Source: an uncultured Prevotella sp.
GTDB taxonomy: Bacteria > Bacteroidota > Bacteroidia > Bacteroidales > Bacteroidaceae
Length of the DNA stretch: 61,510 nt
Direction of reading: 5' to 3'
NCBI GenBank assembly: GCA_900315035.1
Contig: OMXO01000044.1
Coordinates: forward strand, 1-61,510
Shown: positions 1 to 61,510 of the stretch, piece by piece
How the letters are laid out: each line of letters opens with the position of its first letter
Numbering within the stretch: position 1 is the stretch's first letter
Notes under the pieces: generated by a model
Databases searched by the model: none
The model's input: the letters and a program-made list of their open reading frames with translations, nothing else
What the model was told of the DNA's origin: nothing
Translations under genes and position numbers: made by a program

Positions 1-34
1 GGCCTCGTAAATTCCTCGCGGTAGAAATACGTTG

Positions 35-66
35 CAAAAATATACTGAAATTCGGTTACTACCAAA
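35..66 (-). promoter_or_regulatory. Bacteroidetes-type promoter reading out of the left edge
   Basis: On the minus strand there is a -7 box matching TAnnTTTG (35-42) and a -33 TTTG (63-66), separated by exactly 20 nt, which is the consensus for the Bacteroidetes primary sigma factor. It points left, so the gene it serves starts outside the window. No gene is visible between it and the BspA-like gene at 159. Confidence 0.6.
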
Positions 67-158
67 TTCCAGCCATCAAGTGTTAAAAATCAAAAGTTAT
101 TGAAAATGAGCGCTTTATGCGCAGTTAGTATTAGATATTCCTGGTTGTTTATACCCGT

Positions 159-1277
159 TTAGATACAACCAAAAAAAGCATCTCTACCTATGTGCTTTAC
201 GCTGTTGGGAATGTAGACAGAAGTAATATCACTTCCAGTATTTTGCACATTTTCTGTCTTAATAAATGCACCCTTAGCAATGGATGTCACTTCATATTCT
301 TTTCCTTCAATATTAATCTTTTCAGGTATAACAATGTCTCCAGAATAATCCTCTATTTGTACTACTTCACATTCTGAGTTAGATGTTATTATATACTTTA
401 TTCCATTTACTATGGCATCTGTATTAATAGGATTATCTTGTGTATTTTCCTTGATATTAGCAAAGTCTTTCCAACCTTCTGTTGACTTATATTTATCTAT
501 AGTACCTTTGGGCACATACAATATTGCATTACTAAAGGTCTTTCTGCTAAATACTCCACAATAATGATTTTTTTCGTTATATGATGTCCTTCCTTCTATC
601 TGAAAAGGATTATCAATATAGGAAATAATAGTATTTATGTTTGGAGTATATTCATCTCCACCATCGAAAGCATTATATCCAATGGATATCACGCTGTTGG
701 GTATTGTTACAGAGGTCAGACTACGGCAATTCCAGAAGGCAAATTCCCCAATTGAGGTCACTTTGTCAGGTATTTCAATAGATTTCAAACTGGTACATCT
801 ATAAAATGCTTGTTTCCCAATTGAAGTCAAGGTATTTGCTAAACTTACTTCAGATAAACTTCTGCAACCATTAAAAGTGTGTTCTTCTAGCGTCTTTATA
901 CCAGGAGGGATTGTCACAGAAGTTAATTTCGTAGAAGAAAATGCCCATTTCCCGATACGTGCAACAGAATTGGGTATAGCGATGGAAGTAATAGGCATAT
1001 CTTCAAATGCACAATCACCAATAGAGTAAACTTCAGATCCCAGAATAACGTTTTGGATATCATAGCGAAAATCGTACCATGGAGTATGCTTATAACTACT
1101 ACCTCTTTCATAATTTGTCATATCCCCCGCTCCTGAAATAGTGAGAGTTTTTGTAGCCTCAGAATATGACCATGTGAGGCCAGAACCACAGCTCCCTGAA
1201 TGTAAATTCGATTGAGCCATGCAATTAAGCAATGACACATGAAAAAAGAGAAATGTAACCAAGACTTGTCTTTTCAT
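159..1277 (-). CDS. BspA-like leucine-rich repeat surface protein, probably C-terminally truncated
   Basis: The protein has 372 aa. An N-terminal signal peptide (about residues 1-21, ending ..CMAQ) is followed by a short beta region and then LRR_5/BspA repeats (about 75-215), with the recurring pattern T-S-V-T-I-P-x-S-V-x-S-I-G-x-x-A-F-x-x-C. A non-repeat stretch (about 220-330) precedes a last repeat that stops in mid-unit directly after A-F-F-G-C-I. Family members are secreted or surface proteins implicated in adhesion and usually end in more repeats or a sorting domain; neither is present here. No Bacteroidetes -33/-7 pair is visible upstream. The abrupt stop within a repeat and the decayed DNA upstream suggest a truncated, possibly non-functional allele. 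Confidence 0.75.
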   Translation of the reverse strand: MKRQVLVTFLFFHVSLLNCMAQSNLHSGSCGSGLTWSYSEATKTLTISGAGDMTNYERGSSYKHTPWYDFRYDIQNVILGSEVYSIGDCAFEDMPITSIAIPNSVARIGKWAFSSTKLTSVTIPPGIKTLEEHTFNGCRSLSEVSLANTLTSIGKQAFYRCTSLKSIEIPDKVTSIGEFAFWNCRSLTSVTIPNSVISIGYNAFDGGDEYTPNINTIISYIDNPFQIEGRTSYNEKNHYCGVFSRKTFSNAILYVPKGTIDKYKSTEGWKDFANIKENTQDNPINTDAIVNGIKYIITSNSECEVVQIEDYSGDIVIPEKINIEGKEYEVTSIAKGAFIKTENVQNTGSDITSVYIPNSVKHIGRDAFFGCI

Positions 1278-1664
1278 TTTTTAGCTATTGTGCTACCAGT
1301 TCCCAAGATGAATAGCTGGTTAGTAGATTTGAGAAGCATGGGACTATTGAAAATTATCGTAAGGAGGTTCTGGAATACCTATCATCAGACATTGAACAAT
1401 AGCCCATGCCCTGAGATATGTAAATCCAAAAGGATATAATAATCCCAAGCATGAGCATATTGCCTCTTATCCCTGATGATTGAAATTTTTCAGATTTCCT
1501 TACAGGATAATAACAATTGCTCTTTTTCTAAGCTGAGTCCTTTATAACATGCTCCTGCACACAGGTGCACTTGAAACTCAGTGGCAAATATATGAATAAA
1601 TTCTCACATAACAATGATTTTCTTCAAAAAACTGCATTTTAGCCATCATTTTTAATAAGAATAC
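1278..1664. other. non-coding or decayed region
   Basis: No convincing intact gene is present. One short reading frame on the plus strand (about 1312-1400) reads like real protein (R-F-E-K-H-G-T-I-E-N-Y-R-K-E) but is flanked by stops, as in a gene remnant. On the minus strand a -7-like box (1585-1592, TATATTTG) precedes a 34-codon frame (1354-1458) with one hydrophobic stretch. Neither is supported well enough to call as a gene. Confidence 0.4.
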
Positions 1665-1910
1665 CTACATACAATAATCAAAAATGAGATAGAGGCTTGC
1701 ACCCCTATCCCTATTTATAGATTGAAATCTTTCTTGATTCGTTGTACTGTGGATATTCCTTTTCCTGTCAGTGTCTTCTCCTGTAGCGAATAGGTCTGTA
1801 GAGATTCGCTTCACAGCACGGCCTTTTGTGAATCGAATTTTGACATTGTAAGAACCATCCATTCTCTTCCTGTCCTTCTGGACTTCTGCTTTGATTGTAA
1901 GCATGGGCAT
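1665..1910 (-). pseudogene. tyrosine recombinase (integrase) N-terminal remnant
   Basis: Starting at M-P-M-L-T-I-K-A-E-V-Q, the first ~55 residues match the N-terminal arm DNA-binding segment of Bacteroidetes conjugative-transposon tyrosine recombinases (K-R-x-D-G-S-Y-N-V-K-I-R-F-T-K, then R-I-S-T-D-L-F-A-T). After that the frame degenerates and stops; the core-binding and catalytic domains (R..HxxR..Y) are absent. The remnant lies about 180 bp from tRNA-Arg, a typical integration target, so it reads as the scar of a lost element. An upstream frame from 1931 adds seven residues; 1910 is preferred because family members start M-x-M-x-T-I-K-A. Confidence 0.65.
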
Positions 1911-2056
1911 TTTTGTTTTTTGTGTCAACATGCGGTCAACATTTGGTTAAAACTGTGCTGTTTTTTGAGAAATCCACATTTTTAAGGAAATGGTTATCTT
2001 CAGTAGCTTGGTTTTTTATGATTCTTGGAAAATCTTAAAAATCAGGACTTTAGAGA

Positions 2057-2087
2057 ATAAAAAAGCCTCAGATTAACTCTGAGACTT
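2057..2087 (-). terminator. Rho-independent terminator of tRNA-Arg
   Basis: On the minus strand a 10-bp stem (2078-2087 with 2063-2072, one G-U pair) with a 5-nt loop is followed by a T-run (2062-2057). It lies 3 nt beyond the tRNA 3' end. Confidence 0.8.
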
Positions 2088-2089
2088 CG

Positions 2090-2163
2090 TGATTCCGTCG
2101 GGATTCGAACCCGAGGCCTACTGCTTAGAAGGCAGTTGCTCTATCCAGCTGAGCTACGGAACC
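2090..2163 (-). tRNA. tRNA-Arg (anticodon TCT)
   Basis: A full cloverleaf can be drawn. The 7-bp acceptor stem pairs GGTTCCG with CGGAATC (one G-U), followed by discriminator A. The anticodon stem ACTGC/GCAGT encloses loop CTTCTAA, giving anticodon TCT. The T-arm carries GGTTCGAATCC. CCA is not encoded. An integrase remnant lies just downstream of its 3' end, consistent with past use as an attachment site. Confidence 0.95.
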
Positions 2164-2236
2164 GACCTTAGTTTCTTGTGAAATCGGCTGCAAAGGTATA
2201 AATTTTTTCTGAATCTGCCAAATAATAAGGGAAATT

Positions 2237-3049
2237 TTATACGGTGAATCGAATATATGACCTGTCGTCGAAGGAATGATTACCCTGAACGAAGGCTTTG
2301 GTGGCCTTGAAACGCCCGATGTTGAGGGGATCGTTGAGCCGTTGCTGTTCGAGGAGGGATTCGGTCTCTTCGAGTGTGGCAGCGAGTTTGGGATAACCAT
2401 CGCTGGCGAGGACAATCTCCCAAGGCTGGAAGTTGAGTGTAAGCACGGGAACGAGCGACTGGGGGATATGGAATCCGTCGATGACGGCATAGGTCTTGTT
2501 CTGATTCTTCATGACCTCGATCATGTGGGGAATCATCACCTCGCGGGCTGGGTCGAAAGGCTGGCGAAGCTGCTCCTCGGTATAGCCCTCTGCCAAGAGC
2601 TCGCGCACTCGGGCTGCCCGCATCTCGGCCAACTCCTGTTCGTAGGGCTTGGGATTATCGTAGTATTCGCCTCCCACCAGGCAATGACAATCGCCAACGA
2701 GCCACACCTCGCGGCGCACGCGGCTATAGATGACGGCAGAGGCGGTAAGTCGCTCTTCGGGATGCTCGGCCATGCGGCTTTTGGGGAATCGCAGCCAGTA
2801 ATGACGGCTGATGGCTTTGGTGACGCCTTTGCAGAACTGCTGACAACTGATATCGGCAGGCATGCGGCGGATATATCGGCTGACTATCTTCATGGCATAG
2901 CGACCATTGCTTATCCAGGGGCAATGGCGACGGCTGGTCTTCGAAGTGGAACCGTCGATGACAGCGATGAAGTCATTTGTGACGACGATTCCGTCCTCGC
3001 TTTTCTTCTCGGGGTTCTTCGGAATGACGCTTTGCTCGATGATTTTCAT
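2237..3049 (-). CDS. PP2C-like protein phosphatase family protein
   Basis: The protein has 270 aa from the M-K-I-I-E-Q start at 3049; a longer in-frame extension to 3289 would run back through the heptamer repeat and the ygiQ coding region and is rejected. The N-terminal part has E-D-G-I-V-V-T-N-D-F-I-A-V-I-D-G-S-T, like the Asp-containing metal-binding strand of PP2C-type phosphatases. Later V-W-L-V-G-D-C-H and L-A-S-D-G-Y-P fit the other metal-site strands. It probably acts in the cytoplasm; the substrate is unknown. Its start overlaps the end of ygiQ by 77 nt because that frame runs on through a tandem repeat. The family call is by eye; function is inferred only. Confidence 0.6.
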   Translation of the reverse strand: MKIIEQSVIPKNPEKKSEDGIVVTNDFIAVIDGSTSKTSRRHCPWISNGRYAMKIVSRYIRRMPADISCQQFCKGVTKAISRHYWLRFPKSRMAEHPEERLTASAVIYSRVRREVWLVGDCHCLVGGEYYDNPKPYEQELAEMRAARVRELLAEGYTEEQLRQPFDPAREVMIPHMIEVMKNQNKTYAVIDGFHIPQSLVPVLTLNFQPWEIVLASDGYPKLAATLEETESLLEQQRLNDPLNIGRFKATKAFVQGNHSFDDRSYIRFTV

Positions 3050-4922
3050 TGGGGGTTTGAGGTTTGGGATTTGAGGTTTGAGGTTTGAGGTTTGAGGTTT
3101 TGTCGTAGAGACGCTGGATGAGATCGGGGCGCCCGATACGACGGAGGCTCTGTTCGATGTTGCGACGCTCTTCGGGTTTATACCAGAAGAAAAACTGGCG
3201 CTGGGCGAGTTTCTCGCGTGGCGTCTTGGCACTGAACACTTCTTCGAGTGTGTAGGGATCATAGCCTGTGTACCAGGTCTCGGTAGCATTGGTCATGGGT
3301 GTAGGCGTGAAGTCCTGCACCTGTTCCAGATGGAAGTCGAGGCCCTTGGTGATGACGGCCAGTTCGGCCATATCCTCTTCATGACAGCCGGGATGGGAGG
3401 AGATGAAGTAGGGGATGATCTGCTGGCGCAGGTTCTCTTCGCGATTGATGCGGTCGAACTGGCGCTTGAACTCGTAGAACTGTTGGAACGAGGGTTTGCG
3501 CATGAGGTAGAGCACGCGTTCGGAGGTATGTTCCGGGGCGACCTTCAATCGGCCAGAGACGTGGCGCATGATCAGTTCGCGGGTATATTCCTGAGCCGCA
3601 CGATTAGCCTCTTCATCTTTGCTGCGATAAAGCAACAGGTCGTAACGCACACCACTGCCGATAAAGCTGCGCTTGATGCCCGGCAGCGCATCGACGGCAT
3701 GATAGATGTCGAGCAGTCGGCGATGGTTGGTATCGAGGTTCGGACAGATCTGCGGATGGATGCAGCTGGGACGTCGGCACTTCTCACAGGCCTTGAGATT
3801 GCGCCCATGCATGCCGTACATGTTGGCAGAGGGTCCACCGAGGTCGGAGAGGTAACCTTTGAAGTCGGGCATCTGCATCACCTGCTTTACCTCTTTTAAT
3901 ATACTCTCCTTAGAACGGCACGCAATAAACTTGCCCTGATGGGCCGAGATGGTGCAGAAGGCACAGCCTCCGAAACAGCCGCGATGGATGTTGACGGAGT
4001 GCTTGATCATGTCGTAGGCGGGGATGCGCTTGCCCTTGTATTTGGGGTGTGGCTGTCGCGTATAGGGCAGGTCGAACGAGGCGTCGAGTTCCTCGGTGGT
4101 CATCGGGGGAAAAGGAGGGTTGACGACGACGTAGGTTTGAGATTTGAGGGGTTGGAGGAGGCGCTGGGCATGCATCATGTTTGACTGTTCCTCGATATGA
4201 CGGAAGTTCTCGGCCTGTGAACGCTTGTTGCGCAGACACTCCTCGTGGCTGTGGAGCACGATGTCGTCAGCGGTGATGCCGCCAGGGATCTCGTCTTGGC
4301 TGGCGAGATAGACTGTTTGGGGCAGATCGTTGATGTCGCGGATAGACTCGCCATTGGAGAGTCGTCGCGCCAGTTCGAGAGTCACCTTCTCGCCCATGCC
4401 GTAAGTGATCATATCGGCCCCAGCATCGCAGAGAATACAGGGTCTCAACTTATCCTGCCAGTAGTCGTAATGCGTCAGTCGGCGCAGAGAGGCTTCGATG
4501 CCTCCCAGCACGACGGGCACATCGGGAAAGAGCTCTTTGAGGATACGGGAATAGACGATCGTGGGATATTCCGGACGCATGTCGTGACGTCCATCGGGAC
4601 TATAGGCATCCTCAGAGCGCAGGCGACGGTTGGCTGTATATTTGTTGACCATCGAGTCCATACAGCCAGGAGCGATGCCGAAGAAGAGGCGCGGGCGCCC
4701 CAGTTTTTTGAAGTCGCGATAGTCGCCGTGCCAGTCGGGCTGCGGAACGATGGCCACCCGATATCCGGCAGCCTCGAGAGTTCGTCCGATGACTGCCGCC
4801 CCAAACGAGGGGTGGTCGATATACGCATCGCCAGAGAACAGGATGACGTCGAGTTCATCCCATCCTCTGAGTTCCAACTCCTTCTTGGTCGTTGGCAGAA
4901 AATCCGTCAGTCTATATTCCAT
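2973..4922 (-). CDS. ygiQ: YgiQ family radical SAM protein
   Basis: The protein has 649 aa. The N-terminal YgiQ domain (about 1-290) contains S-G-D-A-Y-I-D-H-P-S-F-G and G-G-I-E-A-S-L-R-R. The radical SAM cluster motif C-F-G-G-C-A-F-C (C316, C320, C323) follows R-I-P-A-Y-D-M-I-K-H-S-V-N-I, and a further Cys group (K-C-R-R-P-S-C-I-H) comes later. The reaction of this widely conserved family is not established. The C-terminal ~40 residues are low-complexity and come from a tandem heptamer at 3056-3097, so the stop codon lies 77 nt inside the next gene. The start is preceded by another heptamer array carrying AAGAGG purine runs. Confidence 0.93.
   Translation of the reverse strand: MEYRLTDFLPTTKKELELRGWDELDVILFSGDAYIDHPSFGAAVIGRTLEAAGYRVAIVPQPDWHGDYRDFKKLGRPRLFFGIAPGCMDSMVNKYTANRRLRSEDAYSPDGRHDMRPEYPTIVYSRILKELFPDVPVVLGGIEASLRRLTHYDYWQDKLRPCILCDAGADMITYGMGEKVTLELARRLSNGESIRDINDLPQTVYLASQDEIPGGITADDIVLHSHEECLRNKRSQAENFRHIEEQSNMMHAQRLLQPLKSQTYVVVNPPFPPMTTEELDASFDLPYTRQPHPKYKGKRIPAYDMIKHSVNIHRGCFGGCAFCTISAHQGKFIACRSKESILKEVKQVMQMPDFKGYLSDLGGPSANMYGMHGRNLKACEKCRRPSCIHPQICPNLDTNHRRLLDIYHAVDALPGIKRSFIGSGVRYDLLLYRSKDEEANRAAQEYTRELIMRHVSGRLKVAPEHTSERVLYLMRKPSFQQFYEFKRQFDRINREENLRQQIIPYFISSHPGCHEEDMAELAVITKGLDFHLEQVQDFTPTPMTNATETWYTGYDPYTLEEVFSAKTPREKLAQRQFFFWYKPEERRNIEQSLRRIGRPDLIQRLYDKTSNLKPQTSNPKPQTPNENHRAKRHSEEPREEKRGRNRRHK
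3056..3097. repeat. tandem heptamer array, TTTGAGG x6
   Basis: Six contiguous 7-bp units (TTTGAGG, one variant TTTGGGA) lie inside the 3' end of the ygiQ frame and just upstream of the phosphatase start. On the coding strand they read CCTCAAA and translate as repeats of N-L-K-P-Q-T-S. The same heptamer recurs at 4136-4149 (two units) and at 24348-24375. Confidence 0.9.
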
Positions 4923-4924
4923 TC

Positions 4925-4945
4925 TTACCTCTTACCACTCACCTC
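4925..4945. repeat. tandem heptamer array, TTACCTC type x3
   Basis: Three contiguous 7-bp units (TTACCTC, TTACCAC, TCACCTC) fill the 23-bp gap between the 114-aa gene and ygiQ. Read on the coding strand they contribute purine-rich AAGAGG and GTAAGA runs just before the ygiQ ATG, so the array may double as a ribosome binding site. Confidence 0.8.
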
Positions 4946-5290
4946 TTAATTAAACGGTGTTCCTTGAAAAGCACGCGTGGTCATACCCAGATTATCGTTA
5001 GCCTGATTCTTCCAGTTGATGTAAAGCAGTACGAGCTGCTGGAGTCCGAAGGCTTTCATGTTGGGGTGATAAATCACGTCGAGGCATAGGTTGAGCAGGT
5101 CTTTGTCGAGTCCTGCCTGAGCCTCGAGGAGCGCGCGGATGTTGAACTTCAGTTTGTCGAGTACTTGCTCATCCACATAGCCATTGCTGTCGATGAGATC
5201 GCGAAATAGTTGATACTTCTCAATCACCTGCAGGTGTGCTTCTTGCACTTCTATGCTGCGGGTGCCAGACGAATTAGTTTGAATCTTCAT
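4946..5290 (-). CDS. conserved-looking hypothetical protein, 114 aa
   Basis: No family is recognised. The protein is soluble, mostly predicted alpha-helical and acidic, with no signal peptide, Cys pairs or obvious catalytic motif. Notable segments are V-I-E-K-Y-Q-L-F-R-D-L-I-D-S-N-G and Q-Q-L-V-L-L-Y-I-N-W-K. It lies 35 bp downstream of the large amidase gene and 23 bp upstream of ygiQ on the same strand, so it is probably co-transcribed with one or both. Even codon use and the lack of a better overlapping frame support it as a real gene. Confidence 0.6.
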   Translation of the reverse strand: MKIQTNSSGTRSIEVQEAHLQVIEKYQLFRDLIDSNGYVDEQVLDKLKFNIRALLEAQAGLDKDLLNLCLDVIYHPNMKAFGLQQLVLLYINWKNQANDNLGMTTRAFQGTPFN

Positions 5291-5325
5291 AATCTTTTAA
5301 GTTTTTTGGTTTATATTTTATGGGT

Positions 5326-8226
5326 TTATAGTGAACGTAATAGGAAATTCAGTATGCCCTTCATCAGCATGTGGCGCTTCTGTTCAGACTGGATACACTC
5401 GAAGGGGAATCCCATCGTCATCGCCTTGTAGTCGCTGCCGTCGTAAGCCACACAGGCACTATACTGATCGGCATAGATCATCGCTGAATAGGCAGGCGAC
5501 ACGGGGTTGAGTATGTCGGGATGCTGGGCTGCATAATGGATATCGTTGAGTTGGCGATGGAAGGTGAAGGTAGTGCCGAGACCAGCGATGGTATCGCGCT
5601 CCAGACTGTCGCGATTGACACCTTCGTAGGAACACTTGAGCACCTGGGCGAGGAACTGCTGATCGCCAGGCAACGTCATGTCGGCACCGACATACGAACC
5701 ACTGACGAGAAGGGCTCCGCCACGCGAGGTGAAGAGTTCGAGATGGCGGCGCATCACTGGTGAGAAGGCGCGGTACTTACGCAGCGACCACCCATCGTTT
5801 TTCTCGAGTCCGAGAATGAGGTCGATCATCTGGTATCTCGAAGGCAACACCTCGTTGCTCTCGATAGCCTCAGACGAACAACTGACGATGTTATAAGCCT
5901 GTGCCGAAGCGATGGCCTGAGCATGGGTGCGAATATAGTTGAAGTCGTTGCCGGCAATGATACGCCCTGCCAAAGCATCGTCGGTATAGCCTAATCCCGA
6001 GGTGCTCGTATTACCGATACGCGACTTGTCGAAACTGGTCTGATAGCCCGTCCATCCAGCAGTAGGACCATAGGTGACACCGATGTCGCGACGAAGGTCG
6101 AATCCCTGTTGTGCCGCATTGTCGATGACGGCAGGCGAAGAGAGCCGATGGAACCCGTTGACGATGAGTATCGTCTTCTGAGCCTCAGGCACATAGCAGG
6201 CCGATACCACTTCGCTGGGGAAACTCTCGCCACCATCGTTGACGGCAGCAATCCTGAAGTTGTAGAGTTGGCCGGGCTGCAGTTTGATTGTTGCACTGGT
6301 ATGGGCACCTTTCAGATAAGTACCATTGTCGAACCCCCGATTGCCGACGGCTTGATAAACGATGTAGCCCGAAGGTACAGCAGAAGGCTCGTCGGGATCG
6401 TTGACGCAGTTCCAACTGAGTCGGGCCTCGCCCTTATCCGTCAGTTCTACGCGGAGGTGATTAGGTGTCAGCGGTGTAACCACATACGGTGTATGGTGCA
6501 TGCGACAGATATAGCGGAGCAGCGTCTTATAGATACTGCGGGCGAAGTCGAACTTGAAGTTGGGATCCTGCGCATAACGCATATCGGCAAAGTTCTGATG
6601 CGACATTGTCTCGAGGATGGCACTGGGCACCTCGGGCACACGACTCTCAGAGTAGTTGCGGTCCCAGAGTTCGCGTCGCTGCCAACTGCCATAGAGTCGT
6701 TTCATATCCTTAGGAATAGTAGTGAGCAGTTCGTCGGCCAGATCGCGAGAGGCCAGACGAGAACGGCCAGTACTGAGGATGCTGTCGTTAAGATAGGTGG
6801 TGCAGACAGCCAACGTGCCCGTATGCGTTCTGCCATCAGAGGTATAGCCCGCATCGCTGTGGACAGCCAAAGACAGTTCGATAGGCACATGACGGCCTGT
6901 CGTATCAGGCATATAGCAAGAACCACCAGCCAGCAGATTAGTCATGTAAGAACGGGCATTGATATCGTCGCCGTAATCATCCTCACCGTTCTTCGTGGAA
7001 TAGACGGCATAGGGCATACCTGCCCATTGGGCATAATAGCGGGCACCCTCGACACAACGGGGCAGTCCGCTGGTGGAATAGCCGCGACGGATGTTACCCA
7101 TACCCCCTCCGAAACGTACCGCATCGGCTGTGACGATGCCCGACTTCTTGCTCAGGTTAGAGAGAATGACGCAGTTCTGTTCATCGTTACCCGCATCGAA
7201 ATCAAACGTGCCGAGATAGACCCAAGTGGAACCGCCCATCTGCTGATTGACGTGAAACTCTGTGGGGATGCCTTGATGCCAGACCGTATAACGGGCATCG
7301 TCGATGCTGCCAGGAACCGTCTGATAACTGACATAGACGGCATAACGGCCAGCTTCGGGGATAGCCGGACGATAGATGGCGGTACACTCCTGGCGCTTAT
7401 CGCTGGCAGTCGGAATCTGACGGGCCGAACCTGCCGTGAAGGGATTCTCGTGATCCTCGTAGATGCCAGTATGGAACTTAAATCCGACGGAGTCGCACGA
7501 GGTCCAACCCATTCCCATGTGCGTCTCGAGATAGATGCCCTGAGCGGTTCGAGGCGTATCATTATCGACGATCACCTCATGTCGCTGCCAATCGCGCTCA
7601 CGCGGTGTGAAGACGATGGCACCAGCCTTTTCGAGCATCGGTATTAAATAAGGTACGACGATGGTCTGTGTGAAGAGATCTTCACGACTGCCGAAGAGTG
7701 GAGGTCGCTGCCATTGCCACTGATTCTCCCTGATGCTGAAATAGCGTCCATGACTGGCCCAGAGTGAGAGATGGCGGTTCTGCAAGCCATAAGATATCTG
7801 ATAGGGGAGTGAGGCATTACGCACCCAGGGATTACCCTTATAGTCGATGTCGCCCCAAACCCTCGACGCATCATCCACTTGACGGAACCGCGTCGGAACC
7901 AGGTCGCGAACCTCCCAACCGCCCGTTTTAACCGACAGTTGATAAGAGCGGCAATAATCGGGCAGAAGTCGCTGTATCGACTCATAGATGCGTTCTGCTG
8001 ATTCAGGTGTGAAAGTCTGTTCGCCTAAATGGTTATCGGCACATATTTCAATGGTTTGAAGAGAGTCGTTGATGTTAATGCTTTTAAGATGGGCTGCTGA
8101 ACGTATCAACTGTCCTGAAGGACTATAGGTCCTGAAGTAGTTATCTAATTTATTAATCAAGTCCTGCTGGCCAAAGGCAGTCAGCGCCAAAGCACCAGTC
8201 AGGACGAGTGTGAAGAGTCGTTTCAT
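5326..8226 (-). CDS. exported N-acetylmuramoyl-L-alanine amidase-like protein ('xanthan lyase' type) with golvesin-like and FnIII domains
   Basis: The protein has 966 aa with a signal peptide (residues 1-19, ending T-A-F-G). It shows an Amidase_3-like zinc hydrolase fold with all expected ligands: W-A-S-H-G (H159), E182 in R-E-D-L-F-T-Q, L-A-V-H-S-D-A-G (H456) and a late catalytic Glu in A-I-L-E-T-M-S-H (E539). The fold is interrupted by a golvesin/Xly-type beta domain (about 220-375). A fibronectin type III domain (about 600-690) and a C-terminal alpha/beta region follow. Homologues are often labelled xanthan lyase; the visible residues favour a peptidoglycan amidase. It probably acts in the periplasm or outside the cell. 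The ATGA overlap with the upstream acyltransferase gene indicates one operon. Confidence 0.8.
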   Translation of the reverse strand: MKRLFTLVLTGALALTAFGQQDLINKLDNYFRTYSPSGQLIRSAAHLKSININDSLQTIEICADNHLGEQTFTPESAERIYESIQRLLPDYCRSYQLSVKTGGWEVRDLVPTRFRQVDDASRVWGDIDYKGNPWVRNASLPYQISYGLQNRHLSLWASHGRYFSIRENQWQWQRPPLFGSREDLFTQTIVVPYLIPMLEKAGAIVFTPRERDWQRHEVIVDNDTPRTAQGIYLETHMGMGWTSCDSVGFKFHTGIYEDHENPFTAGSARQIPTASDKRQECTAIYRPAIPEAGRYAVYVSYQTVPGSIDDARYTVWHQGIPTEFHVNQQMGGSTWVYLGTFDFDAGNDEQNCVILSNLSKKSGIVTADAVRFGGGMGNIRRGYSTSGLPRCVEGARYYAQWAGMPYAVYSTKNGEDDYGDDINARSYMTNLLAGGSCYMPDTTGRHVPIELSLAVHSDAGYTSDGRTHTGTLAVCTTYLNDSILSTGRSRLASRDLADELLTTIPKDMKRLYGSWQRRELWDRNYSESRVPEVPSAILETMSHQNFADMRYAQDPNFKFDFARSIYKTLLRYICRMHHTPYVVTPLTPNHLRVELTDKGEARLSWNCVNDPDEPSAVPSGYIVYQAVGNRGFDNGTYLKGAHTSATIKLQPGQLYNFRIAAVNDGGESFPSEVVSACYVPEAQKTILIVNGFHRLSSPAVIDNAAQQGFDLRRDIGVTYGPTAGWTGYQTSFDKSRIGNTSTSGLGYTDDALAGRIIAGNDFNYIRTHAQAIASAQAYNIVSCSSEAIESNEVLPSRYQMIDLILGLEKNDGWSLRKYRAFSPVMRRHLELFTSRGGALLVSGSYVGADMTLPGDQQFLAQVLKCSYEGVNRDSLERDTIAGLGTTFTFHRQLNDIHYAAQHPDILNPVSPAYSAMIYADQYSACVAYDGSDYKAMTMGFPFECIQSEQKRHMLMKGILNFLLRSL

Positions 8227-8783
8227 GAGATGTCACCAATCGTAAAATTCTCAGGCTTCTTGCCTTTGAAGTCTTTAAAATAGAGTTTTATTTCCCGCAT
8301 GTCGGCCTCGAGGTCGCCAGAGGGAATGATCGTTTTCGTGCACTTGATGAGGCGCTTCTCGTAATCGACGCCATAGAGCAGGATAGGGATGCCAGCCTTC
8401 AGTGCTATAAAATAAAAGCCTTTCTTCCAGTCGGGAGTGGGAGAGCGTGTGCCTTCAGGTGTGATGCAGAGCTTGAACTCCTTTGCTGCCTTCGCAGTCT
8501 CGGCCATCGCATCAGTCATGCTCGAATGTTTCTGCCGATAGACGGGAATGCCACCCAGCCTACGAAACAGGATGCCGAGGGGGAAGAAGAACCACTCTTT
8601 CTTCATCAGGAAGTTGCTCTTCATCCCACACGCGCCCGCGTAAAGTTGTCCTAAGGGGAAGTCCCAGTTGCTGGTGTGTGGCGCCAGACAGATGATAAAC
8701 TTATCGGGATGGGTTTCTGTTACTTCAGCCGTCCATCCCAGATGTTTATATAAAAGCCAGTTGCAAAATCGTTGCCACATCAT
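8223..8783 (-). CDS. PlsC-like 1-acylglycerol-3-phosphate acyltransferase
   Basis: The protein has 186 aa. It carries the glycerolipid acyltransferase motifs HX4D (A-P-H-T-S-N-W-D, H36 and D41) and E-G-T-R-S (110-114), with a hydrophobic N-terminal segment consistent with membrane association. Family members transfer an acyl chain to lysophospholipids at the inner face of the cytoplasmic membrane. It is shorter than E. coli PlsC (~245 aa) and closer to the compact acyltransferases common in Bacteroidetes, so the exact acceptor lipid is uncertain. The stop overlaps the next gene's ATG by 4 nt and the gene starts 1 nt after the upstream 88-aa gene: a tight operon. Confidence 0.82.
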   Translation of the reverse strand: MMWQRFCNWLLYKHLGWTAEVTETHPDKFIICLAPHTSNWDFPLGQLYAGACGMKSNFLMKKEWFFFPLGILFRRLGGIPVYRQKHSSMTDAMAETAKAAKEFKLCITPEGTRSPTPDWKKGFYFIALKAGIPILLYGVDYEKRLIKCTKTIIPSGDLEADMREIKLYFKDFKGKKPENFTIGDIS

Positions 8784-8784
8784 G

Positions 8785-9051
8785 CTATGAAATTATCTGA
8801 TCAAGAATATCACTAGCTTGTGCAGCGAATTTGTCTTTCAAATCCTTATAGTATTCTTTGGCCTTCATGCCAGGTTCGGGATGAGAGATTCGACAGATAA
8901 AGTCGGCTTGCATCTTCACGATGGAGAAGAACACCGACTCGACATCGTCCTTATGATTTTCCGATCCGTAGAGTGAAACAGCCAAGGCTTCAGAAATTAA
9001 ATCCTCACAAATTAAGTTGATCGCTTTTTTCAATTTTCTCTTGTTTGCCAT
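8785..9051 (-). CDS. hypothetical protein, 88 aa
   Basis: A small helical protein of no recognised family, with a basic N-terminus (M-A-N-K-R-K-L-K-K) and an acidic middle. It has no signal peptide. It starts an operon with the acyltransferase and the amidase-like gene and has its own promoter-like element (-7 TATCTTTG at 9098-9105). The start is preceded by a purine-rich AAGGAGGA about 10 nt upstream, an unusually canonical Shine-Dalgarno for this phylum. Confidence 0.7.
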   Translation of the reverse strand: MANKRKLKKAINLICEDLISEALAVSLYGSENHKDDVESVFFSIVKMQADFICRISHPEPGMKAKEYYKDLKDKFAAQASDILDQIIS

Positions 9052-9097
9052 AATTAAAAATCCTCCTTATTTTATCCATATTGTCATTTTCACTGAA

Positions 9098-9128
9098 CAA
9101 AGATAGGAAAAAATTTCGAGTTATCAAC
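9098..9128 (-). promoter_or_regulatory. promoter of the 88-aa gene / acyltransferase / amidase operon
   Basis: On the minus strand the -7 box TATCTTTG (9098-9105) lies 19 nt from GTTG (9125-9128), a near match to the -33 TTTG. The transcript would have a leader of roughly 40 nt. Confidence 0.55.
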
Positions 9129-9200
9129 TCTTTCTTCCACAAAAAATATTAAAAAGGCGAAATTAGCCACTTTTCTTTCTTATTTCTAACAGATTTTGAT

Positions 9201-9208
9201 TAATTTTG
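9201..9208 (+). promoter_or_regulatory. -7 promoter box for pfp
   Basis: TAATTTTG matches TAnnTTTG and lies 44 nt before the pfp start codon. A clear -33 TTTG at the right spacing is not seen. Confidence 0.45.
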
Positions 9209-9251
9209 CACGTCAGAAACGAATTATTCATTCAAAATCAAAATTAGTAAT

Positions 9252-10889
9252 ATGGAAAAAAGTGCATTGCAAATTGCCAGAGCCGCCTATCAGCCAAAGC
9301 TGCCAAAGGCTCTTCAGGGTGCTGTAAAAATCAAAGAAGGTAAGCCCACCCAGAGTGTAGGCGATCAGGAAGAAATTCAGAAGCTGTTCCCAAACACCTA
9401 CGGTATGCCTATCGTAGAGTTCGAGCCGGCAACAGAGGCCAACCACACCAAGATGAACGTTGGTATCATCCTTTCTGGCGGTCAGGCTCCTGGCGGTCAT
9501 AACGTGATTACAGGTCTGTTCGACCAGATCAAGAAGCTGAACCCAGAAAACCGTCTCTTCGGTTTCATCCTCGGTCCTGGCGGTCTGGTTGATCACAACT
9601 ATATGGAGTTGACTCCAGAGATCATCGACGAATATCGCAATACCGGTGGTTTCGACATGATCGGTTCTGGTCGTACGAAGCTGGAGAAGATCGACCAGTT
9701 TGAGAAGGGTCTGGAGATTATCCGCGAGCTCGACATCAAGGCTATCGTGATTATCGGTGGCGACGACTCAAACACCAACGCTTGCGTGCTGGCTGAGTAC
9801 TATGCTGCTAAGAAATATGGTGTACAGGTTATCGGTTGTCCGAAGACCATCGATGGTGACCTGAAGAACGATCAGATTGAGACTTCATTCGGATTTGATA
9901 CCGCTTGTAAGACATACTCAGAACTGATTGGTAACATCGAGCGCGACTGTAACTCTGCCCGCAAATACTGGCACTTCATCAAGGTGATGGGTCGCTCGGC
10001 TTCTCATATCGCCCTCGAGTGCGCTCTGCAGACACAGCCTAATATCTGTCTGATCTCTGAGGAGATTGAGCAGAAGGCTATGAGCCTTGACGATATCGTA
10101 GAGTATATCGCAAACGCAGTAGCTCAGCGCGCTGCCGACGGTAACAACTTCGGTACCGTTATCATCCCTGAGGGTGTTATCGAGTTCATTCCCGCCATCA
10201 AGAAGCTGATTGCTCAGCTCAACGATGTGCTGGCTCTGCCTGAGGTGAAAGATATGGGTCGTACAGAGACCATCGATTTTGCAAAGGCTCACCTGACAGA
10301 AGAGAACCTCGCTGTGTTCAACAGCCTGCCTACTGGTGTTGCCCGCCAGCTGGCTCTCGATCGCGATCCTCACGGAAACGTTCAGGTATCTCTGATTGAG
10401 ACCGAGAAACTGCTCTCTACGATGGTTGCCCAGAAGCTCGAGAAGATGAAGAAGGAAGGCAAGTACTCAGGTAAGTTCGGTACCCAGCACCACTTCTTCG
10501 GATACGAGGGACGTTGCGCTGCTCCTTCAAACTTCGATGCCGACTACTGCTATGCTCTCGGTACATCAGCCGCTCAGCTGATTGCTAACGGCAAGACTGG
10601 CTATATGGCCATCGTTAAGAACACAACCGCTCCTGCTGACCAGTGGATCGCTGGTGGTGTGCCCATCACGATGATGATGAACATGGAGAAGCGTGCAGGC
10701 GAGATGAAGCCCGTTATCCGCAAGGCTCTCGTTGAGCTCGACGGTGCTCCCTTCAAGGAGTTCGCTGCTCATCGCGACGAGTGGGCTCGTAAGACCGCTT
10801 ACGTATATCCTGGTCCTATCCAGTACTGGGGACCCACAGAGGTTTGTGACCAGCCTACGAAGACCCTGGCTCTTGAGCAGAGTAAATAA
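9252..10889 (+). CDS. pfp: diphosphate--fructose-6-phosphate 1-phosphotransferase (PPi-dependent phosphofructokinase)
   Basis: The protein has 545 aa, the length of the long PPi-PFK class. It interconverts fructose 6-phosphate and fructose 1,6-bisphosphate using pyrophosphate, a reversible glycolytic step in the cytoplasm. Visible motifs are [10 protein letters not shown] (75-84), G-G-D-D-S-N (169-174; the second Asp is the residue that excludes ATP in the PPi class), P-K-T-I-D-G-D (197-203, catalytic Asp) and M-G-R-S-A-S-H (substrate binding). Strongly biased codon use suggests high expression. The stop codon shares its last base with the start of the GH25 gene (TAATG), so the two are probably translationally coupled. 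Confidence 0.95.
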
Positions 10890-11788
10890 TGTCGAAGAAA
10901 AGAACTACGATTAGCCGAAAAGGAATCGGTACTACTCATACGTATCACGGCCCCGGACGCAGAAAACGTCCTGGCGTCGTGATACGTCTTCTTCGGAAGA
11001 TTCCCTCCTGGGGATGGTGGATGGGCGGTGCAGCGATTGTCATCTGTTATATCTGGTTCTTCTATTACTTCTTTGTTGGTCCCTTCGGCTTCCGTTGGCG
11101 CGCGCTCTATGGTACGGTGAACTATCCCGACGGCTACGAGATTCACGGTATCGACATCTCGCACCATCAAGGTCGTATCGACTGGGATGAACTCAAGGAT
11201 AACGGCAGCATTAACGACTGTCCGATCCGTTTCATCATGATCAAGGCTACCGAGGGCTCGACTCAGACCGACCAGAACTTCAAAGACAACTTCTATCAGG
11301 CACGAGAACACGGGTTTACGCGTGGTGCCTATCACTTCTATAGTGTTCATACGCCTTCATATCAGCAGGCCGCCCATTTTATGAAGACCGTCAAGTTGGA
11401 GAATGGTGATTTGCCTCCTGTGCTCGATGTGGAGCATAAGCCCAAGAACCAGACCGACTCTGAGTTTAAGACTTCCGTGAAGCTCTGGCTTGAACTGGTG
11501 GAGAAACACTATAAGGTGAAACCAATCATCTATACCTATTTTAAGTTTAAGATGCGTTATCTGAACGACTCCATCTTCAATGAATATCCCTACTGGATAG
11601 CGCATTATTACGTCGATTCCCTGGAATATAAAGGCCCATGGAAATTCTGGCAGCATACCGATGTAGGCCGTCTGCCGGGCATCAAGGGAAATGTGGACTT
11701 CAATATCTACAATGGTTCCTATTATGACCTTCGCCAGATGACGATCGGTTCACAAGAAACCATTGGAGAAAAAGCCTATAACGAATAG
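10889..11788 (+). CDS. membrane-anchored GH25 muramidase (lysozyme family)
   Basis: The protein has 299 aa: a basic cytoplasmic tail (1-40), one transmembrane segment (about 43-64), then a GH25 domain. Key motifs are G-I-D-I-S-H-H-Q-G (87-95, catalytic Asp region), I-K-A-T-E-G-S, G-A-Y-H-F-Y and V-L-D-V-E-H-K (178-184, acidic pair). The family cleaves the beta-1,4 bond between N-acetylmuramic acid and N-acetylglucosamine in peptidoglycan; here the domain would face the periplasm. It is coupled to pfp by a TAATG overlap, an odd pairing of glycolysis with wall turnover. It converges with prmA, 7 bp away. Confidence 0.88.
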   Translation: MSKKRTTISRKGIGTTHTYHGPGRRKRPGVVIRLLRKIPSWGWWMGGAAIVICYIWFFYYFFVGPFGFRWRALYGTVNYPDGYEIHGIDISHHQGRIDWDELKDNGSINDCPIRFIMIKATEGSTQTDQNFKDNFYQAREHGFTRGAYHFYSVHTPSYQQAAHFMKTVKLENGDLPPVLDVEHKPKNQTDSEFKTSVKLWLELVEKHYKVKPIIYTYFKFKMRYLNDSIFNEYPYWIAHYYVDSLEYKGPWKFWQHTDVGRLPGIKGNVDFNIYNGSYYDLRQMTIGSQETIGEKAYNE

Positions 11789-11795
11789 TCACAAG

Positions 11796-12647
11796 TCAGG
11801 CAAGGGTCAGCACTAAACAAGCCCAATTCTGATCTTCCAACTGCTTTTCGAGTTTCAACCCTAAGGTCTGTGCTTTTTCAAGGAGCAGCGGGATATCGTC
11901 GGTATAGAATCCGCTGAGGATCAGTGATGCACCAGGCGCCATCTTCTGACGGAACGAAGGCATATCGGCCAGCAGGATATTACGGTTGATGTTAGCCAGC
12001 ACCAACTGGAAAGTGCCTTCCACCTTATTTAATATAGAAGCATCGCCGAGCAGAGCGGTAAAACGATCATCGACACTGTTGATCACCGCATTGTGGCGCG
12101 CATTATCAGCCGACCATTCATCGATGTCGTAACCTACAGCCTTGCTGGCACCCAACTTCAACGCGCAGATAGAAAGGATGCCTGTACCGGTTCCGCAATC
12201 GAGCACACGCAAACCGTCCATCTTCTTGTCGAGCAAGGCAGAACAGATCATACGAGTCGTCTCATGAGTACCAGTTCCGAAAGCCAGACGGGCATCGATC
12301 TCAATAGAGATATCGGCAGGCGATTCAGGCAAATGACGTCCATCGTGAATCACCAGTCGGTTTCCGACGTTAATTGGCTCAAAACCTTCTTGTTCCCACT
12401 GCTCATTCCAGTCTTTATCCTCAGCCTCACTGATATTGTAGGAGATACTGACCTCTTCGAATGGGAAATCCTCCAAAGCCTGTTGGAGCGTGTCCACATC
12501 GAGGAACTGCTGTTGGATATAACCCTTCAAGCCCGTAGGCGTCTCTTCAAAAGTTTCAAAACCAGCCTCACCAGCCATCGCTGCCAACACATCGCTGGCA
12601 TCGGAAGAGTAGGGCGAAATCGTGAATTCTACTTCAAAATACTTCAT
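11796..12647 (-). CDS. prmA: ribosomal protein L11 methyltransferase
   Basis: The protein has 283 aa. The N-terminal L11-recognition half is followed by the PrmA signature F-G-T-G-T-H-E-T-T (123-131) and the SAM-binding loop D-C-G-T-G-T-G-I-L-S (150-159). It then shows V-L-A-N-I-N-R-N-I-L, equivalent to the N-P-P-Y-like catalytic loop of the family. The enzyme trimethylates ribosomal protein L11 in the cytoplasm. A -7-like box (12668-12675, TAATTTTG on the minus strand) lies about 20 nt upstream of the start. Confidence 0.93.
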   Translation of the reverse strand: MKYFEVEFTISPYSSDASDVLAAMAGEAGFETFEETPTGLKGYIQQQFLDVDTLQQALEDFPFEEVSISYNISEAEDKDWNEQWEQEGFEPINVGNRLVIHDGRHLPESPADISIEIDARLAFGTGTHETTRMICSALLDKKMDGLRVLDCGTGTGILSICALKLGASKAVGYDIDEWSADNARHNAVINSVDDRFTALLGDASILNKVEGTFQLVLANINRNILLADMPSFRQKMAPGASLILSGFYTDDIPLLLEKAQTLGLKLEKQLEDQNWACLVLTLA

Positions 12648-12716
12648 AAAGTTGTTAATTTTTACCGCAAAATTACAAAAAATAGGGAAAATCCTACTAT
12701 AAGTTAGGGTTTTTCC

Positions 12717-12747
12717 CTAAATTTGCACTAAAATTGGTTGTAAATTT
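12717..12747 (+). promoter_or_regulatory. tandem -7 boxes before the aromatic-rich exported protein
   Basis: Two copies of TAAATTTG (12717-12724 and 12740-12747), both exact TAnnTTTG matches, lie 23 nt apart upstream of the start at 12766. An inverted repeat of about 10 bp (TAGGGAAAA with TTTTCCCTA, about 12683-12719) sits immediately before the first box. Confidence 0.45.
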
Positions 12748-12765
12748 GCAACGTGAATCATTAAA

Positions 12766-13740
12766 ATGACGAATAAGATGAAAAAACTGTTATTGATTTC
12801 CATGCTTGCCGGAGCACTGCCGATGGCACTGATGGCTCAGGATGACGATCTCTACTTTACGCCTAAGAAGAGAGTTGTAGTAGAGACTTCTAATGACCGC
12901 TATGGCATGCCTAAGGATACTTATTACAGTGGCAGTGACCGTAGTGTTGATGAATATAATCGCAGAATGAAGAGTCAGGTTGAAGCGCTTGATGGCGATT
13001 CTGCGAAGAGTGATATCATCAGTTTCGATGGTGAGAAAGGCGTATATCCCGACTCTACATTGTCGAAAGACGACTACAAGTACACCAAGCGTATGAGTCG
13101 TTTTGATGATTACCGACTCTCCGACAATGCCGCTTTCTGGGCTGGCTATCATGCAGGCGTCAACGACTGGGGTTGGCATTCTCCTTGGTACTATACCCGT
13201 TATGGCTGGTATGATCCTTGGTTTGATCCCTGGTTCGATCCCTGGTATTATAGCGCTTGGTACGATCCTTGGTACTACGGCTATGCTGGCTGGTATTCAC
13301 CTTGGTATTACAACTCTCGCTGGTATTGGGGCTGGCGTCCATACTATTCTTATCCCCGTTATGTTGTTGTAGCTGGTGGCGGTGGCCGTAGTCATAGTGG
13401 CTATATCGGCACAGGCACGCTGCGTCGCGACGGTACCCACTATAGCTATCGTGGCAGTCTGAGAGGGAGCGTTGCTGGCAATAGCAGTCGTATGAGCAGC
13501 ATGCGAGACCGTGCCCGTCAGATGGGCGGTTCACGAACCTATAGCAGCGGTAACTATCAGCGCAGTCGTAGCGGTAATTTCAGCGGCTATCGTGGCAGTT
13601 CGAGCAATTCTACCTTCAGCGGCAGTCGTAGCAGTGGTGGCAGTTTCGGAGGTAGTCGCGGTGGCGGCGGTGGCTTCAGTGGCGGTCATAGCGGCGGCGG
13701 AGGTCGTAGCGGCGGTGGTGGCCTCGGTGGAAGAAGGTGA
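12766..13740 (+). CDS. exported hypothetical protein with Trp/Tyr-rich repeat and Gly/Ser-rich tail
   Basis: The protein has 324 aa. A signal peptide (about residues 1-24, cleaved near A-L-M-A-Q-D) is followed by an ordinary polar region (25-125). A strikingly aromatic segment (about 128-190) is built from D-P-W-F, D-P-W-Y-Y and S-P-W-Y-Y units. The C-terminal ~120 residues are rich in Gly, Ser and Arg with GGGG runs. No domain is recognised. Such composition is typical of disordered exported proteins. An alternative start five codons later (M-K-K-L-L) gives an equally good signal peptide. Downstream is a FadL-type outer membrane protein gene. Confidence 0.7.
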   Translation: MTNKMKKLLLISMLAGALPMALMAQDDDLYFTPKKRVVVETSNDRYGMPKDTYYSGSDRSVDEYNRRMKSQVEALDGDSAKSDIISFDGEKGVYPDSTLSKDDYKYTKRMSRFDDYRLSDNAAFWAGYHAGVNDWGWHSPWYYTRYGWYDPWFDPWFDPWYYSAWYDPWYYGYAGWYSPWYYNSRWYWGWRPYYSYPRYVVVAGGGGRSHSGYIGTGTLRRDGTHYSYRGSLRGSVAGNSSRMSSMRDRARQMGGSRTYSSGNYQRSRSGNFSGYRGSSSNSTFSGSRSSGGSFGGSRGGGGGFSGGHSGGGGRSGGGGLGGRR

Positions 13741-13744
13741 TTAC

Positions 13745-13765
13745 CATTGAACATTGACCATTAAT
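13745..13765. repeat. tandem heptamer array, CATTGAA type x3
   Basis: Three 7-bp units (CATTGAA, CATTGAC, CATTAAT) lie directly after the stop of the aromatic-rich protein gene. A further degenerate unit may follow. This is a different heptamer sequence from the TTTGAGG and TTACCTC families but has the same period. Confidence 0.7.
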
Positions 13766-13790
13766 GAACATATTTATAGACGATAGGATT

Positions 13791-15380
13791 ATGATGAAAA
13801 AGTTATATATAGCAGCATTCTCGATGGCAGTAAGTCTGCCAATCGCTGCACAGGATACTTACGAGAGCGCCCGACTTCTGGGTAGCGATCTGAACGGTAC
13901 AGCCCGCTATGTGGCTATGGGTGGCGCGATGGACGCTCTGGGTGCAGATATCTCTACGATCTCTTCCAACCCGGCAGGTATCGGACTCTTCCGTCACTCT
14001 AATGCCAGCGTGAGCCTGGGTTTCGTTACCCAACAGGATGCCCGTGAGTTCGACGGAAAGAAGAAGACGACGATGAGTTTCGATCAGGCAGGATTCGTTT
14101 ATTCCACCCGTCTGAGTCGCACCTCATTCGTTAACTTCGCCTTTAATTTTCACAAGAGTCGTAACTTCAACCAGATTCTCTCGGCTGCCAATTCGTTGAA
14201 AGAATGTTCGCAGAACGGGCTAACCTACGATAAAGCCCTCGAGAACATCTACTATTTCGATACCAACCGACAGGATGAGGCCATCGGCTATTATTCACCT
14301 GGTGAAGTATCGTGGGCTTACAGCCAGAGCGACTATATCAATGCCAACGTGCTGATGGCCAATGTGGAAAAGCATCTGGCAGACAAGTCGGCCGACTGGA
14401 TATATTATAATGATGCCAACGCCTATACGTTCGATCGTGCTCATCGCGGTTGGATCAACAACTTCGACTTCAACATCAGTGGTAATGTGAACGACCGCTT
14501 CTACTGGGGTTTTACAGTGGGTGTGAAAGATGTGCGCTATCGCGGTTATAGCGAATACGGAGAATCCCTTGTCAATTTGGTCGATCAGCCTGTGGGTTCT
14601 GTCGTAACAGGCGATGAGCGTAAGATCACTGGTACAGGTCTCGATGTCACAGCGGGTGTTATCATTCGCCCCATCGAAGATTCTCCCTTCCGTTTCGGTT
14701 TCTCTATCGCAACGCCGACTTGGTACGACCTCACTTCAAAGAATGATACTCATATGATGAACAACAGCGAGGTTGGTTATTGGGATAAAGGTCATTCGAG
14801 CAACGATTACGACTTCAAGTTCTATACACCTTGGAAGTTCGGAGTGAGCCTCGGACATACCATTGGCAATCAGGTGGCTCTGGGCCTCGGCTATGAGTAT
14901 TCCGATTTCAGCACTGCGACCAATCGCGTGAACAAGGGCGACACTTACTGGTACGAAGATTATGGTTACTCACCTTCTTACACAGACGAGGCGATGAAAC
15001 GCAATACAGAGAAATCGCTGAAAGGTGTTCACACTCTGAAAGCTGGTGTAGAGGTCAAACCTATCCCCGAGTTCGCTGTACGCGTAGGCTATAACTATCT
15101 GTCGTCACCTTATGAAGAGAACGGTGTGCGCGATATGCGTCTCGAGTCGCCAGGTGTGGCTTATTCATCTACGACCGACTATGTGAATTGGAAAGATACC
15201 CATCGCTTCACCTGTGGTGTCGGCGTTAAGTTGAATGCAGTGAATATCGACCTCGCTTATCAGTATAGTGGCACTAAGGGCGACTTCCATCCGTTCCAGC
15301 CTTATGAGGGTAACACGGGTGTAACCGAAGTGAAGAATTATCGCCATCAGGTGCTTCTCACGCTGGGCTACACATTCTAA
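13791..15380 (+). CDS. OmpP1/FadL-family outer membrane transport protein
   Basis: The protein has 529 aa from the M-M-K-K-L-Y start at 13791, chosen because it begins a clean signal peptide (cleaved after P-I-A-A). A longer frame from 13764 begins inside the heptamer array. The mature N-terminus (Y-E-S-A-R and G-T-A-R-Y-V-A-M-G-G-A-M-D-A-L-G-A-D-I, then S-N-P-A-G-I-G) matches the plug region of FadL/OmpP1 barrels. The rest alternates short hydrophobic strands and ends in aromatic Phe (L-G-Y-T-F), as expected for a beta-barrel. The family moves hydrophobic compounds across the outer membrane; the substrate here is unknown. Confidence 0.82.
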   Translation: MMKKLYIAAFSMAVSLPIAAQDTYESARLLGSDLNGTARYVAMGGAMDALGADISTISSNPAGIGLFRHSNASVSLGFVTQQDAREFDGKKKTTMSFDQAGFVYSTRLSRTSFVNFAFNFHKSRNFNQILSAANSLKECSQNGLTYDKALENIYYFDTNRQDEAIGYYSPGEVSWAYSQSDYINANVLMANVEKHLADKSADWIYYNDANAYTFDRAHRGWINNFDFNISGNVNDRFYWGFTVGVKDVRYRGYSEYGESLVNLVDQPVGSVVTGDERKITGTGLDVTAGVIIRPIEDSPFRFGFSIATPTWYDLTSKNDTHMMNNSEVGYWDKGHSSNDYDFKFYTPWKFGVSLGHTIGNQVALGLGYEYSDFSTATNRVNKGDTYWYEDYGYSPSYTDEAMKRNTEKSLKGVHTLKAGVEVKPIPEFAVRVGYNYLSSPYEENGVRDMRLESPGVAYSSTTDYVNWKDTHRFTCGVGVKLNAVNIDLAYQYSGTKGDFHPFQPYEGNTGVTEVKNYRHQVLLTLGYTF

Positions 15381-15399
15381 GTGCAACTTTTATGAATAT

Positions 15400-15436
15400 A
15401 AATGCGGCTTTATGCAATTAAGGTCGCATTTTTTTG
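15400..15436 (+). terminator. terminator of the FadL-type gene
   Basis: An AAATGCG/CGCATTT stem (15400-15406 with 15425-15431) is followed by a T-run ending at 15435. The T-run also supplies the -33 box of the iorA promoter. Confidence 0.6.
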
Positions 15437-15464
15437 TTTATTCAACCGAAAAGTCGTACCTTTG
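15433..15464 (+). promoter_or_regulatory. iorA promoter
   Basis: -33 TTTG (15433-15436), 20-nt spacer, -7 TACCTTTG (15457-15464): an exact Bacteroidetes promoter 28 nt before the iorA ATG. Confidence 0.8.
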
Positions 15465-15492
15465 CGCAAATTAATTCTAAACCGAACAGTAT

Positions 15493-17103
15493 ATGAAGAA
15501 ACTTTTATTGGGCGACGAGGCGATAGCCCAGGGTGCAATCGATGCAGGCCTGAGTGGTGTTTATGCCTATCCCGGTACTCCTTCTACAGAGATTACCGAG
15601 TATATCCAGGAGTCGCCCGTAGCCAAAGAGAGAAACATTCATCGTCGTTGGTCAACGAACGAAAAGACGGCTATGGAGGCAGCGCTCGGCATGTCGTATA
15701 TGGGCAAGCGTGCGCTGGTGTGTATGAAGCATGTTGGTCTGAACGTCTGTGCCGACCCGTTTGTCAATTCTGCTATGACGGGTACGAATGGCGGACTGAT
15801 CGTTCTCGTAGCAGACGACCCCTCGATGCATTCATCACAAGACGAGCAAGACAGCCGATTCTATGCCAAGTTTGCCATGATTCCTACCTTGGAACCCAGC
15901 AATCAGCAGGAGGCTTACGATATGATGGGCGAGGCGTTCGACCTCTCCGAGCAACTTCATCTGCCCATCCTGATGCGCGTCACAACGCGTATGGCCCATT
16001 CGCGTGCTGTCGTGGAGATCAAGGATACACCTCGCGAACAGAACGAACTCAACTACGATGCTCAGGCTTCCAACTGGGTGCTCTTGCCCGCTTTTGCCCG
16101 CAAGCGCAATATCGTGGTAACAGGTCAGCAGCCTGTACTCGAGCAGATGGCGGTCGATTCTAAGTATAACCAGTATATCGATGGCGCCGACCACAAACTG
16201 GGCATCATCGCCAGCGGTATCGCCTTCAACTATCTCATGGAGTGCTATCCTGATGGTTGTCCTTATCCCGTATTGAAGATCTCGCAGTATCCGATTCCTA
16301 AGAAACTGATTCGCAGGATGACCGACGATTGTGAGTTCGTGCTGATAGCCGAAGAGGGCCAGCCTTTCATCGAGGATCAGGTGCGTGGCGTGATGCCTGG
16401 CAACGCTGTTATCAAAGGTCGTCTTACGGGCGAACTTCCCCGTACGGGCGAACTGAACCCCGACCTTCTGAAGAAGGCCTTAGGCATCGAGAGCGCAGAG
16501 AACTATGCACCGTGCGAAGATGTCACTCCGCGTCCACCTGCACTCTGTCAGGGTTGTGGTCACCGCGACGTCTATACCGCTCTCAATGAGGTGCTCCGCG
16601 AATATCCCAATGCCCGCGTGTTTGGCGATATCGGTTGCTATACGCTGGGCTTCCTGCCCCCCTATAAGGCCATCCACTCATGTGTAGATATGGGTGCCTC
16701 GATCACGATGGCAAAGGGTGCTTCCGACGCTGGTCAATGGCCCGCAGTAGCCATCATCGGCGACTCTACCTTCACCCACTCAGGTATGACTGGTCTGCTC
16801 GATGCCATCAACGAGAATGCAGACATCACCGTGATTATCTCAGACAACCTGACAACCGCGATGACGGGTGGTCAAGACTCGGCTGGTACCAATAAGTTTG
16901 AGGCTATCTGTAAAGGTCTCGGCCTCTCCGAGGATCATCTGAAGGTGGTCAATCCTATCCCCAAGAATATGCCCGAGATCACGAAGGCTATCCGCGATGA
17001 GATCAATTATCACGGTGTGAGTGTGATTATCCCGCGCCGTGAGTGTATGCAGACCTTACAGCGTCATCTGAAACAGCAAAAAGCAAAGGAGGCAAAGAAA
17101 TGA
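15493..17103 (+). CDS. iorA: indolepyruvate:ferredoxin oxidoreductase, alpha subunit
   Basis: The protein has 536 aa. It shows the pyruvate-oxidoreductase-like start (G-D-E-A-I-A-Q-G-A, Y-P-G-T-P-S-T-E-I) and, in the second half, the thiamine-diphosphate domain (C-Q-G-C-G-H-R-D-V-Y, G-D-I-G-C-Y-T-L-G, M-G-A-S-I-T-M-A-K-G, G-D-S-T-F-T-H-S-G). With IorB it oxidatively decarboxylates aryl-pyruvates from aromatic amino acids to aryl-acetyl-CoA, reducing ferredoxin. It ends soon after R-R-E-C, so the C-terminal 2x[4Fe-4S] ferredoxin domain of archaeal IorA is absent. The stop overlaps the iorB ATG (ATGA). A perfect promoter precedes it. Confidence 0.92.
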   Translation: MKKLLLGDEAIAQGAIDAGLSGVYAYPGTPSTEITEYIQESPVAKERNIHRRWSTNEKTAMEAALGMSYMGKRALVCMKHVGLNVCADPFVNSAMTGTNGGLIVLVADDPSMHSSQDEQDSRFYAKFAMIPTLEPSNQQEAYDMMGEAFDLSEQLHLPILMRVTTRMAHSRAVVEIKDTPREQNELNYDAQASNWVLLPAFARKRNIVVTGQQPVLEQMAVDSKYNQYIDGADHKLGIIASGIAFNYLMECYPDGCPYPVLKISQYPIPKKLIRRMTDDCEFVLIAEEGQPFIEDQVRGVMPGNAVIKGRLTGELPRTGELNPDLLKKALGIESAENYAPCEDVTPRPPALCQGCGHRDVYTALNEVLREYPNARVFGDIGCYTLGFLPPYKAIHSCVDMGASITMAKGASDAGQWPAVAIIGDSTFTHSGMTGLLDAINENADITVIISDNLTTAMTGGQDSAGTNKFEAICKGLGLSEDHLKVVNPIPKNMPEITKAIRDEINYHGVSVIIPRRECMQTLQRHLKQQKAKEAKK

Positions 17104-17641
17104 AGACAGATATTATCTTGTGTGGCGTAGGAGGTCAAGGTATCCTCTCTATCGCAACGACTATATCAAACAGGCTGAGGTTCACGGAATGAGTCAGCGT
17201 GGTGGCGATGTGCAGTCGAATCTGCGACTCTCCAGCGACCCCATTTCGAGCGACCTGATTCCGCTGGGTGGTGCCGATGTCATTATCTCGATGGAACCGA
17301 TGGAAGCGCTCCGCTATCTGCCGTTCCTCTCGAAGGATGGCTGGATCATCACCTCGAGCACGCCTTTCGTGAATATCCCCAACTATCCTGATATCGAGAC
17401 GATCAAGGCCGATCTCGAGAAGATCAACAATGTGATTATGCTCGACATCGAACAGGCTGCCAAGGATAACGGTGTGCCCCGTAGTGCTAACGTCATTCTG
17501 CTGGGTGCGGCCCAGAAGGCTCTGGGCATCGAGTACGATAAACTTGAGGATGCTATCCGCCGAGTTTTCGGCCGCAAGGGCGAGGCTATCGTCGAGGCCA
17601 ACATCAAGGCACTGGCCATCGGTCGTGCTGCTCAGAAGTAA
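17101..17641 (+). pseudogene. iorB: indolepyruvate:ferredoxin oxidoreductase, beta subunit, frameshifted
   Basis: The ATG at 17101 overlaps the iorA stop and opens the expected frame (M-K-T-D-I-I-L-C-G-V-G-G-Q-G-I-L-S-I-A) but hits a stop at 17191-17193. The rest of IorB (Y-I-K-Q-A-E-V-H-G-M-S-Q-R-G-G-D-V-Q, then to ..I-G-R-A-A-Q-K at 17641) is in another frame. Family members carry roughly a dozen residues between these two blocks, so a short internal deletion of non-multiple-of-three length near 17158-17165 explains both the loss and the shift. Joined, the parts give ~180 codons. As written the enzyme could not be made; an assembly error is the main alternative. Confidence 0.8.
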
Positions 17642-17652
17642 TAAAGAAAGTA

Positions 17653-18963
17653 ATGGAAACACCAATAAAGAAAGAAATCGTTGACGGACTGGTAGCCGAG
17701 CTTGGTATCAAGGATTTTTCCAAGGCCACGATCCGCGAAGTGAAGCAAGTGGCAGCCAAGTCCGAGAAGGCGAGTGGGGTAGAGTTCATCAAGATGGAGA
17801 TGGGCATTCCTGGTCTGCCTGCTGCTCAAGTGGGTGTCGATGCCCAGATTCAGGCATTGAAGGATGGTATCGCCCACAGCTATCCCGATATTCAGGGTGC
17901 GCTTGTGCTCAAAGAGGCCGCCTCGCAGTTTGTGAAGGCATTCATCGGCATCGACATCAAGCCCGAAGGTTGTATCCCCGTAAGTGGTTCGATGCAAGGC
18001 ACTTTCGCCTCGTTCCTCACCTGTTCGCAGCGCGACAAGACGAAGGATACCGTACTCTTTATCGACCCGGGCTTCCCTGTTCAGAAGATGCAGTTGGAGG
18101 TGATGGGCGTGAAGTATCAGACCTTCGATGTCTATGCCTATCGTGGAGATAAACTCGGTCCGAAACTCGAGGGCTATCTCAAGCAGCGCAACATCTGCGC
18201 CATCGTCTATTCCAATCCCAACAATCCCTCGTGGATCTGTCTGCGAGAGGAGGAGTTGAAGGTGATTGGCGAGCTCGCTACGAAATACGATGCCATCGTG
18301 ATGGAGGATCTCGCTTACTTCGCAATGGACTTCCGTAAGGATCTCTCGACACCGTTCCAACCGCCTTATCAGGCTACTGTCGCCCGTTATACCGACAATT
18401 ACATGCTGCTCATAAGTGGCTCAAAGGCATTCAGTTATGCGGGTGAGCGTATCGGTGTTACCTGTATCTCCGATGCCTTGTTCCATCGTCATTTCGACGC
18501 CCTGTCGGAGCGTTATCAGGGATTGCCGTTCGGTCCCGTGTTCTCTACGCGCATGCTTTATGCGCTGAGTTCAGGTACGAGTCACAGTGCCCAGTATGCG
18601 ATGGCTGCCATGCTGAAAGCCGCCTACGAGGGTAAGTACGATTTCCGCAAGGAGATCAGTGTTTATGGTGAGCGCGCCAAGAAACTCAAGGAGATTTTCT
18701 GCCGTCACAACTTCTATGTGGTCTATGATAAAGACCTCGACGAGCCTATTGCCGACGGTTTCTACTTCACGATCGGTTATCCTGGTATGACCTCTGGTCA
18801 GTTGGCTCACGAACTGATGTACTATGGTGTATCGGCCATCTGTCTGATCACTTGTGGCAGCGAACAAGAGGGTTTGCGTGTCTGCACATCCTTCATCGAG
18901 GATCACCAATACGATCTTTTGGAAGAGCGCATGAAGATTTTCGAGGCGAATAATCCGCGATAA
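17653..18963 (+). CDS. PLP-dependent class I/II aminotransferase
   Basis: The protein has 436 aa. It shows the fold-type I hallmarks: S-G-S-M-Q-G (111-116, phosphate-binding turn), S-N-P-N-N-P (187-192), M-E-D-L-A-Y (217-222) and the Schiff-base lysine K258 in S-G-S-K-A-F-S-Y-A-G-E-R. Placed 11 bp after iorB, it most likely supplies or consumes the aryl-pyruvate substrates of IorAB by transaminating aromatic amino acids; this is inferred from context, not specificity residues. The reported start follows the frame of the first conserved helix. A strong terminator follows. Confidence 0.85.
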   Translation: METPIKKEIVDGLVAELGIKDFSKATIREVKQVAAKSEKASGVEFIKMEMGIPGLPAAQVGVDAQIQALKDGIAHSYPDIQGALVLKEAASQFVKAFIGIDIKPEGCIPVSGSMQGTFASFLTCSQRDKTKDTVLFIDPGFPVQKMQLEVMGVKYQTFDVYAYRGDKLGPKLEGYLKQRNICAIVYSNPNNPSWICLREEELKVIGELATKYDAIVMEDLAYFAMDFRKDLSTPFQPPYQATVARYTDNYMLLISGSKAFSYAGERIGVTCISDALFHRHFDALSERYQGLPFGPVFSTRMLYALSSGTSHSAQYAMAAMLKAAYEGKYDFRKEISVYGERAKKLKEIFCRHNFYVVYDKDLDEPIADGFYFTIGYPGMTSGQLAHELMYYGVSAICLITCGSEQEGLRVCTSFIEDHQYDLLEERMKIFEANNPR

Positions 18964-18991
18964 ACGCAGATTTTTCGATAAAAACGTCAAT

Positions 18992-19027
18992 TCCCCAATC
19001 ACTTCTAAGCGGTTGGGGATTTTCTTT
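18992..19027 (+). terminator. terminator of the iorAB-aminotransferase operon
   Basis: The stem TCCCCAA/TTGGGGA (18992-18998 with 19013-19019) is followed directly by TTTTCTTT. Confidence 0.75.
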
Positions 19028-19104
19028 GTATTCCTTGTTTTGTAAAGTAATTTCAAACCTTTCAATTTTCGCCTGTTTCTGCGCTATTTGCGACTATTAA
19101 TAGA

Positions 19105-19136
19105 AAAAATTGTTCCCATACTAGGGAGCAATTTTT
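19105..19136. repeat. 32-bp inverted repeat
   Basis: AAAAATTG-t-TCCC pairs with GGGA-g-CAATTTTT around a 6-nt centre. It lies in a 600-bp gene-free stretch (18964-19561) at the left edge of the accessory island. A second copy of GCAATTTTT follows at about 19150. The U-rich 3' arm could also make it a terminator. Confidence 0.6.
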
Positions 19137-19348
19137 ACCTTTAATGCTAGCAATTTTTCTCTCTAGAGGCAGCTAAAATCACTATTTCTGCTTATATTCT
19201 TTTTGTAAGTTATTTTCATTGCCCACTTTCACCCATTCCAAGCCCGCACAATGCCCCAGATTCCCCAAAATTGGAAAATTAGACATTTGGACTTTCTGAC
19301 ATTAAGCAATTCCCACCTACACAATCTTAGGGTTATAGTATATTATAA

Positions 19349-19376
19349 ATTATATATTATTTTAATAATATATAAT
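19349..19376. repeat. AT-only perfect palindrome
   Basis: A 13-bp arm (19349-19361) is exactly inverted at 19364-19376 with a TT centre; it contains no G or C. It is flanked by related inverted segments (TGACATTAAG at about 19296 and CTTAATGTC at about 19420). With the octamer array beside it, this resembles an easily melted origin region; function is inferred only. Confidence 0.6.
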
Positions 19377-19426
19377 TCTTATACCCTTCTCTTCCCCCTC
19401 TGTGTACTATTGGAAATACCTTAATG

Positions 19427-19465
19427 TCCAAAATTCCAAAATTCCAAAATTCCAAAATTCCAAAG
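19427..19465. repeat. octamer direct repeat array, TCCAAAAT x4 plus partial
   Basis: Four exact TCCAAAAT units with strict 8-bp spacing are followed by TCCAAAG. The array starts 50 bp after the AT palindrome and ends 31 bp before a perfect promoter. Iteron-like arrangement; no binding protein can be assigned. Confidence 0.7.
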
Positions 19466-19496
19466 TGATGATCGTCTTAAATTAGTTGGGATTTCA

Positions 19497-19528
19497 TTTG
19501 GTGGTTTCGAGGGAATTGTCTATCTTTG
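19497..19528 (+). promoter_or_regulatory. promoter of micro-ORF / toxin-antitoxin operon
   Basis: -33 TTTG (19497-19500), 20-nt spacer, -7 TATCTTTG (19521-19528): an exact match to the Bacteroidetes promoter. Confidence 0.8.
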
Positions 19529-19561
19529 CGTCCGTTAATCTCTTTATTAACTTTAAATTGT

Positions 19562-19642
19562 ATGCGTATGAAAAAGAAAAAAGCAAAAAAATCGGCAAAA
19601 AGTTGCTCAGTTGGTAAACTTTTCATATCTTTGCAGCGATGA
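19562..19642 (+). CDS. Lys-rich 26-aa micro-ORF coupled to the toxin start
   Basis: The frame begins ATG-CGT-ATG and encodes 26 residues, 8 of them Lys and 7 of those among the first 13 positions. Its TGA (19640-19642) overlaps the toxin ATG (19639-19641) in an ATGA arrangement. It lies about 30 nt downstream of a perfect promoter. No family is recognised. It could be a leader peptide that controls toxin translation by coupling, or a chance frame; the exact ATGA overlap favours the former. Confidence 0.4.
   Translation: MRMKKKKAKKSAKSCSVGKLFISLQR
19602..19633 (+). promoter_or_regulatory. second, start-proximal promoter of the toxin gene
   Basis: -33-like GTTG (19602-19605), 20-nt spacer, -7 TATCTTTG (19626-19633). 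The expected start of transcription falls at or next to the toxin ATG (19639), which would give a nearly leaderless mRNA. Confidence 0.5.
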
Positions 19643-19980
19643 AACGAAGAATCATTGCCTACCAGAATTACTACAAGGACTTCTTCGAGTCATTAGATGA
19701 GGGGACGCAGCAAAAGATTCTTTATGGAATGCTCTTGCTGAAAAACCAGGAACGCTTACCGTCAAAGTTCGTCAAACCGATACGTGACGGCCTTTTTGAA
19801 TTAAGGATCGAGTGGCAGAGCAATATCTACAGGATATTCTTCTGCTTCGATGAAGGACAAGTGGTGGTGCTCTTCAACTGTTTTCAGAAAAAGAGCCAGA
19901 AGACACCGACCAAAGAGATCAATAAAGCATTAAAACTGAAATCAGAGTATGAAGAAAGAAAAAAGCAAGGTGATTTTTGA
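19639..19980 (+). CDS. RelE/HigB-type toxin (phage Gp49-like family)
   Basis: The protein has 113 aa. The fold pattern fits the HigB/Gp49 branch of RelE toxins: N-terminal helices with F-F-E-S-L-D-E-G-T-Q-Q-K-I, then the beta sheet L-F-E-L-R-I-E-W-Q-S-N-I-Y-R-I-F-F-C-F with its conserved Arg residues, and V-V-V-L-F-N-C-F-Q-K-K-S-Q-K-T-P. Such toxins cleave mRNA on the ribosome. The gene order toxin-then-antitoxin with a 32-bp overlap is typical of HigBA. It is the first full gene of the accessory island. Confidence 0.85.
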   Translation: MKRRIIAYQNYYKDFFESLDEGTQQKILYGMLLLKNQERLPSKFVKPIRDGLFELRIEWQSNIYRIFFCFDEGQVVVLFNCFQKKSQKTPTKEINKALKLKSEYEERKKQGDF

Positions 19981-20254
19981 TGTGGATGCACAGTTGGATG
20001 CTGCATTTGGAAAAGAAGGCACCCCAGAACGTGCAGCAGCCGAAGAAAAGGCCAATGCCTTTTTTACAGGACAGATCATTGAAGAAGCACGAAAAAAGGC
20101 AAATATCACTCAGGAGGAACTGGCAGCCAGGATTGGTACAAACAAATCGTATATTTCACGTGTTGAGACTGGTCGCACTGAACCCAAAGTCTCAACCTTC
20201 TACCGCATCATTGCCGCCCTCGGCCTCACGGTGGAACTCACACCAGCGGTATGA
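19949..20254 (+). CDS. XRE-family antitoxin (HigA-like)
   Basis: The protein has 101 aa. The C-terminal helix-turn-helix (about residues 45-97) contains N-I-T-Q-E-E-L-A-A-R-I-G-T-N-K-S-Y-I-S-R-V-E, a textbook XRE motif. The N-terminal part is acidic and would contact the toxin. It is expected to neutralise the toxin and repress the shared promoter. It overlaps the toxin gene by 32 bp in a different frame. Confidence 0.88.
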   Translation: MKKEKSKVIFDVDAQLDAAFGKEGTPERAAAEEKANAFFTGQIIEEARKKANITQEELAARIGTNKSYISRVETGRTEPKVSTFYRIIAALGLTVELTPAV

Positions 20255-20287
20255 TTATTGAAATAGAAAAGTCGTATTAATATAAAT

Positions 20288-21307
20288 ATGGAACAAGAAA
20301 AATCAGCCAGAGAGATACTGGCGTATATAGAGCGTAATTTATTCAAAGGAATCGACCTCGATAAGGCGAGTAGGCTGGAGGGCGAAGAGCGCAGGACTTA
20401 CAGGCTCTCGCAGGTAGAGCGGTTGCTGGCAGAGAAACATGGCTCAGTGGCGTTGGCAGTATATCTGTCGGATATGTTCTGGACGGCAGATGAAGGTCGC
20501 AAACTTCCCGAGCATCCCAACCCGCTATTGTCGCTGAAGGATCAGCAGATGCTGACCAAAGAGGAAATGGACAGACTGAGGCTGATCTTGGAGATAGCAG
20601 GTCTGTGCCACGATTTGAGCCAACATTTCGTTTTTGACCTTACGGAGGCTTTCGGCATCAAGAATCGTTTCTGGATAGATAACAAGCAACTGTTTGAGTG
20701 GCTTACCACTACCGAGTATGAGTGGATAGCGATGCATACGGCCTTTCTCTTGAGAAAGCACGCTATCAACGTCTTTATAGACAGTTATTACCAACCAGCA
20801 CAAGACGGGATGGCCGAACTCTTCTCGAGAGAGCATAGAGAACTGATACGCCATCCGGATAATACGGAGATACCCCCTCGCGACTATGTGAAAACCATCC
20901 TCAATGAGTTGCTGAGGATAGACAGGCACTGGAAGCGCGGACACAAGTTGAAACTCGACCCCGAGGTGGTGATTCTGCACGACGAGATTTACGGTCTGAT
21001 ACCACTGCAGTTTGACAAGGTGATACTGCAGGCTGCCCAAGAACTCTACGACTATATGGATGCCGAACTGCAGGGCAAGTTGTTGGCGAAAGGCCTCCGT
21101 CCGAATGTTATGTGGAGAAATCAGCCCAAGTCGGTGCATCGCGCTGCCGATGAGTTGCTGGGGCATTTCGCAGAGAAAGTCCGCGAGGTTCGTTCCAAGT
21201 ATCTGGCAAAGGGTTGGGTAGAGGATGTTTCGCTGGCCTTCGGTTATCTGATGGCCCATGCTGAACGTTGTTTACTGGGTAACTGGCGAAACGTTTCAAT
21301 GTATTAA
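20288..21307 (+). CDS. hypothetical protein of the island, 339 aa
   Basis: No family is recognised. The protein is soluble, mainly helical and acidic-basic mixed, with no signal peptide. Features seen are an N-terminal helix pair with a charged stretch (L-E-G-E-E-R-R-T-Y-R-L-S), a hydrophobic core segment L-R-L-I-L-E-I-A-G-L-C-H-D-L, and a C-terminal region ending F-G-Y-L-M-A-H-A-E-R-C-L-L. It starts 33 bp after the antitoxin and ends 1 bp before the next gene, so it is part of the same transcription unit or paired with the next gene. The one C-H-D triplet is not enough to call an HD hydrolase. Confidence 0.6.
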   Translation: MEQEKSAREILAYIERNLFKGIDLDKASRLEGEERRTYRLSQVERLLAEKHGSVALAVYLSDMFWTADEGRKLPEHPNPLLSLKDQQMLTKEEMDRLRLILEIAGLCHDLSQHFVFDLTEAFGIKNRFWIDNKQLFEWLTTTEYEWIAMHTAFLLRKHAINVFIDSYYQPAQDGMAELFSREHRELIRHPDNTEIPPRDYVKTILNELLRIDRHWKRGHKLKLDPEVVILHDEIYGLIPLQFDKVILQAAQELYDYMDAELQGKLLAKGLRPNVMWRNQPKSVHRAADELLGHFAEKVREVRSKYLAKGWVEDVSLAFGYLMAHAERCLLGNWRNVSMY

Positions 21308-21308
21308 G

Positions 21309-22040
21309 ATGAGTGGTAATCGCAATGACTATAGTTCGCCAGCCGAATGGCTGTCGATGGTCAGACAGGATGGTGCCTGGCTGAACCAACAGTCGTATCT
21401 CGAATCTTCGACAGAAAGCGATATCAGCGAACTTCGTGATCAAGCCATCAGATGGATAGGCGAAGGCGAGACCTTAGGGTTCTGGGAGATTTACCGTCAC
21501 GAGGTGGAGCCGGTAGTAGCAGAGGTTTGGGAGATAGCCGATCTGACGCTGGCCAAACTGAAGATTCAAACCGTGGGCATGCTTTCGATAGAGTGGATAG
21601 AGCAGCATGCGAAGCTCGGCGATCACGACTCGAAAGAGTCTGCGAAGGAGGATCAGTCGGGTCTGAACTATTTTGCTCCGATGAAGATTCTTCAGGAGCT
21701 TCTTTCCGAGAAGTGGTTCGACGAGGTTAGTACTGACAAGAAGCGGTTTACGGTGGCTTGGCGACATCAGTTGATGGAAGATCTGATGGCCTCCGACTGT
21801 CGCGACGAGGTTGCTAAGGCCTGGGCAAATAAGGATCTGAGGCTTCAGGTTAAAGGTCATGTCATGGGCGCTCTGACGAAGGCTGGTGTATTCAAAAAGG
21901 ACAAATTTTTGCCTATCGCGCGTATATATTGTGGTACGCACGAGAACTCGATGGATCCAAAAACCTTGTCCAACTATATGGGCAAATGGAATAAGACCCA
22001 TTATGGCGACTGGATTATCGATTACGTGAAGAAAGAGTAA
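21309..22040 (+). CDS. hypothetical protein of the island, 243 aa
   Basis: No family is assigned. Start 21309 (M-S-G-N-R-N-D-Y) is chosen because it lies 1 bp after the preceding stop; a longer frame from 21258 would overlap that gene. The N-terminal half is acidic. The C-terminal ~120 residues (from L-N-Y-F-A-P-M-K-I-L-Q-E-L-L) look like a compact domain with K-G-H-V-M-G-A-L-T-K-A-G-V-F and D-P-K-T-L-S-N-Y-M-G-K-W-N. That domain resembles small uncharacterised domains found near Bacteroidetes mobile elements, but I cannot name it. Tight coupling to the 339-aa gene suggests the two proteins act together. Confidence 0.6.
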   Translation: MSGNRNDYSSPAEWLSMVRQDGAWLNQQSYLESSTESDISELRDQAIRWIGEGETLGFWEIYRHEVEPVVAEVWEIADLTLAKLKIQTVGMLSIEWIEQHAKLGDHDSKESAKEDQSGLNYFAPMKILQELLSEKWFDEVSTDKKRFTVAWRHQLMEDLMASDCRDEVAKAWANKDLRLQVKGHVMGALTKAGVFKKDKFLPIARIYCGTHENSMDPKTLSNYMGKWNKTHYGDWIIDYVKKE

Positions 22041-22054
22041 TCGAAAAAACAGGG

Positions 22055-22101
22055 GTTTTTCAATCGAAAACAGTAAAATCGGGCGTTTTTCAATCGAAAA
22101 C
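22055..22101. repeat. paired 17-bp direct repeats, each an inverted repeat
   Basis: GTTTTTCAATCGAAAAC occurs twice (22055-22071 and 22085-22101), 30 bp apart. Each copy is itself an interrupted palindrome (GTTTT / AAAAC). They follow the stop of the 243-aa gene. They could be operators, recombination sites or hairpins that protect the transcript end. Confidence 0.7.
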
Positions 22102-22116
22102 GTTTTTAGCATGAAG

Positions 22117-22152
22117 CGGGCATTTCCAAGAAGATGGAAGTGCTCGTTTTTT
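22117..22152 (+). terminator. terminator of the island's first unit
   Basis: An 11-bp stem (22117-22127 with 22136-22146, containing G-U pairs and one mismatch) with an 8-nt loop is followed by TTTTTT (22147-22152). Confidence 0.8.
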
Positions 22153-22228
22153 AGTACTTGTAACTAATTGATTATCATAGAGTTGTTTGTTTTGGTGCTA
22201 ATTTGCTCGTAAATTAATAAATAAGATT

Positions 22229-22258
22229 TTTGCACCTATCAATCGCTTCGTATCTTTG
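22229..22258 (+). promoter_or_regulatory. promoter of the BT4734/DUF3987 gene
   Basis: -33 TTTG (22229-22232), 18-nt spacer, -7 TATCTTTG (22251-22258). It gives a long leader of about 160 nt before the ATG at 22426. Confidence 0.65.
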
Positions 22259-22270
22259 CACCCGAAAATG

Positions 22271-22327
22271 GAGATGAGCAAGGTGAGTCATCTCGGAGTG
22301 ATGCAAAAGTCACAGCGGTTTCACCTT
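22271..22327 (+). promoter_or_regulatory. structured 5' leader with two competing helices
   Basis: Hairpin 1 pairs GAGATGA (22271-22277) with TCATCTC (22288-22294). Its loop contains AAGGTGA (22280-22286), which is exactly complementary to TCACCTT (22321-22327). The two helices would form a pseudoknot or exclude each other. Further palindromes (GCTGGCCAGC at about 22380) lie before the start codon. Looks like a regulatory leader; no known riboswitch class is recognised. Confidence 0.4.
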
Positions 22328-22425
22328 ATTTAATTTATTAACTGAGCGAAGTGAGCTGAAGGAATCTCATGAGTTAAGCTGGCCAGCGTTTCAAAGGCTT
22401 CTCCACTCACAAAACTCTTTAAAAC

Positions 22426-24681
22426 ATGGAACAACAAGATTTCAAAAACGAATTGATTAGTAACAACAGTAATTTCACTTGTATCGGTAAGGGGCATGGT
22501 GCCCCTTGCCTCCCAGCCACGAAGGAGGATTGGGAGAAACTTCGTAGGGAGCCCTGGTTGGCTCAGATGTGTGAGCGTATCGAGCGAGGCGACGATGAAC
22601 TGAAGCATCATCTGCCCGTGTGGACACCTCATTGCGCAGCGTATAAGGACAATCATCGCTCTATTACCGATGCGCTGAAACCTCTCAACCGACTGATGCT
22701 CGATTTCGACGAGAAGGGGCATACTGGCGAGATCGTCGAGAAACTGAAGGATGCGGCCAAGCCTGATATCAACGGTATGGAGATATTGCTGGTAGAAGAG
22801 TCGGTGCGTCGCGGTACTCATGTATTGGTGGAGTTGCCTGACGGAATGGGAGCAGAAGAGGCTCAGCGACTGATGAAGGAGGCTACGGGCTTTGAGCCAG
22901 ACAAGCAGGTAAAGGGTGTGGATCGCTGCATCTATATGGTGCCAGAGGATCATACGAAGTTTGTTAGCGAGAGGCTGTTTTTAGCAACGGATTACAGGAC
23001 TGAGTCTATCGCTGAACCAACTGATGAAGAGAAAGTCCAAAAGTCCTGTAGTCCTTGCGAAGAAAAGACTTTCAAGGGCATCCCTTATGCGGATATCATC
23101 GCCGAGTGGTGGCGCAGGAATGGCGGTGAACCTCAGGAGGGTGAGCGCAATGTGAAACTCCACAAACTCGCCGTAAACCTCCGAGCCATCTGCGACAACA
23201 AGAAGAAGGTGTTGATGGCGGTGATGCCTCGTTACGGTCTCTCCGACGAAGAACTGAAATCGGTGGTCGAATCGGCTTGCAAGGAAGAGCCCAAGGGTAT
23301 CTCGAAACTGATGCAGCAGATTCTGGATGCACTCGAAATGGGTATCTCGTCGGACGAGATCGAGGATGCTGAAGCGGTGGCCGAAGAAACAGGCGTGAAG
23401 GTGAACGTGAAGGCCTTGCCCATCGGACTCAAGGAGTCACTTGTCGGAGTGCCAGTCTCGATGCATTTGCCAGTGCTCTGCGGAGTGATGCCCATCTGTG
23501 GCGCCTATGCCGATCAGGTAGAAGTGGAATATTGCGACGGCAACACCCATCATCTCGGTCTGATGTCGATTATCCGAGGTGAGCAGGCATCGAACAAGAG
23601 TGTGGTGAAGAATGCGGTAGATATCTGGAAACGGCAGTTTGACGAGGAGGATGCGCTAGCTCGTAAGCGAGAGGAAGAATGGAAGGAGCGCAAGAAAAGC
23701 CGCAAAGCCAACGAGAAGGCTCCCGATGACCCTCACGTGTTGATTCGCGTCGTACCCGTAACCGTCTCTTGTTCAACGCTTTTGAAGCGATTCAAGAATG
23801 CCCAGAATCACACCTTGTACAGTTTCGGAGAGGAACTGGATACCCTTCGGAAGACGAACGGTGCGGGCAGTTGGAGTTCGAAATACGACATCTACCGACT
23901 GGGGTTCGATCGGGGCGAATGGGGTCAGGATTATAACTCAGACGCAGCAGAATCGGGGGTGGTGAATGTAGCCTACAACTGGACGATGCTCGGCACGAAC
24001 GGTGCACTGAGGAAGTGCTTCAAGGCCGACAACATCGAGAACGGCCTTTCAAGCCGAGTGCTGATTGCCGAGATGCCCGACTGCAGTTTCTCGAAGATGC
24101 CGAAGTTCCGCAAGCGATCGGCAGAGGATGAAGCCCGTATTCAGGAGGCCGTAACCCGACTGCGCTCCTATTCAGGACTCATTGAAGTGCCTCGACTGAG
24201 GAAGGCGATCGAGGGCTGGGCAGAAGAGAAGCGCATAGAGGCAGCCAAGGATATCGACCACGTGAAGGATGTCTATCGTAAGCGTGCGGCTGTGATCGGA
24301 TTCCGTTGTGGCGTGATTTTCCATCTGCTCTCCATGGGGTCGAAAAACCTCAAATCTCCAACCTCAAACCTCAAAGAATCAAAGGCCTGTCTTAACTTTG
24401 CACTGATGATGGCCGAGTACTGTTTGAGTCAGCAGATCAAGACCTTTGGCGATACGCTTCGCAACGAGTATGTTTGCGCTCAGGATGAATGTCAGCGGTA
24501 TGGTGTCAATCACTCCGTCTTCGACCAGTTGGCACCGATCTTCACGATAGATGATCTCCGTTCGCTCAAGCGCAATTTCTGCGGAGAGTCGGCTATCTAC
24601 AAGATCATGTCGCGCTGGAATCGTGAACACTGGATAGAACGGGTTGACAAGACGCACTGGAAGAAAGCGAGTGCGAGTTGA
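22426..24681 (+). CDS. BT4734-like / DUF3987 protein, primase-helicase-like
   Basis: The protein has 751 aa. The N-terminal BT4734-like (VirE_N) domain shows a primase-polymerase-like pattern: L-M-L-D-F-D (D93, D95), S-V-R-R-G-T-H-V-L (126-134) and G-V-D-R (164-167). A helical linker (about 217-310) contains R-N-V-K-L-H-K-L-A-V-N-L-R. The C-terminal DUF3987 domain has a P-loop-like G-E-Q-A-S-N-K-S (385-392), where Asn replaces the usual Gly, so ATP binding is doubtful. A four-unit heptamer array is inserted in frame at residues ~641-651. Related genes recur in many copies in Bacteroidetes beside mobile-element cargo. Role in replication is inferred. Confidence 0.8.
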   Translation: MEQQDFKNELISNNSNFTCIGKGHGAPCLPATKEDWEKLRREPWLAQMCERIERGDDELKHHLPVWTPHCAAYKDNHRSITDALKPLNRLMLDFDEKGHTGEIVEKLKDAAKPDINGMEILLVEESVRRGTHVLVELPDGMGAEEAQRLMKEATGFEPDKQVKGVDRCIYMVPEDHTKFVSERLFLATDYRTESIAEPTDEEKVQKSCSPCEEKTFKGIPYADIIAEWWRRNGGEPQEGERNVKLHKLAVNLRAICDNKKKVLMAVMPRYGLSDEELKSVVESACKEEPKGISKLMQQILDALEMGISSDEIEDAEAVAEETGVKVNVKALPIGLKESLVGVPVSMHLPVLCGVMPICGAYADQVEVEYCDGNTHHLGLMSIIRGEQASNKSVVKNAVDIWKRQFDEEDALARKREEEWKERKKSRKANEKAPDDPHVLIRVVPVTVSCSTLLKRFKNAQNHTLYSFGEELDTLRKTNGAGSWSSKYDIYRLGFDRGEWGQDYNSDAAESGVVNVAYNWTMLGTNGALRKCFKADNIENGLSSRVLIAEMPDCSFSKMPKFRKRSAEDEARIQEAVTRLRSYSGLIEVPRLRKAIEGWAEEKRIEAAKDIDHVKDVYRKRAAVIGFRCGVIFHLLSMGSKNLKSPTSNLKESKACLNFALMMAEYCLSQQIKTFGDTLRNEYVCAQDECQRYGVNHSVFDQLAPIFTIDDLRSLKRNFCGESAIYKIMSRWNREHWIERVDKTHWKKASAS
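24348..24375. repeat. tandem heptamer array, CCTCAAA x4, inside a coding region
   Basis: Four contiguous 7-bp units (CCTCAAA, TCTCCAA, CCTCAAA, CCTCAAA), the complement of the TTTGAGG family at 3056. They are translated within the DUF3987 protein as N-L-K-S-P-T-S-N-L-K-E-S. Confidence 0.85.
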
Positions 24682-24686
24682 TAACA

Positions 24687-24717
24687 ATAATGGTGGGCCT
24701 TAAGGGCTCACCATTAT
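24687..24717 (+). terminator. hairpin after the DUF3987 gene
   Basis: ATAATGGTG (24687-24695) pairs perfectly with CACCATTAT (24709-24717), and GGGCC-type inner pairing extends the stem. No U-tract follows, so it may be a processing or stabilising hairpin, or part of a site, rather than an intrinsic terminator. Confidence 0.5.
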
Positions 24718-24748
24718 CAACATTATTGAGTAACTAAATGAAAGTCGC

Positions 24749-26659
24749 TTATCCGTTCATCGACATGAGGAACTCCTCGTTGCTGCGCGTGTTGACGAGT
24801 CGGTCGCGGATGGTATTCATGGCTTCCACTGGCGTCATCTCGGCAATGAACTTGCGGATGATCCACATGCGGTTGAGCGTGGTATCGTCGAGCAGCAGAT
24901 CGTCGCGACGAGTAGAAGACAGAACCAGGTCGATGGCTGGGAAGATACGCTTGTTGGAGAGCGAGCGGTTGAGTTGGATTTCGGAGTTACCAGTACCCTT
25001 GAATTCCTCGAAGATCACCTCGTCCATCTTAGAACCCGTATCAACCAGAGCCGTTGCAATGATGGTCAGCGAACCACCGCCCTCGATGTTACGGGCAGCA
25101 CCGAAGAATCGCTTCGGCTTCTGCAGGGCATTGGCATCGACACCACCAGTGAGCACTTTACCAGAGGCTGGTGCAACCGTATTGTAGGCACGAGCCAGAC
25201 GAGTGATAGAATCGAGGAAGATGACCACATCGTGACCGCACTCCACCATGCGCTTGGCTTTCTCCAATACGATACCCGCAATCTTAACATGGCGGTCGGC
25301 AGGCTCATCGAATGTAGATGCGATGACCTCGGCATTCACCGTGCGGGCCATATCGGTTACCTCTTCAGGGCGCTCGTCGATGAGCAGCATCATGATATAA
25401 GCCTCAGGATGATTGGCGGCAATGGCGTTGGCGATATCCTTCATCAGCACTGTCTTACCAGTCTTTGGCTGAGCAACGATCAAGGCGCGCTGACCTTTAC
25501 CGATAGGTGAGAAGAGGTCAACGATACGCACACTCGGATTCGTGGTAGCTCTGTCGCCACAAAGTGTGAACTTCTCTTCTGGGAAAAGAGGCGTCAGATG
25601 CTCGAAGGCCACTCTGTCGCGTACCTCAGACGGTTCGCGGCCGTTGATGGTCTTAACCGATGAAAGTGCAAAGTACTTCTCGTTCTCATGAGGCGGACGC
25701 ACTGTGCAATCTACGACATCACCCGTCTTCAGACCATATTTCTTGATCTGCTGGGGCGATACATAGACATCATCAGGCGACGACAGATAGTTGTAATCAG
25801 AACTGCGGAGGAATCCGTAGCCATCAGTCAGACACTCCAAGACACCATTCGCATCGATCAGATCAGCGAAATCGTATTTGGGTACATTGACAGGCTGGTT
25901 ACGCACATAAGTAGCCTCCATCTCTGGCTGCTTCTGCAAGGCAACCGGACGGTCAAACATATCGAGGGTAGGGATAGCCTCTTGGTCTTCGATAGGAATA
26001 TCAACGATAGTGATAAAATCAGTACCGTCGCCAGGATCGCCTTCCCATACACCATCCTCAGTGACATATTCTGATACCGTTTCTCTACGGTTGGCCATCT
26101 TCTCGCGCAACTTCTCGACAGCATCTACAGTGTCTTCATCGGGGGCTTGAGGCACCTCGTCCATCGCTTCTGGGACGAACTCGAAGTCGGGCTGCGGTTC
26201 TTGTTCTGGCTGAGGTTCTTCCTCAACAATCTGCTCAGGCTGCTCGACAAACTGCTCAGGCTGCTCGACAACCTCTTCAACCTTTGCCTTTGGCTTTCTG
26301 CCACGACGCTTTGGGGCTTCAGGTTCTTCGGCTGGCTCTAATGGAGGCAGAGGCTCGTCGCTAAACAGCGGAGCCGGTTCAACCTTCTTGGTGCGATGAC
26401 TTTTAGAATCGAGGTTCTCACCGTCTTTACCTTTGACGGTATAGACCCTGCTGGTACTACTATCTTTCTTTGAGATGCGTGTTCTCTTTTTCTTGGGTGC
26501 TTCATCGGCCGACTCTGCACTGTTCTCGGCAGCCTTGTCGATAATGGCATAGATCACATCTTCAAGGGCGCTGTCTTGAGAGACTTTGATGCCCAATTCA
26601 TTAGCGATACCCATCAATTGGGGTATCTCCATTGCTTCTAGTTCTTCTTTTTTATACAT
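24749..26659 (-). CDS. rho: transcription termination factor Rho
   Basis: The protein has 636 aa from M-Y-K-K-E-E-L-E at 26659; a longer frame to 26728 would begin about 10 nt after the predicted transcription start. The order is an N-terminal Rho helical domain (1-45), a long charged and acidic insertion rich in E, P and Q (about 50-230) typical of Bacteroidetes Rho, the RNA-binding cold-shock-like domain (about 255-330), then the RecA-type ATPase with V-A-Q-P-K-T-G-K-T (Walker A) and [15 protein letters not shown]. The hexameric helicase ends transcription of untranslated RNA. It has its own perfect promoter, divergent from engB. Confidence 0.96.
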
Positions 26660-26744
26660 AAATAGGTGTATGAATTCTACCTTTGAAATTGAAATAAAGT
26701 GATTGAAATGCTTCTCGAATGGAAACATTGTTTGAAAATCGTTG

Positions 26745-26776
26745 CAAAGGTAAGCATTATTTTGTGAACTTCCAAA
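26745..26776 (-). promoter_or_regulatory. rho promoter
   Basis: On the minus strand: -33 TTTG (26773-26776), 20-nt spacer, -7 TACCTTTG (26745-26752). Exact consensus; it leaves a ~80-nt leader before the preferred rho start. Confidence 0.8.
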
Positions 26777-26795
26777 TTATTTGGGATTTTTTTCG

Positions 26796-26803
26796 TAACT
26801 TTG
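26796..26803 (+). promoter_or_regulatory. -7 box of the engB operon
   Basis: TAACTTTG lies 19 nt before the engB ATG, back to back with the rho promoter. A -33 TTTG at the ideal distance is not seen. Confidence 0.5.
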
Positions 26804-26822
26804 TCCCCAAAATATTTAAACG

Positions 26823-27425
26823 ATGGAAATAAAGAAAGCAGAATTTACACTGAGCGCACCCAATGAAGCCATGTGCCCCAAGGATAACAAGCCTGAATAT
26901 GCGTTTATCGGGCGTTCGAATGTTGGGAAGTCCAGTCTGATTAATATGTTGACGAACAACAAGAAACTGGCGAAGACCTCAGCCACACCTGGCAAGACGC
27001 TGCTCATCAATCATTTCATTATCAATAATGAGTGGTATCTGGTCGATCTGCCCGGCTATGGTTTTGCCAAGCGTTCTAAGAAAGAGGTGCAGAAACTGGA
27101 GCAGATGATCAACGGCTATATCCTGCAGCGCCAACAACTCGTCAATGTCTTCCTATTGGTGGATATCCGTCTGGAGCCGCAGAAGATAGATCTCGATTTT
27201 ATCGAGTGGTTGGGCACAAGCAGTATTCCCTTTGCGATTGTGTTTACCAAAGCCGACAAGCTGAGTGCTGCCAAAGTCAGTCAGAATGTGGAAGCCTATA
27301 AGAAAACACTCAGTGAAACCTGGGACGAATTGCCCCCGTATTTTGTGACGTCGTCAGAGAAGAAAACCGGTCGTGATGATATTCTCGACTATATTGATCA
27401 AATCAATAAGAGTCTGAAGGAATAG
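26823..27425 (+). CDS. engB: ribosome biogenesis GTP-binding protein YsxC/EngB
   Basis: The protein has 200 aa, the usual family length. GTPase motifs are in order: G1 [10 protein letters not shown]3 D-L-P-G-Y-G and G4 T-K-A-D-K. EngB acts in late assembly of the 50S ribosomal subunit. First gene of a six-gene same-strand run; 3 bp separate it from the ABC-F gene. Confidence 0.95.
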
Positions 27426-27428
27426 ACG

Positions 27429-29219
27429 ATGGCAAAAGATACTCCATATTTAGACGTCCAACAACTGACAAAGTCCTTTGGCTCACTGGTACTCTTTGAG
27501 AATATCAGTTTCTCGATAGCCGAAGGACAGAAAGTCGGACTGATCGCCAAAAACGGTACGGGAAAAACAACTTTGTTGTCGGTGCTTTCGGGCAAGGAGG
27601 GATACGACTCTGGCGAGATCATCTTCCGACGCGACCTTAAAGTGGGTATGTTGGAACAGTCGCCTGTGTTCGACCCAGCGGAGAGTGTGCTTGATGCGTG
27701 CTTCAACCATCAAGGTGAAGAAGAGAAGGTCTTAAAGGCCAAACAGATTCTGACCCAGTTGAAGATACGCGACCTTCAGCAACCCATGGGGCAGTTGAGT
27801 GGTGGACAGCAGAAACGCGTGGCTTTGGCAAACGTTCTGATTACAGATCCCGACCTGCTGATACTTGACGAGCCTACCAACCATCTCGATCTGGAGATGA
27901 TAGAGTGGCTGGAAGGTTTTCTGAACAGAGGCAATAAGACACTGTTGATGGTGACTCACGATCGTTTCTTCCTCGACCGAGTCTGCTCGGTCATTATGGA
28001 ACTCGACGACCACACCATCTATACCTATCGCGGTAATTACAGTTACTATCTGGAAAAACGTCAGGAACGGATTGATAATCGCAGGGCAGAGATAGCCCGT
28101 GCGAATAACCTCTATCGCACAGAATTAGAGTGGATGCGACGGATGCCTCAGGCACGAGGTCACAAGGCCCGCTATCGCGAGGAGGCCTTCTATGAATTGG
28201 AGAAGGTGGCCAAGCAACGGATTGAAGAACGTCAGATCCGACTGAAGTCGAGAAACGTCTATATCGGTTCGAAGATCTTTGAATGCCAGTATGTCTCAAA
28301 GGCATTTGACGACACCGTTATACTGAAAGACTTCTACTATAATTTCTCACGATTTGAGAAAATGGGTATCGTCGGAAATAATGGTACAGGCAAATCAACG
28401 TTTATCAAGATGCTGCTCGGCCAAGTAGCGCCAGATAGTGGTCGTTTCGATATTGGCGATACTGTCAGGTTCGGTTATTTCTCGCAGGAAGGACTGCAGT
28501 TCGACGAACAGCAGAAAGTCATCGATGTGGTGAAGGATATCGCAGAGTATATAGATATGGGTGGAGGTAAGCATTTCACAGCCTCGCAATTCCTACAGTA
28601 TTTCCTCTTTACACCAGAGCAACAGCACAACTATGTGTATAAACTCAGTGGTGGAGAAAGAAGAAAACTATATCTCTGCACGGTGTTGATGAAGAACCCC
28701 AATTTCCTGGTACTTGACGAGCCGACAAACGACTTGGATATCGTGACGCTACAGATACTTGAGGAATATCTGCAGGATTTCCCAGGTTGTGTGATTGTGG
28801 TCAGCCACGACCGTTATTTCATGGATAAAGTGGTCGATCATCTGTTGGTATTCAAGGGAGCAGGAGAAATCAAGGACTTCCCTGGTAATTACACGCAATA
28901 TCGGGAGTGGAATGCGCTTCAGCCCAAAGACAGTAAGGAGGCGAAGGCGACAGAAGACAATAAAGAGGACAAAGAGTATAGAAATCAGAACAGAGAGACC
29001 AAAACCAAGTTGTCGTATAAGGAGAAGCGTGAGTTCGAACAACTTGAAAAGGAGATTGAGGCGTTAGAGGAAGAACAGCGCCAGTTAGAAGCCGCTCTCT
29101 GTAGCGGAACGCTTTCTGTAGAAGAACTGACAGAAAAGAGCAAGCGCCTTCCTCAGTTGAAAGACGAACTCGACGAGAAATCTATGCGCTGGCTTGAATT
29201 GTCGGAAATCGGAAATTAA
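27429..29219 (+). CDS. ABC-F family ATPase (Uup-like)
   Basis: The protein has 596 aa with two ABC domains. Walker A motifs are A-K-N-G-T-G-K-T-T and G-N-N-G-T-G-K-S-T; signatures are L-S-G-G-Q-Q-K-R and L-S-G-G-E-R-R-K; Walker B segments L-L-I-L-D-E-P-T-N-H-L-D and L-V-L-D-E-P-T-N-D-L-D. The central linker (about 225-285) is charged as in ribosome-binding ABC-F proteins, and a C-terminal coiled coil (about 530-590) matches Uup. No transmembrane domain is present. It likely acts on stalled or assembling ribosomes in the cytoplasm, in line with its engB neighbour. Confidence 0.9.
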   Translation: MAKDTPYLDVQQLTKSFGSLVLFENISFSIAEGQKVGLIAKNGTGKTTLLSVLSGKEGYDSGEIIFRRDLKVGMLEQSPVFDPAESVLDACFNHQGEEEKVLKAKQILTQLKIRDLQQPMGQLSGGQQKRVALANVLITDPDLLILDEPTNHLDLEMIEWLEGFLNRGNKTLLMVTHDRFFLDRVCSVIMELDDHTIYTYRGNYSYYLEKRQERIDNRRAEIARANNLYRTELEWMRRMPQARGHKARYREEAFYELEKVAKQRIEERQIRLKSRNVYIGSKIFECQYVSKAFDDTVILKDFYYNFSRFEKMGIVGNNGTGKSTFIKMLLGQVAPDSGRFDIGDTVRFGYFSQEGLQFDEQQKVIDVVKDIAEYIDMGGGKHFTASQFLQYFLFTPEQQHNYVYKLSGGERRKLYLCTVLMKNPNFLVLDEPTNDLDIVTLQILEEYLQDFPGCVIVVSHDRYFMDKVVDHLLVFKGAGEIKDFPGNYTQYREWNALQPKDSKEAKATEDNKEDKEYRNQNRETKTKLSYKEKREFEQLEKEIEALEEEQRQLEAALCSGTLSVEELTEKSKRLPQLKDELDEKSMRWLELSEIGN

Positions 29220-29237
29220 GAATAGAAGGAGACCAAC

Positions 29238-29855
29238 ATGATACCACAACAATATCCATCGCAACTTCTGGAGAAAGCAGTCAAGGAATTCTCCAAACTG
29301 CCAGGTATCGGTAGAAAGACTGCACTCAGACTAGTATTATGGATGCTTCGACAAGAAGACGCTGAGGTTGAGCAATTTGCTGATGCCATCAGGCAGTTGA
29401 AACATGAAGTGAAGTATTGCCATATCTGTCATAATATCAGCGATTCAGACACTTGTCCTATCTGTGCTGATCCCAAGCGTGATGCATCAACGGTATGTGT
29501 GGTTGAGAATATTCAGGACGTGATGGCTGTGGAGAATACCCAGCAGTTCCGAGGGCTCTATCACGTATTAGGCGGCATCATCTCTCCCATGGACGGTATT
29601 GGTCCCAGCGACATCGAGATAGCGTCACTCATTAATCGGGTTGCAGAAGGACATGTGAAGGAAGTGATACTTGCACTCAGTCCGACGATGGAAGGCGACA
29701 CCACCAACTTCTTTATCTATCGCAAACTTGCTGCCTACAACGTCAAGGTCAGCGTGATCGCCCGAGGCGTTGCTGTAGGTAATGAATTGGAATATACAGA
29801 CGAAGTGACATTGGGACGTTCAATCATGAACAGAACACTGTTTGAAGACAAATAA
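29238..29855 (+). CDS. recR: recombination protein RecR
   Basis: The protein has 205 aa. It has the helix-hairpin-helix region [11 protein letters not shown], a four-Cys zinc finger (C-H-I-C ... C-P-I-C) and a Toprim domain starting C-V-V-E-N-I-Q-D-V with the conserved Glu, then [12 protein letters not shown]. RecR acts with RecO and RecF to load RecA on gapped DNA. It follows the ABC-F gene by 18 bp in the same operon. Confidence 0.96.
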
Positions 29856-29870
29856 ACCCTCATAGCAACA

Positions 29871-30296
29871 ATGAAAAAAGTCAGTCAACAACTTATAGCA
29901 TTCTACACCGCTCAGATCGTATTAGCATTAGTCATTGTCGTACTCTTCGAACTGGACATGCTGCCAACTGGCATCATGGCGGATGACAAACAAACAGATT
30001 TCTTGCTGACAGCAACGATGGAAATCGTTTCGCTTGGAGCCGCATTTCTCGGACTGAGGCTCTTCAAATTCGAGGTCGTCAGTAAGAGTCTCGTTGAACA
30101 AAAGGAAAAGGCCATGTGGAAGTGGGGTATGACAAGACTGTTGATTCTCGAAGCCCCGATGGTGATTAACACCTTATTATATTATATATTCATGAATACC
30201 ACATTCGGGTATCTGGCCATTATCTTACTGCTATGTCTGCCTTTCGTATATCCGAGTCTGAATCGTTGTCTGGCTGAAACCACCGCTGAGGCATGA
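29871..30296 (+). CDS. small integral membrane protein, unknown function
   Basis: The protein has 141 aa with about four hydrophobic segments (near residues 8-27, 44-62, 88-108, 110-128) separated by short charged loops. No catalytic motif is recognised. It lies 15 bp after recR, and its stop overlaps the glycosyltransferase start by 4 bp (ATGA), so the two are likely coupled; it might be a membrane partner of that enzyme, but this rests on context only. Confidence 0.75.
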   Translation: MKKVSQQLIAFYTAQIVLALVIVVLFELDMLPTGIMADDKQTDFLLTATMEIVSLGAAFLGLRLFKFEVVSKSLVEQKEKAMWKWGMTRLLILEAPMVINTLLYYIFMNTTFGYLAIILLLCLPFVYPSLNRCLAETTAEA

Positions 30297-31129
30297 AACT
30301 GAGTATCGTCATTGTCAATTATAACGTACGCACATATCTGGAACAATGTCTTCAGAGTGTGGCCAAAGCCCTTGAAGGTATCGAGGGCGAAGTGTTTGTG
30401 GTTGACAACCATTCTGACGATGACAGTGTTGAGACAGTCAAGACGCAATATCCGTGGGTCCGATTGATAGAAAACAGTGAGAATATAGGTTTCGCCCGTG
30501 CTAATAATATCGCCATCCGTCAGTCAACAGGAGATTACGTTCTATTGTTGAATCCCGATACCGTCGTAGGCGAACAAACACTCCGTGAGGTTCTTCGTTT
30601 TATGGAAGCGCATCCAAAAGCAGGAGGTGCAGGCGTGATGATGCATAATGCCGATGGCTCATTGGCTCCAGAATCGCGCAGAGCGCTCCCGACACCGTGG
30701 GTTTCTTGTTTGAAGATGCTTGGCTTGACGAAACGTTACTATATGAGTCATCTGTCGTGGGATAAACCTGGCAGAATCGATGTAATCAGTGGCGCTTTCT
30801 GTTTCCTTCGGAAGAAAGCACTCGACGAAATCGGTCTGTTAGATGAAGACTTTTTCATGTATGGCGAAGACATCGACTTGTCATATCGCTTATTGAAGGG
30901 TGGATGGGAGAACTGGTATCTGCCTTATCCGATCGTCCATTATAAAGGAAAGTCAACACAAAAGAGCGACTATCGTTATGTCCATATATTCTATAAGGCC
31001 ATGCTGATCTTTTTCCGCAAGCATTATAGTCACCTGAGTATCTTCTATGCAGTGCCAGTAAAGATGGCCATCTATTTCCGTGCAGCCATTGCACTGACAG
31101 ACATTATTCGCAAAAAACTCCATTTATGA
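30293..31129 (+). CDS. family 2 glycosyltransferase
   Basis: The protein has 278 aa. The GT-A fold starts at once with L-S-I-V-I-V-N-Y-N-V, then V-V-D-N-H-S-D-D-D-S, the nucleotide-sugar region N-I-G-F-A-R-A-N-N and L-L-L-N-P-D-T (metal-binding DxD-type site). G-E-D-I-D-L-S-Y-R carries the likely catalytic acidic residues. The pattern fits rhamnosyl- or similar transferases of cell-surface glycans; the sugar cannot be told from sequence. A hydrophobic C-terminal segment may attach it to the membrane. It overlaps both neighbours by 4 bp. Confidence 0.88.
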   Translation: MKLSIVIVNYNVRTYLEQCLQSVAKALEGIEGEVFVVDNHSDDDSVETVKTQYPWVRLIENSENIGFARANNIAIRQSTGDYVLLLNPDTVVGEQTLREVLRFMEAHPKAGGAGVMMHNADGSLAPESRRALPTPWVSCLKMLGLTKRYYMSHLSWDKPGRIDVISGAFCFLRKKALDEIGLLDEDFFMYGEDIDLSYRLLKGGWENWYLPYPIVHYKGKSTQKSDYRYVHIFYKAMLIFFRKHYSHLSIFYAVPVKMAIYFRAAIALTDIIRKKLHL

Positions 31130-31644
31130 CATCCACACCATCAAAAGTAAGTTTAAGAGCCATAGAGCCAGAGGATCTTGATCTGCTATATCGGATAGAG
31201 AACGACAGAAACCTCTGGAATGTAGGAACAACGAATGTGCCTTATTCCCGATATACGCTGCATGACTATATCGCGAATGCCTCAGACGACATCTATGCTG
31301 ACCGTCAGGTAAGGATGATGGTTGAAAACGCTTCGGGCGAGATTGTCGGCATCGTGGATATCGTCAATTTCGATCCTGGTCATCGTAGAGCAGAGGTAGG
31401 TCTGATTATCCTCAATAAGTATCGCAGACAAGGTTATGGCTGTAGTACGTTAGAGGCCATAGCAGATTATGCACTCAGAATTTTACATCTGCATCAGTTG
31501 TTTGCATTCGTAGATAGCAATAATGTAGCCTCGCTTCAACTCTTCAAGAAAATGGGTTATCATGAATCAGCGCGTATCATCGATTGGCTGTACGATGGGT
31601 GTAATTATCATGACGCAATCGTGATGCAATTCGTTTTTTCATAG
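31126..31644 (+). CDS. GNAT-family N-acetyltransferase (RimJ/SpeG-like)
   Basis: The protein has 172 aa. It shows the GNAT core: L-R-A-I-E-P-E-D-L-D-L-L at the start, G-I-V-D-I-V-N-F-D, R-A-E-V-G-L-I-I and the acetyl-CoA loop Y-R-R-Q-G-Y-G. N-V-A-S-L-Q-L-F-K-K-M-G-Y closes the fold. The arrangement is like ribosomal-protein or polyamine acetyltransferases, but the acceptor is unknown. Last gene of the engB operon, overlapping the glycosyltransferase by 4 bp. Confidence 0.85.
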   Translation: MTSTPSKVSLRAIEPEDLDLLYRIENDRNLWNVGTTNVPYSRYTLHDYIANASDDIYADRQVRMMVENASGEIVGIVDIVNFDPGHRRAEVGLIILNKYRRQGYGCSTLEAIADYALRILHLHQLFAFVDSNNVASLQLFKKMGYHESARIIDWLYDGCNYHDAIVMQFVFS

Positions 31645-31681
31645 TTTTTTTACGATGAAATCAAAAAAAATCGGAAAATGT

Positions 31682-31712
31682 TTTGCAGATTCAGATTTTA
31701 TTTATACCTTTG
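31682..31712 (+). promoter_or_regulatory. tRNA-Asp promoter
   Basis: -33 TTTG (31682-31685), 19-nt spacer, -7 TACCTTTG (31705-31712), 28 nt before the first tRNA. Confidence 0.75.
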
Positions 31713-31740
31713 CACCCGCTAATAAGAAAGAGCGTTCCTT

Positions 31741-31814
31741 GGTGCGTTAGTTCAGTAGGTTAGAATGCCTGCCTGTCACGCAGGAGGTCACGAGTTCGAA
31801 TCTCGTACGCACCG
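31741..31814 (+). tRNA. tRNA-Asp (anticodon GTC), copy 1
   Basis: Acceptor stem GGTGCGT/ACGCACC with discriminator G; anticodon stem CCTGC/GCAGG enclosing CTGTCAC gives GTC. T-arm contains GTTCGAATC. Identical in sequence to the second copy 25 bp downstream. Confidence 0.96.
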
Positions 31815-31839
31815 CAACACTTTCATGATTTAGCACCTT

Positions 31840-31913
31840 GGTGCGTTAGTTCAGTAGGTTAGAATGCCTGCCTGTCACGCAGGAGGTCACGAGTTCGAAT
31901 CTCGTACGCACCG
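31840..31913 (+). tRNA. tRNA-Asp (anticodon GTC), copy 2
   Basis: Identical 74-nt duplicate of the preceding tRNA, transcribed from the same promoter and followed by a hairpin terminator. Confidence 0.96.
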
Positions 31914-31919
31914 CAAAGA

Positions 31920-31949
31920 AAGCCCATCGGATTCCGATGGGCTTCTTTT
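31920..31949. terminator. bidirectional terminator between tRNA-Asp and the DUF4301 gene
   Basis: A perfect 10-bp stem (31921-31930 with 31934-31943) with a 3-nt loop is followed by TTCTTTTG on the plus strand and TTTCTTTG on the minus strand. It can end both the tRNA operon and the convergent DUF4301 gene. Confidence 0.85.
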
Positions 31950-31954
31950 GTGTC

Positions 31955-33454
31955 TTACTGATGCTGTTCGCGAAGCAGATCGTTGACGGTCTTCACTGGG
32001 TTGAATGTACCAAGAGGTACTTCTACGAAGACAGTACTCCAATTGCTCATAGCACCGTTCCACAATCCGGGAAGCTCTAATGCTTTCAGTTCCTTGCCAG
32101 CCTTCGACTTCGAAGAGATAAAGCCTGTGGTCTTATCCACAAATTCTGGTAGGTTGAATGGCTTGCCCTGATAGTCCTTAACGGCACAAACCAAATCAAC
32201 CGGATTGAAATGGGTGCCCTGAGTGAACATCTTCATGTAAGCTTCGTTGTTGGTGTCAATCTGGCTGCTCTCAAGAATCTGAAGAGAGACTGTGCCATCC
32301 TGATTGTAAGTAAGGAATGGACCGCCACCAGGTTCGCCAACATTCTTCACGACACCACATACGCGCATCGGACGGTTCAGTTTCTCTCTGAGATAAGCAG
32401 CATCGACTTTCTTGCCTTTTGCATCGGTACAGAGTTTTTCGCTGACGAACTGGGCAATTTCTGCGAGTTGTGCCTCAGAAGCACCAGCATCCAGAACCTT
32501 CAGATATTCGAAGGCTTGCTTCTGCAATGAGACGAGCACACCAGCAATAACCTGCTTCCATTCTACAGTCTCTGGCTTCAAACGGTCGGGAACGACGTTG
32601 TCGATATTCTTAATGAAGATGACGTCGGCATCGATTTCGTTGAGGTTCTCAATAAGAGCACCATGACCACCTGGACGGAAAAGTAAAGAACCATCATCAT
32701 TGCGGAACGGCGTGTTGTCTGGATTGGCTGCAACCGTATCAGTTGAAGGTTTCTGCTCAGAGAAACTGATATCGTACTTGATGCCATATTTCTGAGCAAA
32801 CATATCAGCCTTTTCAGCCACCTTAGCCTTAAAGAGTTCCATGTGCTCATGACTAACAGTGAAATGCACATGAGCCTCACCGTTAGAAGCAGCATATAAT
32901 GCACCTTCTACCAGATGTTCTTCCATTGGCGTGCGTGGACCTTCTGCATATTTGTGGAACAGCAACAGGCCCTTAGGTAACTGTCCATAGTTCAGGCCCT
33001 CTGCTTTCAGCATATTAGCGGCTACAGCCTTATAATTACCTTCAGCAATCAGAGCCTTGATGCCTTTGCCTTCATTCTTCTGACAGGCAGCATCGAGTGC
33101 ATCATAGAAAGCAAACTTCTCGATAGAGTCGAAATATTTCTTCTCAAAGTCGGTTGTCGGTACATCATAATCTGCATCCACGAAAGCAAACATGTTCTTA
33201 AACATACGGCTGGCTGCACCAGAAGCTGGTACGAACTTAACAACCTTTTTGCCTTCAGCCTTGTACTGATTCCATATCTCCTCGTAACGTTTGCGCGATT
33301 CGGCATCAGGAGCAATAATACCTTTGCCGATACCTGCTGCAGCCTCAAGCTTAAGGAAAGGGAAACCGGTTTTAAACTCATTAAGTTGATTCTCAATCTG
33401 CTCTTGGGTGATACCCTTCTGAGCAATCTGTTTCAGGTCTTGTTGTGATAACAT
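31955..33454 (-). CDS. DUF4301 family protein
   Basis: The protein has 499 aa. The start M-L-S-Q-Q-D-L-K-Q-I and F-P-F-L-K-L-E-A-A-A-G-I-G-K-G-I, then K-V-V-K-F-V-P-A-S-G-A-A-S-R-M-F-K, are characteristic of this Bacteroidetes family. V-P-A-S-G-A-A-S-R-M-F-K resembles a nucleotide or phosphate-binding loop, and L-F-R-P-G-G-H-G-A-L-I-E-N-L recalls nucleotidyltransferase-like folds, but the activity is not known. Soluble and probably cytoplasmic. A -7 box (33494-33501, TATTTTTG on the minus strand) lies upstream. Confidence 0.85.
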   Translation of the reverse strand: MLSQQDLKQIAQKGITQEQIENQLNEFKTGFPFLKLEAAAGIGKGIIAPDAESRKRYEEIWNQYKAEGKKVVKFVPASGAASRMFKNMFAFVDADYDVPTTDFEKKYFDSIEKFAFYDALDAACQKNEGKGIKALIAEGNYKAVAANMLKAEGLNYGQLPKGLLLFHKYAEGPRTPMEEHLVEGALYAASNGEAHVHFTVSHEHMELFKAKVAEKADMFAQKYGIKYDISFSEQKPSTDTVAANPDNTPFRNDDGSLLFRPGGHGALIENLNEIDADVIFIKNIDNVVPDRLKPETVEWKQVIAGVLVSLQKQAFEYLKVLDAGASEAQLAEIAQFVSEKLCTDAKGKKVDAAYLREKLNRPMRVCGVVKNVGEPGGGPFLTYNQDGTVSLQILESSQIDTNNEAYMKMFTQGTHFNPVDLVCAVKDYQGKPFNLPEFVDKTTGFISSKSKAGKELKALELPGLWNGAMSNWSTVFVEVPLGTFNPVKTVNDLLREQHQ

Positions 33455-33543
33455 ATTACTGTGGTTTTAAATTGTTTTGTAGAAATTGTTCCGCAAAAAT
33501 ACAAACTTTTTGTGAAAAATGCGAAGATTTACCAATAAAATTG

Positions 33544-33551
33544 TATCTTTG
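33544..33551 (+). promoter_or_regulatory. -7 box of the RelA-type gene
   Basis: TATCTTTG lies 18 nt before the preferred ATG at 33570. It excludes the longer frame from 33519, which would start upstream of the promoter. Confidence 0.55.
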
Positions 33552-33569
33552 CAAAGAAAATTTCCATAT

Positions 33570-35642
33570 ATGGACAATTTATTCGCATTCACATACGAAG
33601 AGAAGAAACAAATGGCAGCTCAGACAGCCGCTATTCTGGAAGAGGAGATAGGACTGAAAGGTGATGCCATTCAGGCCGTCTATCTGATACCCGACATAGA
33701 AGAAGGTAAACTGACGATGGAAGAGGTGGAGGCGCAATATAATCCTCAAGTATTACGTATCTTACACGGCCTGAACCGTATCCAGCAGTTATATCAGAAG
33801 AACCCGGTTATTGAGAGTGAGAATTTCAGGAACCTTCTCCTTTCTTTTGCCGAGGATATGCGGGTTATTCTCATCATGATAGCTGATCGCGTGAACCTGA
33901 TGCGACAGATACGTGACACAAAGAATGTTGAAGCCAAGTTGGAAGTTTCTCAAGAGGCCGCTTATCTGTATGCACCCTTAGCACACAAACTGGGTCTCTA
34001 TAAGTTGAAGAGCGAGTTGGAAGACTTGTCGCTCAAGTATATGGAGCATGATGCTTATTACATGATTCGTGAGAAACTGAATGAGACGAAAGCATCGCGT
34101 GACGCCTATATTGAAGCATTTATCAAACCAGTTGAAGAAAAGGTAAAAGCAGCAGGAATACATTGTCATATCAAAGGACGCACCAAGTCGATTCATTCCA
34201 TCTGGCAGAAGATGAAGAAACAGAAGTGTGGTTTTGAGGGTGTCTATGACCTCTTTGCCATCCGTATCATCATCGATTGTCCAGAGGCTCAAGAGAAGAT
34301 GCAATGCTGGCAGGCCTATTCTATAGTGACCGATATGTATCAGCCGAATCCCAAACGTCTTCGTGACTGGTTGAGCGTACCGAAGTCAAATGGCTATGAA
34401 AGTCTTCACATCACTGTTCTGGGGCCTGAGCAGAAATGGGTAGAAGTGCAGATCCGAACAGAACGGATGGATGAAATTGCAGAACGAGGTGTTGCTGCCC
34501 ATTGGCGCTATAAAGGTGTAAAAGGAGAGACGGGCCTTGATGAGTGGTTGACGAACATCCGCACAATGCTTGAAAATTCTGAAGGCATTGAGGCTATGGA
34601 TCAGTTTAAGATGGATCTCTATGAAGATGAGGTTTTTGTATTCACGCCTCGTGGAGACCTTTTCAAATTTCCTGTAGGGGCAACCGTGCTTGACTTTGCT
34701 TATCATATCCATTCAAAAATCGGAAACCAATGTACTGGTGGACGTATTAATGGAAGGGTAGTGAGTATCAGACAGATCCTGAAAAGTGGTGATCAGGTAG
34801 AGATCCTGACATCAACGAACCAGAAGCCTCGTCAAGAATGGCTCAATATCGTCAAGACTTCCCGGGCTAAATCAAAAATCCGTTTGGCTTTGAAAGAGAC
34901 ACAAGTGAAAGATGGTCTCTTTGCCAAGGAGATGCTTGAAAGGAAATTCAAAAACCGCAAAATCGAGCAAGATGAAGCCATCATGTTTCATGTTGTCAAG
35001 AAGATGGGCTTCAAAGAGGTTAGTGATTTCTACAAACAGATAGCCGAAGGCATCATTGATGTCAATAGTGTCATCGAGAAGTACATCGAACTTAGAGACG
35101 GGGAGAAAACAGTTATCGGTGATAATGTTGCACGTTCTGCCAGTGAGTTTGAACTTGATGATTCAAAATTTGCTGGTCTTAATCCCCAGGCTTCAGACGA
35201 TACGCTTGTCATCGATCGCAACTTGAAAGGATTAGATTATCAGTTGGCTCGTTGCTGTCAGCCTATCTATGGTGATCCCATTTTCGGCTTTGTCACTATT
35301 AATGGTGGTATAAAGATTCATCGTATGGACTGCCCCAATGCTCCCGAGTTACGTCGCCGATATGGTTATCGTGTAGTAAAAGCCAGATGGAGCGGTAAGG
35401 GCTCTTCTCAATATAGCATCACTTTACGTGTTATCGGTAACGATGACATCGGTATCGTCAACAATCTGACCAGTATTATCTCGAAAGACGAGAAACTGGT
35501 ACTACGCTCTATCAATATCGACAGTCACGACGGCTTGTTCAGTGGTAATCTGGTAGTGATGCTGGAGGACACCTCACGTTTGGAACAACTTGTAAAAAAA
35601 CTGCGGGCAGTGAAAGGTGTGAAGCAAGTGGAACGAATTTGA
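33570..35642 (+). CDS. relA: RelA-type (p)ppGpp synthetase with degenerate hydrolase domain
   Basis: The protein has 690 aa from M-D-N-L-F-A-F. The N-terminal helical domain aligns with the Rel/SpoT hydrolase (L-H-G-L-N-R-I, I-A-D-R-V-N-L-M-R, Y-A-P-L-A-H-K-L-G-L) but lacks the metal-binding His-Asp box; Y-L-I-P-D-I stands in its place. The synthetase domain is intact (G-R-T-K-S-I-H-S-I-W-Q-K, V-Y-D-L-F-A-I-R, Y-E-S-L-H, E-V-Q-I-R-T). TGS (from V-F-V-F-T-P-R-G-D), a zinc-finger/CC-like R-C-C-Q-P region and an ACT domain follow. It should make (p)ppGpp and not degrade it; a bifunctional SpoT would be encoded elsewhere. Confidence 0.88.
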   Translation: MDNLFAFTYEEKKQMAAQTAAILEEEIGLKGDAIQAVYLIPDIEEGKLTMEEVEAQYNPQVLRILHGLNRIQQLYQKNPVIESENFRNLLLSFAEDMRVILIMIADRVNLMRQIRDTKNVEAKLEVSQEAAYLYAPLAHKLGLYKLKSELEDLSLKYMEHDAYYMIREKLNETKASRDAYIEAFIKPVEEKVKAAGIHCHIKGRTKSIHSIWQKMKKQKCGFEGVYDLFAIRIIIDCPEAQEKMQCWQAYSIVTDMYQPNPKRLRDWLSVPKSNGYESLHITVLGPEQKWVEVQIRTERMDEIAERGVAAHWRYKGVKGETGLDEWLTNIRTMLENSEGIEAMDQFKMDLYEDEVFVFTPRGDLFKFPVGATVLDFAYHIHSKIGNQCTGGRINGRVVSIRQILKSGDQVEILTSTNQKPRQEWLNIVKTSRAKSKIRLALKETQVKDGLFAKEMLERKFKNRKIEQDEAIMFHVVKKMGFKEVSDFYKQIAEGIIDVNSVIEKYIELRDGEKTVIGDNVARSASEFELDDSKFAGLNPQASDDTLVIDRNLKGLDYQLARCCQPIYGDPIFGFVTINGGIKIHRMDCPNAPELRRRYGYRVVKARWSGKGSSQYSITLRVIGNDDIGIVNNLTSIISKDEKLVLRSINIDSHDGLFSGNLVVMLEDTSRLEQLVKKLRAVKGVKQVERI

Positions 35643-35667
35643 AAATACCTATTATTATATATATTAC

Positions 35668-35979
35668 ATGAAACGACTGTTCTTTTTGGCATTAGCCATC
35701 GTGTTGCTTACAATGACTGGTTGTCGTCGCAATCAGGCAGAGCAACAATATGAAAAATACTTGGAGAGTACGGAGAATATGGAGTTCATCACTCCAAAGG
35801 AAGATTCTGTAAAGCTGGATGCTGATGGTAAAGTAACAAAAGGCAATGCTGAAGAGGATGTGGATCTTGGTGGCGACGATGACGGTTTGATGGTCATACC
35901 AGATATTCCTCAAGAACGTAAAATCAATATGGGAGCAACAAATTACGATTTGGAAAAAATGATGTCTGGTAGAGAATAA
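35668..35979 (+). CDS. small lipoprotein, 103 aa
   Basis: A signal peptide ends in the lipobox L-T-M-T-G-C (Cys19), followed by an acidic, probably extended mature part with no recognised domain (D-V-D-L-G-G-D-D-D-G). It would be anchored in a membrane facing the periplasm. It follows the RelA-type gene by 25 bp on the same strand and converges with the next gene 6 bp away. Confidence 0.75.
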   Translation: MKRLFFLALAIVLLTMTGCRRNQAEQQYEKYLESTENMEFITPKEDSVKLDADGKVTKGNAEEDVDLGGDDDGLMVIPDIPQERKINMGATNYDLEKMMSGRE

Positions 35980-35985
35980 AGAAGA

Positions 35986-36963
35986 TTATTCCCTATAGAT
36001 CCATGCCAACAGCTTGTTTACCCACTTGATAGAAAAACGGAACCAGCGATAAGTGCTTTGTTCCTTACCACCAAAACGAAGGATAAACTCACGGAACGGA
36101 TTCCTTGAAAATGGCAGACCGACATCAAGGAAATACATATGTTGAAAACCTCTGTCATAAGCATCCTTTATCGTATCCCAAATAGTTACCACGTCAGGAT
36201 GCAGATGCATATATGTCTTGCGCCTAAAAGCTGAATACCATAAGTAAGCGTTATTATTACTATAAACACACGCACTACAACCAATCACACGACCATGGTA
36301 TTTGGTGACAAAGAGCCTTCCATTGTCTTGTTCCATCAGTTGCCTGAAGAAGATGTCGTCTGGAATATATCGTTTGGGCTTCAAAATATTATGATGTCTC
36401 AACAACTTTGAAAAAGCCACGAAATCCTCTTCCTTACTGACTACTTCTGTATATACACCTCTCTGGTGAGCAGTATCAATCCGCTTCTGTAATCGTGGGG
36501 TAATCCGCTCTTCTGGTGCATGACTATGAAGGGAATTGTGGATGCTCATCCAATTAACGGGATAGAAACCGAGTTGGCGAAGTTGCCGATAGCCAAGCAT
36601 TTTCTTACTCAGGTTACTGACTTCGACATACAAAGTCTTATTGCTCATGACATGCATGAGATGGGTGAACATCTCTTCAAGCAAATCGTCAGCCGTATAT
36701 TGGCTATCAGGATATACCCCTTCACCAAGCACACGACAATGTACTAATAAAAAAGGTGGTAACCACATCGGACGAAAACGCATGACTCCCAATAGATGGC
36801 TCACAACACGACCTGATTCATCAGTAGTCACAACCATGTAGGGCTTCTGACGAGGTGTCTTCTCAACAATTTCCATCAGTCGCCTACTATGGAAGAAATT
36901 GCTATCTTCCATTTCAGGCAGTTCTTGACTCTTACGATAGATGGTAGTTGTCAGTCCGTTCAT
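35986..36963 (-). CDS. FemAB/GNAT-like acyltransferase family protein
   Basis: The protein has 325 aa. The two-lobed GNAT/FemAB arrangement is suggested by S-N-F-F-H-S-R-R-L near the start, the strand V-V-S-H-L-L-G-V-M-R and the C-terminal lobe with R-L-F-V-T-K-Y-H-G-R-V-I-G-C-S-A-C, W-Y-S-A-F-R-R and D-V-G-L-P-F-S-R-N-P. Such proteins transfer aminoacyl or acyl groups, often in envelope metabolism; the substrate is unknown. The -7 box (36968-36975) ends only 5 nt before the ATG, so the mRNA may be leaderless; a start at residue 18 (M-E-D-S-N-F) is the alternative. Confidence 0.7.
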   Translation of the reverse strand: MNGLTTTIYRKSQELPEMEDSNFFHSRRLMEIVEKTPRQKPYMVVTTDESGRVVSHLLGVMRFRPMWLPPFLLVHCRVLGEGVYPDSQYTADDLLEEMFTHLMHVMSNKTLYVEVSNLSKKMLGYRQLRQLGFYPVNWMSIHNSLHSHAPEERITPRLQKRIDTAHQRGVYTEVVSKEEDFVAFSKLLRHHNILKPKRYIPDDIFFRQLMEQDNGRLFVTKYHGRVIGCSACVYSNNNAYLWYSAFRRKTYMHLHPDVVTIWDTIKDAYDRGFQHMYFLDVGLPFSRNPFREFILRFGGKEQSTYRWFRFSIKWVNKLLAWIYRE

Positions 36964-36967
36964 AATG

Positions 36968-36975
36968 CAAAGATA
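36968..36975 (-). promoter_or_regulatory. -7 box abutting the start codon of the FemAB-like gene
   Basis: TATCTTTG on the minus strand, 4 nt from the ATG (36961-36963). Transcription would start on or next to the start codon. Confidence 0.5.
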
Positions 36976-37070
36976 ATCAAAAAATGCCGCAGAGCATATA
37001 ATATCGTTGGATTTTTAGGATTTTTTGCTCAAAAAACTCAAAATCGTCACCTTAAGTGGTAAAAAATCAG

Positions 37071-37078
37071 TATCTTTG
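37071..37078 (+). promoter_or_regulatory. -7 box of the nitroreductase-kdsC-maf operon
   Basis: TATCTTTG lies 27 nt before the preferred nitroreductase ATG at 37106. No good -33 box is seen at 20 nt. Confidence 0.5.
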
Positions 37079-37105
37079 CAAGCAGATTATCAGAAATGTA
37101 TAAAT

Positions 37106-37633
37106 ATGACAGATTTCAAAACCTTGGCGCAGATTCGCCGAAGCCATCGCAAGTTTACAAATGAAGAGATTGATCCGGAAGCACTGAAGTTAATATTACG
37201 TGCTGCTCTCATGTCACCAACATCTAAGAGTCAGCGTGCTTGGCAGTTTGTTGTTGTTGACGACAAGATGGATTTAGAAAAGCTGGCTGATGCAAAAAAT
37301 ATGGGTAGTCAGTTCCTGAAAGACGCCCCTGTTGCTATTGTTGTGCTTGGAGATCCCATGCAAAACGACTGCTGGGTTGAGGACGGCTCAATTGCTGCTA
37401 TATCCATGCAATATCAGGCAGAGGAGCTCGGACTTGGTTCGTGCTGGATTCAGATGCGAGGACGTGGCCTTGACGACGGAACGACCGCAGATACTGTCAT
37501 CCGTGGTGTACTCGATATTCCAGACAATATGAACTGTCTCTGCATTCTTGCTGTCGGTCATTGGGCTGATGAGCGGAAACCACAGTCGGAAGACCGTCTG
37601 AAATGGGAGAATGTGCATTTGAATAAATGGTAA
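37106..37633 (+). CDS. nitroreductase family protein
   Basis: The protein has 175 aa from M-T-D-F-K-T-L; the longer frame to 37025 would begin upstream of the -7 box. The flavin-binding start [12 protein letters not shown] and [14 protein letters not shown] are typical of NAD(P)H/FMN nitroreductases, as is [12 protein letters not shown] near the C-terminal half. Substrate unknown; such enzymes reduce nitro compounds, quinones or flavins in the cytoplasm. kdsC starts 1 bp after its stop. Confidence 0.88.
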
Positions 37634-37634
37634 A

Positions 37635-38132
37635 ATGATTAATTACGATTTACGAAAAATCAAGGCAATTATCTTTGATGTAGATGGCGTGCTAAGTTGT
37701 GAGACTATCACACTGAGTTCTGAAGGGGAACCATTACGCACCGTCAACATCAAGGATGGATACGCCATACAATTGGCAATGAAATTAGGCCTGCGAATTG
37801 TTGTTCTGACAGGTGGCAAAACATCGAGCGTCCGTAAACGTTATGAGGGACTTGGTGTAGAAGATATTTATATGGGCTGCGCTGTAAAGATAGAGACTTA
37901 TAGTCAGTTCCTAACCAAATATGGTTTGTCTGATGAAGAGGTCATGTATATGGGTGATGACATACCAGACCTTGAGATTATGAGAAAAGTTGGTTGTCCT
38001 GTCTGTCCAAAGGATGCATGTCCGGAAATCAAAGCTGTCAGTTGTTATATCAGCGATCGTATTGGAGGACATGGTTGTGGCCGAGATGTCATTGAACAAG
38101 TATTGCGTGCTCAAGAAGTAATAAAGATATGA
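37635..38132 (+). CDS. kdsC: 3-deoxy-D-manno-octulosonate 8-phosphate phosphatase, KdsC-type HAD
   Basis: The protein has 165 aa, the compact C0-type HAD length of KdsC. Motif I is F-D-V-D-G-V-L-S, motif II V-L-T-G-G-K, and motif [11 protein letters not shown], with C-P-K-D-A-C-P-E-I in the tail typical of this group. It removes phosphate from KDO-8-phosphate on the way to lipopolysaccharide core. It overlaps maf by 4 bp. Confidence 0.88.
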
Positions 38133-38698
38133 AACCATATAAAATCATTTTGGCGAGCCATTCGCCACGAAGGAAAGAGTTGTTGGCTGGACTTGGTTAT
38201 CCATTCGAAATACGTGTCCTGAAAGATATCGACGAGTCTTACCCTGCAGAGTTACCCGCCAATGAAGTAGCGCTCTATATCGCCCAGAAGAAAGCGTCTG
38301 CCTATCGTCAGTCTATAGCCAGTGACGAACTTGTTATTACGGCTGATACTGTTGTCATCGTAGGAAACGAGATTCTTGGAAAACCTATTGATCAACCTGA
38401 TGCCATCAGAATGTTACATCAATTAAGCGGTCGTACACATCATGTTACAACTGGTGTCTGTCTGTTGACTACTACAACGGAACGTAGCTTCGACGTAACG
38501 ACAGAAGTTACTTTCAAACAATTGACAGATGAAGAGATCTTGCATTACGTGACTCAATACAAGCCTTATGACAAAGCTGGAGCGTATGGCATTCAGGAAT
38601 GGATTGGGTATATTGGTGTAACAGGACTTCATGGCAGTTATTACAATGTTATGGGACTTCCTGTGCAGCGTATTTATCAGGAATTAAGTAAAATATAG
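38129..38698 (+). CDS. maf: Maf-like nucleoside triphosphate pyrophosphatase
   Basis: The protein has 189 aa. The signature [15 protein letters not shown] near the start, T-A-D-T-V-V (catalytic Asp) and [10 protein letters not shown] in the C-terminal half define the Maf family. Members hydrolyse dTTP, UTP or modified nucleotides to monophosphates. Coupled to kdsC by ATGA. Confidence 0.93.
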
Positions 38699-38730
38699 GG
38701 CAAAAAAACACTCACAAAAGATAACTAGCA

Positions 38731-39915
38731 ATGAAATTAAGAATATATTCCATCCTTTTCCTTTTATGTTTTACCATTTACGGATATAGCCAGCGTCGGC
38801 AATTGCAAGAGGCTCGGGTTATTATCAAGAGTGGAAAAGATTTTGGAAAGGCTGAGAAGTTGATGACAGACTTATTGAAAGATTCTGTGAATCAGAATAA
38901 TATGCGAATCTACGATCTGTGGTTACAATCAGTCGAAAAACAATATGGGCTGGTTAATGAACAAATGTACAAGAAACTGTCTGTTGATACAACAAGATTA
39001 TTTATGCTTACTCGTCGTATCTTTATGATAGGCGAGCGATTGGACTCTATTGATATGCTCCCTGATAAAAAAGGAAGAGTCAATCTACAATATCGTGAAG
39101 ATAATGCAGAACGACTTAATACTTATCGGCCAAACTTATTCTTCGGCGGAGCTTATCATCTTAGGAAGAATGAGTTTAAGAAAGCATTTGATTTCTTTGA
39201 ACATTATATAGACTGTGATCGTCAACCACTTTTCTCTGGCTATGATTATTTAAATAACGATCCGCGTATGAGTGAAGCGGCTTATTGGGCTACTTATTGT
39301 GGTTATCGCTTACAGGATCCCGTATTGACATTAAGATATGCAAAAATGGCGAGACGAGATAGTTCAAAGTTGGAATATACTCTTCAGTATGCTACTGATT
39401 CTTGGGCAAAACTGAAAGACGACTCCTCCTATGTTGCAACGCTATATGAAGGTTTCCGTCATTTCCCTAAATCAGGCTATTTCTTTCCAAGAATCATTGA
39501 TTACTATTCGTCGAAGGGAAATTATGAAAATGCCTTGGCTGTAGCTAACGAGGCACTTTCCACAGATAGTCTGTACCCTCTGTTTATGCTTGTAAAAAGT
39601 ACCATGTTGCTTAATCTTGGCCGAAATGAAGAATGTCTTGATTATAGCCAACGCCTCATAGACGTTGACAGTCGTATAGCCGATGCTTATTATAATGCAG
39701 GTACGGCTTGCTTGAATCTTTCGCTGAATATGGATTCCCGTATTCACAAAAAGCAGATCAGAAAAATCCACCAGCGTGCACTTCCCTACATGGAGGCATA
39801 TCGTAGGTTGGCACCTCAAAGTCAACAAAAGTGGGCTCCTGCGCTATATAGGATTTATTTCAACCTGAACATGGGAAAACAGTTCGATGAGATAGATAAA
39901 ATCTTAAAGAAATGA
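38731..39915 (+). CDS. exported tetratricopeptide-like protein, 394 aa
   Basis: A signal peptide (about 1-20, ending I-Y-G-Y-S-Q) is followed by an all-helical protein with TPR-like pairs, clearest in the C-terminal half (Y-E-N-A-L-A-V-A-N-E-A-L-S, then A-Y-Y-N-A-G-T-A-C-L-N). Family members serve as periplasmic or outer-membrane-associated scaffolds; no partner is evident. It follows maf by 32 bp and is probably the last gene of that operon. Confidence 0.75.
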   Translation: MKLRIYSILFLLCFTIYGYSQRRQLQEARVIIKSGKDFGKAEKLMTDLLKDSVNQNNMRIYDLWLQSVEKQYGLVNEQMYKKLSVDTTRLFMLTRRIFMIGERLDSIDMLPDKKGRVNLQYREDNAERLNTYRPNLFFGGAYHLRKNEFKKAFDFFEHYIDCDRQPLFSGYDYLNNDPRMSEAAYWATYCGYRLQDPVLTLRYAKMARRDSSKLEYTLQYATDSWAKLKDDSSYVATLYEGFRHFPKSGYFFPRIIDYYSSKGNYENALAVANEALSTDSLYPLFMLVKSTMLLNLGRNEECLDYSQRLIDVDSRIADAYYNAGTACLNLSLNMDSRIHKKQIRKIHQRALPYMEAYRRLAPQSQQKWAPALYRIYFNLNMGKQFDEIDKILKK

Positions 39916-39956
39916 AAAAGTTTGCAGGAATTGATACGACTTTGATCATTTTTCTC

Positions 39957-39964
39957 TAACTTTG
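39957..39964 (+). promoter_or_regulatory. -7 box of the phosphosugar mutase gene
   Basis: TAACTTTG lies 51 nt before the ATG. A TTTG at the ideal -33 spacing is not found. Confidence 0.4.
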
Positions 39965-40015
39965 TAATCTATAAGAAATAAATAACAATCTAAAACAAAT
40001 AAAATTAGTAGAACT

Positions 40016-41761
40016 ATGGCAGATAATGCACAGCTCATTGCTCAGTGTGAGGCACGGGCAAAGGAATGGCTTTCTCCAGCCTTTGATGAGGAGACACGTA
40101 AAGAAGTTCAGGCAATGCTTGATGCAACAGACAAGACTGCGCTGATTGATGCTTTCTATCAGAACCTTGAGTTTGGAACTGGCGGCCTGCGCGGTATTAT
40201 GGGTGCTGGTACCAATCGTATGAATAAGTATATTGTTGGTATGGCTACTCAGGGCTTTGCCAACTATATTCTGAAAGCCTTCCCAGGAAAACAGTGTTCT
40301 GTGGTTGTAGGTCACGACTGCCGTAATAATGGTCGTATGTTTGCTGAGACTGTAGCAGACATTTTCTCTGCAAACGGCATCAAGGTTTATCTCTTTGAGA
40401 GCCTTCGTCCTACACCTGAGATTTCCTTTGCCATCCGTCAGCTTGGATGTCAGGCTGGTGTGAATGTCACTGCATCTCACAATCCAAAGGAATACAATGG
40501 TTATAAGGCTTATTGGGACGATGGTGCTCAGGTGTTGGCTCCTCATGATGTTGGTATCATTGATGAAGTGAACAAAGTCACTATCGACCAGGTGAAGTTT
40601 GAGGGAAATAAGGAACTTATCGATATCATCGGTGGTGAGATGGACTGGGATTATATCCAGGCAGTGAAGGAAGCTATGGTTGATCAGGATGTCATCCTGC
40701 GCCAGAAGGACCTGAACATCGTCTATTCTGCTATGCACGGAACTGGTCGTGTGATTATCCCGATGGCTTTGCGTTCTTGGGGCTTCCAGAATATCCATGT
40801 GGTACCTGAGCAGATGGTCATTGACGGTAATTTCCCAACAGTGGTTTCTCCAAACCCAGAGAATGCTGAAGCGATGACTCTTGGTATGAAGCTTGGTACA
40901 CGCCTGAATGCCGACCTTGTCATTGCATCAGACCCTGATGCAGACCGTTTGGCTATTGTTTGTCGTAACAATAAGGGAGAATGGGAGATCCTGAATGGTA
41001 ACCAGACTTGTATGATGTTCTGCTGGTACATCATCGCTAACAAGAAGAAACTTGGACAACTGAAGGGTAATGAATTCCTCGTAAAGACCATTGTGACTAC
41101 AGAGGAGATTGCAGAGATTGCCAAGAAGAATGGCGTAGAACTGCGTGACTGCTACACTGGATTCAAGTGGATTGCCAATGAGATCCGTATCTCTGAAGGC
41201 AAGCAGAAGTATATCGGTGGTGGTGAGGAGAGCTTTGGATTCCTGCCATTCGATAAAGTTCGCGATAAGGATTCACCCGCATCTATCTGCCTGATTTGTG
41301 AGATTGCAGCATGGGCTAAGGACAATGGACGTACGCTCTATGATCTGTTGATGGACATCTATGCTGAGTACGGCTTCTCTAAGGAGAGCACTATCAACGT
41401 TGTGAAGCCAGGTAAGACAGGTGCAGACGAGATCAAGCAGATGATGGTCGATTTCCGCAATAATCCCCCGAAGGAACTGGGTGGCTCAAAGATTGTACTC
41501 TGGAAGGATTACCAGACTCTCGAAGGTACAAAGGCTGACGGTTCTAAGGATAAATTGAACATGCCAACTACTTCGAACGTGCTCCAGTGGTTCTGTGAGG
41601 ATGGTACCAAAGTAAGTGTACGTCCTTCTGGTACAGAACCTAAGATTAAGTTCTACTGCGAAGTAAAGGATTCTACTTTCAAAGGTGCTACCGATTACGA
41701 GAAGTGCACCAAGGGAGCCGAAGAGAAAATCGCGGCTATTAAGAAGAGTTTAAATCTATAA
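40016..41761 (+). CDS. phospho-sugar mutase (phosphoglucomutase/phosphomannomutase family)
   Basis: The protein has 581 aa, the long form seen in Firmicutes and Bacteroidetes. The four domain motifs are present: G-T-G-G-L-R-G-I-M-G-A-G at the N-terminus, the phosphoserine loop T-A-S-H-N-P-K-E-Y-N-G, the metal loop S-D-P-D-A-D-R, and the phosphate-binding loop R-P-S-G-T-E-P-K near the C-terminus; G-G-E-E-S-F-G-F is the sugar-binding loop. It interconverts hexose 1- and 6-phosphates in the cytoplasm. Its stop shares a base with the start of the BACON lipoprotein gene. Confidence 0.94.
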   Translation: MADNAQLIAQCEARAKEWLSPAFDEETRKEVQAMLDATDKTALIDAFYQNLEFGTGGLRGIMGAGTNRMNKYIVGMATQGFANYILKAFPGKQCSVVVGHDCRNNGRMFAETVADIFSANGIKVYLFESLRPTPEISFAIRQLGCQAGVNVTASHNPKEYNGYKAYWDDGAQVLAPHDVGIIDEVNKVTIDQVKFEGNKELIDIIGGEMDWDYIQAVKEAMVDQDVILRQKDLNIVYSAMHGTGRVIIPMALRSWGFQNIHVVPEQMVIDGNFPTVVSPNPENAEAMTLGMKLGTRLNADLVIASDPDADRLAIVCRNNKGEWEILNGNQTCMMFCWYIIANKKKLGQLKGNEFLVKTIVTTEEIAEIAKKNGVELRDCYTGFKWIANEIRISEGKQKYIGGGEESFGFLPFDKVRDKDSPASICLICEIAAWAKDNGRTLYDLLMDIYAEYGFSKESTINVVKPGKTGADEIKQMMVDFRNNPPKELGGSKIVLWKDYQTLEGTKADGSKDKLNMPTTSNVLQWFCEDGTKVSVRPSGTEPKIKFYCEVKDSTFKGATDYEKCTKGAEEKIAAIKKSLNL

Positions 41762-43191
41762 TGAATATTAAGAATACTATTATTGCCTGGGGGACCGCCT
41801 TCGTCATAGGTCTCCTGGGCATTTCTTGTAGTGAGCCGTATGAGAGCCCACTATCAGGACAAACTGTCAAGGATGTCATATACGGTCCCGCATTGAGTGC
41901 GTATCGTATCTCCATAGGACATGGGGACTTGACAAATATTAAAGCAGTTTCTTCTGCAAACTGGATTACTACAAACGTTCAGAAACAGTATCTGACACTT
42001 AATGTCCAAGAAAACAATACTTACGGAGAACGTAAAGCAACCATAACACTGACTGATCCGGAAGATGGCACATTATTGTCTTTTAAAGTAACTCAGGAAC
42101 AGAATAATGCTATACTCACAGATAGTGCTACATATCATGTAGCAGAGAAAGGCGGGACTATTTTGGTTAAGGTTGAGAGTAATGTCAAATATCAAGTTGA
42201 GATCTCGTCAGATATAGAGTGGTTAAAGAAGGCTGAGGCGAAAGCAAACACTAGAGCTCTGGAGTCTTCGTCTTTCACTTTGGAAGCAGATAAGAATAAT
42301 AGTGGAGATGTACGTCAGGCTGTTGTTAAAGTAACAGACAAGAATACTGGGACTATTTCTGAGTTTACTGTGGAACAGGCTCTCACGCCTTATTTGGAAG
42401 TGGAGACGGCAGAACACCTCTTCTTTGAAGATGGTGGTGAATTCGAAATTCCCGTTAAGACGAATATACAAGTTAATGTCAAGCCAGACGCAGACTGGAT
42501 AACATGTGGCGAAACCGTTGGAGCCGAAGATCTGAACTTTGTACAGTCGTTTAAGATAGCCCCCATGGAAGGTAGAGGTTCTCGTGAGGCAACCATCACC
42601 TTCAGCGACAAACTAGGCAAATGGAAACTTCAGAAGACTATTCCTGTCCGTCAGACCAAAAGTATGTATCTGATCAGTCGAGATACAATCATGTATGTCA
42701 AGGCAGCTTATGATATATCTTATGTTAATAACACTGACGAGCCTTTAAACTGGGAGTCATCTAATCCTTCTGTTGCTAAAGTGGATGATCATGGTCATGT
42801 TACGTGTATGAAAGGTGGTAAGACTATTATCAGAGCCATCTCTTCAAACGAGAAGTACAAAGACTCCTTGACTGTTGAAGCTGTAGAGGTGACGCCGATG
42901 TTTGAGAGTTATTGCCGTGTTTCTCGCGGAACCCTTCGACTGGATGGTGATGAGTTCTATGGCAACATCGCACATTGCAAGTTTGTCAACAACAGTATTC
43001 GTGATGTCGTGTTGAAGAAATGTACGTTGTATAGAGGAGGTAGCGTCTATACGTGGAAGAACTATGACAAAGTGATAAAACCTGACTTCTGGGAATCATT
43101 CTACGTGGAAGGTGTATCTCTAAATAGCACCTGGCGTTGTGAATGGGATTTCGAGTTTAATGGTATTTTTTATACAGTTTCAAGTAATTAA
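41761..43191 (+). CDS. BACON-domain lipoprotein with Ig-like domain
   Basis: The protein has 476 aa. The lipobox L-L-G-I-S-C (about Cys23) marks a lipoprotein. Two or three BACON-type beta domains follow, each with the pattern S-A-N-W-I-T or D-I-E-W-L-K, then G-E-R-K-A-T-I-T-L-T and a closing F-K-V-T-Q-E-Q. A BIG2-like Ig domain (W-E-S-S-N-P-S-V-A-K-V-D-D-H-G-H-V-T) lies at about 320-375. Such modules are surface-exposed and often linked to carbohydrate or mucin contact. Translation is probably coupled to the mutase gene (TAATG). Confidence 0.85.
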   Translation: MNIKNTIIAWGTAFVIGLLGISCSEPYESPLSGQTVKDVIYGPALSAYRISIGHGDLTNIKAVSSANWITTNVQKQYLTLNVQENNTYGERKATITLTDPEDGTLLSFKVTQEQNNAILTDSATYHVAEKGGTILVKVESNVKYQVEISSDIEWLKKAEAKANTRALESSSFTLEADKNNSGDVRQAVVKVTDKNTGTISEFTVEQALTPYLEVETAEHLFFEDGGEFEIPVKTNIQVNVKPDADWITCGETVGAEDLNFVQSFKIAPMEGRGSREATITFSDKLGKWKLQKTIPVRQTKSMYLISRDTIMYVKAAYDISYVNNTDEPLNWESSNPSVAKVDDHGHVTCMKGGKTIIRAISSNEKYKDSLTVEAVEVTPMFESYCRVSRGTLRLDGDEFYGNIAHCKFVNNSIRDVVLKKCTLYRGGSVYTWKNYDKVIKPDFWESFYVEGVSLNSTWRCEWDFEFNGIFYTVSSN

Positions 43192-43218
43192 GTGCCCTCA
43201 TATATATAAATAAGGTTT

Positions 43219-44406
43219 ATGAAAGACTTCAATTTCTATGCACCGACACGCGTCGTGTTTGGACGTGAATCAGAAGAGAAACTCCCACAACTGATATCGC
43301 AGTATGGTGGAAGCAAAGTGCTTGTTCACTATGGTGGTGGTAGTGCCCGACGTTCTGGTCTTCTCGACAAAGTATTCAACATGCTCAGTGATGCTGGTAT
43401 TGCATATACAGAGTTGGGTGGGGTAGTACCCAACCCTCTGCTCTCTAAGGTGAACGAAGGTATTGCCTTATGTCGTCGTGAAAAGGTCGATTTTATTTTG
43501 GCCGTAGGCGGAGGCTCTGTTATCGACTCTGCTAAAGCAATTGGTTATGGAGTAGGATATTCGGGTGATGTATGGGACTTCTGGGATGGCAAGGCTGTGC
43601 CGCAGTCATGTCTCCCTATTGGTGTTATGTTGACCATTCCTGCAGCAGGTTCTGAGATGTCTTCAAGTTGCGTCATCACTAATGATAACGGAATGTTGAA
43701 ACGCGGTGTGAACAGTGATCTCAGCCGTTGCAAGTTTGCCATTATGAATCCAGAGCGCACATATACCTTGCCGCCTTACCAGACTGCTGCTGGTGCAACA
43801 GACATCATGATGCATACGATGGAGCGTTATTTCTCTAAATATGAGGATGCGACTCTGACAGATGCGATAGCTGAAGCCTTGCTGCGAACAGTGAAAGATG
43901 CTGTCTATGAGGTGCTCCGTAATCCCGAAGACTATCGTAACAGGGCTGCCATTATGTGGGCCAGTTCGCTCTCACACAATGATCTGACGGAGTGTGGCAC
44001 AGAGAAAGATTTTGCATGTCATAAGCTGGAACACGAATTGAGTGGGCTCTTTGGTGTTACTCATGGTGCAGGATTAGCAGCCATTTGGGGTTCATGGGCT
44101 CGCTATGTGATGGATAAACATCTTACTAGATTTGTACAGTTTGCAGTCAATGTGATGGGGATTACAAACGATTTCACCAACCCAAAGGCAACTGCAATAA
44201 AGGGTGTAGAGGCTATCGAACGTTTCTATCATGACATCGGTATGCCTACAAGCATCCCTGAGTTGATAGGCCGTGAGGCTACTGAGGAAGAAATCAGTAG
44301 CCTTGTCGACAAATGCAGTCGTGGTGGTAAAATGAATATCGGAGCGATGGAAGTGTTGAAGCCCGAAGATATGACAAATGTTTATCGTTTAGCCAATAAA
44401 AAGTAG
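43219..44406 (+). CDS. iron-containing alcohol dehydrogenase (butanol dehydrogenase / YqhD-like)
   Basis: The protein has 395 aa. The start F-N-F-Y-A-P-T-R-V-V-F-G, the NAD(P) loop A-V-G-G-G-S-V-I-D-S-A-K and P-A-A-G-S-E-M-S-S identify the group III family. Metal ligands are visible in A-T-D-I-M-M-H (Asp and His), H-K-L-E-H and G-V-T-H-G-A-G. It reduces aldehydes to alcohols, usually with NADPH in the YqhD/BDH branch, as a detoxifying or fermentative step. It lies 27 bp after the BACON gene. Confidence 0.9.
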   Translation: MKDFNFYAPTRVVFGRESEEKLPQLISQYGGSKVLVHYGGGSARRSGLLDKVFNMLSDAGIAYTELGGVVPNPLLSKVNEGIALCRREKVDFILAVGGGSVIDSAKAIGYGVGYSGDVWDFWDGKAVPQSCLPIGVMLTIPAAGSEMSSSCVITNDNGMLKRGVNSDLSRCKFAIMNPERTYTLPPYQTAAGATDIMMHTMERYFSKYEDATLTDAIAEALLRTVKDAVYEVLRNPEDYRNRAAIMWASSLSHNDLTECGTEKDFACHKLEHELSGLFGVTHGAGLAAIWGSWARYVMDKHLTRFVQFAVNVMGITNDFTNPKATAIKGVEAIERFYHDIGMPTSIPELIGREATEEEISSLVDKCSRGGKMNIGAMEVLKPEDMTNVYRLANKK

Positions 44407-44475
44407 GGAAATACAAGCAAAATGATTTAAAAATCGACAATTTGCCATGATTTCATGCAAAAAAGTGACGAATTA

Positions 44476-44507
44476 TTTGTTTGTTTCGAAATTATTGATT
44501 AGTTTTG
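44476..44507 (+). promoter_or_regulatory. leu operon promoter
   Basis: -33 TTTG (44476-44479), 20-nt spacer, -7 TAGTTTTG (44500-44507). Transcription would begin near 44514, 19 nt before the leader peptide ATG. Confidence 0.82.
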
Positions 44508-44532
44508 CACCCGAAATTTGAAAATAGAACGT

Positions 44533-44613
44533 ATGAAGAGTCTGAATCTAATTAACGGCCTTATTATTATTCGACTGCAGGAAGCAGGCGGAAGTGACAG
44601 GGCGTATCTATAG
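44533..44613 (+). CDS. leuL: leu operon leader peptide, 26 aa, Leu/Ile-rich
   Basis: An ATG-started frame of 26 codons contains five Leu (positions 4, 6, 10, 15, 26) and four Ile (7, 11-13), including three consecutive Ile codons. It starts just after the leuA promoter and ends 25 nt before an intrinsic terminator. Its own 3' half carries CGGAAGTGA (44589-44597), which can pair with the terminator's ascending arm. This is the layout of a ribosome-mediated attenuator: slow translation at Leu/Ile codons would favour the antiterminator. The symbol leuL is given by analogy to enterobacterial leu leaders. Confidence 0.75.
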   Translation: MKSLNLINGLIIIRLQEAGGSDRAYL

Positions 44614-44678
44614 GTCAGATGCAAATACTAAACAATAGGAGCCTTTCTCACTTCCGAGTGTGAAAGGCTCTTTTCTTT
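44589..44678 (+). terminator. leu attenuator: antiterminator and terminator
   Basis: Terminator: GAGCCTTTC (44639-44647) pairs with GAAAGGCTC (44662-44670), with an inner CACT/AGTG helix and a TCCG loop, followed by TTTTCTTT. Antiterminator: CGGAAGTGA (44589-44597) is an exact 9-bp complement of TCACTTCCG (44648-44656), the inner part of the terminator stem, so the two structures exclude each other. It ends 51 nt before leuA. Confidence 0.82.
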
Positions 44679-44728
44679 GCAGACAATAATAGTAACACAT
44701 TAACAAATAAAAACAAAAGACAAAGACG

Positions 44729-46234
44729 ATGAGTGACAGATTGTTTATTTTCGACACAACACTCCGAGATGGTGAACAGGTTCCTGGATGCCAGCTGAAT
44801 ACGGTTGAGAAGATTCAGGTGGCAAAGGCTCTTGAACAGCTCGGTGTCGATGTGATCGAAGCAGGATTCCCTATTTCAAGTCCTGGCGACTTTAATTCAG
44901 TGATTGAGATCTCGAAGGCTGTTACATGGCCAGTGATCTGTGCACTGACTCGTGCTGTAGAAAAAGATATCGATGTAGCCTTTGAGGCTCTGAAGTATGC
45001 TAAGCACAAGCGTATCCATACTGGTATTGGCACGAGCGACGAACACATTAAGTACAAATTCAATTCCACACGCGAGGAGATTATGGAACGCGCAGTAGCG
45101 GCTACCAAGTATGCCAAACGTTTTGTGGATGACGTAGAGTTTTACTGCGAAGATGCCGGGCGCACGGATAATGAATATCTGGCCCAGATAGTAGAGGCTG
45201 TTATCAAGGCGGGTGCTACTGTTGTGAATATCCCGGATACTACGGGTTATTGTCTGCCACAGGAGTATTACGATAAGATCAAATACCTGAAGGAACATGT
45301 CGATGGGATTGATCGTGCCATTATCTCTACTCATTGCCATAATGATCTGGGTATGGCTACAGCCAATAGTTTCAATGGTGTGATGGCTGGTGCCCGTCAG
45401 GTAGAAGTAACGATTAATGGTATCGGAGAGCGTGCAGGAAACACTTCGCTTGAGGAGATTGCCATGATTCTGAAATGCCACAAAGGCTTGGGCATTGAGA
45501 CGAACATTAATACGACAAAGATCTATCCGACGAGCCGGATGGTCAGTTCTTTGATGAATATGCCTGTGCAACCCAATAAGGCTATTGTTGGTCGTAACGC
45601 TTTTGCTCATTCTAGTGGCATTCATCAGGATGGTGTCCTGAAGAATGTACATACGTATGAGATTATGGATCCTAAAGATGTTGGTATCGACGATAACACT
45701 ATCGTATTGACTGCACGCAGTGGACGTGCAGCGCTTAAACATCGTCTGCATGTCAACGGAGTCGATCTCGAAGAAGAGAAGCTGGATAAAGTCTATGAGA
45801 AGTTCCTGATATTGGCCGACCAGAAGAAAGAGGTTAACGATGCTGATGTGTTGATGCTTGCAGGCGCAGACATGGCTGAAGCACATGCTGTACGCCTCGA
45901 CTTCCTGCAGGTAACCACAGGAAAAGGTGTGAAGAGTGTGGCATCTATAGGCCTTGACATCAGCGGACAGAAATTCGAGGCAGCAGCTTCGGGCAACGGT
46001 CCAGTTGATGCTGCTATTAAGGCTCTGAAGAAGATCATCATGAAGCAGATGACATTGAAGGAATTTACCATTCAGGCCATCTCGAAAGGTTCTGATGATG
46101 TGGGTAAGGTTCATATGCAAGTGGAATACGACGGTGCCCTTTATTACGGCTTCGGAGCGAATACTGATATTGTGACAGCCAGCGTCGAGGCTTATATCGA
46201 CTGTATCAACAAATTTAAGAAGTCAGAAGAATGA
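44729..46234 (+). CDS. leuA: 2-isopropylmalate synthase
   Basis: The protein has 501 aa. HMGL-like TIM barrel with [13 protein letters not shown], the metal ligands in [10 protein letters not shown] and [17 protein letters not shown] follows, and a C-terminal LeuA regulatory domain (about 390-500) allows leucine feedback. It condenses 2-oxoisovalerate with acetyl-CoA, the first committed step of leucine synthesis. First gene of the attenuator-controlled operon; ATGA overlap with leuC. Confidence 0.95.
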
Positions 46235-47607
46235 ATACGTTATTTGATAAGATTTGGGATAAGCATGTCGTCCAACAGGTGGAAGATGGTCCCACACAAT
46301 TGTATATCGACAGACTTTACTGTCATGAAGTAACTTCCCCGCAGGCATTCGATGGCATGCGGGCACGAGGACTGAAGTGTTTCCGTCCTGACAAGATTTT
46401 CTGCATGCCTGATCACAATACGCCGACACATGATCAGGATAAGCCTATAGCCGACCCTGTATCCAAAAAACAGGTTGACACATTGGCTCAGAATGCAGCC
46501 GAATTTGGTTTGACGCACTACGGAATGATGTCGAAAGACAATGGTATCATTCATGTGGTTGGTCCAGAGAAGGGACTCTCTCTGCCTGGTATGACTATTG
46601 TTTGTGGCGACTCACATACTTCGACTCATGGAGCGATGGGAGCAGTCGCTTTCGGTATTGGTACTTCTGAGGTCGAGATGGTGCTCGCTTCACAGTGTAT
46701 TCTTCAGCAGAAGCCCAAGTCAATGCGTATCAGTATTAATGGTACTTTGCAGAAAGGCGTCACAGCAAAAGATGTAGCCCTTTACCTGATGTCCCAGCTG
46801 ACGACTTCAGGCGCAACAGGCTATTTTGTGGAGTATGCTGGCGATGTGGTGCGTAACCTCTCGATGGAAGGTCGCCTTACGCTTTGTAACCTCTCTATCG
46901 AGATGGGAGCCCGAGGTGGTTTTGTTGCTCCCGACGAGACAACCTTTGAGTATCTGAAAGGTCGAGAGTATGCACCGAAAGGCGATGCTTGGAATCAGGC
47001 GGTGGCCTATTGGAAAACACTCAAGAGTGGTGATGACGCTGTGTTTGATAAAGAACTGATTTTCAGTGCCGAAGACATCGAACCGCGAATTACTTATGGA
47101 ACGAATCCTGGTATGGGTATCGGCATCTCTGAGAGTATTCCTTCTGAGGGCGATGCGAACTTCGAGAAATCCCTTCATTACATGGGATTCAAGCCTGGGC
47201 AGAAACTGCTTGGCACCAAAGTCGACTATGTGTTCTTGGGTGCTTGTACCAACGGACGCATCGAAGACTTCAGGGCTTTTGCCTCGATGGTGAAAGGTCG
47301 CCGCAAGGCTGACGATGTGATTGCCTGGCTTGTACCTGGCTCATGGGCTGTAGATCGCCAGATACGTGAAGAAGGTCTTGATAAGATTCTCGAGTCGGCA
47401 GGCTTCGAAATCCGTCAGCCAGGCTGTTCGGCATGTCTGGCTATGAATGATGACAAGATACCCGCAGGCAAACTTTCGGTATCTACCTCAAATAGAAATT
47501 TTGAAGGCCGTCAGGGACCTGGTGCCCGCACCGTCCTTGCTTCACCTTTAGTTGCAGCCGCTGCTGCCGTCACAGGAGTAATCACTGATCCAAGAATACT
47601 ATTATGA
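46231..47607 (+). CDS. leuC: 3-isopropylmalate dehydratase large subunit
   Basis: The protein has 458 aa, the usual LeuC length. Aconitase-family 4Fe-4S ligands appear as G-A-C-T-N-G-R and [21 protein letters not shown] and the N-terminal D-H-N-T-P-T are also typical. With LeuD it isomerises 2- to 3-isopropylmalate, and in organisms using the citramalate route also citramalate. Overlaps leuA and leuD by 4 bp. Confidence 0.95.
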
Positions 47608-48200
47608 AACAGAAATTCAACGTTATAACATCCACCTGCGTACCACTTCCTTTAGAGAATGTGGATACCGATCAGATCATCCCTGCCCGTTTCCTGAAAG
47701 CGACGACTCGCGAGGAGAGTTTCTTTGGCGACAATCTTTTCCGTGATTGGCGCTATCAGGCCGATGGCACCCCGAACAAGGACTTTGTGCTTAACAATCC
47801 TACTTATAGTGGCTGTATCCTGGTAGCCGGCAAAAACTTCGGCTCTGGGTCTTCACGAGAGCATGCTGCCTGGGCTATCGCAGGCTATGGCTTCAGGGTT
47901 GTCATCAGTAGTTTCTTTGCAGATATTCATAAGAATAACGAACTGAATAATTTCGTCTTGCCCGTACAGGTCAGCGATGGCTTTCTGGCAGAGTTGTTCG
48001 CCAGTATCCAGAATGATCCAAAGACAGAAGTGGAAGTTGATCTCCCCAATCAGACTGTCACGAATAAGGCTACAGGTCATTGTGAGCACTTCGACATTAA
48101 TGGCTATAAGAAACACTGTCTGATGAATGGTCTTGACGATATCGATTTCCTGGTTGGGAATAAAGAAAAGACAGAACTATGGGAACAGCAGAACAAGTAG
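47604..48200 (+). CDS. leuD: 3-isopropylmalate dehydratase small subunit
   Basis: The protein has 198 aa. [13 protein letters not shown] near the start and [11 protein letters not shown] (substrate-binding) mark the swivel domain of the aconitase family. Forms the heterodimer with LeuC. Its 3' end overlaps the start of the next gene by 22 bp. Confidence 0.95.
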
Positions 48201-49753
48201 GGAAGTACCAGAAGCTCCAGCCTTTTGTAGAGATCATGGACTCTACATTGCGTGATGGAGAACAGACCAATGGTGTCAGTTTCCTGCCTCATGAGAAACT
48301 GATTATCGCCCGTATGCTCCTCAACGATCTCAATGTCGATCGTATAGAGGTTGCTTCAGCCAGAGTCTCAGAAGGCGAGAAAGAGGCTGTATCTATGATC
48401 TGCCGCTATGCGGAGAAGATTGAGAAAGCCGATCGGGTAGAGGTGCTGGGGTTCGTAGATGGCGGACAGAGTGTTGATTGGGTGGTCAGTTGTGGCTGCA
48501 AGACTATCAATCTCTTGGCGAAAGGTTCATTGCGTCACTGTCAGGAACAACTTCAGAAGACACCAGATGAACATCTTGAGGATATCCGCCGCGAAGTAAA
48601 ATATGCCCGTAGCCAGGGACTCACTGTGAACCTCTATCTTGAAGACTGGTCTAACGGCATGAAGGATTCGCCTTCTTATATCTATGATTTGATGGATGCG
48701 CTTTGCGACATCGGTATCCGCAGGTTTATGCTGCCCGATACGCTTGGTATTATGAATCCCTTGCAGTGTATCGAGTACTTCAGGAAGATGATCAAACGCT
48801 ATCCTGATGCCCACTTTGACTTTCATGCTCATAACGATTACGATCTCGCTGTGTCCAACTCTCTGGCGGCTGTACTCAGTGGGGCTAAAGGACTTCACGT
48901 GACTGTCAACGGCTTAGGCGAGCGTTGCGGTAATGCACCTCTGTCAAGTGTTCAGGTGATTCTCAAGGATCAGTTCCATGCGAAGACGAATATCAATGAG
49001 AACAAACTCAACGATATCTCGCGACTCGTAGAGAGTTATAGCGGCATCGCTGTGGCACCCAATCAGCCGATTATCGGCGACAATGTCTTCACGCAGGTAG
49101 CGGGTGTTCATGCCGATGGTGATAAGAAGAATAATCTCTATCAGAATGAACTTGTGCCTGAGCGGTTCGGACGCCGACGGGAGTATGCGCTCGGCAAGAA
49201 CAGCGGAAAGGCGAATATTGCCAAGAATCTGGAGGAACTGGGGCTGGAACTGACACCAGAACAAACCCGAAAAGTGACGCAGCGCATCACGGAGTTGGGT
49301 GACAAGAAGGAGATTGTGACTCAGGAAGATCTGCCGTTCATCGTCAGCGACGTCTTGAAGCATGATGCACCCGAGGATAAGGTCAAACTGCTCAGTTATG
49401 TGGTTTCTACTGCCTACGGTCTGAAGCCTGGTGCCAATATCAAGGTTGAAATCAATGGTCAGGCTTATGAGGCGAGTGCCACTGGTGATGGTCAGTATGA
49501 CGCCTTCGTCAAGTCTCTCCGCTATATCTATAAGAAATATCTGGGACGCACGTTCCCTATCCTTCAGAACTACGCTGTTACTATTCCTCCTGGCGGACGT
49601 ACCGATGCCTTGGTGCAGACCGTCATCACTTGGAACGATAATGGTAAGATTCTCCGCACCAGAGGATTGGATGCCGACCAGACGGAGGCTGCCATCAAGG
49701 CTACTTTTAAGATGTTGAACATATTTGAAAACGATAATAAGAACGAATTATGA
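48179..49753 (+). CDS. cimA: alpha-isopropylmalate/citramalate synthase family protein, probable citramalate synthase
   Basis: The protein has 524 aa and is a second LeuA-type enzyme in the same operon. It shows [27 protein letters not shown] (metal-binding His) and [11 protein letters not shown], then a C-terminal LeuA-type dimerisation and regulatory domain. The [10 protein letters not shown] variant differs from leuA. A second, non-identical synthase beside leuCDB is best explained as citramalate synthase feeding 2-oxobutyrate for isoleucine; the Ile-rich attenuator fits. Specificity is not proven by sequence. Confidence 0.7.
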
Positions 49754-50811
49754 AATTGAAAATTGCGATTCTCGAGGGCGATGGTATCGGACCTGAGATT
49801 ATGAAACAAGGTGTCGCTGTGCTCGATGCGATAGCCGAGAAGTGTGGACACCAGTTTGAATACGAGGCAGCCATCTGCGGCGCTCATGCCATCGATGAGG
49901 TAGGAGAACCTTATCCCGATGCTACTCATGAGGTGTGTATGCGAGCCGATGCGGTTCTTTTCGCTGCTGTCGGTGACTTGAAATACGATAATAACCCGAC
50001 GGCAAAGGTTCGTCCTGAGACTGGTCTTCTGGCAATGCGTAAGAAACTTGGACTCTATGCCAACGTACGTCCTGTTGCAACCTTCGACTGTCTGCTTCAT
50101 AAATCACCTCTGAAAGATGAACTGATTCGTGGTGCCGACTTCGTGGTGCTTCGCGAACTCACTGGTGGCATGTATTTCGGCGACAAGTATCAGGATAACG
50201 ACAAGGCGTATGACACAGATATCTACACCCGTCCTGAGATAGAGCGTATCGTGAAGTTAGGTTTCGAGATGGCTATGAAACGCCATAAGCACCTGACAGT
50301 TGTTGACAAGGCGAATGTCTTGGCCAGTTCTCGTCTGTGGCGCCAGATAGCCAAAGAGATAGAGCCCCAATATCCTGAGGTCACTACCGATTACATGTTT
50401 ATCGATAATGCCTCGATGCGAGTACTCACAGAACCTCGTTTCTTCGACGTCATCGTCACAGAGAACACCTTTGGCGATATCCTGACAGACGAGACAGCAT
50501 GCATCACGGGATCGATGGGTCTTCAGCCATCTGCATCCTTGGGTGAACATACCCCGCTCTTCGAACCTGTTCACGGTTCGTGGCCGCAGGCCGCAGGTCA
50601 GAACCTCGCCAATCCTCTGGCACAGATCCTCTCTGCTGCGATGCTCCTCGAGCATTTCGGACTCGAGAAAGAAGGAGCCCTTATCCGTGAGGCTGTCAAC
50701 GCCTCTCTCGATGCCAATGTACGTACGCCAGAGATTCAGGTCGAGGGTGGCGCGAAATACGGCACGAAGGAAGTGGGCGAGTGGATTGTGAACTATATCC
50801 GTCATGCGTAA
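49750..50811 (+). CDS. leuB: 3-isopropylmalate dehydrogenase
   Basis: The protein has 353 aa. Beta-decarboxylating dehydrogenase family: [10 protein letters not shown] at the start, [12 protein letters not shown] substrate loop, [13 protein letters not shown] and the NAD region D-I-L-T-D-E and H-G-S-W-P-Q-A-A-G. It oxidises 3-isopropylmalate to the leucine keto acid (and methylmalate in the citramalate route). ATGA overlap with the preceding synthase and an 8-bp overlap with the next gene. Confidence 0.95.
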
Positions 50812-51472
50812 GTCGTTCGTTGTTCTTCTCTTCATCTGTGGTGTTGTGGCTCATGCACAGACACCACAGGAGTGGCGCGACTCTGTCTCAACCCTGATAG
50901 AACAGATACGACTGCATCCTAAGAATATCGACCTGCGGCTGAAGAAAGCTGAGGCCAATATCAATCTCCAGCAATGGGACTATGCCATCGAGGAATATGG
51001 ACGGGTGCTGCGACTCGATGAACGTAACCTCGCTGCTCTTTATTTCCGGGCTTACTGTCAGGGAAAGGTACATCATTACGACTTGGCGAAAGTCGATTAT
51101 GAACAGTTTCTGGCTATTCAGCCCCAACATTTCGAAGCCCATCTGGGATTAGCACATGTACTCCAGAAAATGGGGCGCAAGACAGATACCGTCGATGAAC
51201 TCAACCGCATCGTCCTGCTTTTCCCGGATAGTGCGCAGGCTTATGCTGCCCGCGCTGCCTATGAGACGGAACTGGGACAATACGAGGTGGCCCTCTTCGA
51301 CTGGGATGAGGCACTTCGCTGCCAGCCTTCCAACGAGGGCTATACGGTGTCGAAAGTCGATGTCCTGATTCGGATGAACCGCCGAAAGGAAGCCCGAGAA
51401 ACGCTTGACGCATTAGTCAGGAAAGGTACGCCAAGAGGTGCACTGAAGGAATGGTACGATCAGTGTAAGTGA
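50804..51472 (+). CDS. exported TPR protein at the end of the leu operon
   Basis: The protein has 222 aa: a signal peptide (about 1-18, V-V-A-H-A-Q) and four to five TPR units, clearest as [19 protein letters not shown] and [12 protein letters not shown]. It would act in the periplasm as a protein-interaction scaffold. It overlaps leuB by 8 bp, so it is translated from the leu transcript although no metabolic link is apparent. A strong hairpin terminator follows. Confidence 0.8.
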
Positions 51473-51488
51473 AGAATATGTGACAGTT

Positions 51489-51527
51489 GTGAGGGAAAAA
51501 CCGCAAATTATTTGGTTTTTCCCTCAC
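51489..51527 (+). terminator. perfect 14-bp hairpin after the leu operon
   Basis: GTGAGGGAAAAACC (51489-51502) is exactly inverted at 51514-51527 with an 11-nt loop, followed by TTCTTTG. The loop carries the -33 TTTG of the next promoter. Confidence 0.75.
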
Positions 51528-51542
51528 TTCTTTGTACCTTTG
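51511..51542 (+). promoter_or_regulatory. promoter of DUF2027-nadE
   Basis: -33 TTTG (51511-51514), 20-nt spacer, -7 TACCTTTG (51535-51542): exact consensus, overlapping the terminator hairpin of the leu operon. Confidence 0.8.
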
Positions 51543-51566
51543 CCCCTGTAAAATAGAAACAAACCG

Positions 51567-52271
51567 ATGAAAATAGGAGACCAAGTAAGATTCCTTAGTG
51601 AGGTCGGCGGCGGAAAAGTTGCTGGTTTTCAGGGGAAGAATATCGTGCTTGTCGAAGACGAAGACGGCTTCCAGGTACCCATGCGTATCACCGAAGTCGT
51701 TGTCGTCGGCGAGGAGGATTATGATACGCGACATGTGATAGAGGCAAAGGCCAGTTCTGTGAAGGCGGCTCTCAATGCTGTCAGTGAGGAAGAAGAACTG
51801 GAGCCTGCCGACAAGCCTGTTACCTTCAAGGCTAAACCTGAGGAGCGCAAGGGTGGTGATAAGTTGAGTGCCTATCTCGCCTTTGTACCGATGAATGTGA
51901 AGGAACTGACGCAAACCCGTTTTGAGACTTATCTGGTAAACGATTCCAACTACTACTTGCGCTATGTCTATATGACTGCCGAGGGAACCGCCTGGCAGGT
52001 AAGGGCTGAGGGGGAGATAGAACCAAACACGAAGGAGTTTGTCGAGGAGTTCGGACGCGAGAATCTCAATGAGTTTGAGCACTGCTGTCTTCAACTGATA
52101 GCCTACAAACGCGATAAGCACTTCCTGTTGAAGCCGCCAGTCAATGCGCAGGTTCGGGTTGATACTGTGAAGTTCTACAAGCTTCACGCCTTCCGCGAGA
52201 ACGATTTCTTCGAACAGCCCGCTCTTGTTTATACATTAATAGAAAACGACGTCCAAAAGGTTAAGTTATGA
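51567..52271 (+). CDS. DUF2027 domain protein lacking the Smr domain
   Basis: The protein has 234 aa. The N-terminal K-I-G-D-Q-V-R-F-L-S-E-V-G-G-G-K-V and V-E-D-E-D-G-F-Q-V-P-M, and the central beta domain (L-S-A-Y-L-A-F-V-P-M-N-V-K to P-A-L-V-Y-T-L-I), match the Bacteroidetes DUF2027 family. As I recall, homologues carry a C-terminal Smr (MutS2-like) nuclease domain after this point (about 330+ aa in total); here the protein stops in the linker (N-D-V-Q-K-V-K-L) and its TGA overlaps the nadE ATG. Function unknown. Confidence 0.8.
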   Translation: MKIGDQVRFLSEVGGGKVAGFQGKNIVLVEDEDGFQVPMRITEVVVVGEEDYDTRHVIEAKASSVKAALNAVSEEEELEPADKPVTFKAKPEERKGGDKLSAYLAFVPMNVKELTQTRFETYLVNDSNYYLRYVYMTAEGTAWQVRAEGEIEPNTKEFVEEFGRENLNEFEHCCLQLIAYKRDKHFLLKPPVNAQVRVDTVKFYKLHAFRENDFFEQPALVYTLIENDVQKVKL

Positions 52272-54178
52272 AATACGGATTTGTCAAGGTCGCCGCTGCA
52301 GTCCCTACTGTGAAGGTGGCCGATGTTGAGTACAACTTACAGCAGATTGAAAGTCTGATTGCTCAGGCTGAGGGTAGGGGTATCGAGATGATGGTGTTCC
52401 CAGAACTCTGCCTCACTGGCTACACCTGTCAGGATCTGTTTAAGGAGCAGCTTCTCCTCGATCGTGCAGAGAGTGCAGTGATAGCCCTGTTAGACTTCAC
52501 CCGTAAACTCGACATCATCTCCATCATTGGATTGCCTGTGGTGGTTAATGGTCTGCTTTACAACTGTGCTGCCATCATTCAGGGTGGTCAACTCTTAGGG
52601 CTTATCCCCAAGACTTATCTGCCCAATTATGCCGAGTTCTACGAGAAGCGCTGGTTCGCTTCTGCCCAGGACCTGAATCCTACCGAGTTCTACTTCGCTG
52701 GCGGACTTGTTTCTGTCAGCGCCGATCCTAAGGTCTTCGTCACCTCCGATGGCGTCAAGTTCGGTGTGGAGATCTGTGAGGATGTGTGGGCACCGATTCC
52801 TCCCAGCAACAATCTTGCGCTGGCTGGTGCAGATATCATCTTCAATCTTTCTGCCAGCGACGAATTGATTGGCAAGCATGCTTATCTCAAGAGCCTGCTG
52901 GCTCAGCAGAGTGCGAGAACCATCAGTAGTTATGTCTATGCCAGCTGCGGTTTTGGCGAATCTACTCAGGATGTGGTCTATGGCGGCAATGCGATGATTT
53001 TCGAGAATGGTCAGTTACTTGTCGAGGGGGAACGTTTTTCTATCCAGCCTCAGATCAGATCGTATCAGGTTGACATCGAGAAACTGCGGGTGGAGCGTCG
53101 TCAGAACACGACATTTATCAATGCCCAGCGTCATGCCCATGCCTCTGTCGTAGCCTGCAAGCCTGTGTCGCCACGCGACTTCGATTTACTGCGAGCCATC
53201 GATCCTCATCCGTTTATCCCTAAGGCAGAGAATATGAGTGAGGCCTGCGAGGAGATCCTGAATATCCAGGTCGCTGGTCTTGCCAAGCGCCTTTATCATA
53301 TCAATGCCAAGAAGGCTGTGATAGGCATCAGTGGTGGACTCGACTCCACGTTGGCATTACTGGTCACTGTGAAAGCCTTCGATAAGATGGCACTCGACCG
53401 TAAGGGCATCATCGGTATCACGATGCCGGGCTTCGGCACCACCGATCGCACCTATCATAATGCCATCAAACTCATGCAGACCTTAGGCATTACCATCCGT
53501 GAGATCAACATCGCGATGGCTGTCACGCAGCATTTCCATGATATAGGCCATAACGGGAAGGTTCACGATATCACCTACGAGAACTCTCAGGCGCGTGAAC
53601 GCACGCAGATTTTGATGGATGTGGCTAATCAGGAGAATGCCATCGTCATCGGTACAGGCGACCTCTCCGAACTTGCCTTGGGATGGGCTACCTATAATGG
53701 CGACCACATGTCGATGTACGGTGTGAATGCGGGTATCCCCAAGACGCTGATACGCTATCTGGTCACTTATGTGTCGGGCGAGATGGCTACCGAGACCTTG
53801 CTCGACATCGTCGATACACCGATTTCACCGGAACTGATCCCTGCCGACGAAAATGGTAACATCAAGCAGAAGACAGAAGACCTCGTGGGCCCTTACGAAC
53901 TCCACGACTTCTTTATCTACTATTTCCTGCGTTACGGCTTCCGTCCTAAGAAGATTTTCCTGATGGCGCAGAAGGCCTTTGCCGATACCTATGATGACGA
54001 TATTATCAAGAAGTGGCTCACGACGTTCTGCCGTCGGTTCTTCAATCAGCAGTTCAAGCGTTCTTGTTTGCCCGATGGACCTAAGGTGGGTAGTGTCAGT
54101 CTGTCGCCTCGTGGCGACTGGCGCATGCCGAGCGATGCCTCCAGCGCCTTGTGGCTGAAGGAGTGCGAGAGTCTCTAA
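52268..54178 (+). CDS. nadE: glutamine-hydrolysing NAD+ synthetase
   Basis: The protein has 636 aa, the two-domain form. The N-terminal nitrilase-fold glutaminase (1-~290) has V-F-P-E-L-C-L-T-G-Y, the Lys in L-I-P-K-T-Y-L and the Cys in G-V-E-I-C-E-D-V-W. The synthetase domain has I-S-G-G-L-D-S-T-L-A-L (PP-loop), G-T-G-D-L-S-E-L-A-L-G-W and a C-terminal F-K-R-S-C-L-P-D-G-P-K-V. It amidates nicotinate adenine dinucleotide with ATP and glutamine-derived ammonia. Its ATG overlaps the DUF2027 stop. Confidence 0.96.
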   Translation: MKYGFVKVAAAVPTVKVADVEYNLQQIESLIAQAEGRGIEMMVFPELCLTGYTCQDLFKEQLLLDRAESAVIALLDFTRKLDIISIIGLPVVVNGLLYNCAAIIQGGQLLGLIPKTYLPNYAEFYEKRWFASAQDLNPTEFYFAGGLVSVSADPKVFVTSDGVKFGVEICEDVWAPIPPSNNLALAGADIIFNLSASDELIGKHAYLKSLLAQQSARTISSYVYASCGFGESTQDVVYGGNAMIFENGQLLVEGERFSIQPQIRSYQVDIEKLRVERRQNTTFINAQRHAHASVVACKPVSPRDFDLLRAIDPHPFIPKAENMSEACEEILNIQVAGLAKRLYHINAKKAVIGISGGLDSTLALLVTVKAFDKMALDRKGIIGITMPGFGTTDRTYHNAIKLMQTLGITIREINIAMAVTQHFHDIGHNGKVHDITYENSQARERTQILMDVANQENAIVIGTGDLSELALGWATYNGDHMSMYGVNAGIPKTLIRYLVTYVSGEMATETLLDIVDTPISPELIPADENGNIKQKTEDLVGPYELHDFFIYYFLRYGFRPKKIFLMAQKAFADTYDDDIIKKWLTTFCRRFFNQQFKRSCLPDGPKVGSVSLSPRGDWRMPSDASSALWLKECESL

Positions 54179-54193
54179 TCAAAACATAGTGAT

Positions 54194-54228
54194 AAAAAAA
54201 TGAGTTAGTTGAACACTAACTCATTTTT
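54194..54228. terminator. bidirectional terminator between nadE and clpC
   Basis: ATGAGTTAGT (54200-54209) pairs with ACTAACTCAT (54215-54224) with a 5-nt loop. It is followed by T-runs in both directions (TTTTTG on plus; a run of T on minus). It overlaps the last codons of clpC. Confidence 0.85.
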
Positions 54229-56736
54229 GTTTTCATGCAGCCCGACGTGGATGATTGATCCTAAGGGCAGTTCGCCGTTCACGATGATATCGCTCACCCC
54301 GTCTTCAATATAGTTCTGGATAGCGCGTTTCAGTGGGCGGGCTCCAAACTGCACGTCATAGCCCTTCGTCGCTACAAACTCCTTCGCCTCGTCTGTCAAG
54401 TTTATCTTGTAGCCTATCTGCTCAATGCGCTTGTAGAGTCCTTTCAGTTCTACATCGATAATCTTCTTGATAGCGTCGAGGTCAAGTTGGTCGAAGGTGA
54501 TGATCTCGTCGAGACGGTTCAGGAACTCTGGCGAGAACTGTTTCGACAGTGCTTTCTGTACGATGCTGCGTGCGTGTTCCTTATCCTGCTCATTCAGCAT
54601 CAGTCCTGTGCTTCCCGAAGCACTGAAGCCCACGCCGCGTCCGAAGTCCTTCAACTGTCGTGTACCGGCATTCGAGGTCATGATGATCACCGTATTGCGG
54701 AAGTCCACGAACCGTCCGTTACCGTCAGTCAGTCTTCCTTCGTCGAGCACCTGCAGCAACAGGTTGAACACATTGCCGTGAGCCTTCTCGATCTCGTCGA
54801 GCAACACGATAGAGTAGGGGTGACGTCTGACGCGCTCCGTCAACTGTCCACCTTCCTCGTAGCCTACGTATCCCGGAGGTGCACCTATCAGTCGTGAGGT
54901 GTTGAAACTTTCCGTATATTCGCTCATGTCGATACGTATCAGGGCATCAGGACTGCCGAACATAAACTCCGCCAGTTTTTTGGCCAGATAGGTCTTGCCC
55001 ACACCAGTCGGTCCGAGGAACATGAATACGCCTATCGGATGGTTGGGATCCTTCAGACCTACGCGGTTACGCTGGATAGCTTTCACCATCTTGTCTATCG
55101 CCTTGTCTTGGGCAATCACCGCATTCTTCAGTTCCTGTGCCATTCCCTTCAGGCGGATACCCTCTTGTTCTGCCATCCGCTGGGCGGGTACACCTGTCAT
55201 CATCGCTACGACCTCAGCCACCTGTTCGGCATCTACCACATGGCGCTCCTCACTCTCACCCTTGCTCCAACGGTCGTTCAGCTCCTTCAGTTCTGTCTCT
55301 AGTTTCAACTGTCTGTCGCGATAGCCTGCAGCCAACTCGTAGTTCTGGTTCTTCACGGCCTGCTGCTTCTTCTCCTTCACGTTGGCTATCTCCTTCTCCT
55401 TCTCAGTGATCTCTGGCGGAATCTGTGCATTAGCCAGATGTACGCGTGAACCAGTCTCGTCGAGAGCGTCTATGGCCTTATCAGGCATGAAGCGGTCTGT
55501 CACATAGCGGTCTGTCAATTTGACACATGCCACCAGCGCCTCGTCAGTATAGGTCACGTGGTGATGATGCTCGTAGCGGTCCTTGATGTTATGCAGTATC
55601 TGCAGCGTCTCGTCGTTGGTGGTAGGCTCCACCTGCACCTTCTGGAATCGTCTTTCCAGCGCACCGTCTTTCTCTATCGAGTTACGGTATTCGTCGAGTG
55701 TCGTCGCACCGATGCACTGCACGTTGCCCCTTGCCAGAGCGGGCTTCATGATGTTAGCGGCATCCATCGATCCTGGTGTCGAGCCGGCACCGATGATGGT
55801 GTGTATCTCGTCGATGAATACGATCACGTCGGGATTGGCCTCAAGTTCCTTCATCAGCGCCTTCAGTCGCTCCTCAAACTGTCCGCGATACTTCGTACCA
55901 GCCACCACACCCGTCATGTCGAGGGTATAGATACGCTTGTTGAAGAGCATCGGACTCGTGTGGTGCTTCACAATCAGTTGTGCCAGTCCCTCTACGATGG
56001 CACTCTTACCCACACCGGGCTCACCTATCAGGATAGGGTTGTTCTTCTTTCTGCGCCCGAGTATCTCGATGATGCGCTGTATCTCCTTCTCGCGCCCCAC
56101 GCAAGGGTCGAGTTTCCCTTCGGCAGCAGCCCGTGTCAGGTCTGTACCAAACGTGTCGAGCACAGGTGTCTTCGAGGCTGGCTTCGACTGAACCGTTGTA
56201 GCCCCCGATTTGGCGGCGCTGCCAGTCTTTCCGGCAGTATCCTCAAACTCGTCCTCTTCCTCGTCGGGCAGTCCGATACCGTTCTTTATCTCTGTATTCT
56301 GCGGGGCGAACAGCATCGCCATAGCGTCTTCATAATTCATGTTGTTCAGTTCTAATACTTGTTTGGCACCATTGTTCACGGCATCATGGAGGATGGCGAG
56401 CAGCAGGTGCTTCTCATCAACTTTTGTCGTACGCTGGATACGTGCCTCCAGCACGGCAAGTTTTAATATATTGCTGGCCTTCTCGTTCAGCACCAGTTCT
56501 GAGGTGTGGATAGGCATGCCGATCTCGTCTTCACGAACTCTCTGTTCCAGTTCTGTCTTTACCGACTGCAGGTTCAGGTTCAGTCTGTGAAATAGGTCAA
56601 TCACGGGCCCGTCAGTGCTTCTGAGCATTCCCAGCAGCAGGTGCTCAGGCCCTACAGAACGGCTGGCCAGACGTGCGGCTTCCTCGCGAGAAAACGCAAG
56701 GATTTCCGATACTTTTGGTGAAAACTGGCTAGTCAT
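54205..56736 (-). CDS. clpC: ATP-dependent Clp protease ATP-binding subunit ClpC
   Basis: The protein has 843 aa. The double N-terminal Clp_N repeat (1-~150; [13 protein letters not shown]) is followed by an acidic linker, AAA1 with G-E-P-G-V-G-K-S-A, and a short middle coiled coil with a UVR-like segment ([16 protein letters not shown]). AAA2 has G-P-T-G-V-G-K-T-Y. The short middle domain favours ClpC over ClpB. It unfolds proteins for ClpP or acts as a chaperone. A -7 box (56777-56784) lies about 40 nt upstream. Confidence 0.93.
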
Positions 56737-56776
56737 ATTATTATATTATTCCTTTCTTTTTTATCATTTCACTTTG

Positions 56777-56784
56777 CAAAGATA
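56777..56784 (-). promoter_or_regulatory. -7 box of clpC
   Basis: TATCTTTG on the minus strand, 41 nt before the clpC ATG. No -33 TTTG at the usual spacing, which could mean an activator or alternative sigma factor is needed, or that this is not the main promoter. Confidence 0.45.
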
Positions 56785-56892
56785 CAACTTTTCTTGCAAA
56801 CATCGTGCCATATTGGATGTTTTCTTTTTGATTAGGTTTTCTTTCTGTCGCCAGAAAGAAAATGAATAAACCTTTAAAAATAGTTTAAAAGG

Positions 56893-56924
56893 TTTGGTTC
56901 TTTATGAAAAAATGACTACCTTTG
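56893..56924 (+). promoter_or_regulatory. gyrA promoter
   Basis: -33 TTTG (56893-56896), 20-nt spacer, -7 TACCTTTG (56917-56924): exact consensus, leaving a ~95-nt leader before the ATG at 57024. Confidence 0.82.
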
Positions 56925-57023
56925 CACGGTTAAAAACGCGTCAGCGGGCTTAAAAAGTGCCTTAAACGCGATTTGACACCCCAAAAGACGAGTAAAAAAA
57001 TAAATTCAAAAATACTTTTTTTA

Positions 57024-59345
57024 ATGGATCAGACATTCGATAACGACAGAATTATCAAGATTAACATCGAGGAGGAAATGAAGTCCAGCTACATCGACTA
57101 CTCCATGTCAGTCATTGTGGCGCGTGCCCTTCCCGATGTGCGCGACGGCTTTAAGCCCGTCCATCGCCGTATCCTCTACGGTATGATGGGCATTAATAAT
57201 GTATCTACACAACCTTATAAGAAATGTGCGCGCGTCGTAGGTGAGGTGCTCGGTAAGTACCACCCCCACGGCGACAGCTCAGTCTATGGTGCCCTCGTAC
57301 GTATGGCTCAGGACTGGAACATGCGCTACACGCTGGTTGACGGTCAGGGTAACTACGGTTCCGTTGACGGCGACTCTCCAGCTGCCATGCGATACACCGA
57401 GTGCCGCCTTTCTAAGATGGGTGAGCACATCATGGACGACCTCGACAAGGAGACCGTTGACATGATGAACAACTTCGACGACTCGCTTGAGGAGCCCACC
57501 GTGATGCCTACCAAGATTCCTAACCTCCTGGTGAATGGTGGTAACGGTATCGCCGTAGGTATGGCTACCAATATGCCTACCCACAACCTCAGTGAGGTGA
57601 TCGATGGATGCTGTGCCTATATCGACAATCCCGATATCGATACCGACGGCCTTATGCAGTATATCCCGGGGCCCGACTTCCCTACAGGTGCTTATATCTA
57701 TGGTCTGCAGGGCGTGCGCGATGCCTACGAGACAGGTCGAGGCCGTATCGTGATGCGTGCCAAGGCAGAGATTGAGAGCGGTGAGACCCACGATAAGATT
57801 GTTGTCACCGAGATTCCTTACGGCGTGAATAAGGCCGACCTTGTGGCTTACATCGCCGATCTCGCCAACCAGCATAAGATTGAGGGCGTTGCCAATGTGA
57901 ACGATGAGTCAGGCCGTCAGGGCATGCGTATCGTGGTTGACTGCAAGCGCGATGCCAATGCCAATGTGCTGCTCAATAAGCTCTTTAAGATGACAGCGCT
58001 GCAGAGCTCATTCTCAGTGAATAACATCGCTCTGGTTAAAGGTCGTCCGCGCCTGCTCTCACTGAAGGAGTGCGTCAAGTATTTCGTTGAGCACCGCCAC
58101 GATGTCACCATCCGTCGCACCAAGTACGACCTGCGTAAAGCCCAGGAGCGTGCCCACATCCTCGAAGGATTGATCATCGCTGTGAACAACATCGACGAGG
58201 TGGTTCACATTATTAGAAATAGTAAGACGCCTACCGATGCCCAGCGCAACTTGGAGGCCCGCTTCGAACTCGACGAGCTCCAGTCGAAGGCCATCGTCGA
58301 TATGCGTCTTGCACAGCTCACAGGCCTGCGCGTCGATCAGCTCCATCAGGAGTACGACGACTTGCAGAAACTCATTGCCGATTTGCAGGAGATTCTCGAT
58401 AATCCCGAGCGCTGTAAGGAAGTGATGAAGCAGGATCTGCTCGAGGTGAAGGAGAAGTATGGCGACGAGCGCCGCACCGAGATCATTCCTTTCGACCACG
58501 AGTTCAATGCCGAGGACTTCTATCCCGACGATCCTGTGGTTATCACCATCTCACACATGGGTTACATCAAGCGCACACCGCTGGCCGACTTCCACGAGCA
58601 AGGCCGAGGCGGCGTAGGCGCCAAGGCAGCCCGCCATCGCGACAACGACTTCACCGAGTATATCTATCCCGCCACGATGCATAACACGCTGCTCTTCTTC
58701 ACCCAGAAGGGTCGCTGCTACTGGCAGAAGTGCTACGAGATACCCGAGGGCGACAAGAACTCCAAGGGACGTGCCATCCAGAATATGCTCAACATCGAGC
58801 CCGACGACTCTATCAATGCCGTATTGCGCATCAAGAACTTCGGCGATGAGGAGTTCCTCAAGTCTCACTATGTGGTGTTCGCCACCAAGCAGGGTATCAT
58901 CAAGAAGACACGCCTTGACGCCTATAAGAACGTGCGTGCTGCCGGTGTGATAGCCATCAATATCAACGAGGGCGACGAGGTGGTAGGCGTACGTCTTACC
59001 AACGGCCACAACGAGCTGCTGCTCGCCAACCGCAACGGACGTGCCGTACGCTTCGACGAGAACGATGTCCGCACGATGGGCCGCGTCTCTACTGGTGTCA
59101 TCGGTATGCGCCTCGACGAAGGCGACGATGAGGTCGTAGGCATGGTATGCGTCAACGATCCTAACACCGAGACCATCATGGTGGTTTCAGAGAATGGCTA
59201 CGGCAAGCGCTCAGAGGTAGAAGACTATCGTAAGACCGCCCGCGGTGCCAAGGGTGTGAAGACTCTCGCCATCACCGAGAAGACAGGCCGTCTGGTAGCC
59301 ATCAAGGTAGTTACCGACGAGAACGACCTGATGATCTCCGTCTGA
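57024..59345 (+). CDS. gyrA: DNA gyrase subunit A, C-terminally truncated by a frameshift
   Basis: The protein has 773 aa as read, from M-D-Q-T-F-D-N-D-R (a longer frame from 56973 is unlikely). The breakage-reunion domain has R-A-L-P-D-V-R-D-G, G-K-Y-H-P-H-G-D-S-S and the catalytic Tyr124 in A-M-R-Y-T-E. The GyrA-box-like E-Q-G-R-G-G-V-G opens the C-terminal pinwheel. The frame ends at D-E-N-D-L-M-I-S-V, where family members continue for about 70 residues; the continuation (R-L-K-V-A-D-V-R-V-M-G-R-A) is present just downstream in another frame. Part of the last blade and the acidic tail would be lost. Confidence 0.93.
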   Translation: MDQTFDNDRIIKINIEEEMKSSYIDYSMSVIVARALPDVRDGFKPVHRRILYGMMGINNVSTQPYKKCARVVGEVLGKYHPHGDSSVYGALVRMAQDWNMRYTLVDGQGNYGSVDGDSPAAMRYTECRLSKMGEHIMDDLDKETVDMMNNFDDSLEEPTVMPTKIPNLLVNGGNGIAVGMATNMPTHNLSEVIDGCCAYIDNPDIDTDGLMQYIPGPDFPTGAYIYGLQGVRDAYETGRGRIVMRAKAEIESGETHDKIVVTEIPYGVNKADLVAYIADLANQHKIEGVANVNDESGRQGMRIVVDCKRDANANVLLNKLFKMTALQSSFSVNNIALVKGRPRLLSLKECVKYFVEHRHDVTIRRTKYDLRKAQERAHILEGLIIAVNNIDEVVHIIRNSKTPTDAQRNLEARFELDELQSKAIVDMRLAQLTGLRVDQLHQEYDDLQKLIADLQEILDNPERCKEVMKQDLLEVKEKYGDERRTEIIPFDHEFNAEDFYPDDPVVITISHMGYIKRTPLADFHEQGRGGVGAKAARHRDNDFTEYIYPATMHNTLLFFTQKGRCYWQKCYEIPEGDKNSKGRAIQNMLNIEPDDSINAVLRIKNFGDEEFLKSHYVVFATKQGIIKKTRLDAYKNVRAAGVIAININEGDEVVGVRLTNGHNELLLANRNGRAVRFDENDVRTMGRVSTGVIGMRLDEGDDEVVGMVCVNDPNTETIMVVSENGYGKRSEVEDYRKTARGAKGVKTLAITEKTGRLVAIKVVTDENDLMISV

Positions 59346-59554
59346 AAGTCGCCGATGTGCGCGTCATGGGCCGAGCCACTCAGGGTGTGCGTCTCATCAA
59401 TCTCGCCAAGAAGAACGATACCATCGCCAGCGTCTGCAAGGTGCTTCACTCTCAGGAGGAAGACGTCGATGAGGCCGAGGTAGTCGATGAGGAAGGTGTA
59501 GAAACGCCGGAGACTACGGCAGAGACCACGCCGGAGAACCCCGCTAACGAGTAA
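59339..59554 (+). pseudogene. gyrA: out-of-frame C-terminal end of GyrA
   Basis: Reads R-L-K-V-A-D-V-R-V-M-G-R-A-T-Q-G-V-R-L-I, the conserved final blade of the GyrA C-terminal domain, then an acidic tail rich in Glu and Thr. It is shifted relative to the main frame, and about eight residues expected between the two blocks (of the I-N-K-S-G-L-T-I type) are missing. A frame that starts with GTG at 59357 is an artefact of this break and not an independent gene. Confidence 0.8.
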
Positions 59555-59594
59555 TAATCACATTCTATATTAACAACTAAACTTTTTTAAGCGT

Positions 59595-60806
59595 ATGAAA
59601 AAATTAATGATGATGGCAGTGATGTTCGTAGCCAGCGCTACAGCATTTGCCGGTGACAGTGACGCCCTGAAGGCTATCCTCAAGGCAAAGACCTATGCAG
59701 AAGCCGAGCAGCTCGTCAAGAGCAGCATCGACCAGCTCGCTAACCCTCAGGAGAAGGCTGCAGCCTACAACAAGCTCGTCGATCTCGCTATGGATGCATT
59801 CAACAGCCAGAGCACCATTCAGACCGAGAACCAGCTGGCTAAGCAGATGGGTAAGGAAGAGAAGCCCGTCGATGAGAAGCTCATGTCAGAGATGGCATAC
59901 AACGCTATCATTGCCGGTATCGAGTGCGACAAATACGACCAGCAGCCCAACGAGAAGGGTAAGGTAAAGCCCAAGTTCGACGCTAAGAACGCACAGCGCC
60001 TGTGGACCGCTCCCCGTAACCAGCTCGTCAACGCCGGTCAGACGGCTGTTCAGGCACGCGACAACGCTACAGGCCGCAAGTACTGGCAGCTCTTCGCAGA
60101 GAGCGACGCTGCTCCTCTCTTCAAGAACTGCGATCGCGAGGCTCAGAAGCCTTTCTTCGGACAGGTAGCCCGCTTCGCCGCTGTCTTCGCTTATCAGGAC
60201 AAGGATATGCAGAAGGCTCTCGAGCTCTGCGACGTTGCCATGAAGGATCCTGAGGAGTATGAAGGCTGCCTCAACCTGAAGCTCGAAATCCTCGGCGACG
60301 GTCTGAAGACCAAGGAAGACTCTCTGAACTATGTTGCCAAGCTGAAGGATATCTATGCTGAGCACAAGACCGACGGTGTGATGGAGAAGCTCTACAACAC
60401 CCTCAGTGGTATGGGTGAGAAAGAGGCTGCACTCAAGATCCTCGACGATGCTCTCGCAGCTAATCCCGACAACTTCGTGGCTCTTGCCGATAAAGGTCTG
60501 AGCATGATCAACGATAACCCCGCTGAGGCTGCCAAGTATCTGAAGCGCGCTGCCGACCTCAAGGCCGACAATGCTGCCATCCAGACCTACGCAGGTACCG
60601 CCATCAGCGTACAGGCTCAGAACACTGAGGATGCCGCTGCCAAGAAGGAGCTCTATAAGGAGGCCATCAAGTACTACGACAAGGCTAAGGAGCTCGATCC
60701 CGACCGTCTGCAGAGCAACTGGGGCTACAACCGTTACAACGCCTACTACAACTACTATGGCGAGGATGCTCCTGAGACCAAGCAGGCTGAGGCTGACAGC
60801 AAATAA
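59595..60806 (+). CDS. exported tetratricopeptide repeat protein, 403 aa
   Basis: A signal peptide (about 1-19, ending A-T-A-F-A) is followed by an all-helical protein. TPR units are clearest in the second half (M-Q-K-A-L-E-L-C-D-V-A-M-K, E-A-A-L-K-I-L-D-D-A-L-A-A-N-P-D-N, A-I-K-Y-Y-D-K-A-K-E-L-D-P). Codon use is strongly biased, with many repeated preferred codons (AAG, CTC, GAG), which suggests an abundant protein. Periplasmic scaffold role is inferred. It follows gyrA by 40 bp and ends at a strong terminator. Confidence 0.82.
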   Translation: MKKLMMMAVMFVASATAFAGDSDALKAILKAKTYAEAEQLVKSSIDQLANPQEKAAAYNKLVDLAMDAFNSQSTIQTENQLAKQMGKEEKPVDEKLMSEMAYNAIIAGIECDKYDQQPNEKGKVKPKFDAKNAQRLWTAPRNQLVNAGQTAVQARDNATGRKYWQLFAESDAAPLFKNCDREAQKPFFGQVARFAAVFAYQDKDMQKALELCDVAMKDPEEYEGCLNLKLEILGDGLKTKEDSLNYVAKLKDIYAEHKTDGVMEKLYNTLSGMGEKEAALKILDDALAANPDNFVALADKGLSMINDNPAEAAKYLKRAADLKADNAAIQTYAGTAISVQAQNTEDAAAKKELYKEAIKYYDKAKELDPDRLQSNWGYNRYNAYYNYYGEDAPETKQAEADSK

Positions 60807-60832
60807 AAAGATACTGAGTTAATCGACTATAT

Positions 60833-60877
60833 GGAGGTTGGACGCCCGTGACGGGTACCCGGCCTCCTTCTTTTTTT
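60833..60877 (+). terminator. terminator after the TPR gene
   Basis: A GGAGG/CCTCC outer stem (60833-60837 with 60863-60867) encloses a CCCG/CGGG inner hairpin and is followed by TTCTTTTTTT. Confidence 0.8.
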
Positions 60878-60896
60878 GTCATCCGATGTTCAGGCC

Positions 60897-60929
60897 AAAC
60901 AAAAAGGCTCGCAATCCCTGCGAACCTTT
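60897..60929 (-). terminator. terminator of the predicted small RNA
   Basis: On the minus strand AAAGGTTCGCA (60929-60919) pairs with TGCGAGCCTTT (60913-60903) including G-U pairs, loop of 5 nt, then TTGTTT. Oriented away from the TPR gene. Confidence 0.75.
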
Positions 60930-61046
60930 CTGCCCATTATTAACCATAAACCTAAATACACATTTCTAAATGAAAATAGAAAACTAAACCAACTTACCAT
61001 TAAATGATTCTTAAATCAGGTATATTTCGTGATGTGATGTCTAATC
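60897..61046 (-). ncRNA. predicted small RNA, about 150 nt
   Basis: A perfect promoter (61053-61084) and a perfect intrinsic terminator (60897-60929) on the minus strand bound a ~150-nt AU-rich segment with no credible ORF; the only ATG frame (37 codons) runs through the terminator stem. No match to tRNA, 6S, SRP, RNase P or tmRNA features is recognised. The exact start is estimated from the -7 box. Could also be an untranslated decoy or a remnant operon leader. Confidence 0.5.
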
Positions 61047-61052
61047 ACAGTG

Positions 61053-61084
61053 CAAAGATAGTCTGATTTTCGTCTCCTTCCAAA
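61053..61084 (-). promoter_or_regulatory. promoter of the predicted small RNA
   Basis: On the minus strand: -33 TTTG (61081-61084), 20-nt spacer, -7 TATCTTTG (61053-61060). Exact consensus with no protein gene downstream before the terminator. Confidence 0.8.
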
Positions 61085-61110
61085 GTTTATGCCAAATTCT
61101 TCTCCGACTT

Positions 61111-61172
61111 GTTGCGACGGGGTAGGGGATCTGCGACAAATCCGCCCGATAGCCCCCCGTTTCTGTCGCAAC
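61111..61172. repeat. GC-rich imperfect inverted repeat
   Basis: GTTGCGAC (61111-61118) is inverted as GTCGCAAC (61165-61172). Inside are G- and C-runs (GGGG, CCCCCC) and another GCGACA that can pair with the right arm. The composition is much more GC-rich than the surroundings. It lies between the smalltalk terminator and the small RNA promoter. Confidence 0.6.
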
Positions 61173-61180
61173 CCCTCGCG

Positions 61181-61216
61181 AAAGACAAAGCGCCCTGGAG
61201 ATATCTCCAGAACGCT
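61181..61216 (-). terminator. terminator of the smalltalk gene
   Basis: On the minus strand AGCGTTCTGGAGA pairs with TCTCCAGGGCGCT (61216-61189, two G-U pairs, TA centre), followed by TTTGTCTTT. It starts about 9 nt after the stop codon. Confidence 0.8.
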
Positions 61217-61224
61217 TCTCTCGA

Positions 61225-61326
61225 TTAATACCCCACACATGAGGTCGCACTCAAGGCCGTCACGATGGCCGTCGCCACAGATGCAATGATCTGTACAATC
61301 CACTTAATGGTCTCCTTCTTCGTCAT
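61225..61326 (-). CDS. smalltalk protein (33-aa hydrophobic peptide)
   Basis: A 33-codon frame begins M-T-K-K-E-T-I-K-W, continues with a hydrophobic helix (I-V-Q-I-I-A-S-V-A-T-A-I-V-T-A-L) and ends T-S-C-V-G-Y. This matches the tiny Bacteroidetes family annotated as 'smalltalk protein', usually found between an HU-like DNA-binding protein gene and an N-acetylmuramoyl-L-alanine amidase gene. The helix plus Cys suggests a membrane or lipid-anchored peptide. Here a terminator directly follows and no amidase is present. The function of the family is unknown. Confidence 0.75.
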   Translation of the reverse strand: MTKKETIKWIVQIIASVATAIVTALSATSCVGY

Positions 61327-61387
61327 AATCGTTTAGTTTTAGTTGTTTTTAAAATTAAAGGATGTCTCGCGCTGCATAGCCGCGGGT

Positions 61388-61451
61388 CTGGTCTCGAAAT
61401 AAACCCGGGGGCTGGTCTCGAAATAAACCCGGGGTCTGGTCTCGAAATAAA
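61388..61451. repeat. 24-bp tandem repeat, 2.7 copies
   Basis: Units beginning CTGGTCTCGAAATAAA start at 61388, 61412 and 61436, exactly 24 bp apart; the first two continue with ACCCGGGG and the third diverges after AAATAAA. It lies upstream of the smalltalk gene at the right edge of the window. There are no unique spacers, so it is not a CRISPR. Confidence 0.85.
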
Positions 61452-61510
61452 GTTTTCCCCGAAAACTTCTACTTTCGGGACCTGACCCCCAGCCCCACGT
61501 CAGTCTACTC

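Follow-up and report, generated by a model that had tools for sequence, protein, structure and literature searches.

The window analysed here, 61,510 nucleotides of DNA from an uncultured Prevotella sp. (contig OMXO01000044.1, forward strand), carries a leu operon, leuA-leuC-leuD-cimA-leuB, in which each gene overlaps its successor. A putative attenuator precedes it at 44476-44678 on the + strand. The features of the locus are as follows.

44476..44507, + strand: promoter, with TTTG at 44476 or 44480 and TAGTTTTG at 44500-44507, which we take to be Bacteroides-type -33/-7 boxes
44533..44613, + strand: leader peptide ORF, with ATG at 44533-44535, 26 codons (MKSLNLINGLIIIRLQEAGGSDRAYL) and the stop codon TAG at 44611-44613
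44542..44577, + strand: control region, codons 4-15, with Leu or Ile at codons 4, 6, 7, 10-13 and 15, the last being CTG at 44575-44577
44558..44582, + strand: segment 1 (protector), from the predicted fold only and with approximate limits; overlaps the Ile codons, partner of segment 2
44589..44597, + strand: segment 2, antiterminator 5' arm, CGGAAGTGA
44602..44608, + strand: candidate RNA polymerase pause element, GCGTATC; tentative, loose version only
44639..44678, + strand: intrinsic terminator (segments 3 and 4) with a T-rich tail, -20.9 kcal/mol
44648..44656, + strand: segment 3 core, antiterminator 3' arm, TCACTTCCG, inside the terminator 5' arm and loop; segment 2 is its exact 9-bp reverse complement
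44729..46234, + strand: leuA, 2-isopropylmalate synthase
46231..47607, + strand: leuC
47604..48200, + strand: leuD
48179..49753, + strand: cimA-like gene, citramalate synthase (best family NF042433)
49750..50811, + strand: leuB

Direct reading of the leader gives five Leu codons (4, 6, 10, 15 and 26) and four Ile codons (7, 11, 12 and 13), including an Ile triplet at codons 11-13, and the last Leu/Ile codon of the control region starts 15 nt upstream of GGAAGTG. The terminator stem pairs 44639-44652 with 44657-44670 around one T-T mismatch and ends in the tail TTTTCTTT; it lies within the 115 nt that separate the leader stop from the leuA start. The promoter, the 26-codon leader, the terminator and the 9-bp complement described in an earlier note on this DNA all hold at their coordinates. 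As a whole, the leader (191 nt) has a predicted folding energy of -56.1 kcal/mol, compared with an average of -40.5 for shuffled sequences (z = -3.8; 0/200 shuffles as good). A generic sigma-70/terminator scanner picked up neither promoter nor terminator at the site, probably because the promoter departs from the sigma-70 consensus and the terminator stem holds a mismatch. At the gathering score, neither an Rfam leader family (Leu_leader or others) at the site nor the T-box model anywhere in the window gave a match. The Rfam matches in the whole window were three tRNAs, among which the adjacent genes at 31741-31814 and 31840-31913 score identically.

The fourth gene gives the operon a second likely end product. 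Its protein scores best with family NF042433 (631 bits, below the curated cut-off of 950) and reaches 364 bits with the best LeuA-type (isopropylmalate synthase) model. A search of the window's own genome, which is 91.7% complete, returned no match to the threonine deaminase model TIGR01127 at E 1e-20, which suggests that isoleucine is probably made from citramalate via LeuC, LeuD and LeuB. The operon would then probably serve leucine and, through citramalate, isoleucine.

Together, these features very probably constitute a ribosome-mediated transcription attenuator that controls leuA-leuC-leuD-cimA-leuB in response to both leucine and isoleucine. The leader combines a cluster of control codons, an intrinsic terminator, a mutually exclusive antiterminator, and a codon placement predicted to leave segment 2 free. 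Behind RNA polymerase as it transcribes the leader, a ribosome would be translating the 26-codon peptide. Given plenty of both amino acids, it would reach the stop codon beside segment 2 and mask this segment; the terminator would then form from segments 3 and 4, ending the transcript near 44675. When charged Leu- or Ile-tRNA is scarce, the ribosome would stall within codons 4-15; at the CTG of codon 15 its leading edge, placed with an assumed footprint size, would stand just short of 44589. Segment 2 could then pair with segment 3 (44589-44597 with 44648-44656), so that no terminator forms and the operon is read. If the leader is not translated, segment 1 would pair with segment 2 and the terminator would form. 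Stalling, read-through, the starvation response, and the exact edge of the ribosome are what we infer from this arrangement. Folding predictions are consistent with it: with the ribosome at codon 15, the RNA that stays unoccupied adopts the antiterminator fold (-23.0 kcal/mol for the stretch ending at 44656); with the ribosome at the stop codon the terminator forms, and with no ribosome protector and terminator form together, the translation-independent 1:2 protector hairpin being a prediction made for the window alone. At full length, the antiterminator and terminator states lie at -25.0 and -27.2 kcal/mol, close enough that the order of events can decide between them.

Conservation was examined in a close set made up of the window and the best 80 of 582 leuA loci, mostly Prevotella or Prevotellaceae by record title. 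Leader, antiterminator, and terminator occur together in 65/81 loci, as judged from a mismatch motif scan whose output was sorted by eye (64 loci) plus one locus, L046, counted by eye owing to its altered pairing. The leader frame and the 9-bp pairing, whose absence from relatives the earlier note had named as a refutation, are kept in these 65 loci, so that this check did not refute the reading, and are missing from 16/81, one of which (L051) has just 127 nt of upstream sequence. The cimA gene follows leuD in 61 of the 64 leader-bearing relatives, the remaining three contigs stopping before that point, and holds the same place in 12 of the 16 loci devoid of the element. Since 16 loci do without it, 12 of them still with cimA, the element is, on this comparison, dispensable. 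One such locus, L020 (2601-3003), shows by eye a promoter followed directly by an apparent remnant of the terminator 3' arm, CACACTTTGAAAGGCT, and is likely a natural leader deletion.

Among the 65 leader-bearing loci, TAnnTTTG stands at the matching place in 64 (4/65 after one shuffle), with the second promoter box, TTTG, 17-25 nt ahead of it in 59/65. The distance from the start of the last Leu/Ile codon to GGAAGTG is 15 nt in 53/65 loci and 16 nt in 5/65. In 8/65 the frame of the leader tail is shifted, so that the stop codon falls inside GGAAGTGA (stop offset +5) with the nucleotides unchanged, which indicates that segment 2 is kept as RNA and not as peptide. Both sides of the pairing appear by eye to be altered in L064 and L046.

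Covariation in the two helices, which the earlier note had also proposed as a check, was examined at two evolutionary depths. Among the close relatives it is evident for the terminator, with pair-keeping two-sided changes at 5/12 pairs (16 cells versus 4.1 in shuffled data). The close-set antiterminator, which pairs in 95.4% of the cells of the alignment (A1) and hardly varies, gave a weak signal, two of five measures failing to set it apart from most shuffles (439/500 as high); because it is nearly invariant, its covariation support comes from distant genomes. RNAalifold recovers only the antiterminator from A1; the terminator is missed because MAFFT placed its 3' arm out of register in some sequences. 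At the level of the order, a MAFFT alignment of 47 of 80 usable sequences, picked by eye for alignability, a choice that favours pairing, has 85.0% of antiterminator cells paired and two-sided changes at 9/10 pairs. The 32 two-sided cells in this alignment compare with 12.6 +/- 2.8 in shuffled data (0/500 as high); sliding the partner gives no more than 16.

Two overlapping samples of the order, with 119 and 391 genomes, formed the wider survey, and leuA was found in 49 (E 1e-80) and 167 (E 1e-150) of them, respectively; 46 of the 49, 100 further loci from the second list, and the window make up 147 leuA loci. A leader was called when an ORF of 10-60 codons held at least 6 Leu/Ile in 12 codons and its stop lay at most 6 nt into, and at most 110 nt before, a terminator of -9 kcal/mol or better. 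The threshold of 6 was picked after exploratory passes, and the shuffled and antisense controls were run under the same rule. Under that rule, 82/147 loci carry a leader plus terminator, against 0, 2, and 4 of 147 in three shuffles and 2/147 on the antisense strand. A threshold of at least 8 Leu/Ile in 12 codons, applied to the ORF, gives 60/147 upstreams versus 3/147 antisense. The pairing score over the 82 loci is 17.6 versus 9.8 shuffled, and only 32 of them individually exceed all 40 shuffles. Among 79 order-level loci, the complement begins 13-18 nt downstream of the point where the last control codon starts in 44 and at another distance in 23, and 12 have no exact complement of at least 6 nt. 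The antiterminator sequence itself varies by lineage (GGAAGTGAG, GGAGTGAG, TGGAAGCGA, TAGTAAG, CTGAGAATGG, and others), with complementarity mostly preserved. Six loci that passed some rule (L186, L232, L193, L216, L219, and L305) look like chance; L186 and L232 stay in the codon-content counts despite this. Outside the order, a structural detector left 28/29 leuA loci without a leader, its sole call (L141) having an unrelated peptide; leuA may sit inside larger operons in those genomes, which makes the comparison an uneven one.

CTA makes up 2% of the Leu codons in 31 long ORFs of the window and 28% of those in 64 of the 65 close leaders, including that of the window. Averaged over 29 families, its share of Leu codons is 33% in the leader versus 2% in the own leuA, and it is commoner in the leader in 27/29. 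The leu leader of Salmonella also has CUA as its control codon, and a swap of CUA for CUG lowered its sensitivity (PMC1183508). The architecture of ribosome-mediated attenuation that the earlier note recognized is thus supported by conservation, spacing, covariation, and codon bias.

A more specific expectation concerns the mix of Leu and Ile codons, which the earlier note read as sensing both end products: a leader that reports what its operon makes would carry codons in keeping with the pathway wiring. Where cimA stands in the operon, all 70 leaders have at least 2 Ile within the part counted (Ile share 0.29-0.88), although chance may account for a few of the 70 ORFs, e.g., L232. In three genomes where LeuA itself is the only cimA match (G021, G312, and G372), the leaders have 0, 0, and 1 Ile; the threonine-deaminase matches of these genomes reach 489, 318, and 315 bits, the latter two below the model cut-off. 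Where leuA stands apart from leuCD and cimA lies elsewhere (G261, G443, G464, and G052), the leaders hold 0, 1, 1, and 2 Ile versus 6-7 Leu, with only 3.0 and 3.9 kb of downstream sequence visible in G443 and G052, respectively, and a partial cimA match in G052. G004 and G112, in which leuA, leuC, and leuD are together, cimA is elsewhere, and there is no deaminase match, have leaders with 5 and 4 Ile.

The exception is L179 (genome G049), where leuA-C-D run up to the contig end, cimA is elsewhere, and the leader has 1 Ile among 6 Leu/Ile codons. At this locus, leuC, leuD, and leuA are 85%, 84%, and 75% identical to those of the window, a wider gap than in most of the genomes compared; transfer or a mixed assembly is possible. 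The Ile-rich leader of L181 (G065) is unclassifiable, its contig ending after leuA, and was kept in the rank test, which with the odd loci included gave P = 0.0003 (74 versus 8 leaders), a value that overstates significance because the sequences are related. Three Leu-rich ORFs that lack a strong terminator (L279, L281, and L217) stayed outside the counts and would fit the trend; in L279 (G284) and L281 (G351), long ORFs with 14 and 16 Leu, trailed by weak hairpins only, precede leuA-C-D-B in genomes with no cimA match.

G261 extends the pattern to a split arrangement. Its stand-alone leuA (L278) is the one whose leader has no Ile, and its other operon (L311), ordered ilvD, ilvB, an unassigned 180-aa protein, ilvC, leuC, leuD, cimA (below cut-off), leuB, is preceded by an Ile/Val/Leu leader, MNCFSLHIIVVIILLLC, with a 10-bp antiterminator. 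G261 alone backs this arrangement, since the 13 further genomes whose leuC-leuD-cimA operon is likewise separate (L313-L316 and L319-L327) showed no convincing leader before leuC. For stand-alone cimA (L308, L309, L310, L312, L317, and L318), the scan returned Ile/Leu/Val-rich ORFs in 3/6 (L309, L312, and L318), and none was judged a leader in the five of six upstreams inspected. Leader codon content thus appears mostly to follow pathway wiring, with one exception (L179) and one unclassifiable locus (L181). Together with the cimA-like gene in the operon, this comparison across genomes backs the proposal that the window's leader senses both amino acids.

Three other readings of the element deserve weighing. 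The attenuator might answer to leucine only, the Ile codons being filler that allows segment 1 to pair with segment 2. Segment 1 does overlap the ATTATTATTCGACTGC stretch in the predicted fold, and close relatives show strong nucleotide conservation of that stretch. Such filler would hardly be expected to recur as at least 2 Ile in every cimA-operon leader despite differing surrounding RNA, to dwindle to 0-1 in the three genomes devoid of cimA, and to persist at 4-5 in two genomes with leuA-C-D together and cimA elsewhere, even if L179 differs. We therefore consider a leucine-only switch improbable.

A conditional terminator set by a protein, a small RNA, or a ligand, with the ORF incidental or encoding a functional peptide, would be in keeping with the 16/81 loci that lack the element and retain leuA, mostly with the rest of the operon, and the Rfam searches speak neither for nor against it. 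The CTA bias, the 15-nt spacing, the shifted tail frames with the RNA kept, and the pathway-matched codons would all be unexpected on that account, and we hold it to be very unlikely. Short leader ORFs near genes can also act by reinitiation (PMC4833913), so that the leader might affect ribosome access to leuA alone and leave transcription untouched. The distance from the leader stop to leuA, with an intrinsic terminator inside it, and the pair-keeping changes in the terminator stem argue against such translational coupling, which has hardly any credibility here. Ribosome-mediated attenuation is preferred because it explains the peptide, the fixed spacing, and the competing helices, as well as how all three evolved.

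The mechanism is of a known kind and apparently widespread in the order. The enterobacterial leu attenuator consists of a promoter, a short peptide with Leu codons, and an alternative antiterminator and terminator ahead of leuA. The window shares with leuL of the Salmonella and E. coli leu operons the promoter, a Leu-codon peptide including the rare CUA, the antiterminator/terminator pair, and the position before leuA; it adds Ile codons, the cimA-like gene, and a Bacteroides-type promoter, and no Rfam model recognises it. In the ilvGMEDA and ilvB attenuators, which stand before ilv genes, one peptide senses several branched-chain amino acids. The likeness to the window lies in this multi-amino-acid peptide, whereas the enzymes shared between pathways in the window are LeuC, LeuD, and LeuB. 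Flavobacterium psychrophilum belongs to a different order from the organism of the window, and Bacteroides thetaiotaomicron to the same order. For F. psychrophilum, a member of the same phylum, strong clues have been reported that leader peptides attenuate amino-acid operons, with the operons and codons unnamed in the text compared (PMC9723704). In B. thetaiotaomicron, small ORFs in long 5' UTRs have been described as reminiscent of leader peptides, the example being the hypothetical protein BT_4401; the passages compared name no leu, ilv, or his operon, and the word "leucine" is absent from the main text (PMC7366714). The LEU element of Actinobacteria shares a Leu-codon leader ORF before leuA and differs, in the text compared, by a candidate pseudoknot in which the Leu codons pair with the Shine-Dalgarno box, where the window has a terminator switch (PMC1262725). 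CimA and IlvA variants of branched-chain synthesis are listed for gut genomes in a study whose compared text lacks the string "attenuat" (PMC9026213), and "Bacteroid" is absent from the main text of Naville and Gautheret 2010 (PMC2965389). In the open-access texts compared, we found no leu, ilv, or his leader peptides described for Bacteroidales. This agrees with the earlier note, which knew of none described from Prevotella, but published hints exist for both the phylum and the order. What seems new is the spread in the order, the joint sensing of Leu and Ile at a cimA-containing leu operon, and the match between codons and pathway.

A leader-peptide switch at leu, ilv, and his operons in many genomes of the order would be a regulatory layer readable from sequence, its codons predicting the amino acids sensed by each operon. 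To our knowledge, the control of amino-acid synthesis in the dominant anaerobes of gut and rumen is poorly known. The link between codon content and the isoleucine route would allow attenuation theory to be tested on evolutionary change, and predicted CimA function to be checked from genome sequence.

Similar leaders also occur before ilvD and hisG in relatives, where terminators follow many of the peptides. We inspected 30 loci per gene (L328-L356 and L207 for ilvD, L357-L386 for hisG), taken from 31 (ilvD) and 35 (hisG) matching genomes among 60. At least 9 Ile/Val/Leu in 14 codons, with about 4 Val each, were found upstream of ilvD in 21/30 (antisense 2/30), and at least 4 His in 14 codons upstream of hisG in 23/30 (antisense 0/30). 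As a cross-check, His-rich peptides are absent from the ilvD loci and occur in 0/147 leuA upstreams, and none of the hisG loci passes the Ile/Val/Leu threshold. The window's own genome has no attenuator before ilvD (L207) or hisG (L365), so that any general claim rests on its relatives. With this in mind, we lean towards the view that the leu, ilv, and his operons of Bacteroidales share a general system of leader-peptide attenuators whose codons are rewritten when pathways are rewired. If so, Ile codons would track whether the leuCD genes in a leuA operon serve citramalate-derived isoleucine.

Attenuation works only if the first ribosome follows RNA polymerase closely, and such a system would therefore imply that transcription and translation are coupled early in these bacteria; the switch would offer a natural reporter of this coupling in Bacteroidota. 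A GTRTG-like element, possibly a polymerase pause that may synchronise the two machineries, follows segment 2 in 20/64 order-level linkers (3.3 expected) and is likewise present in 11/43 linkers at places where the leader has already stopped (2.0 expected).
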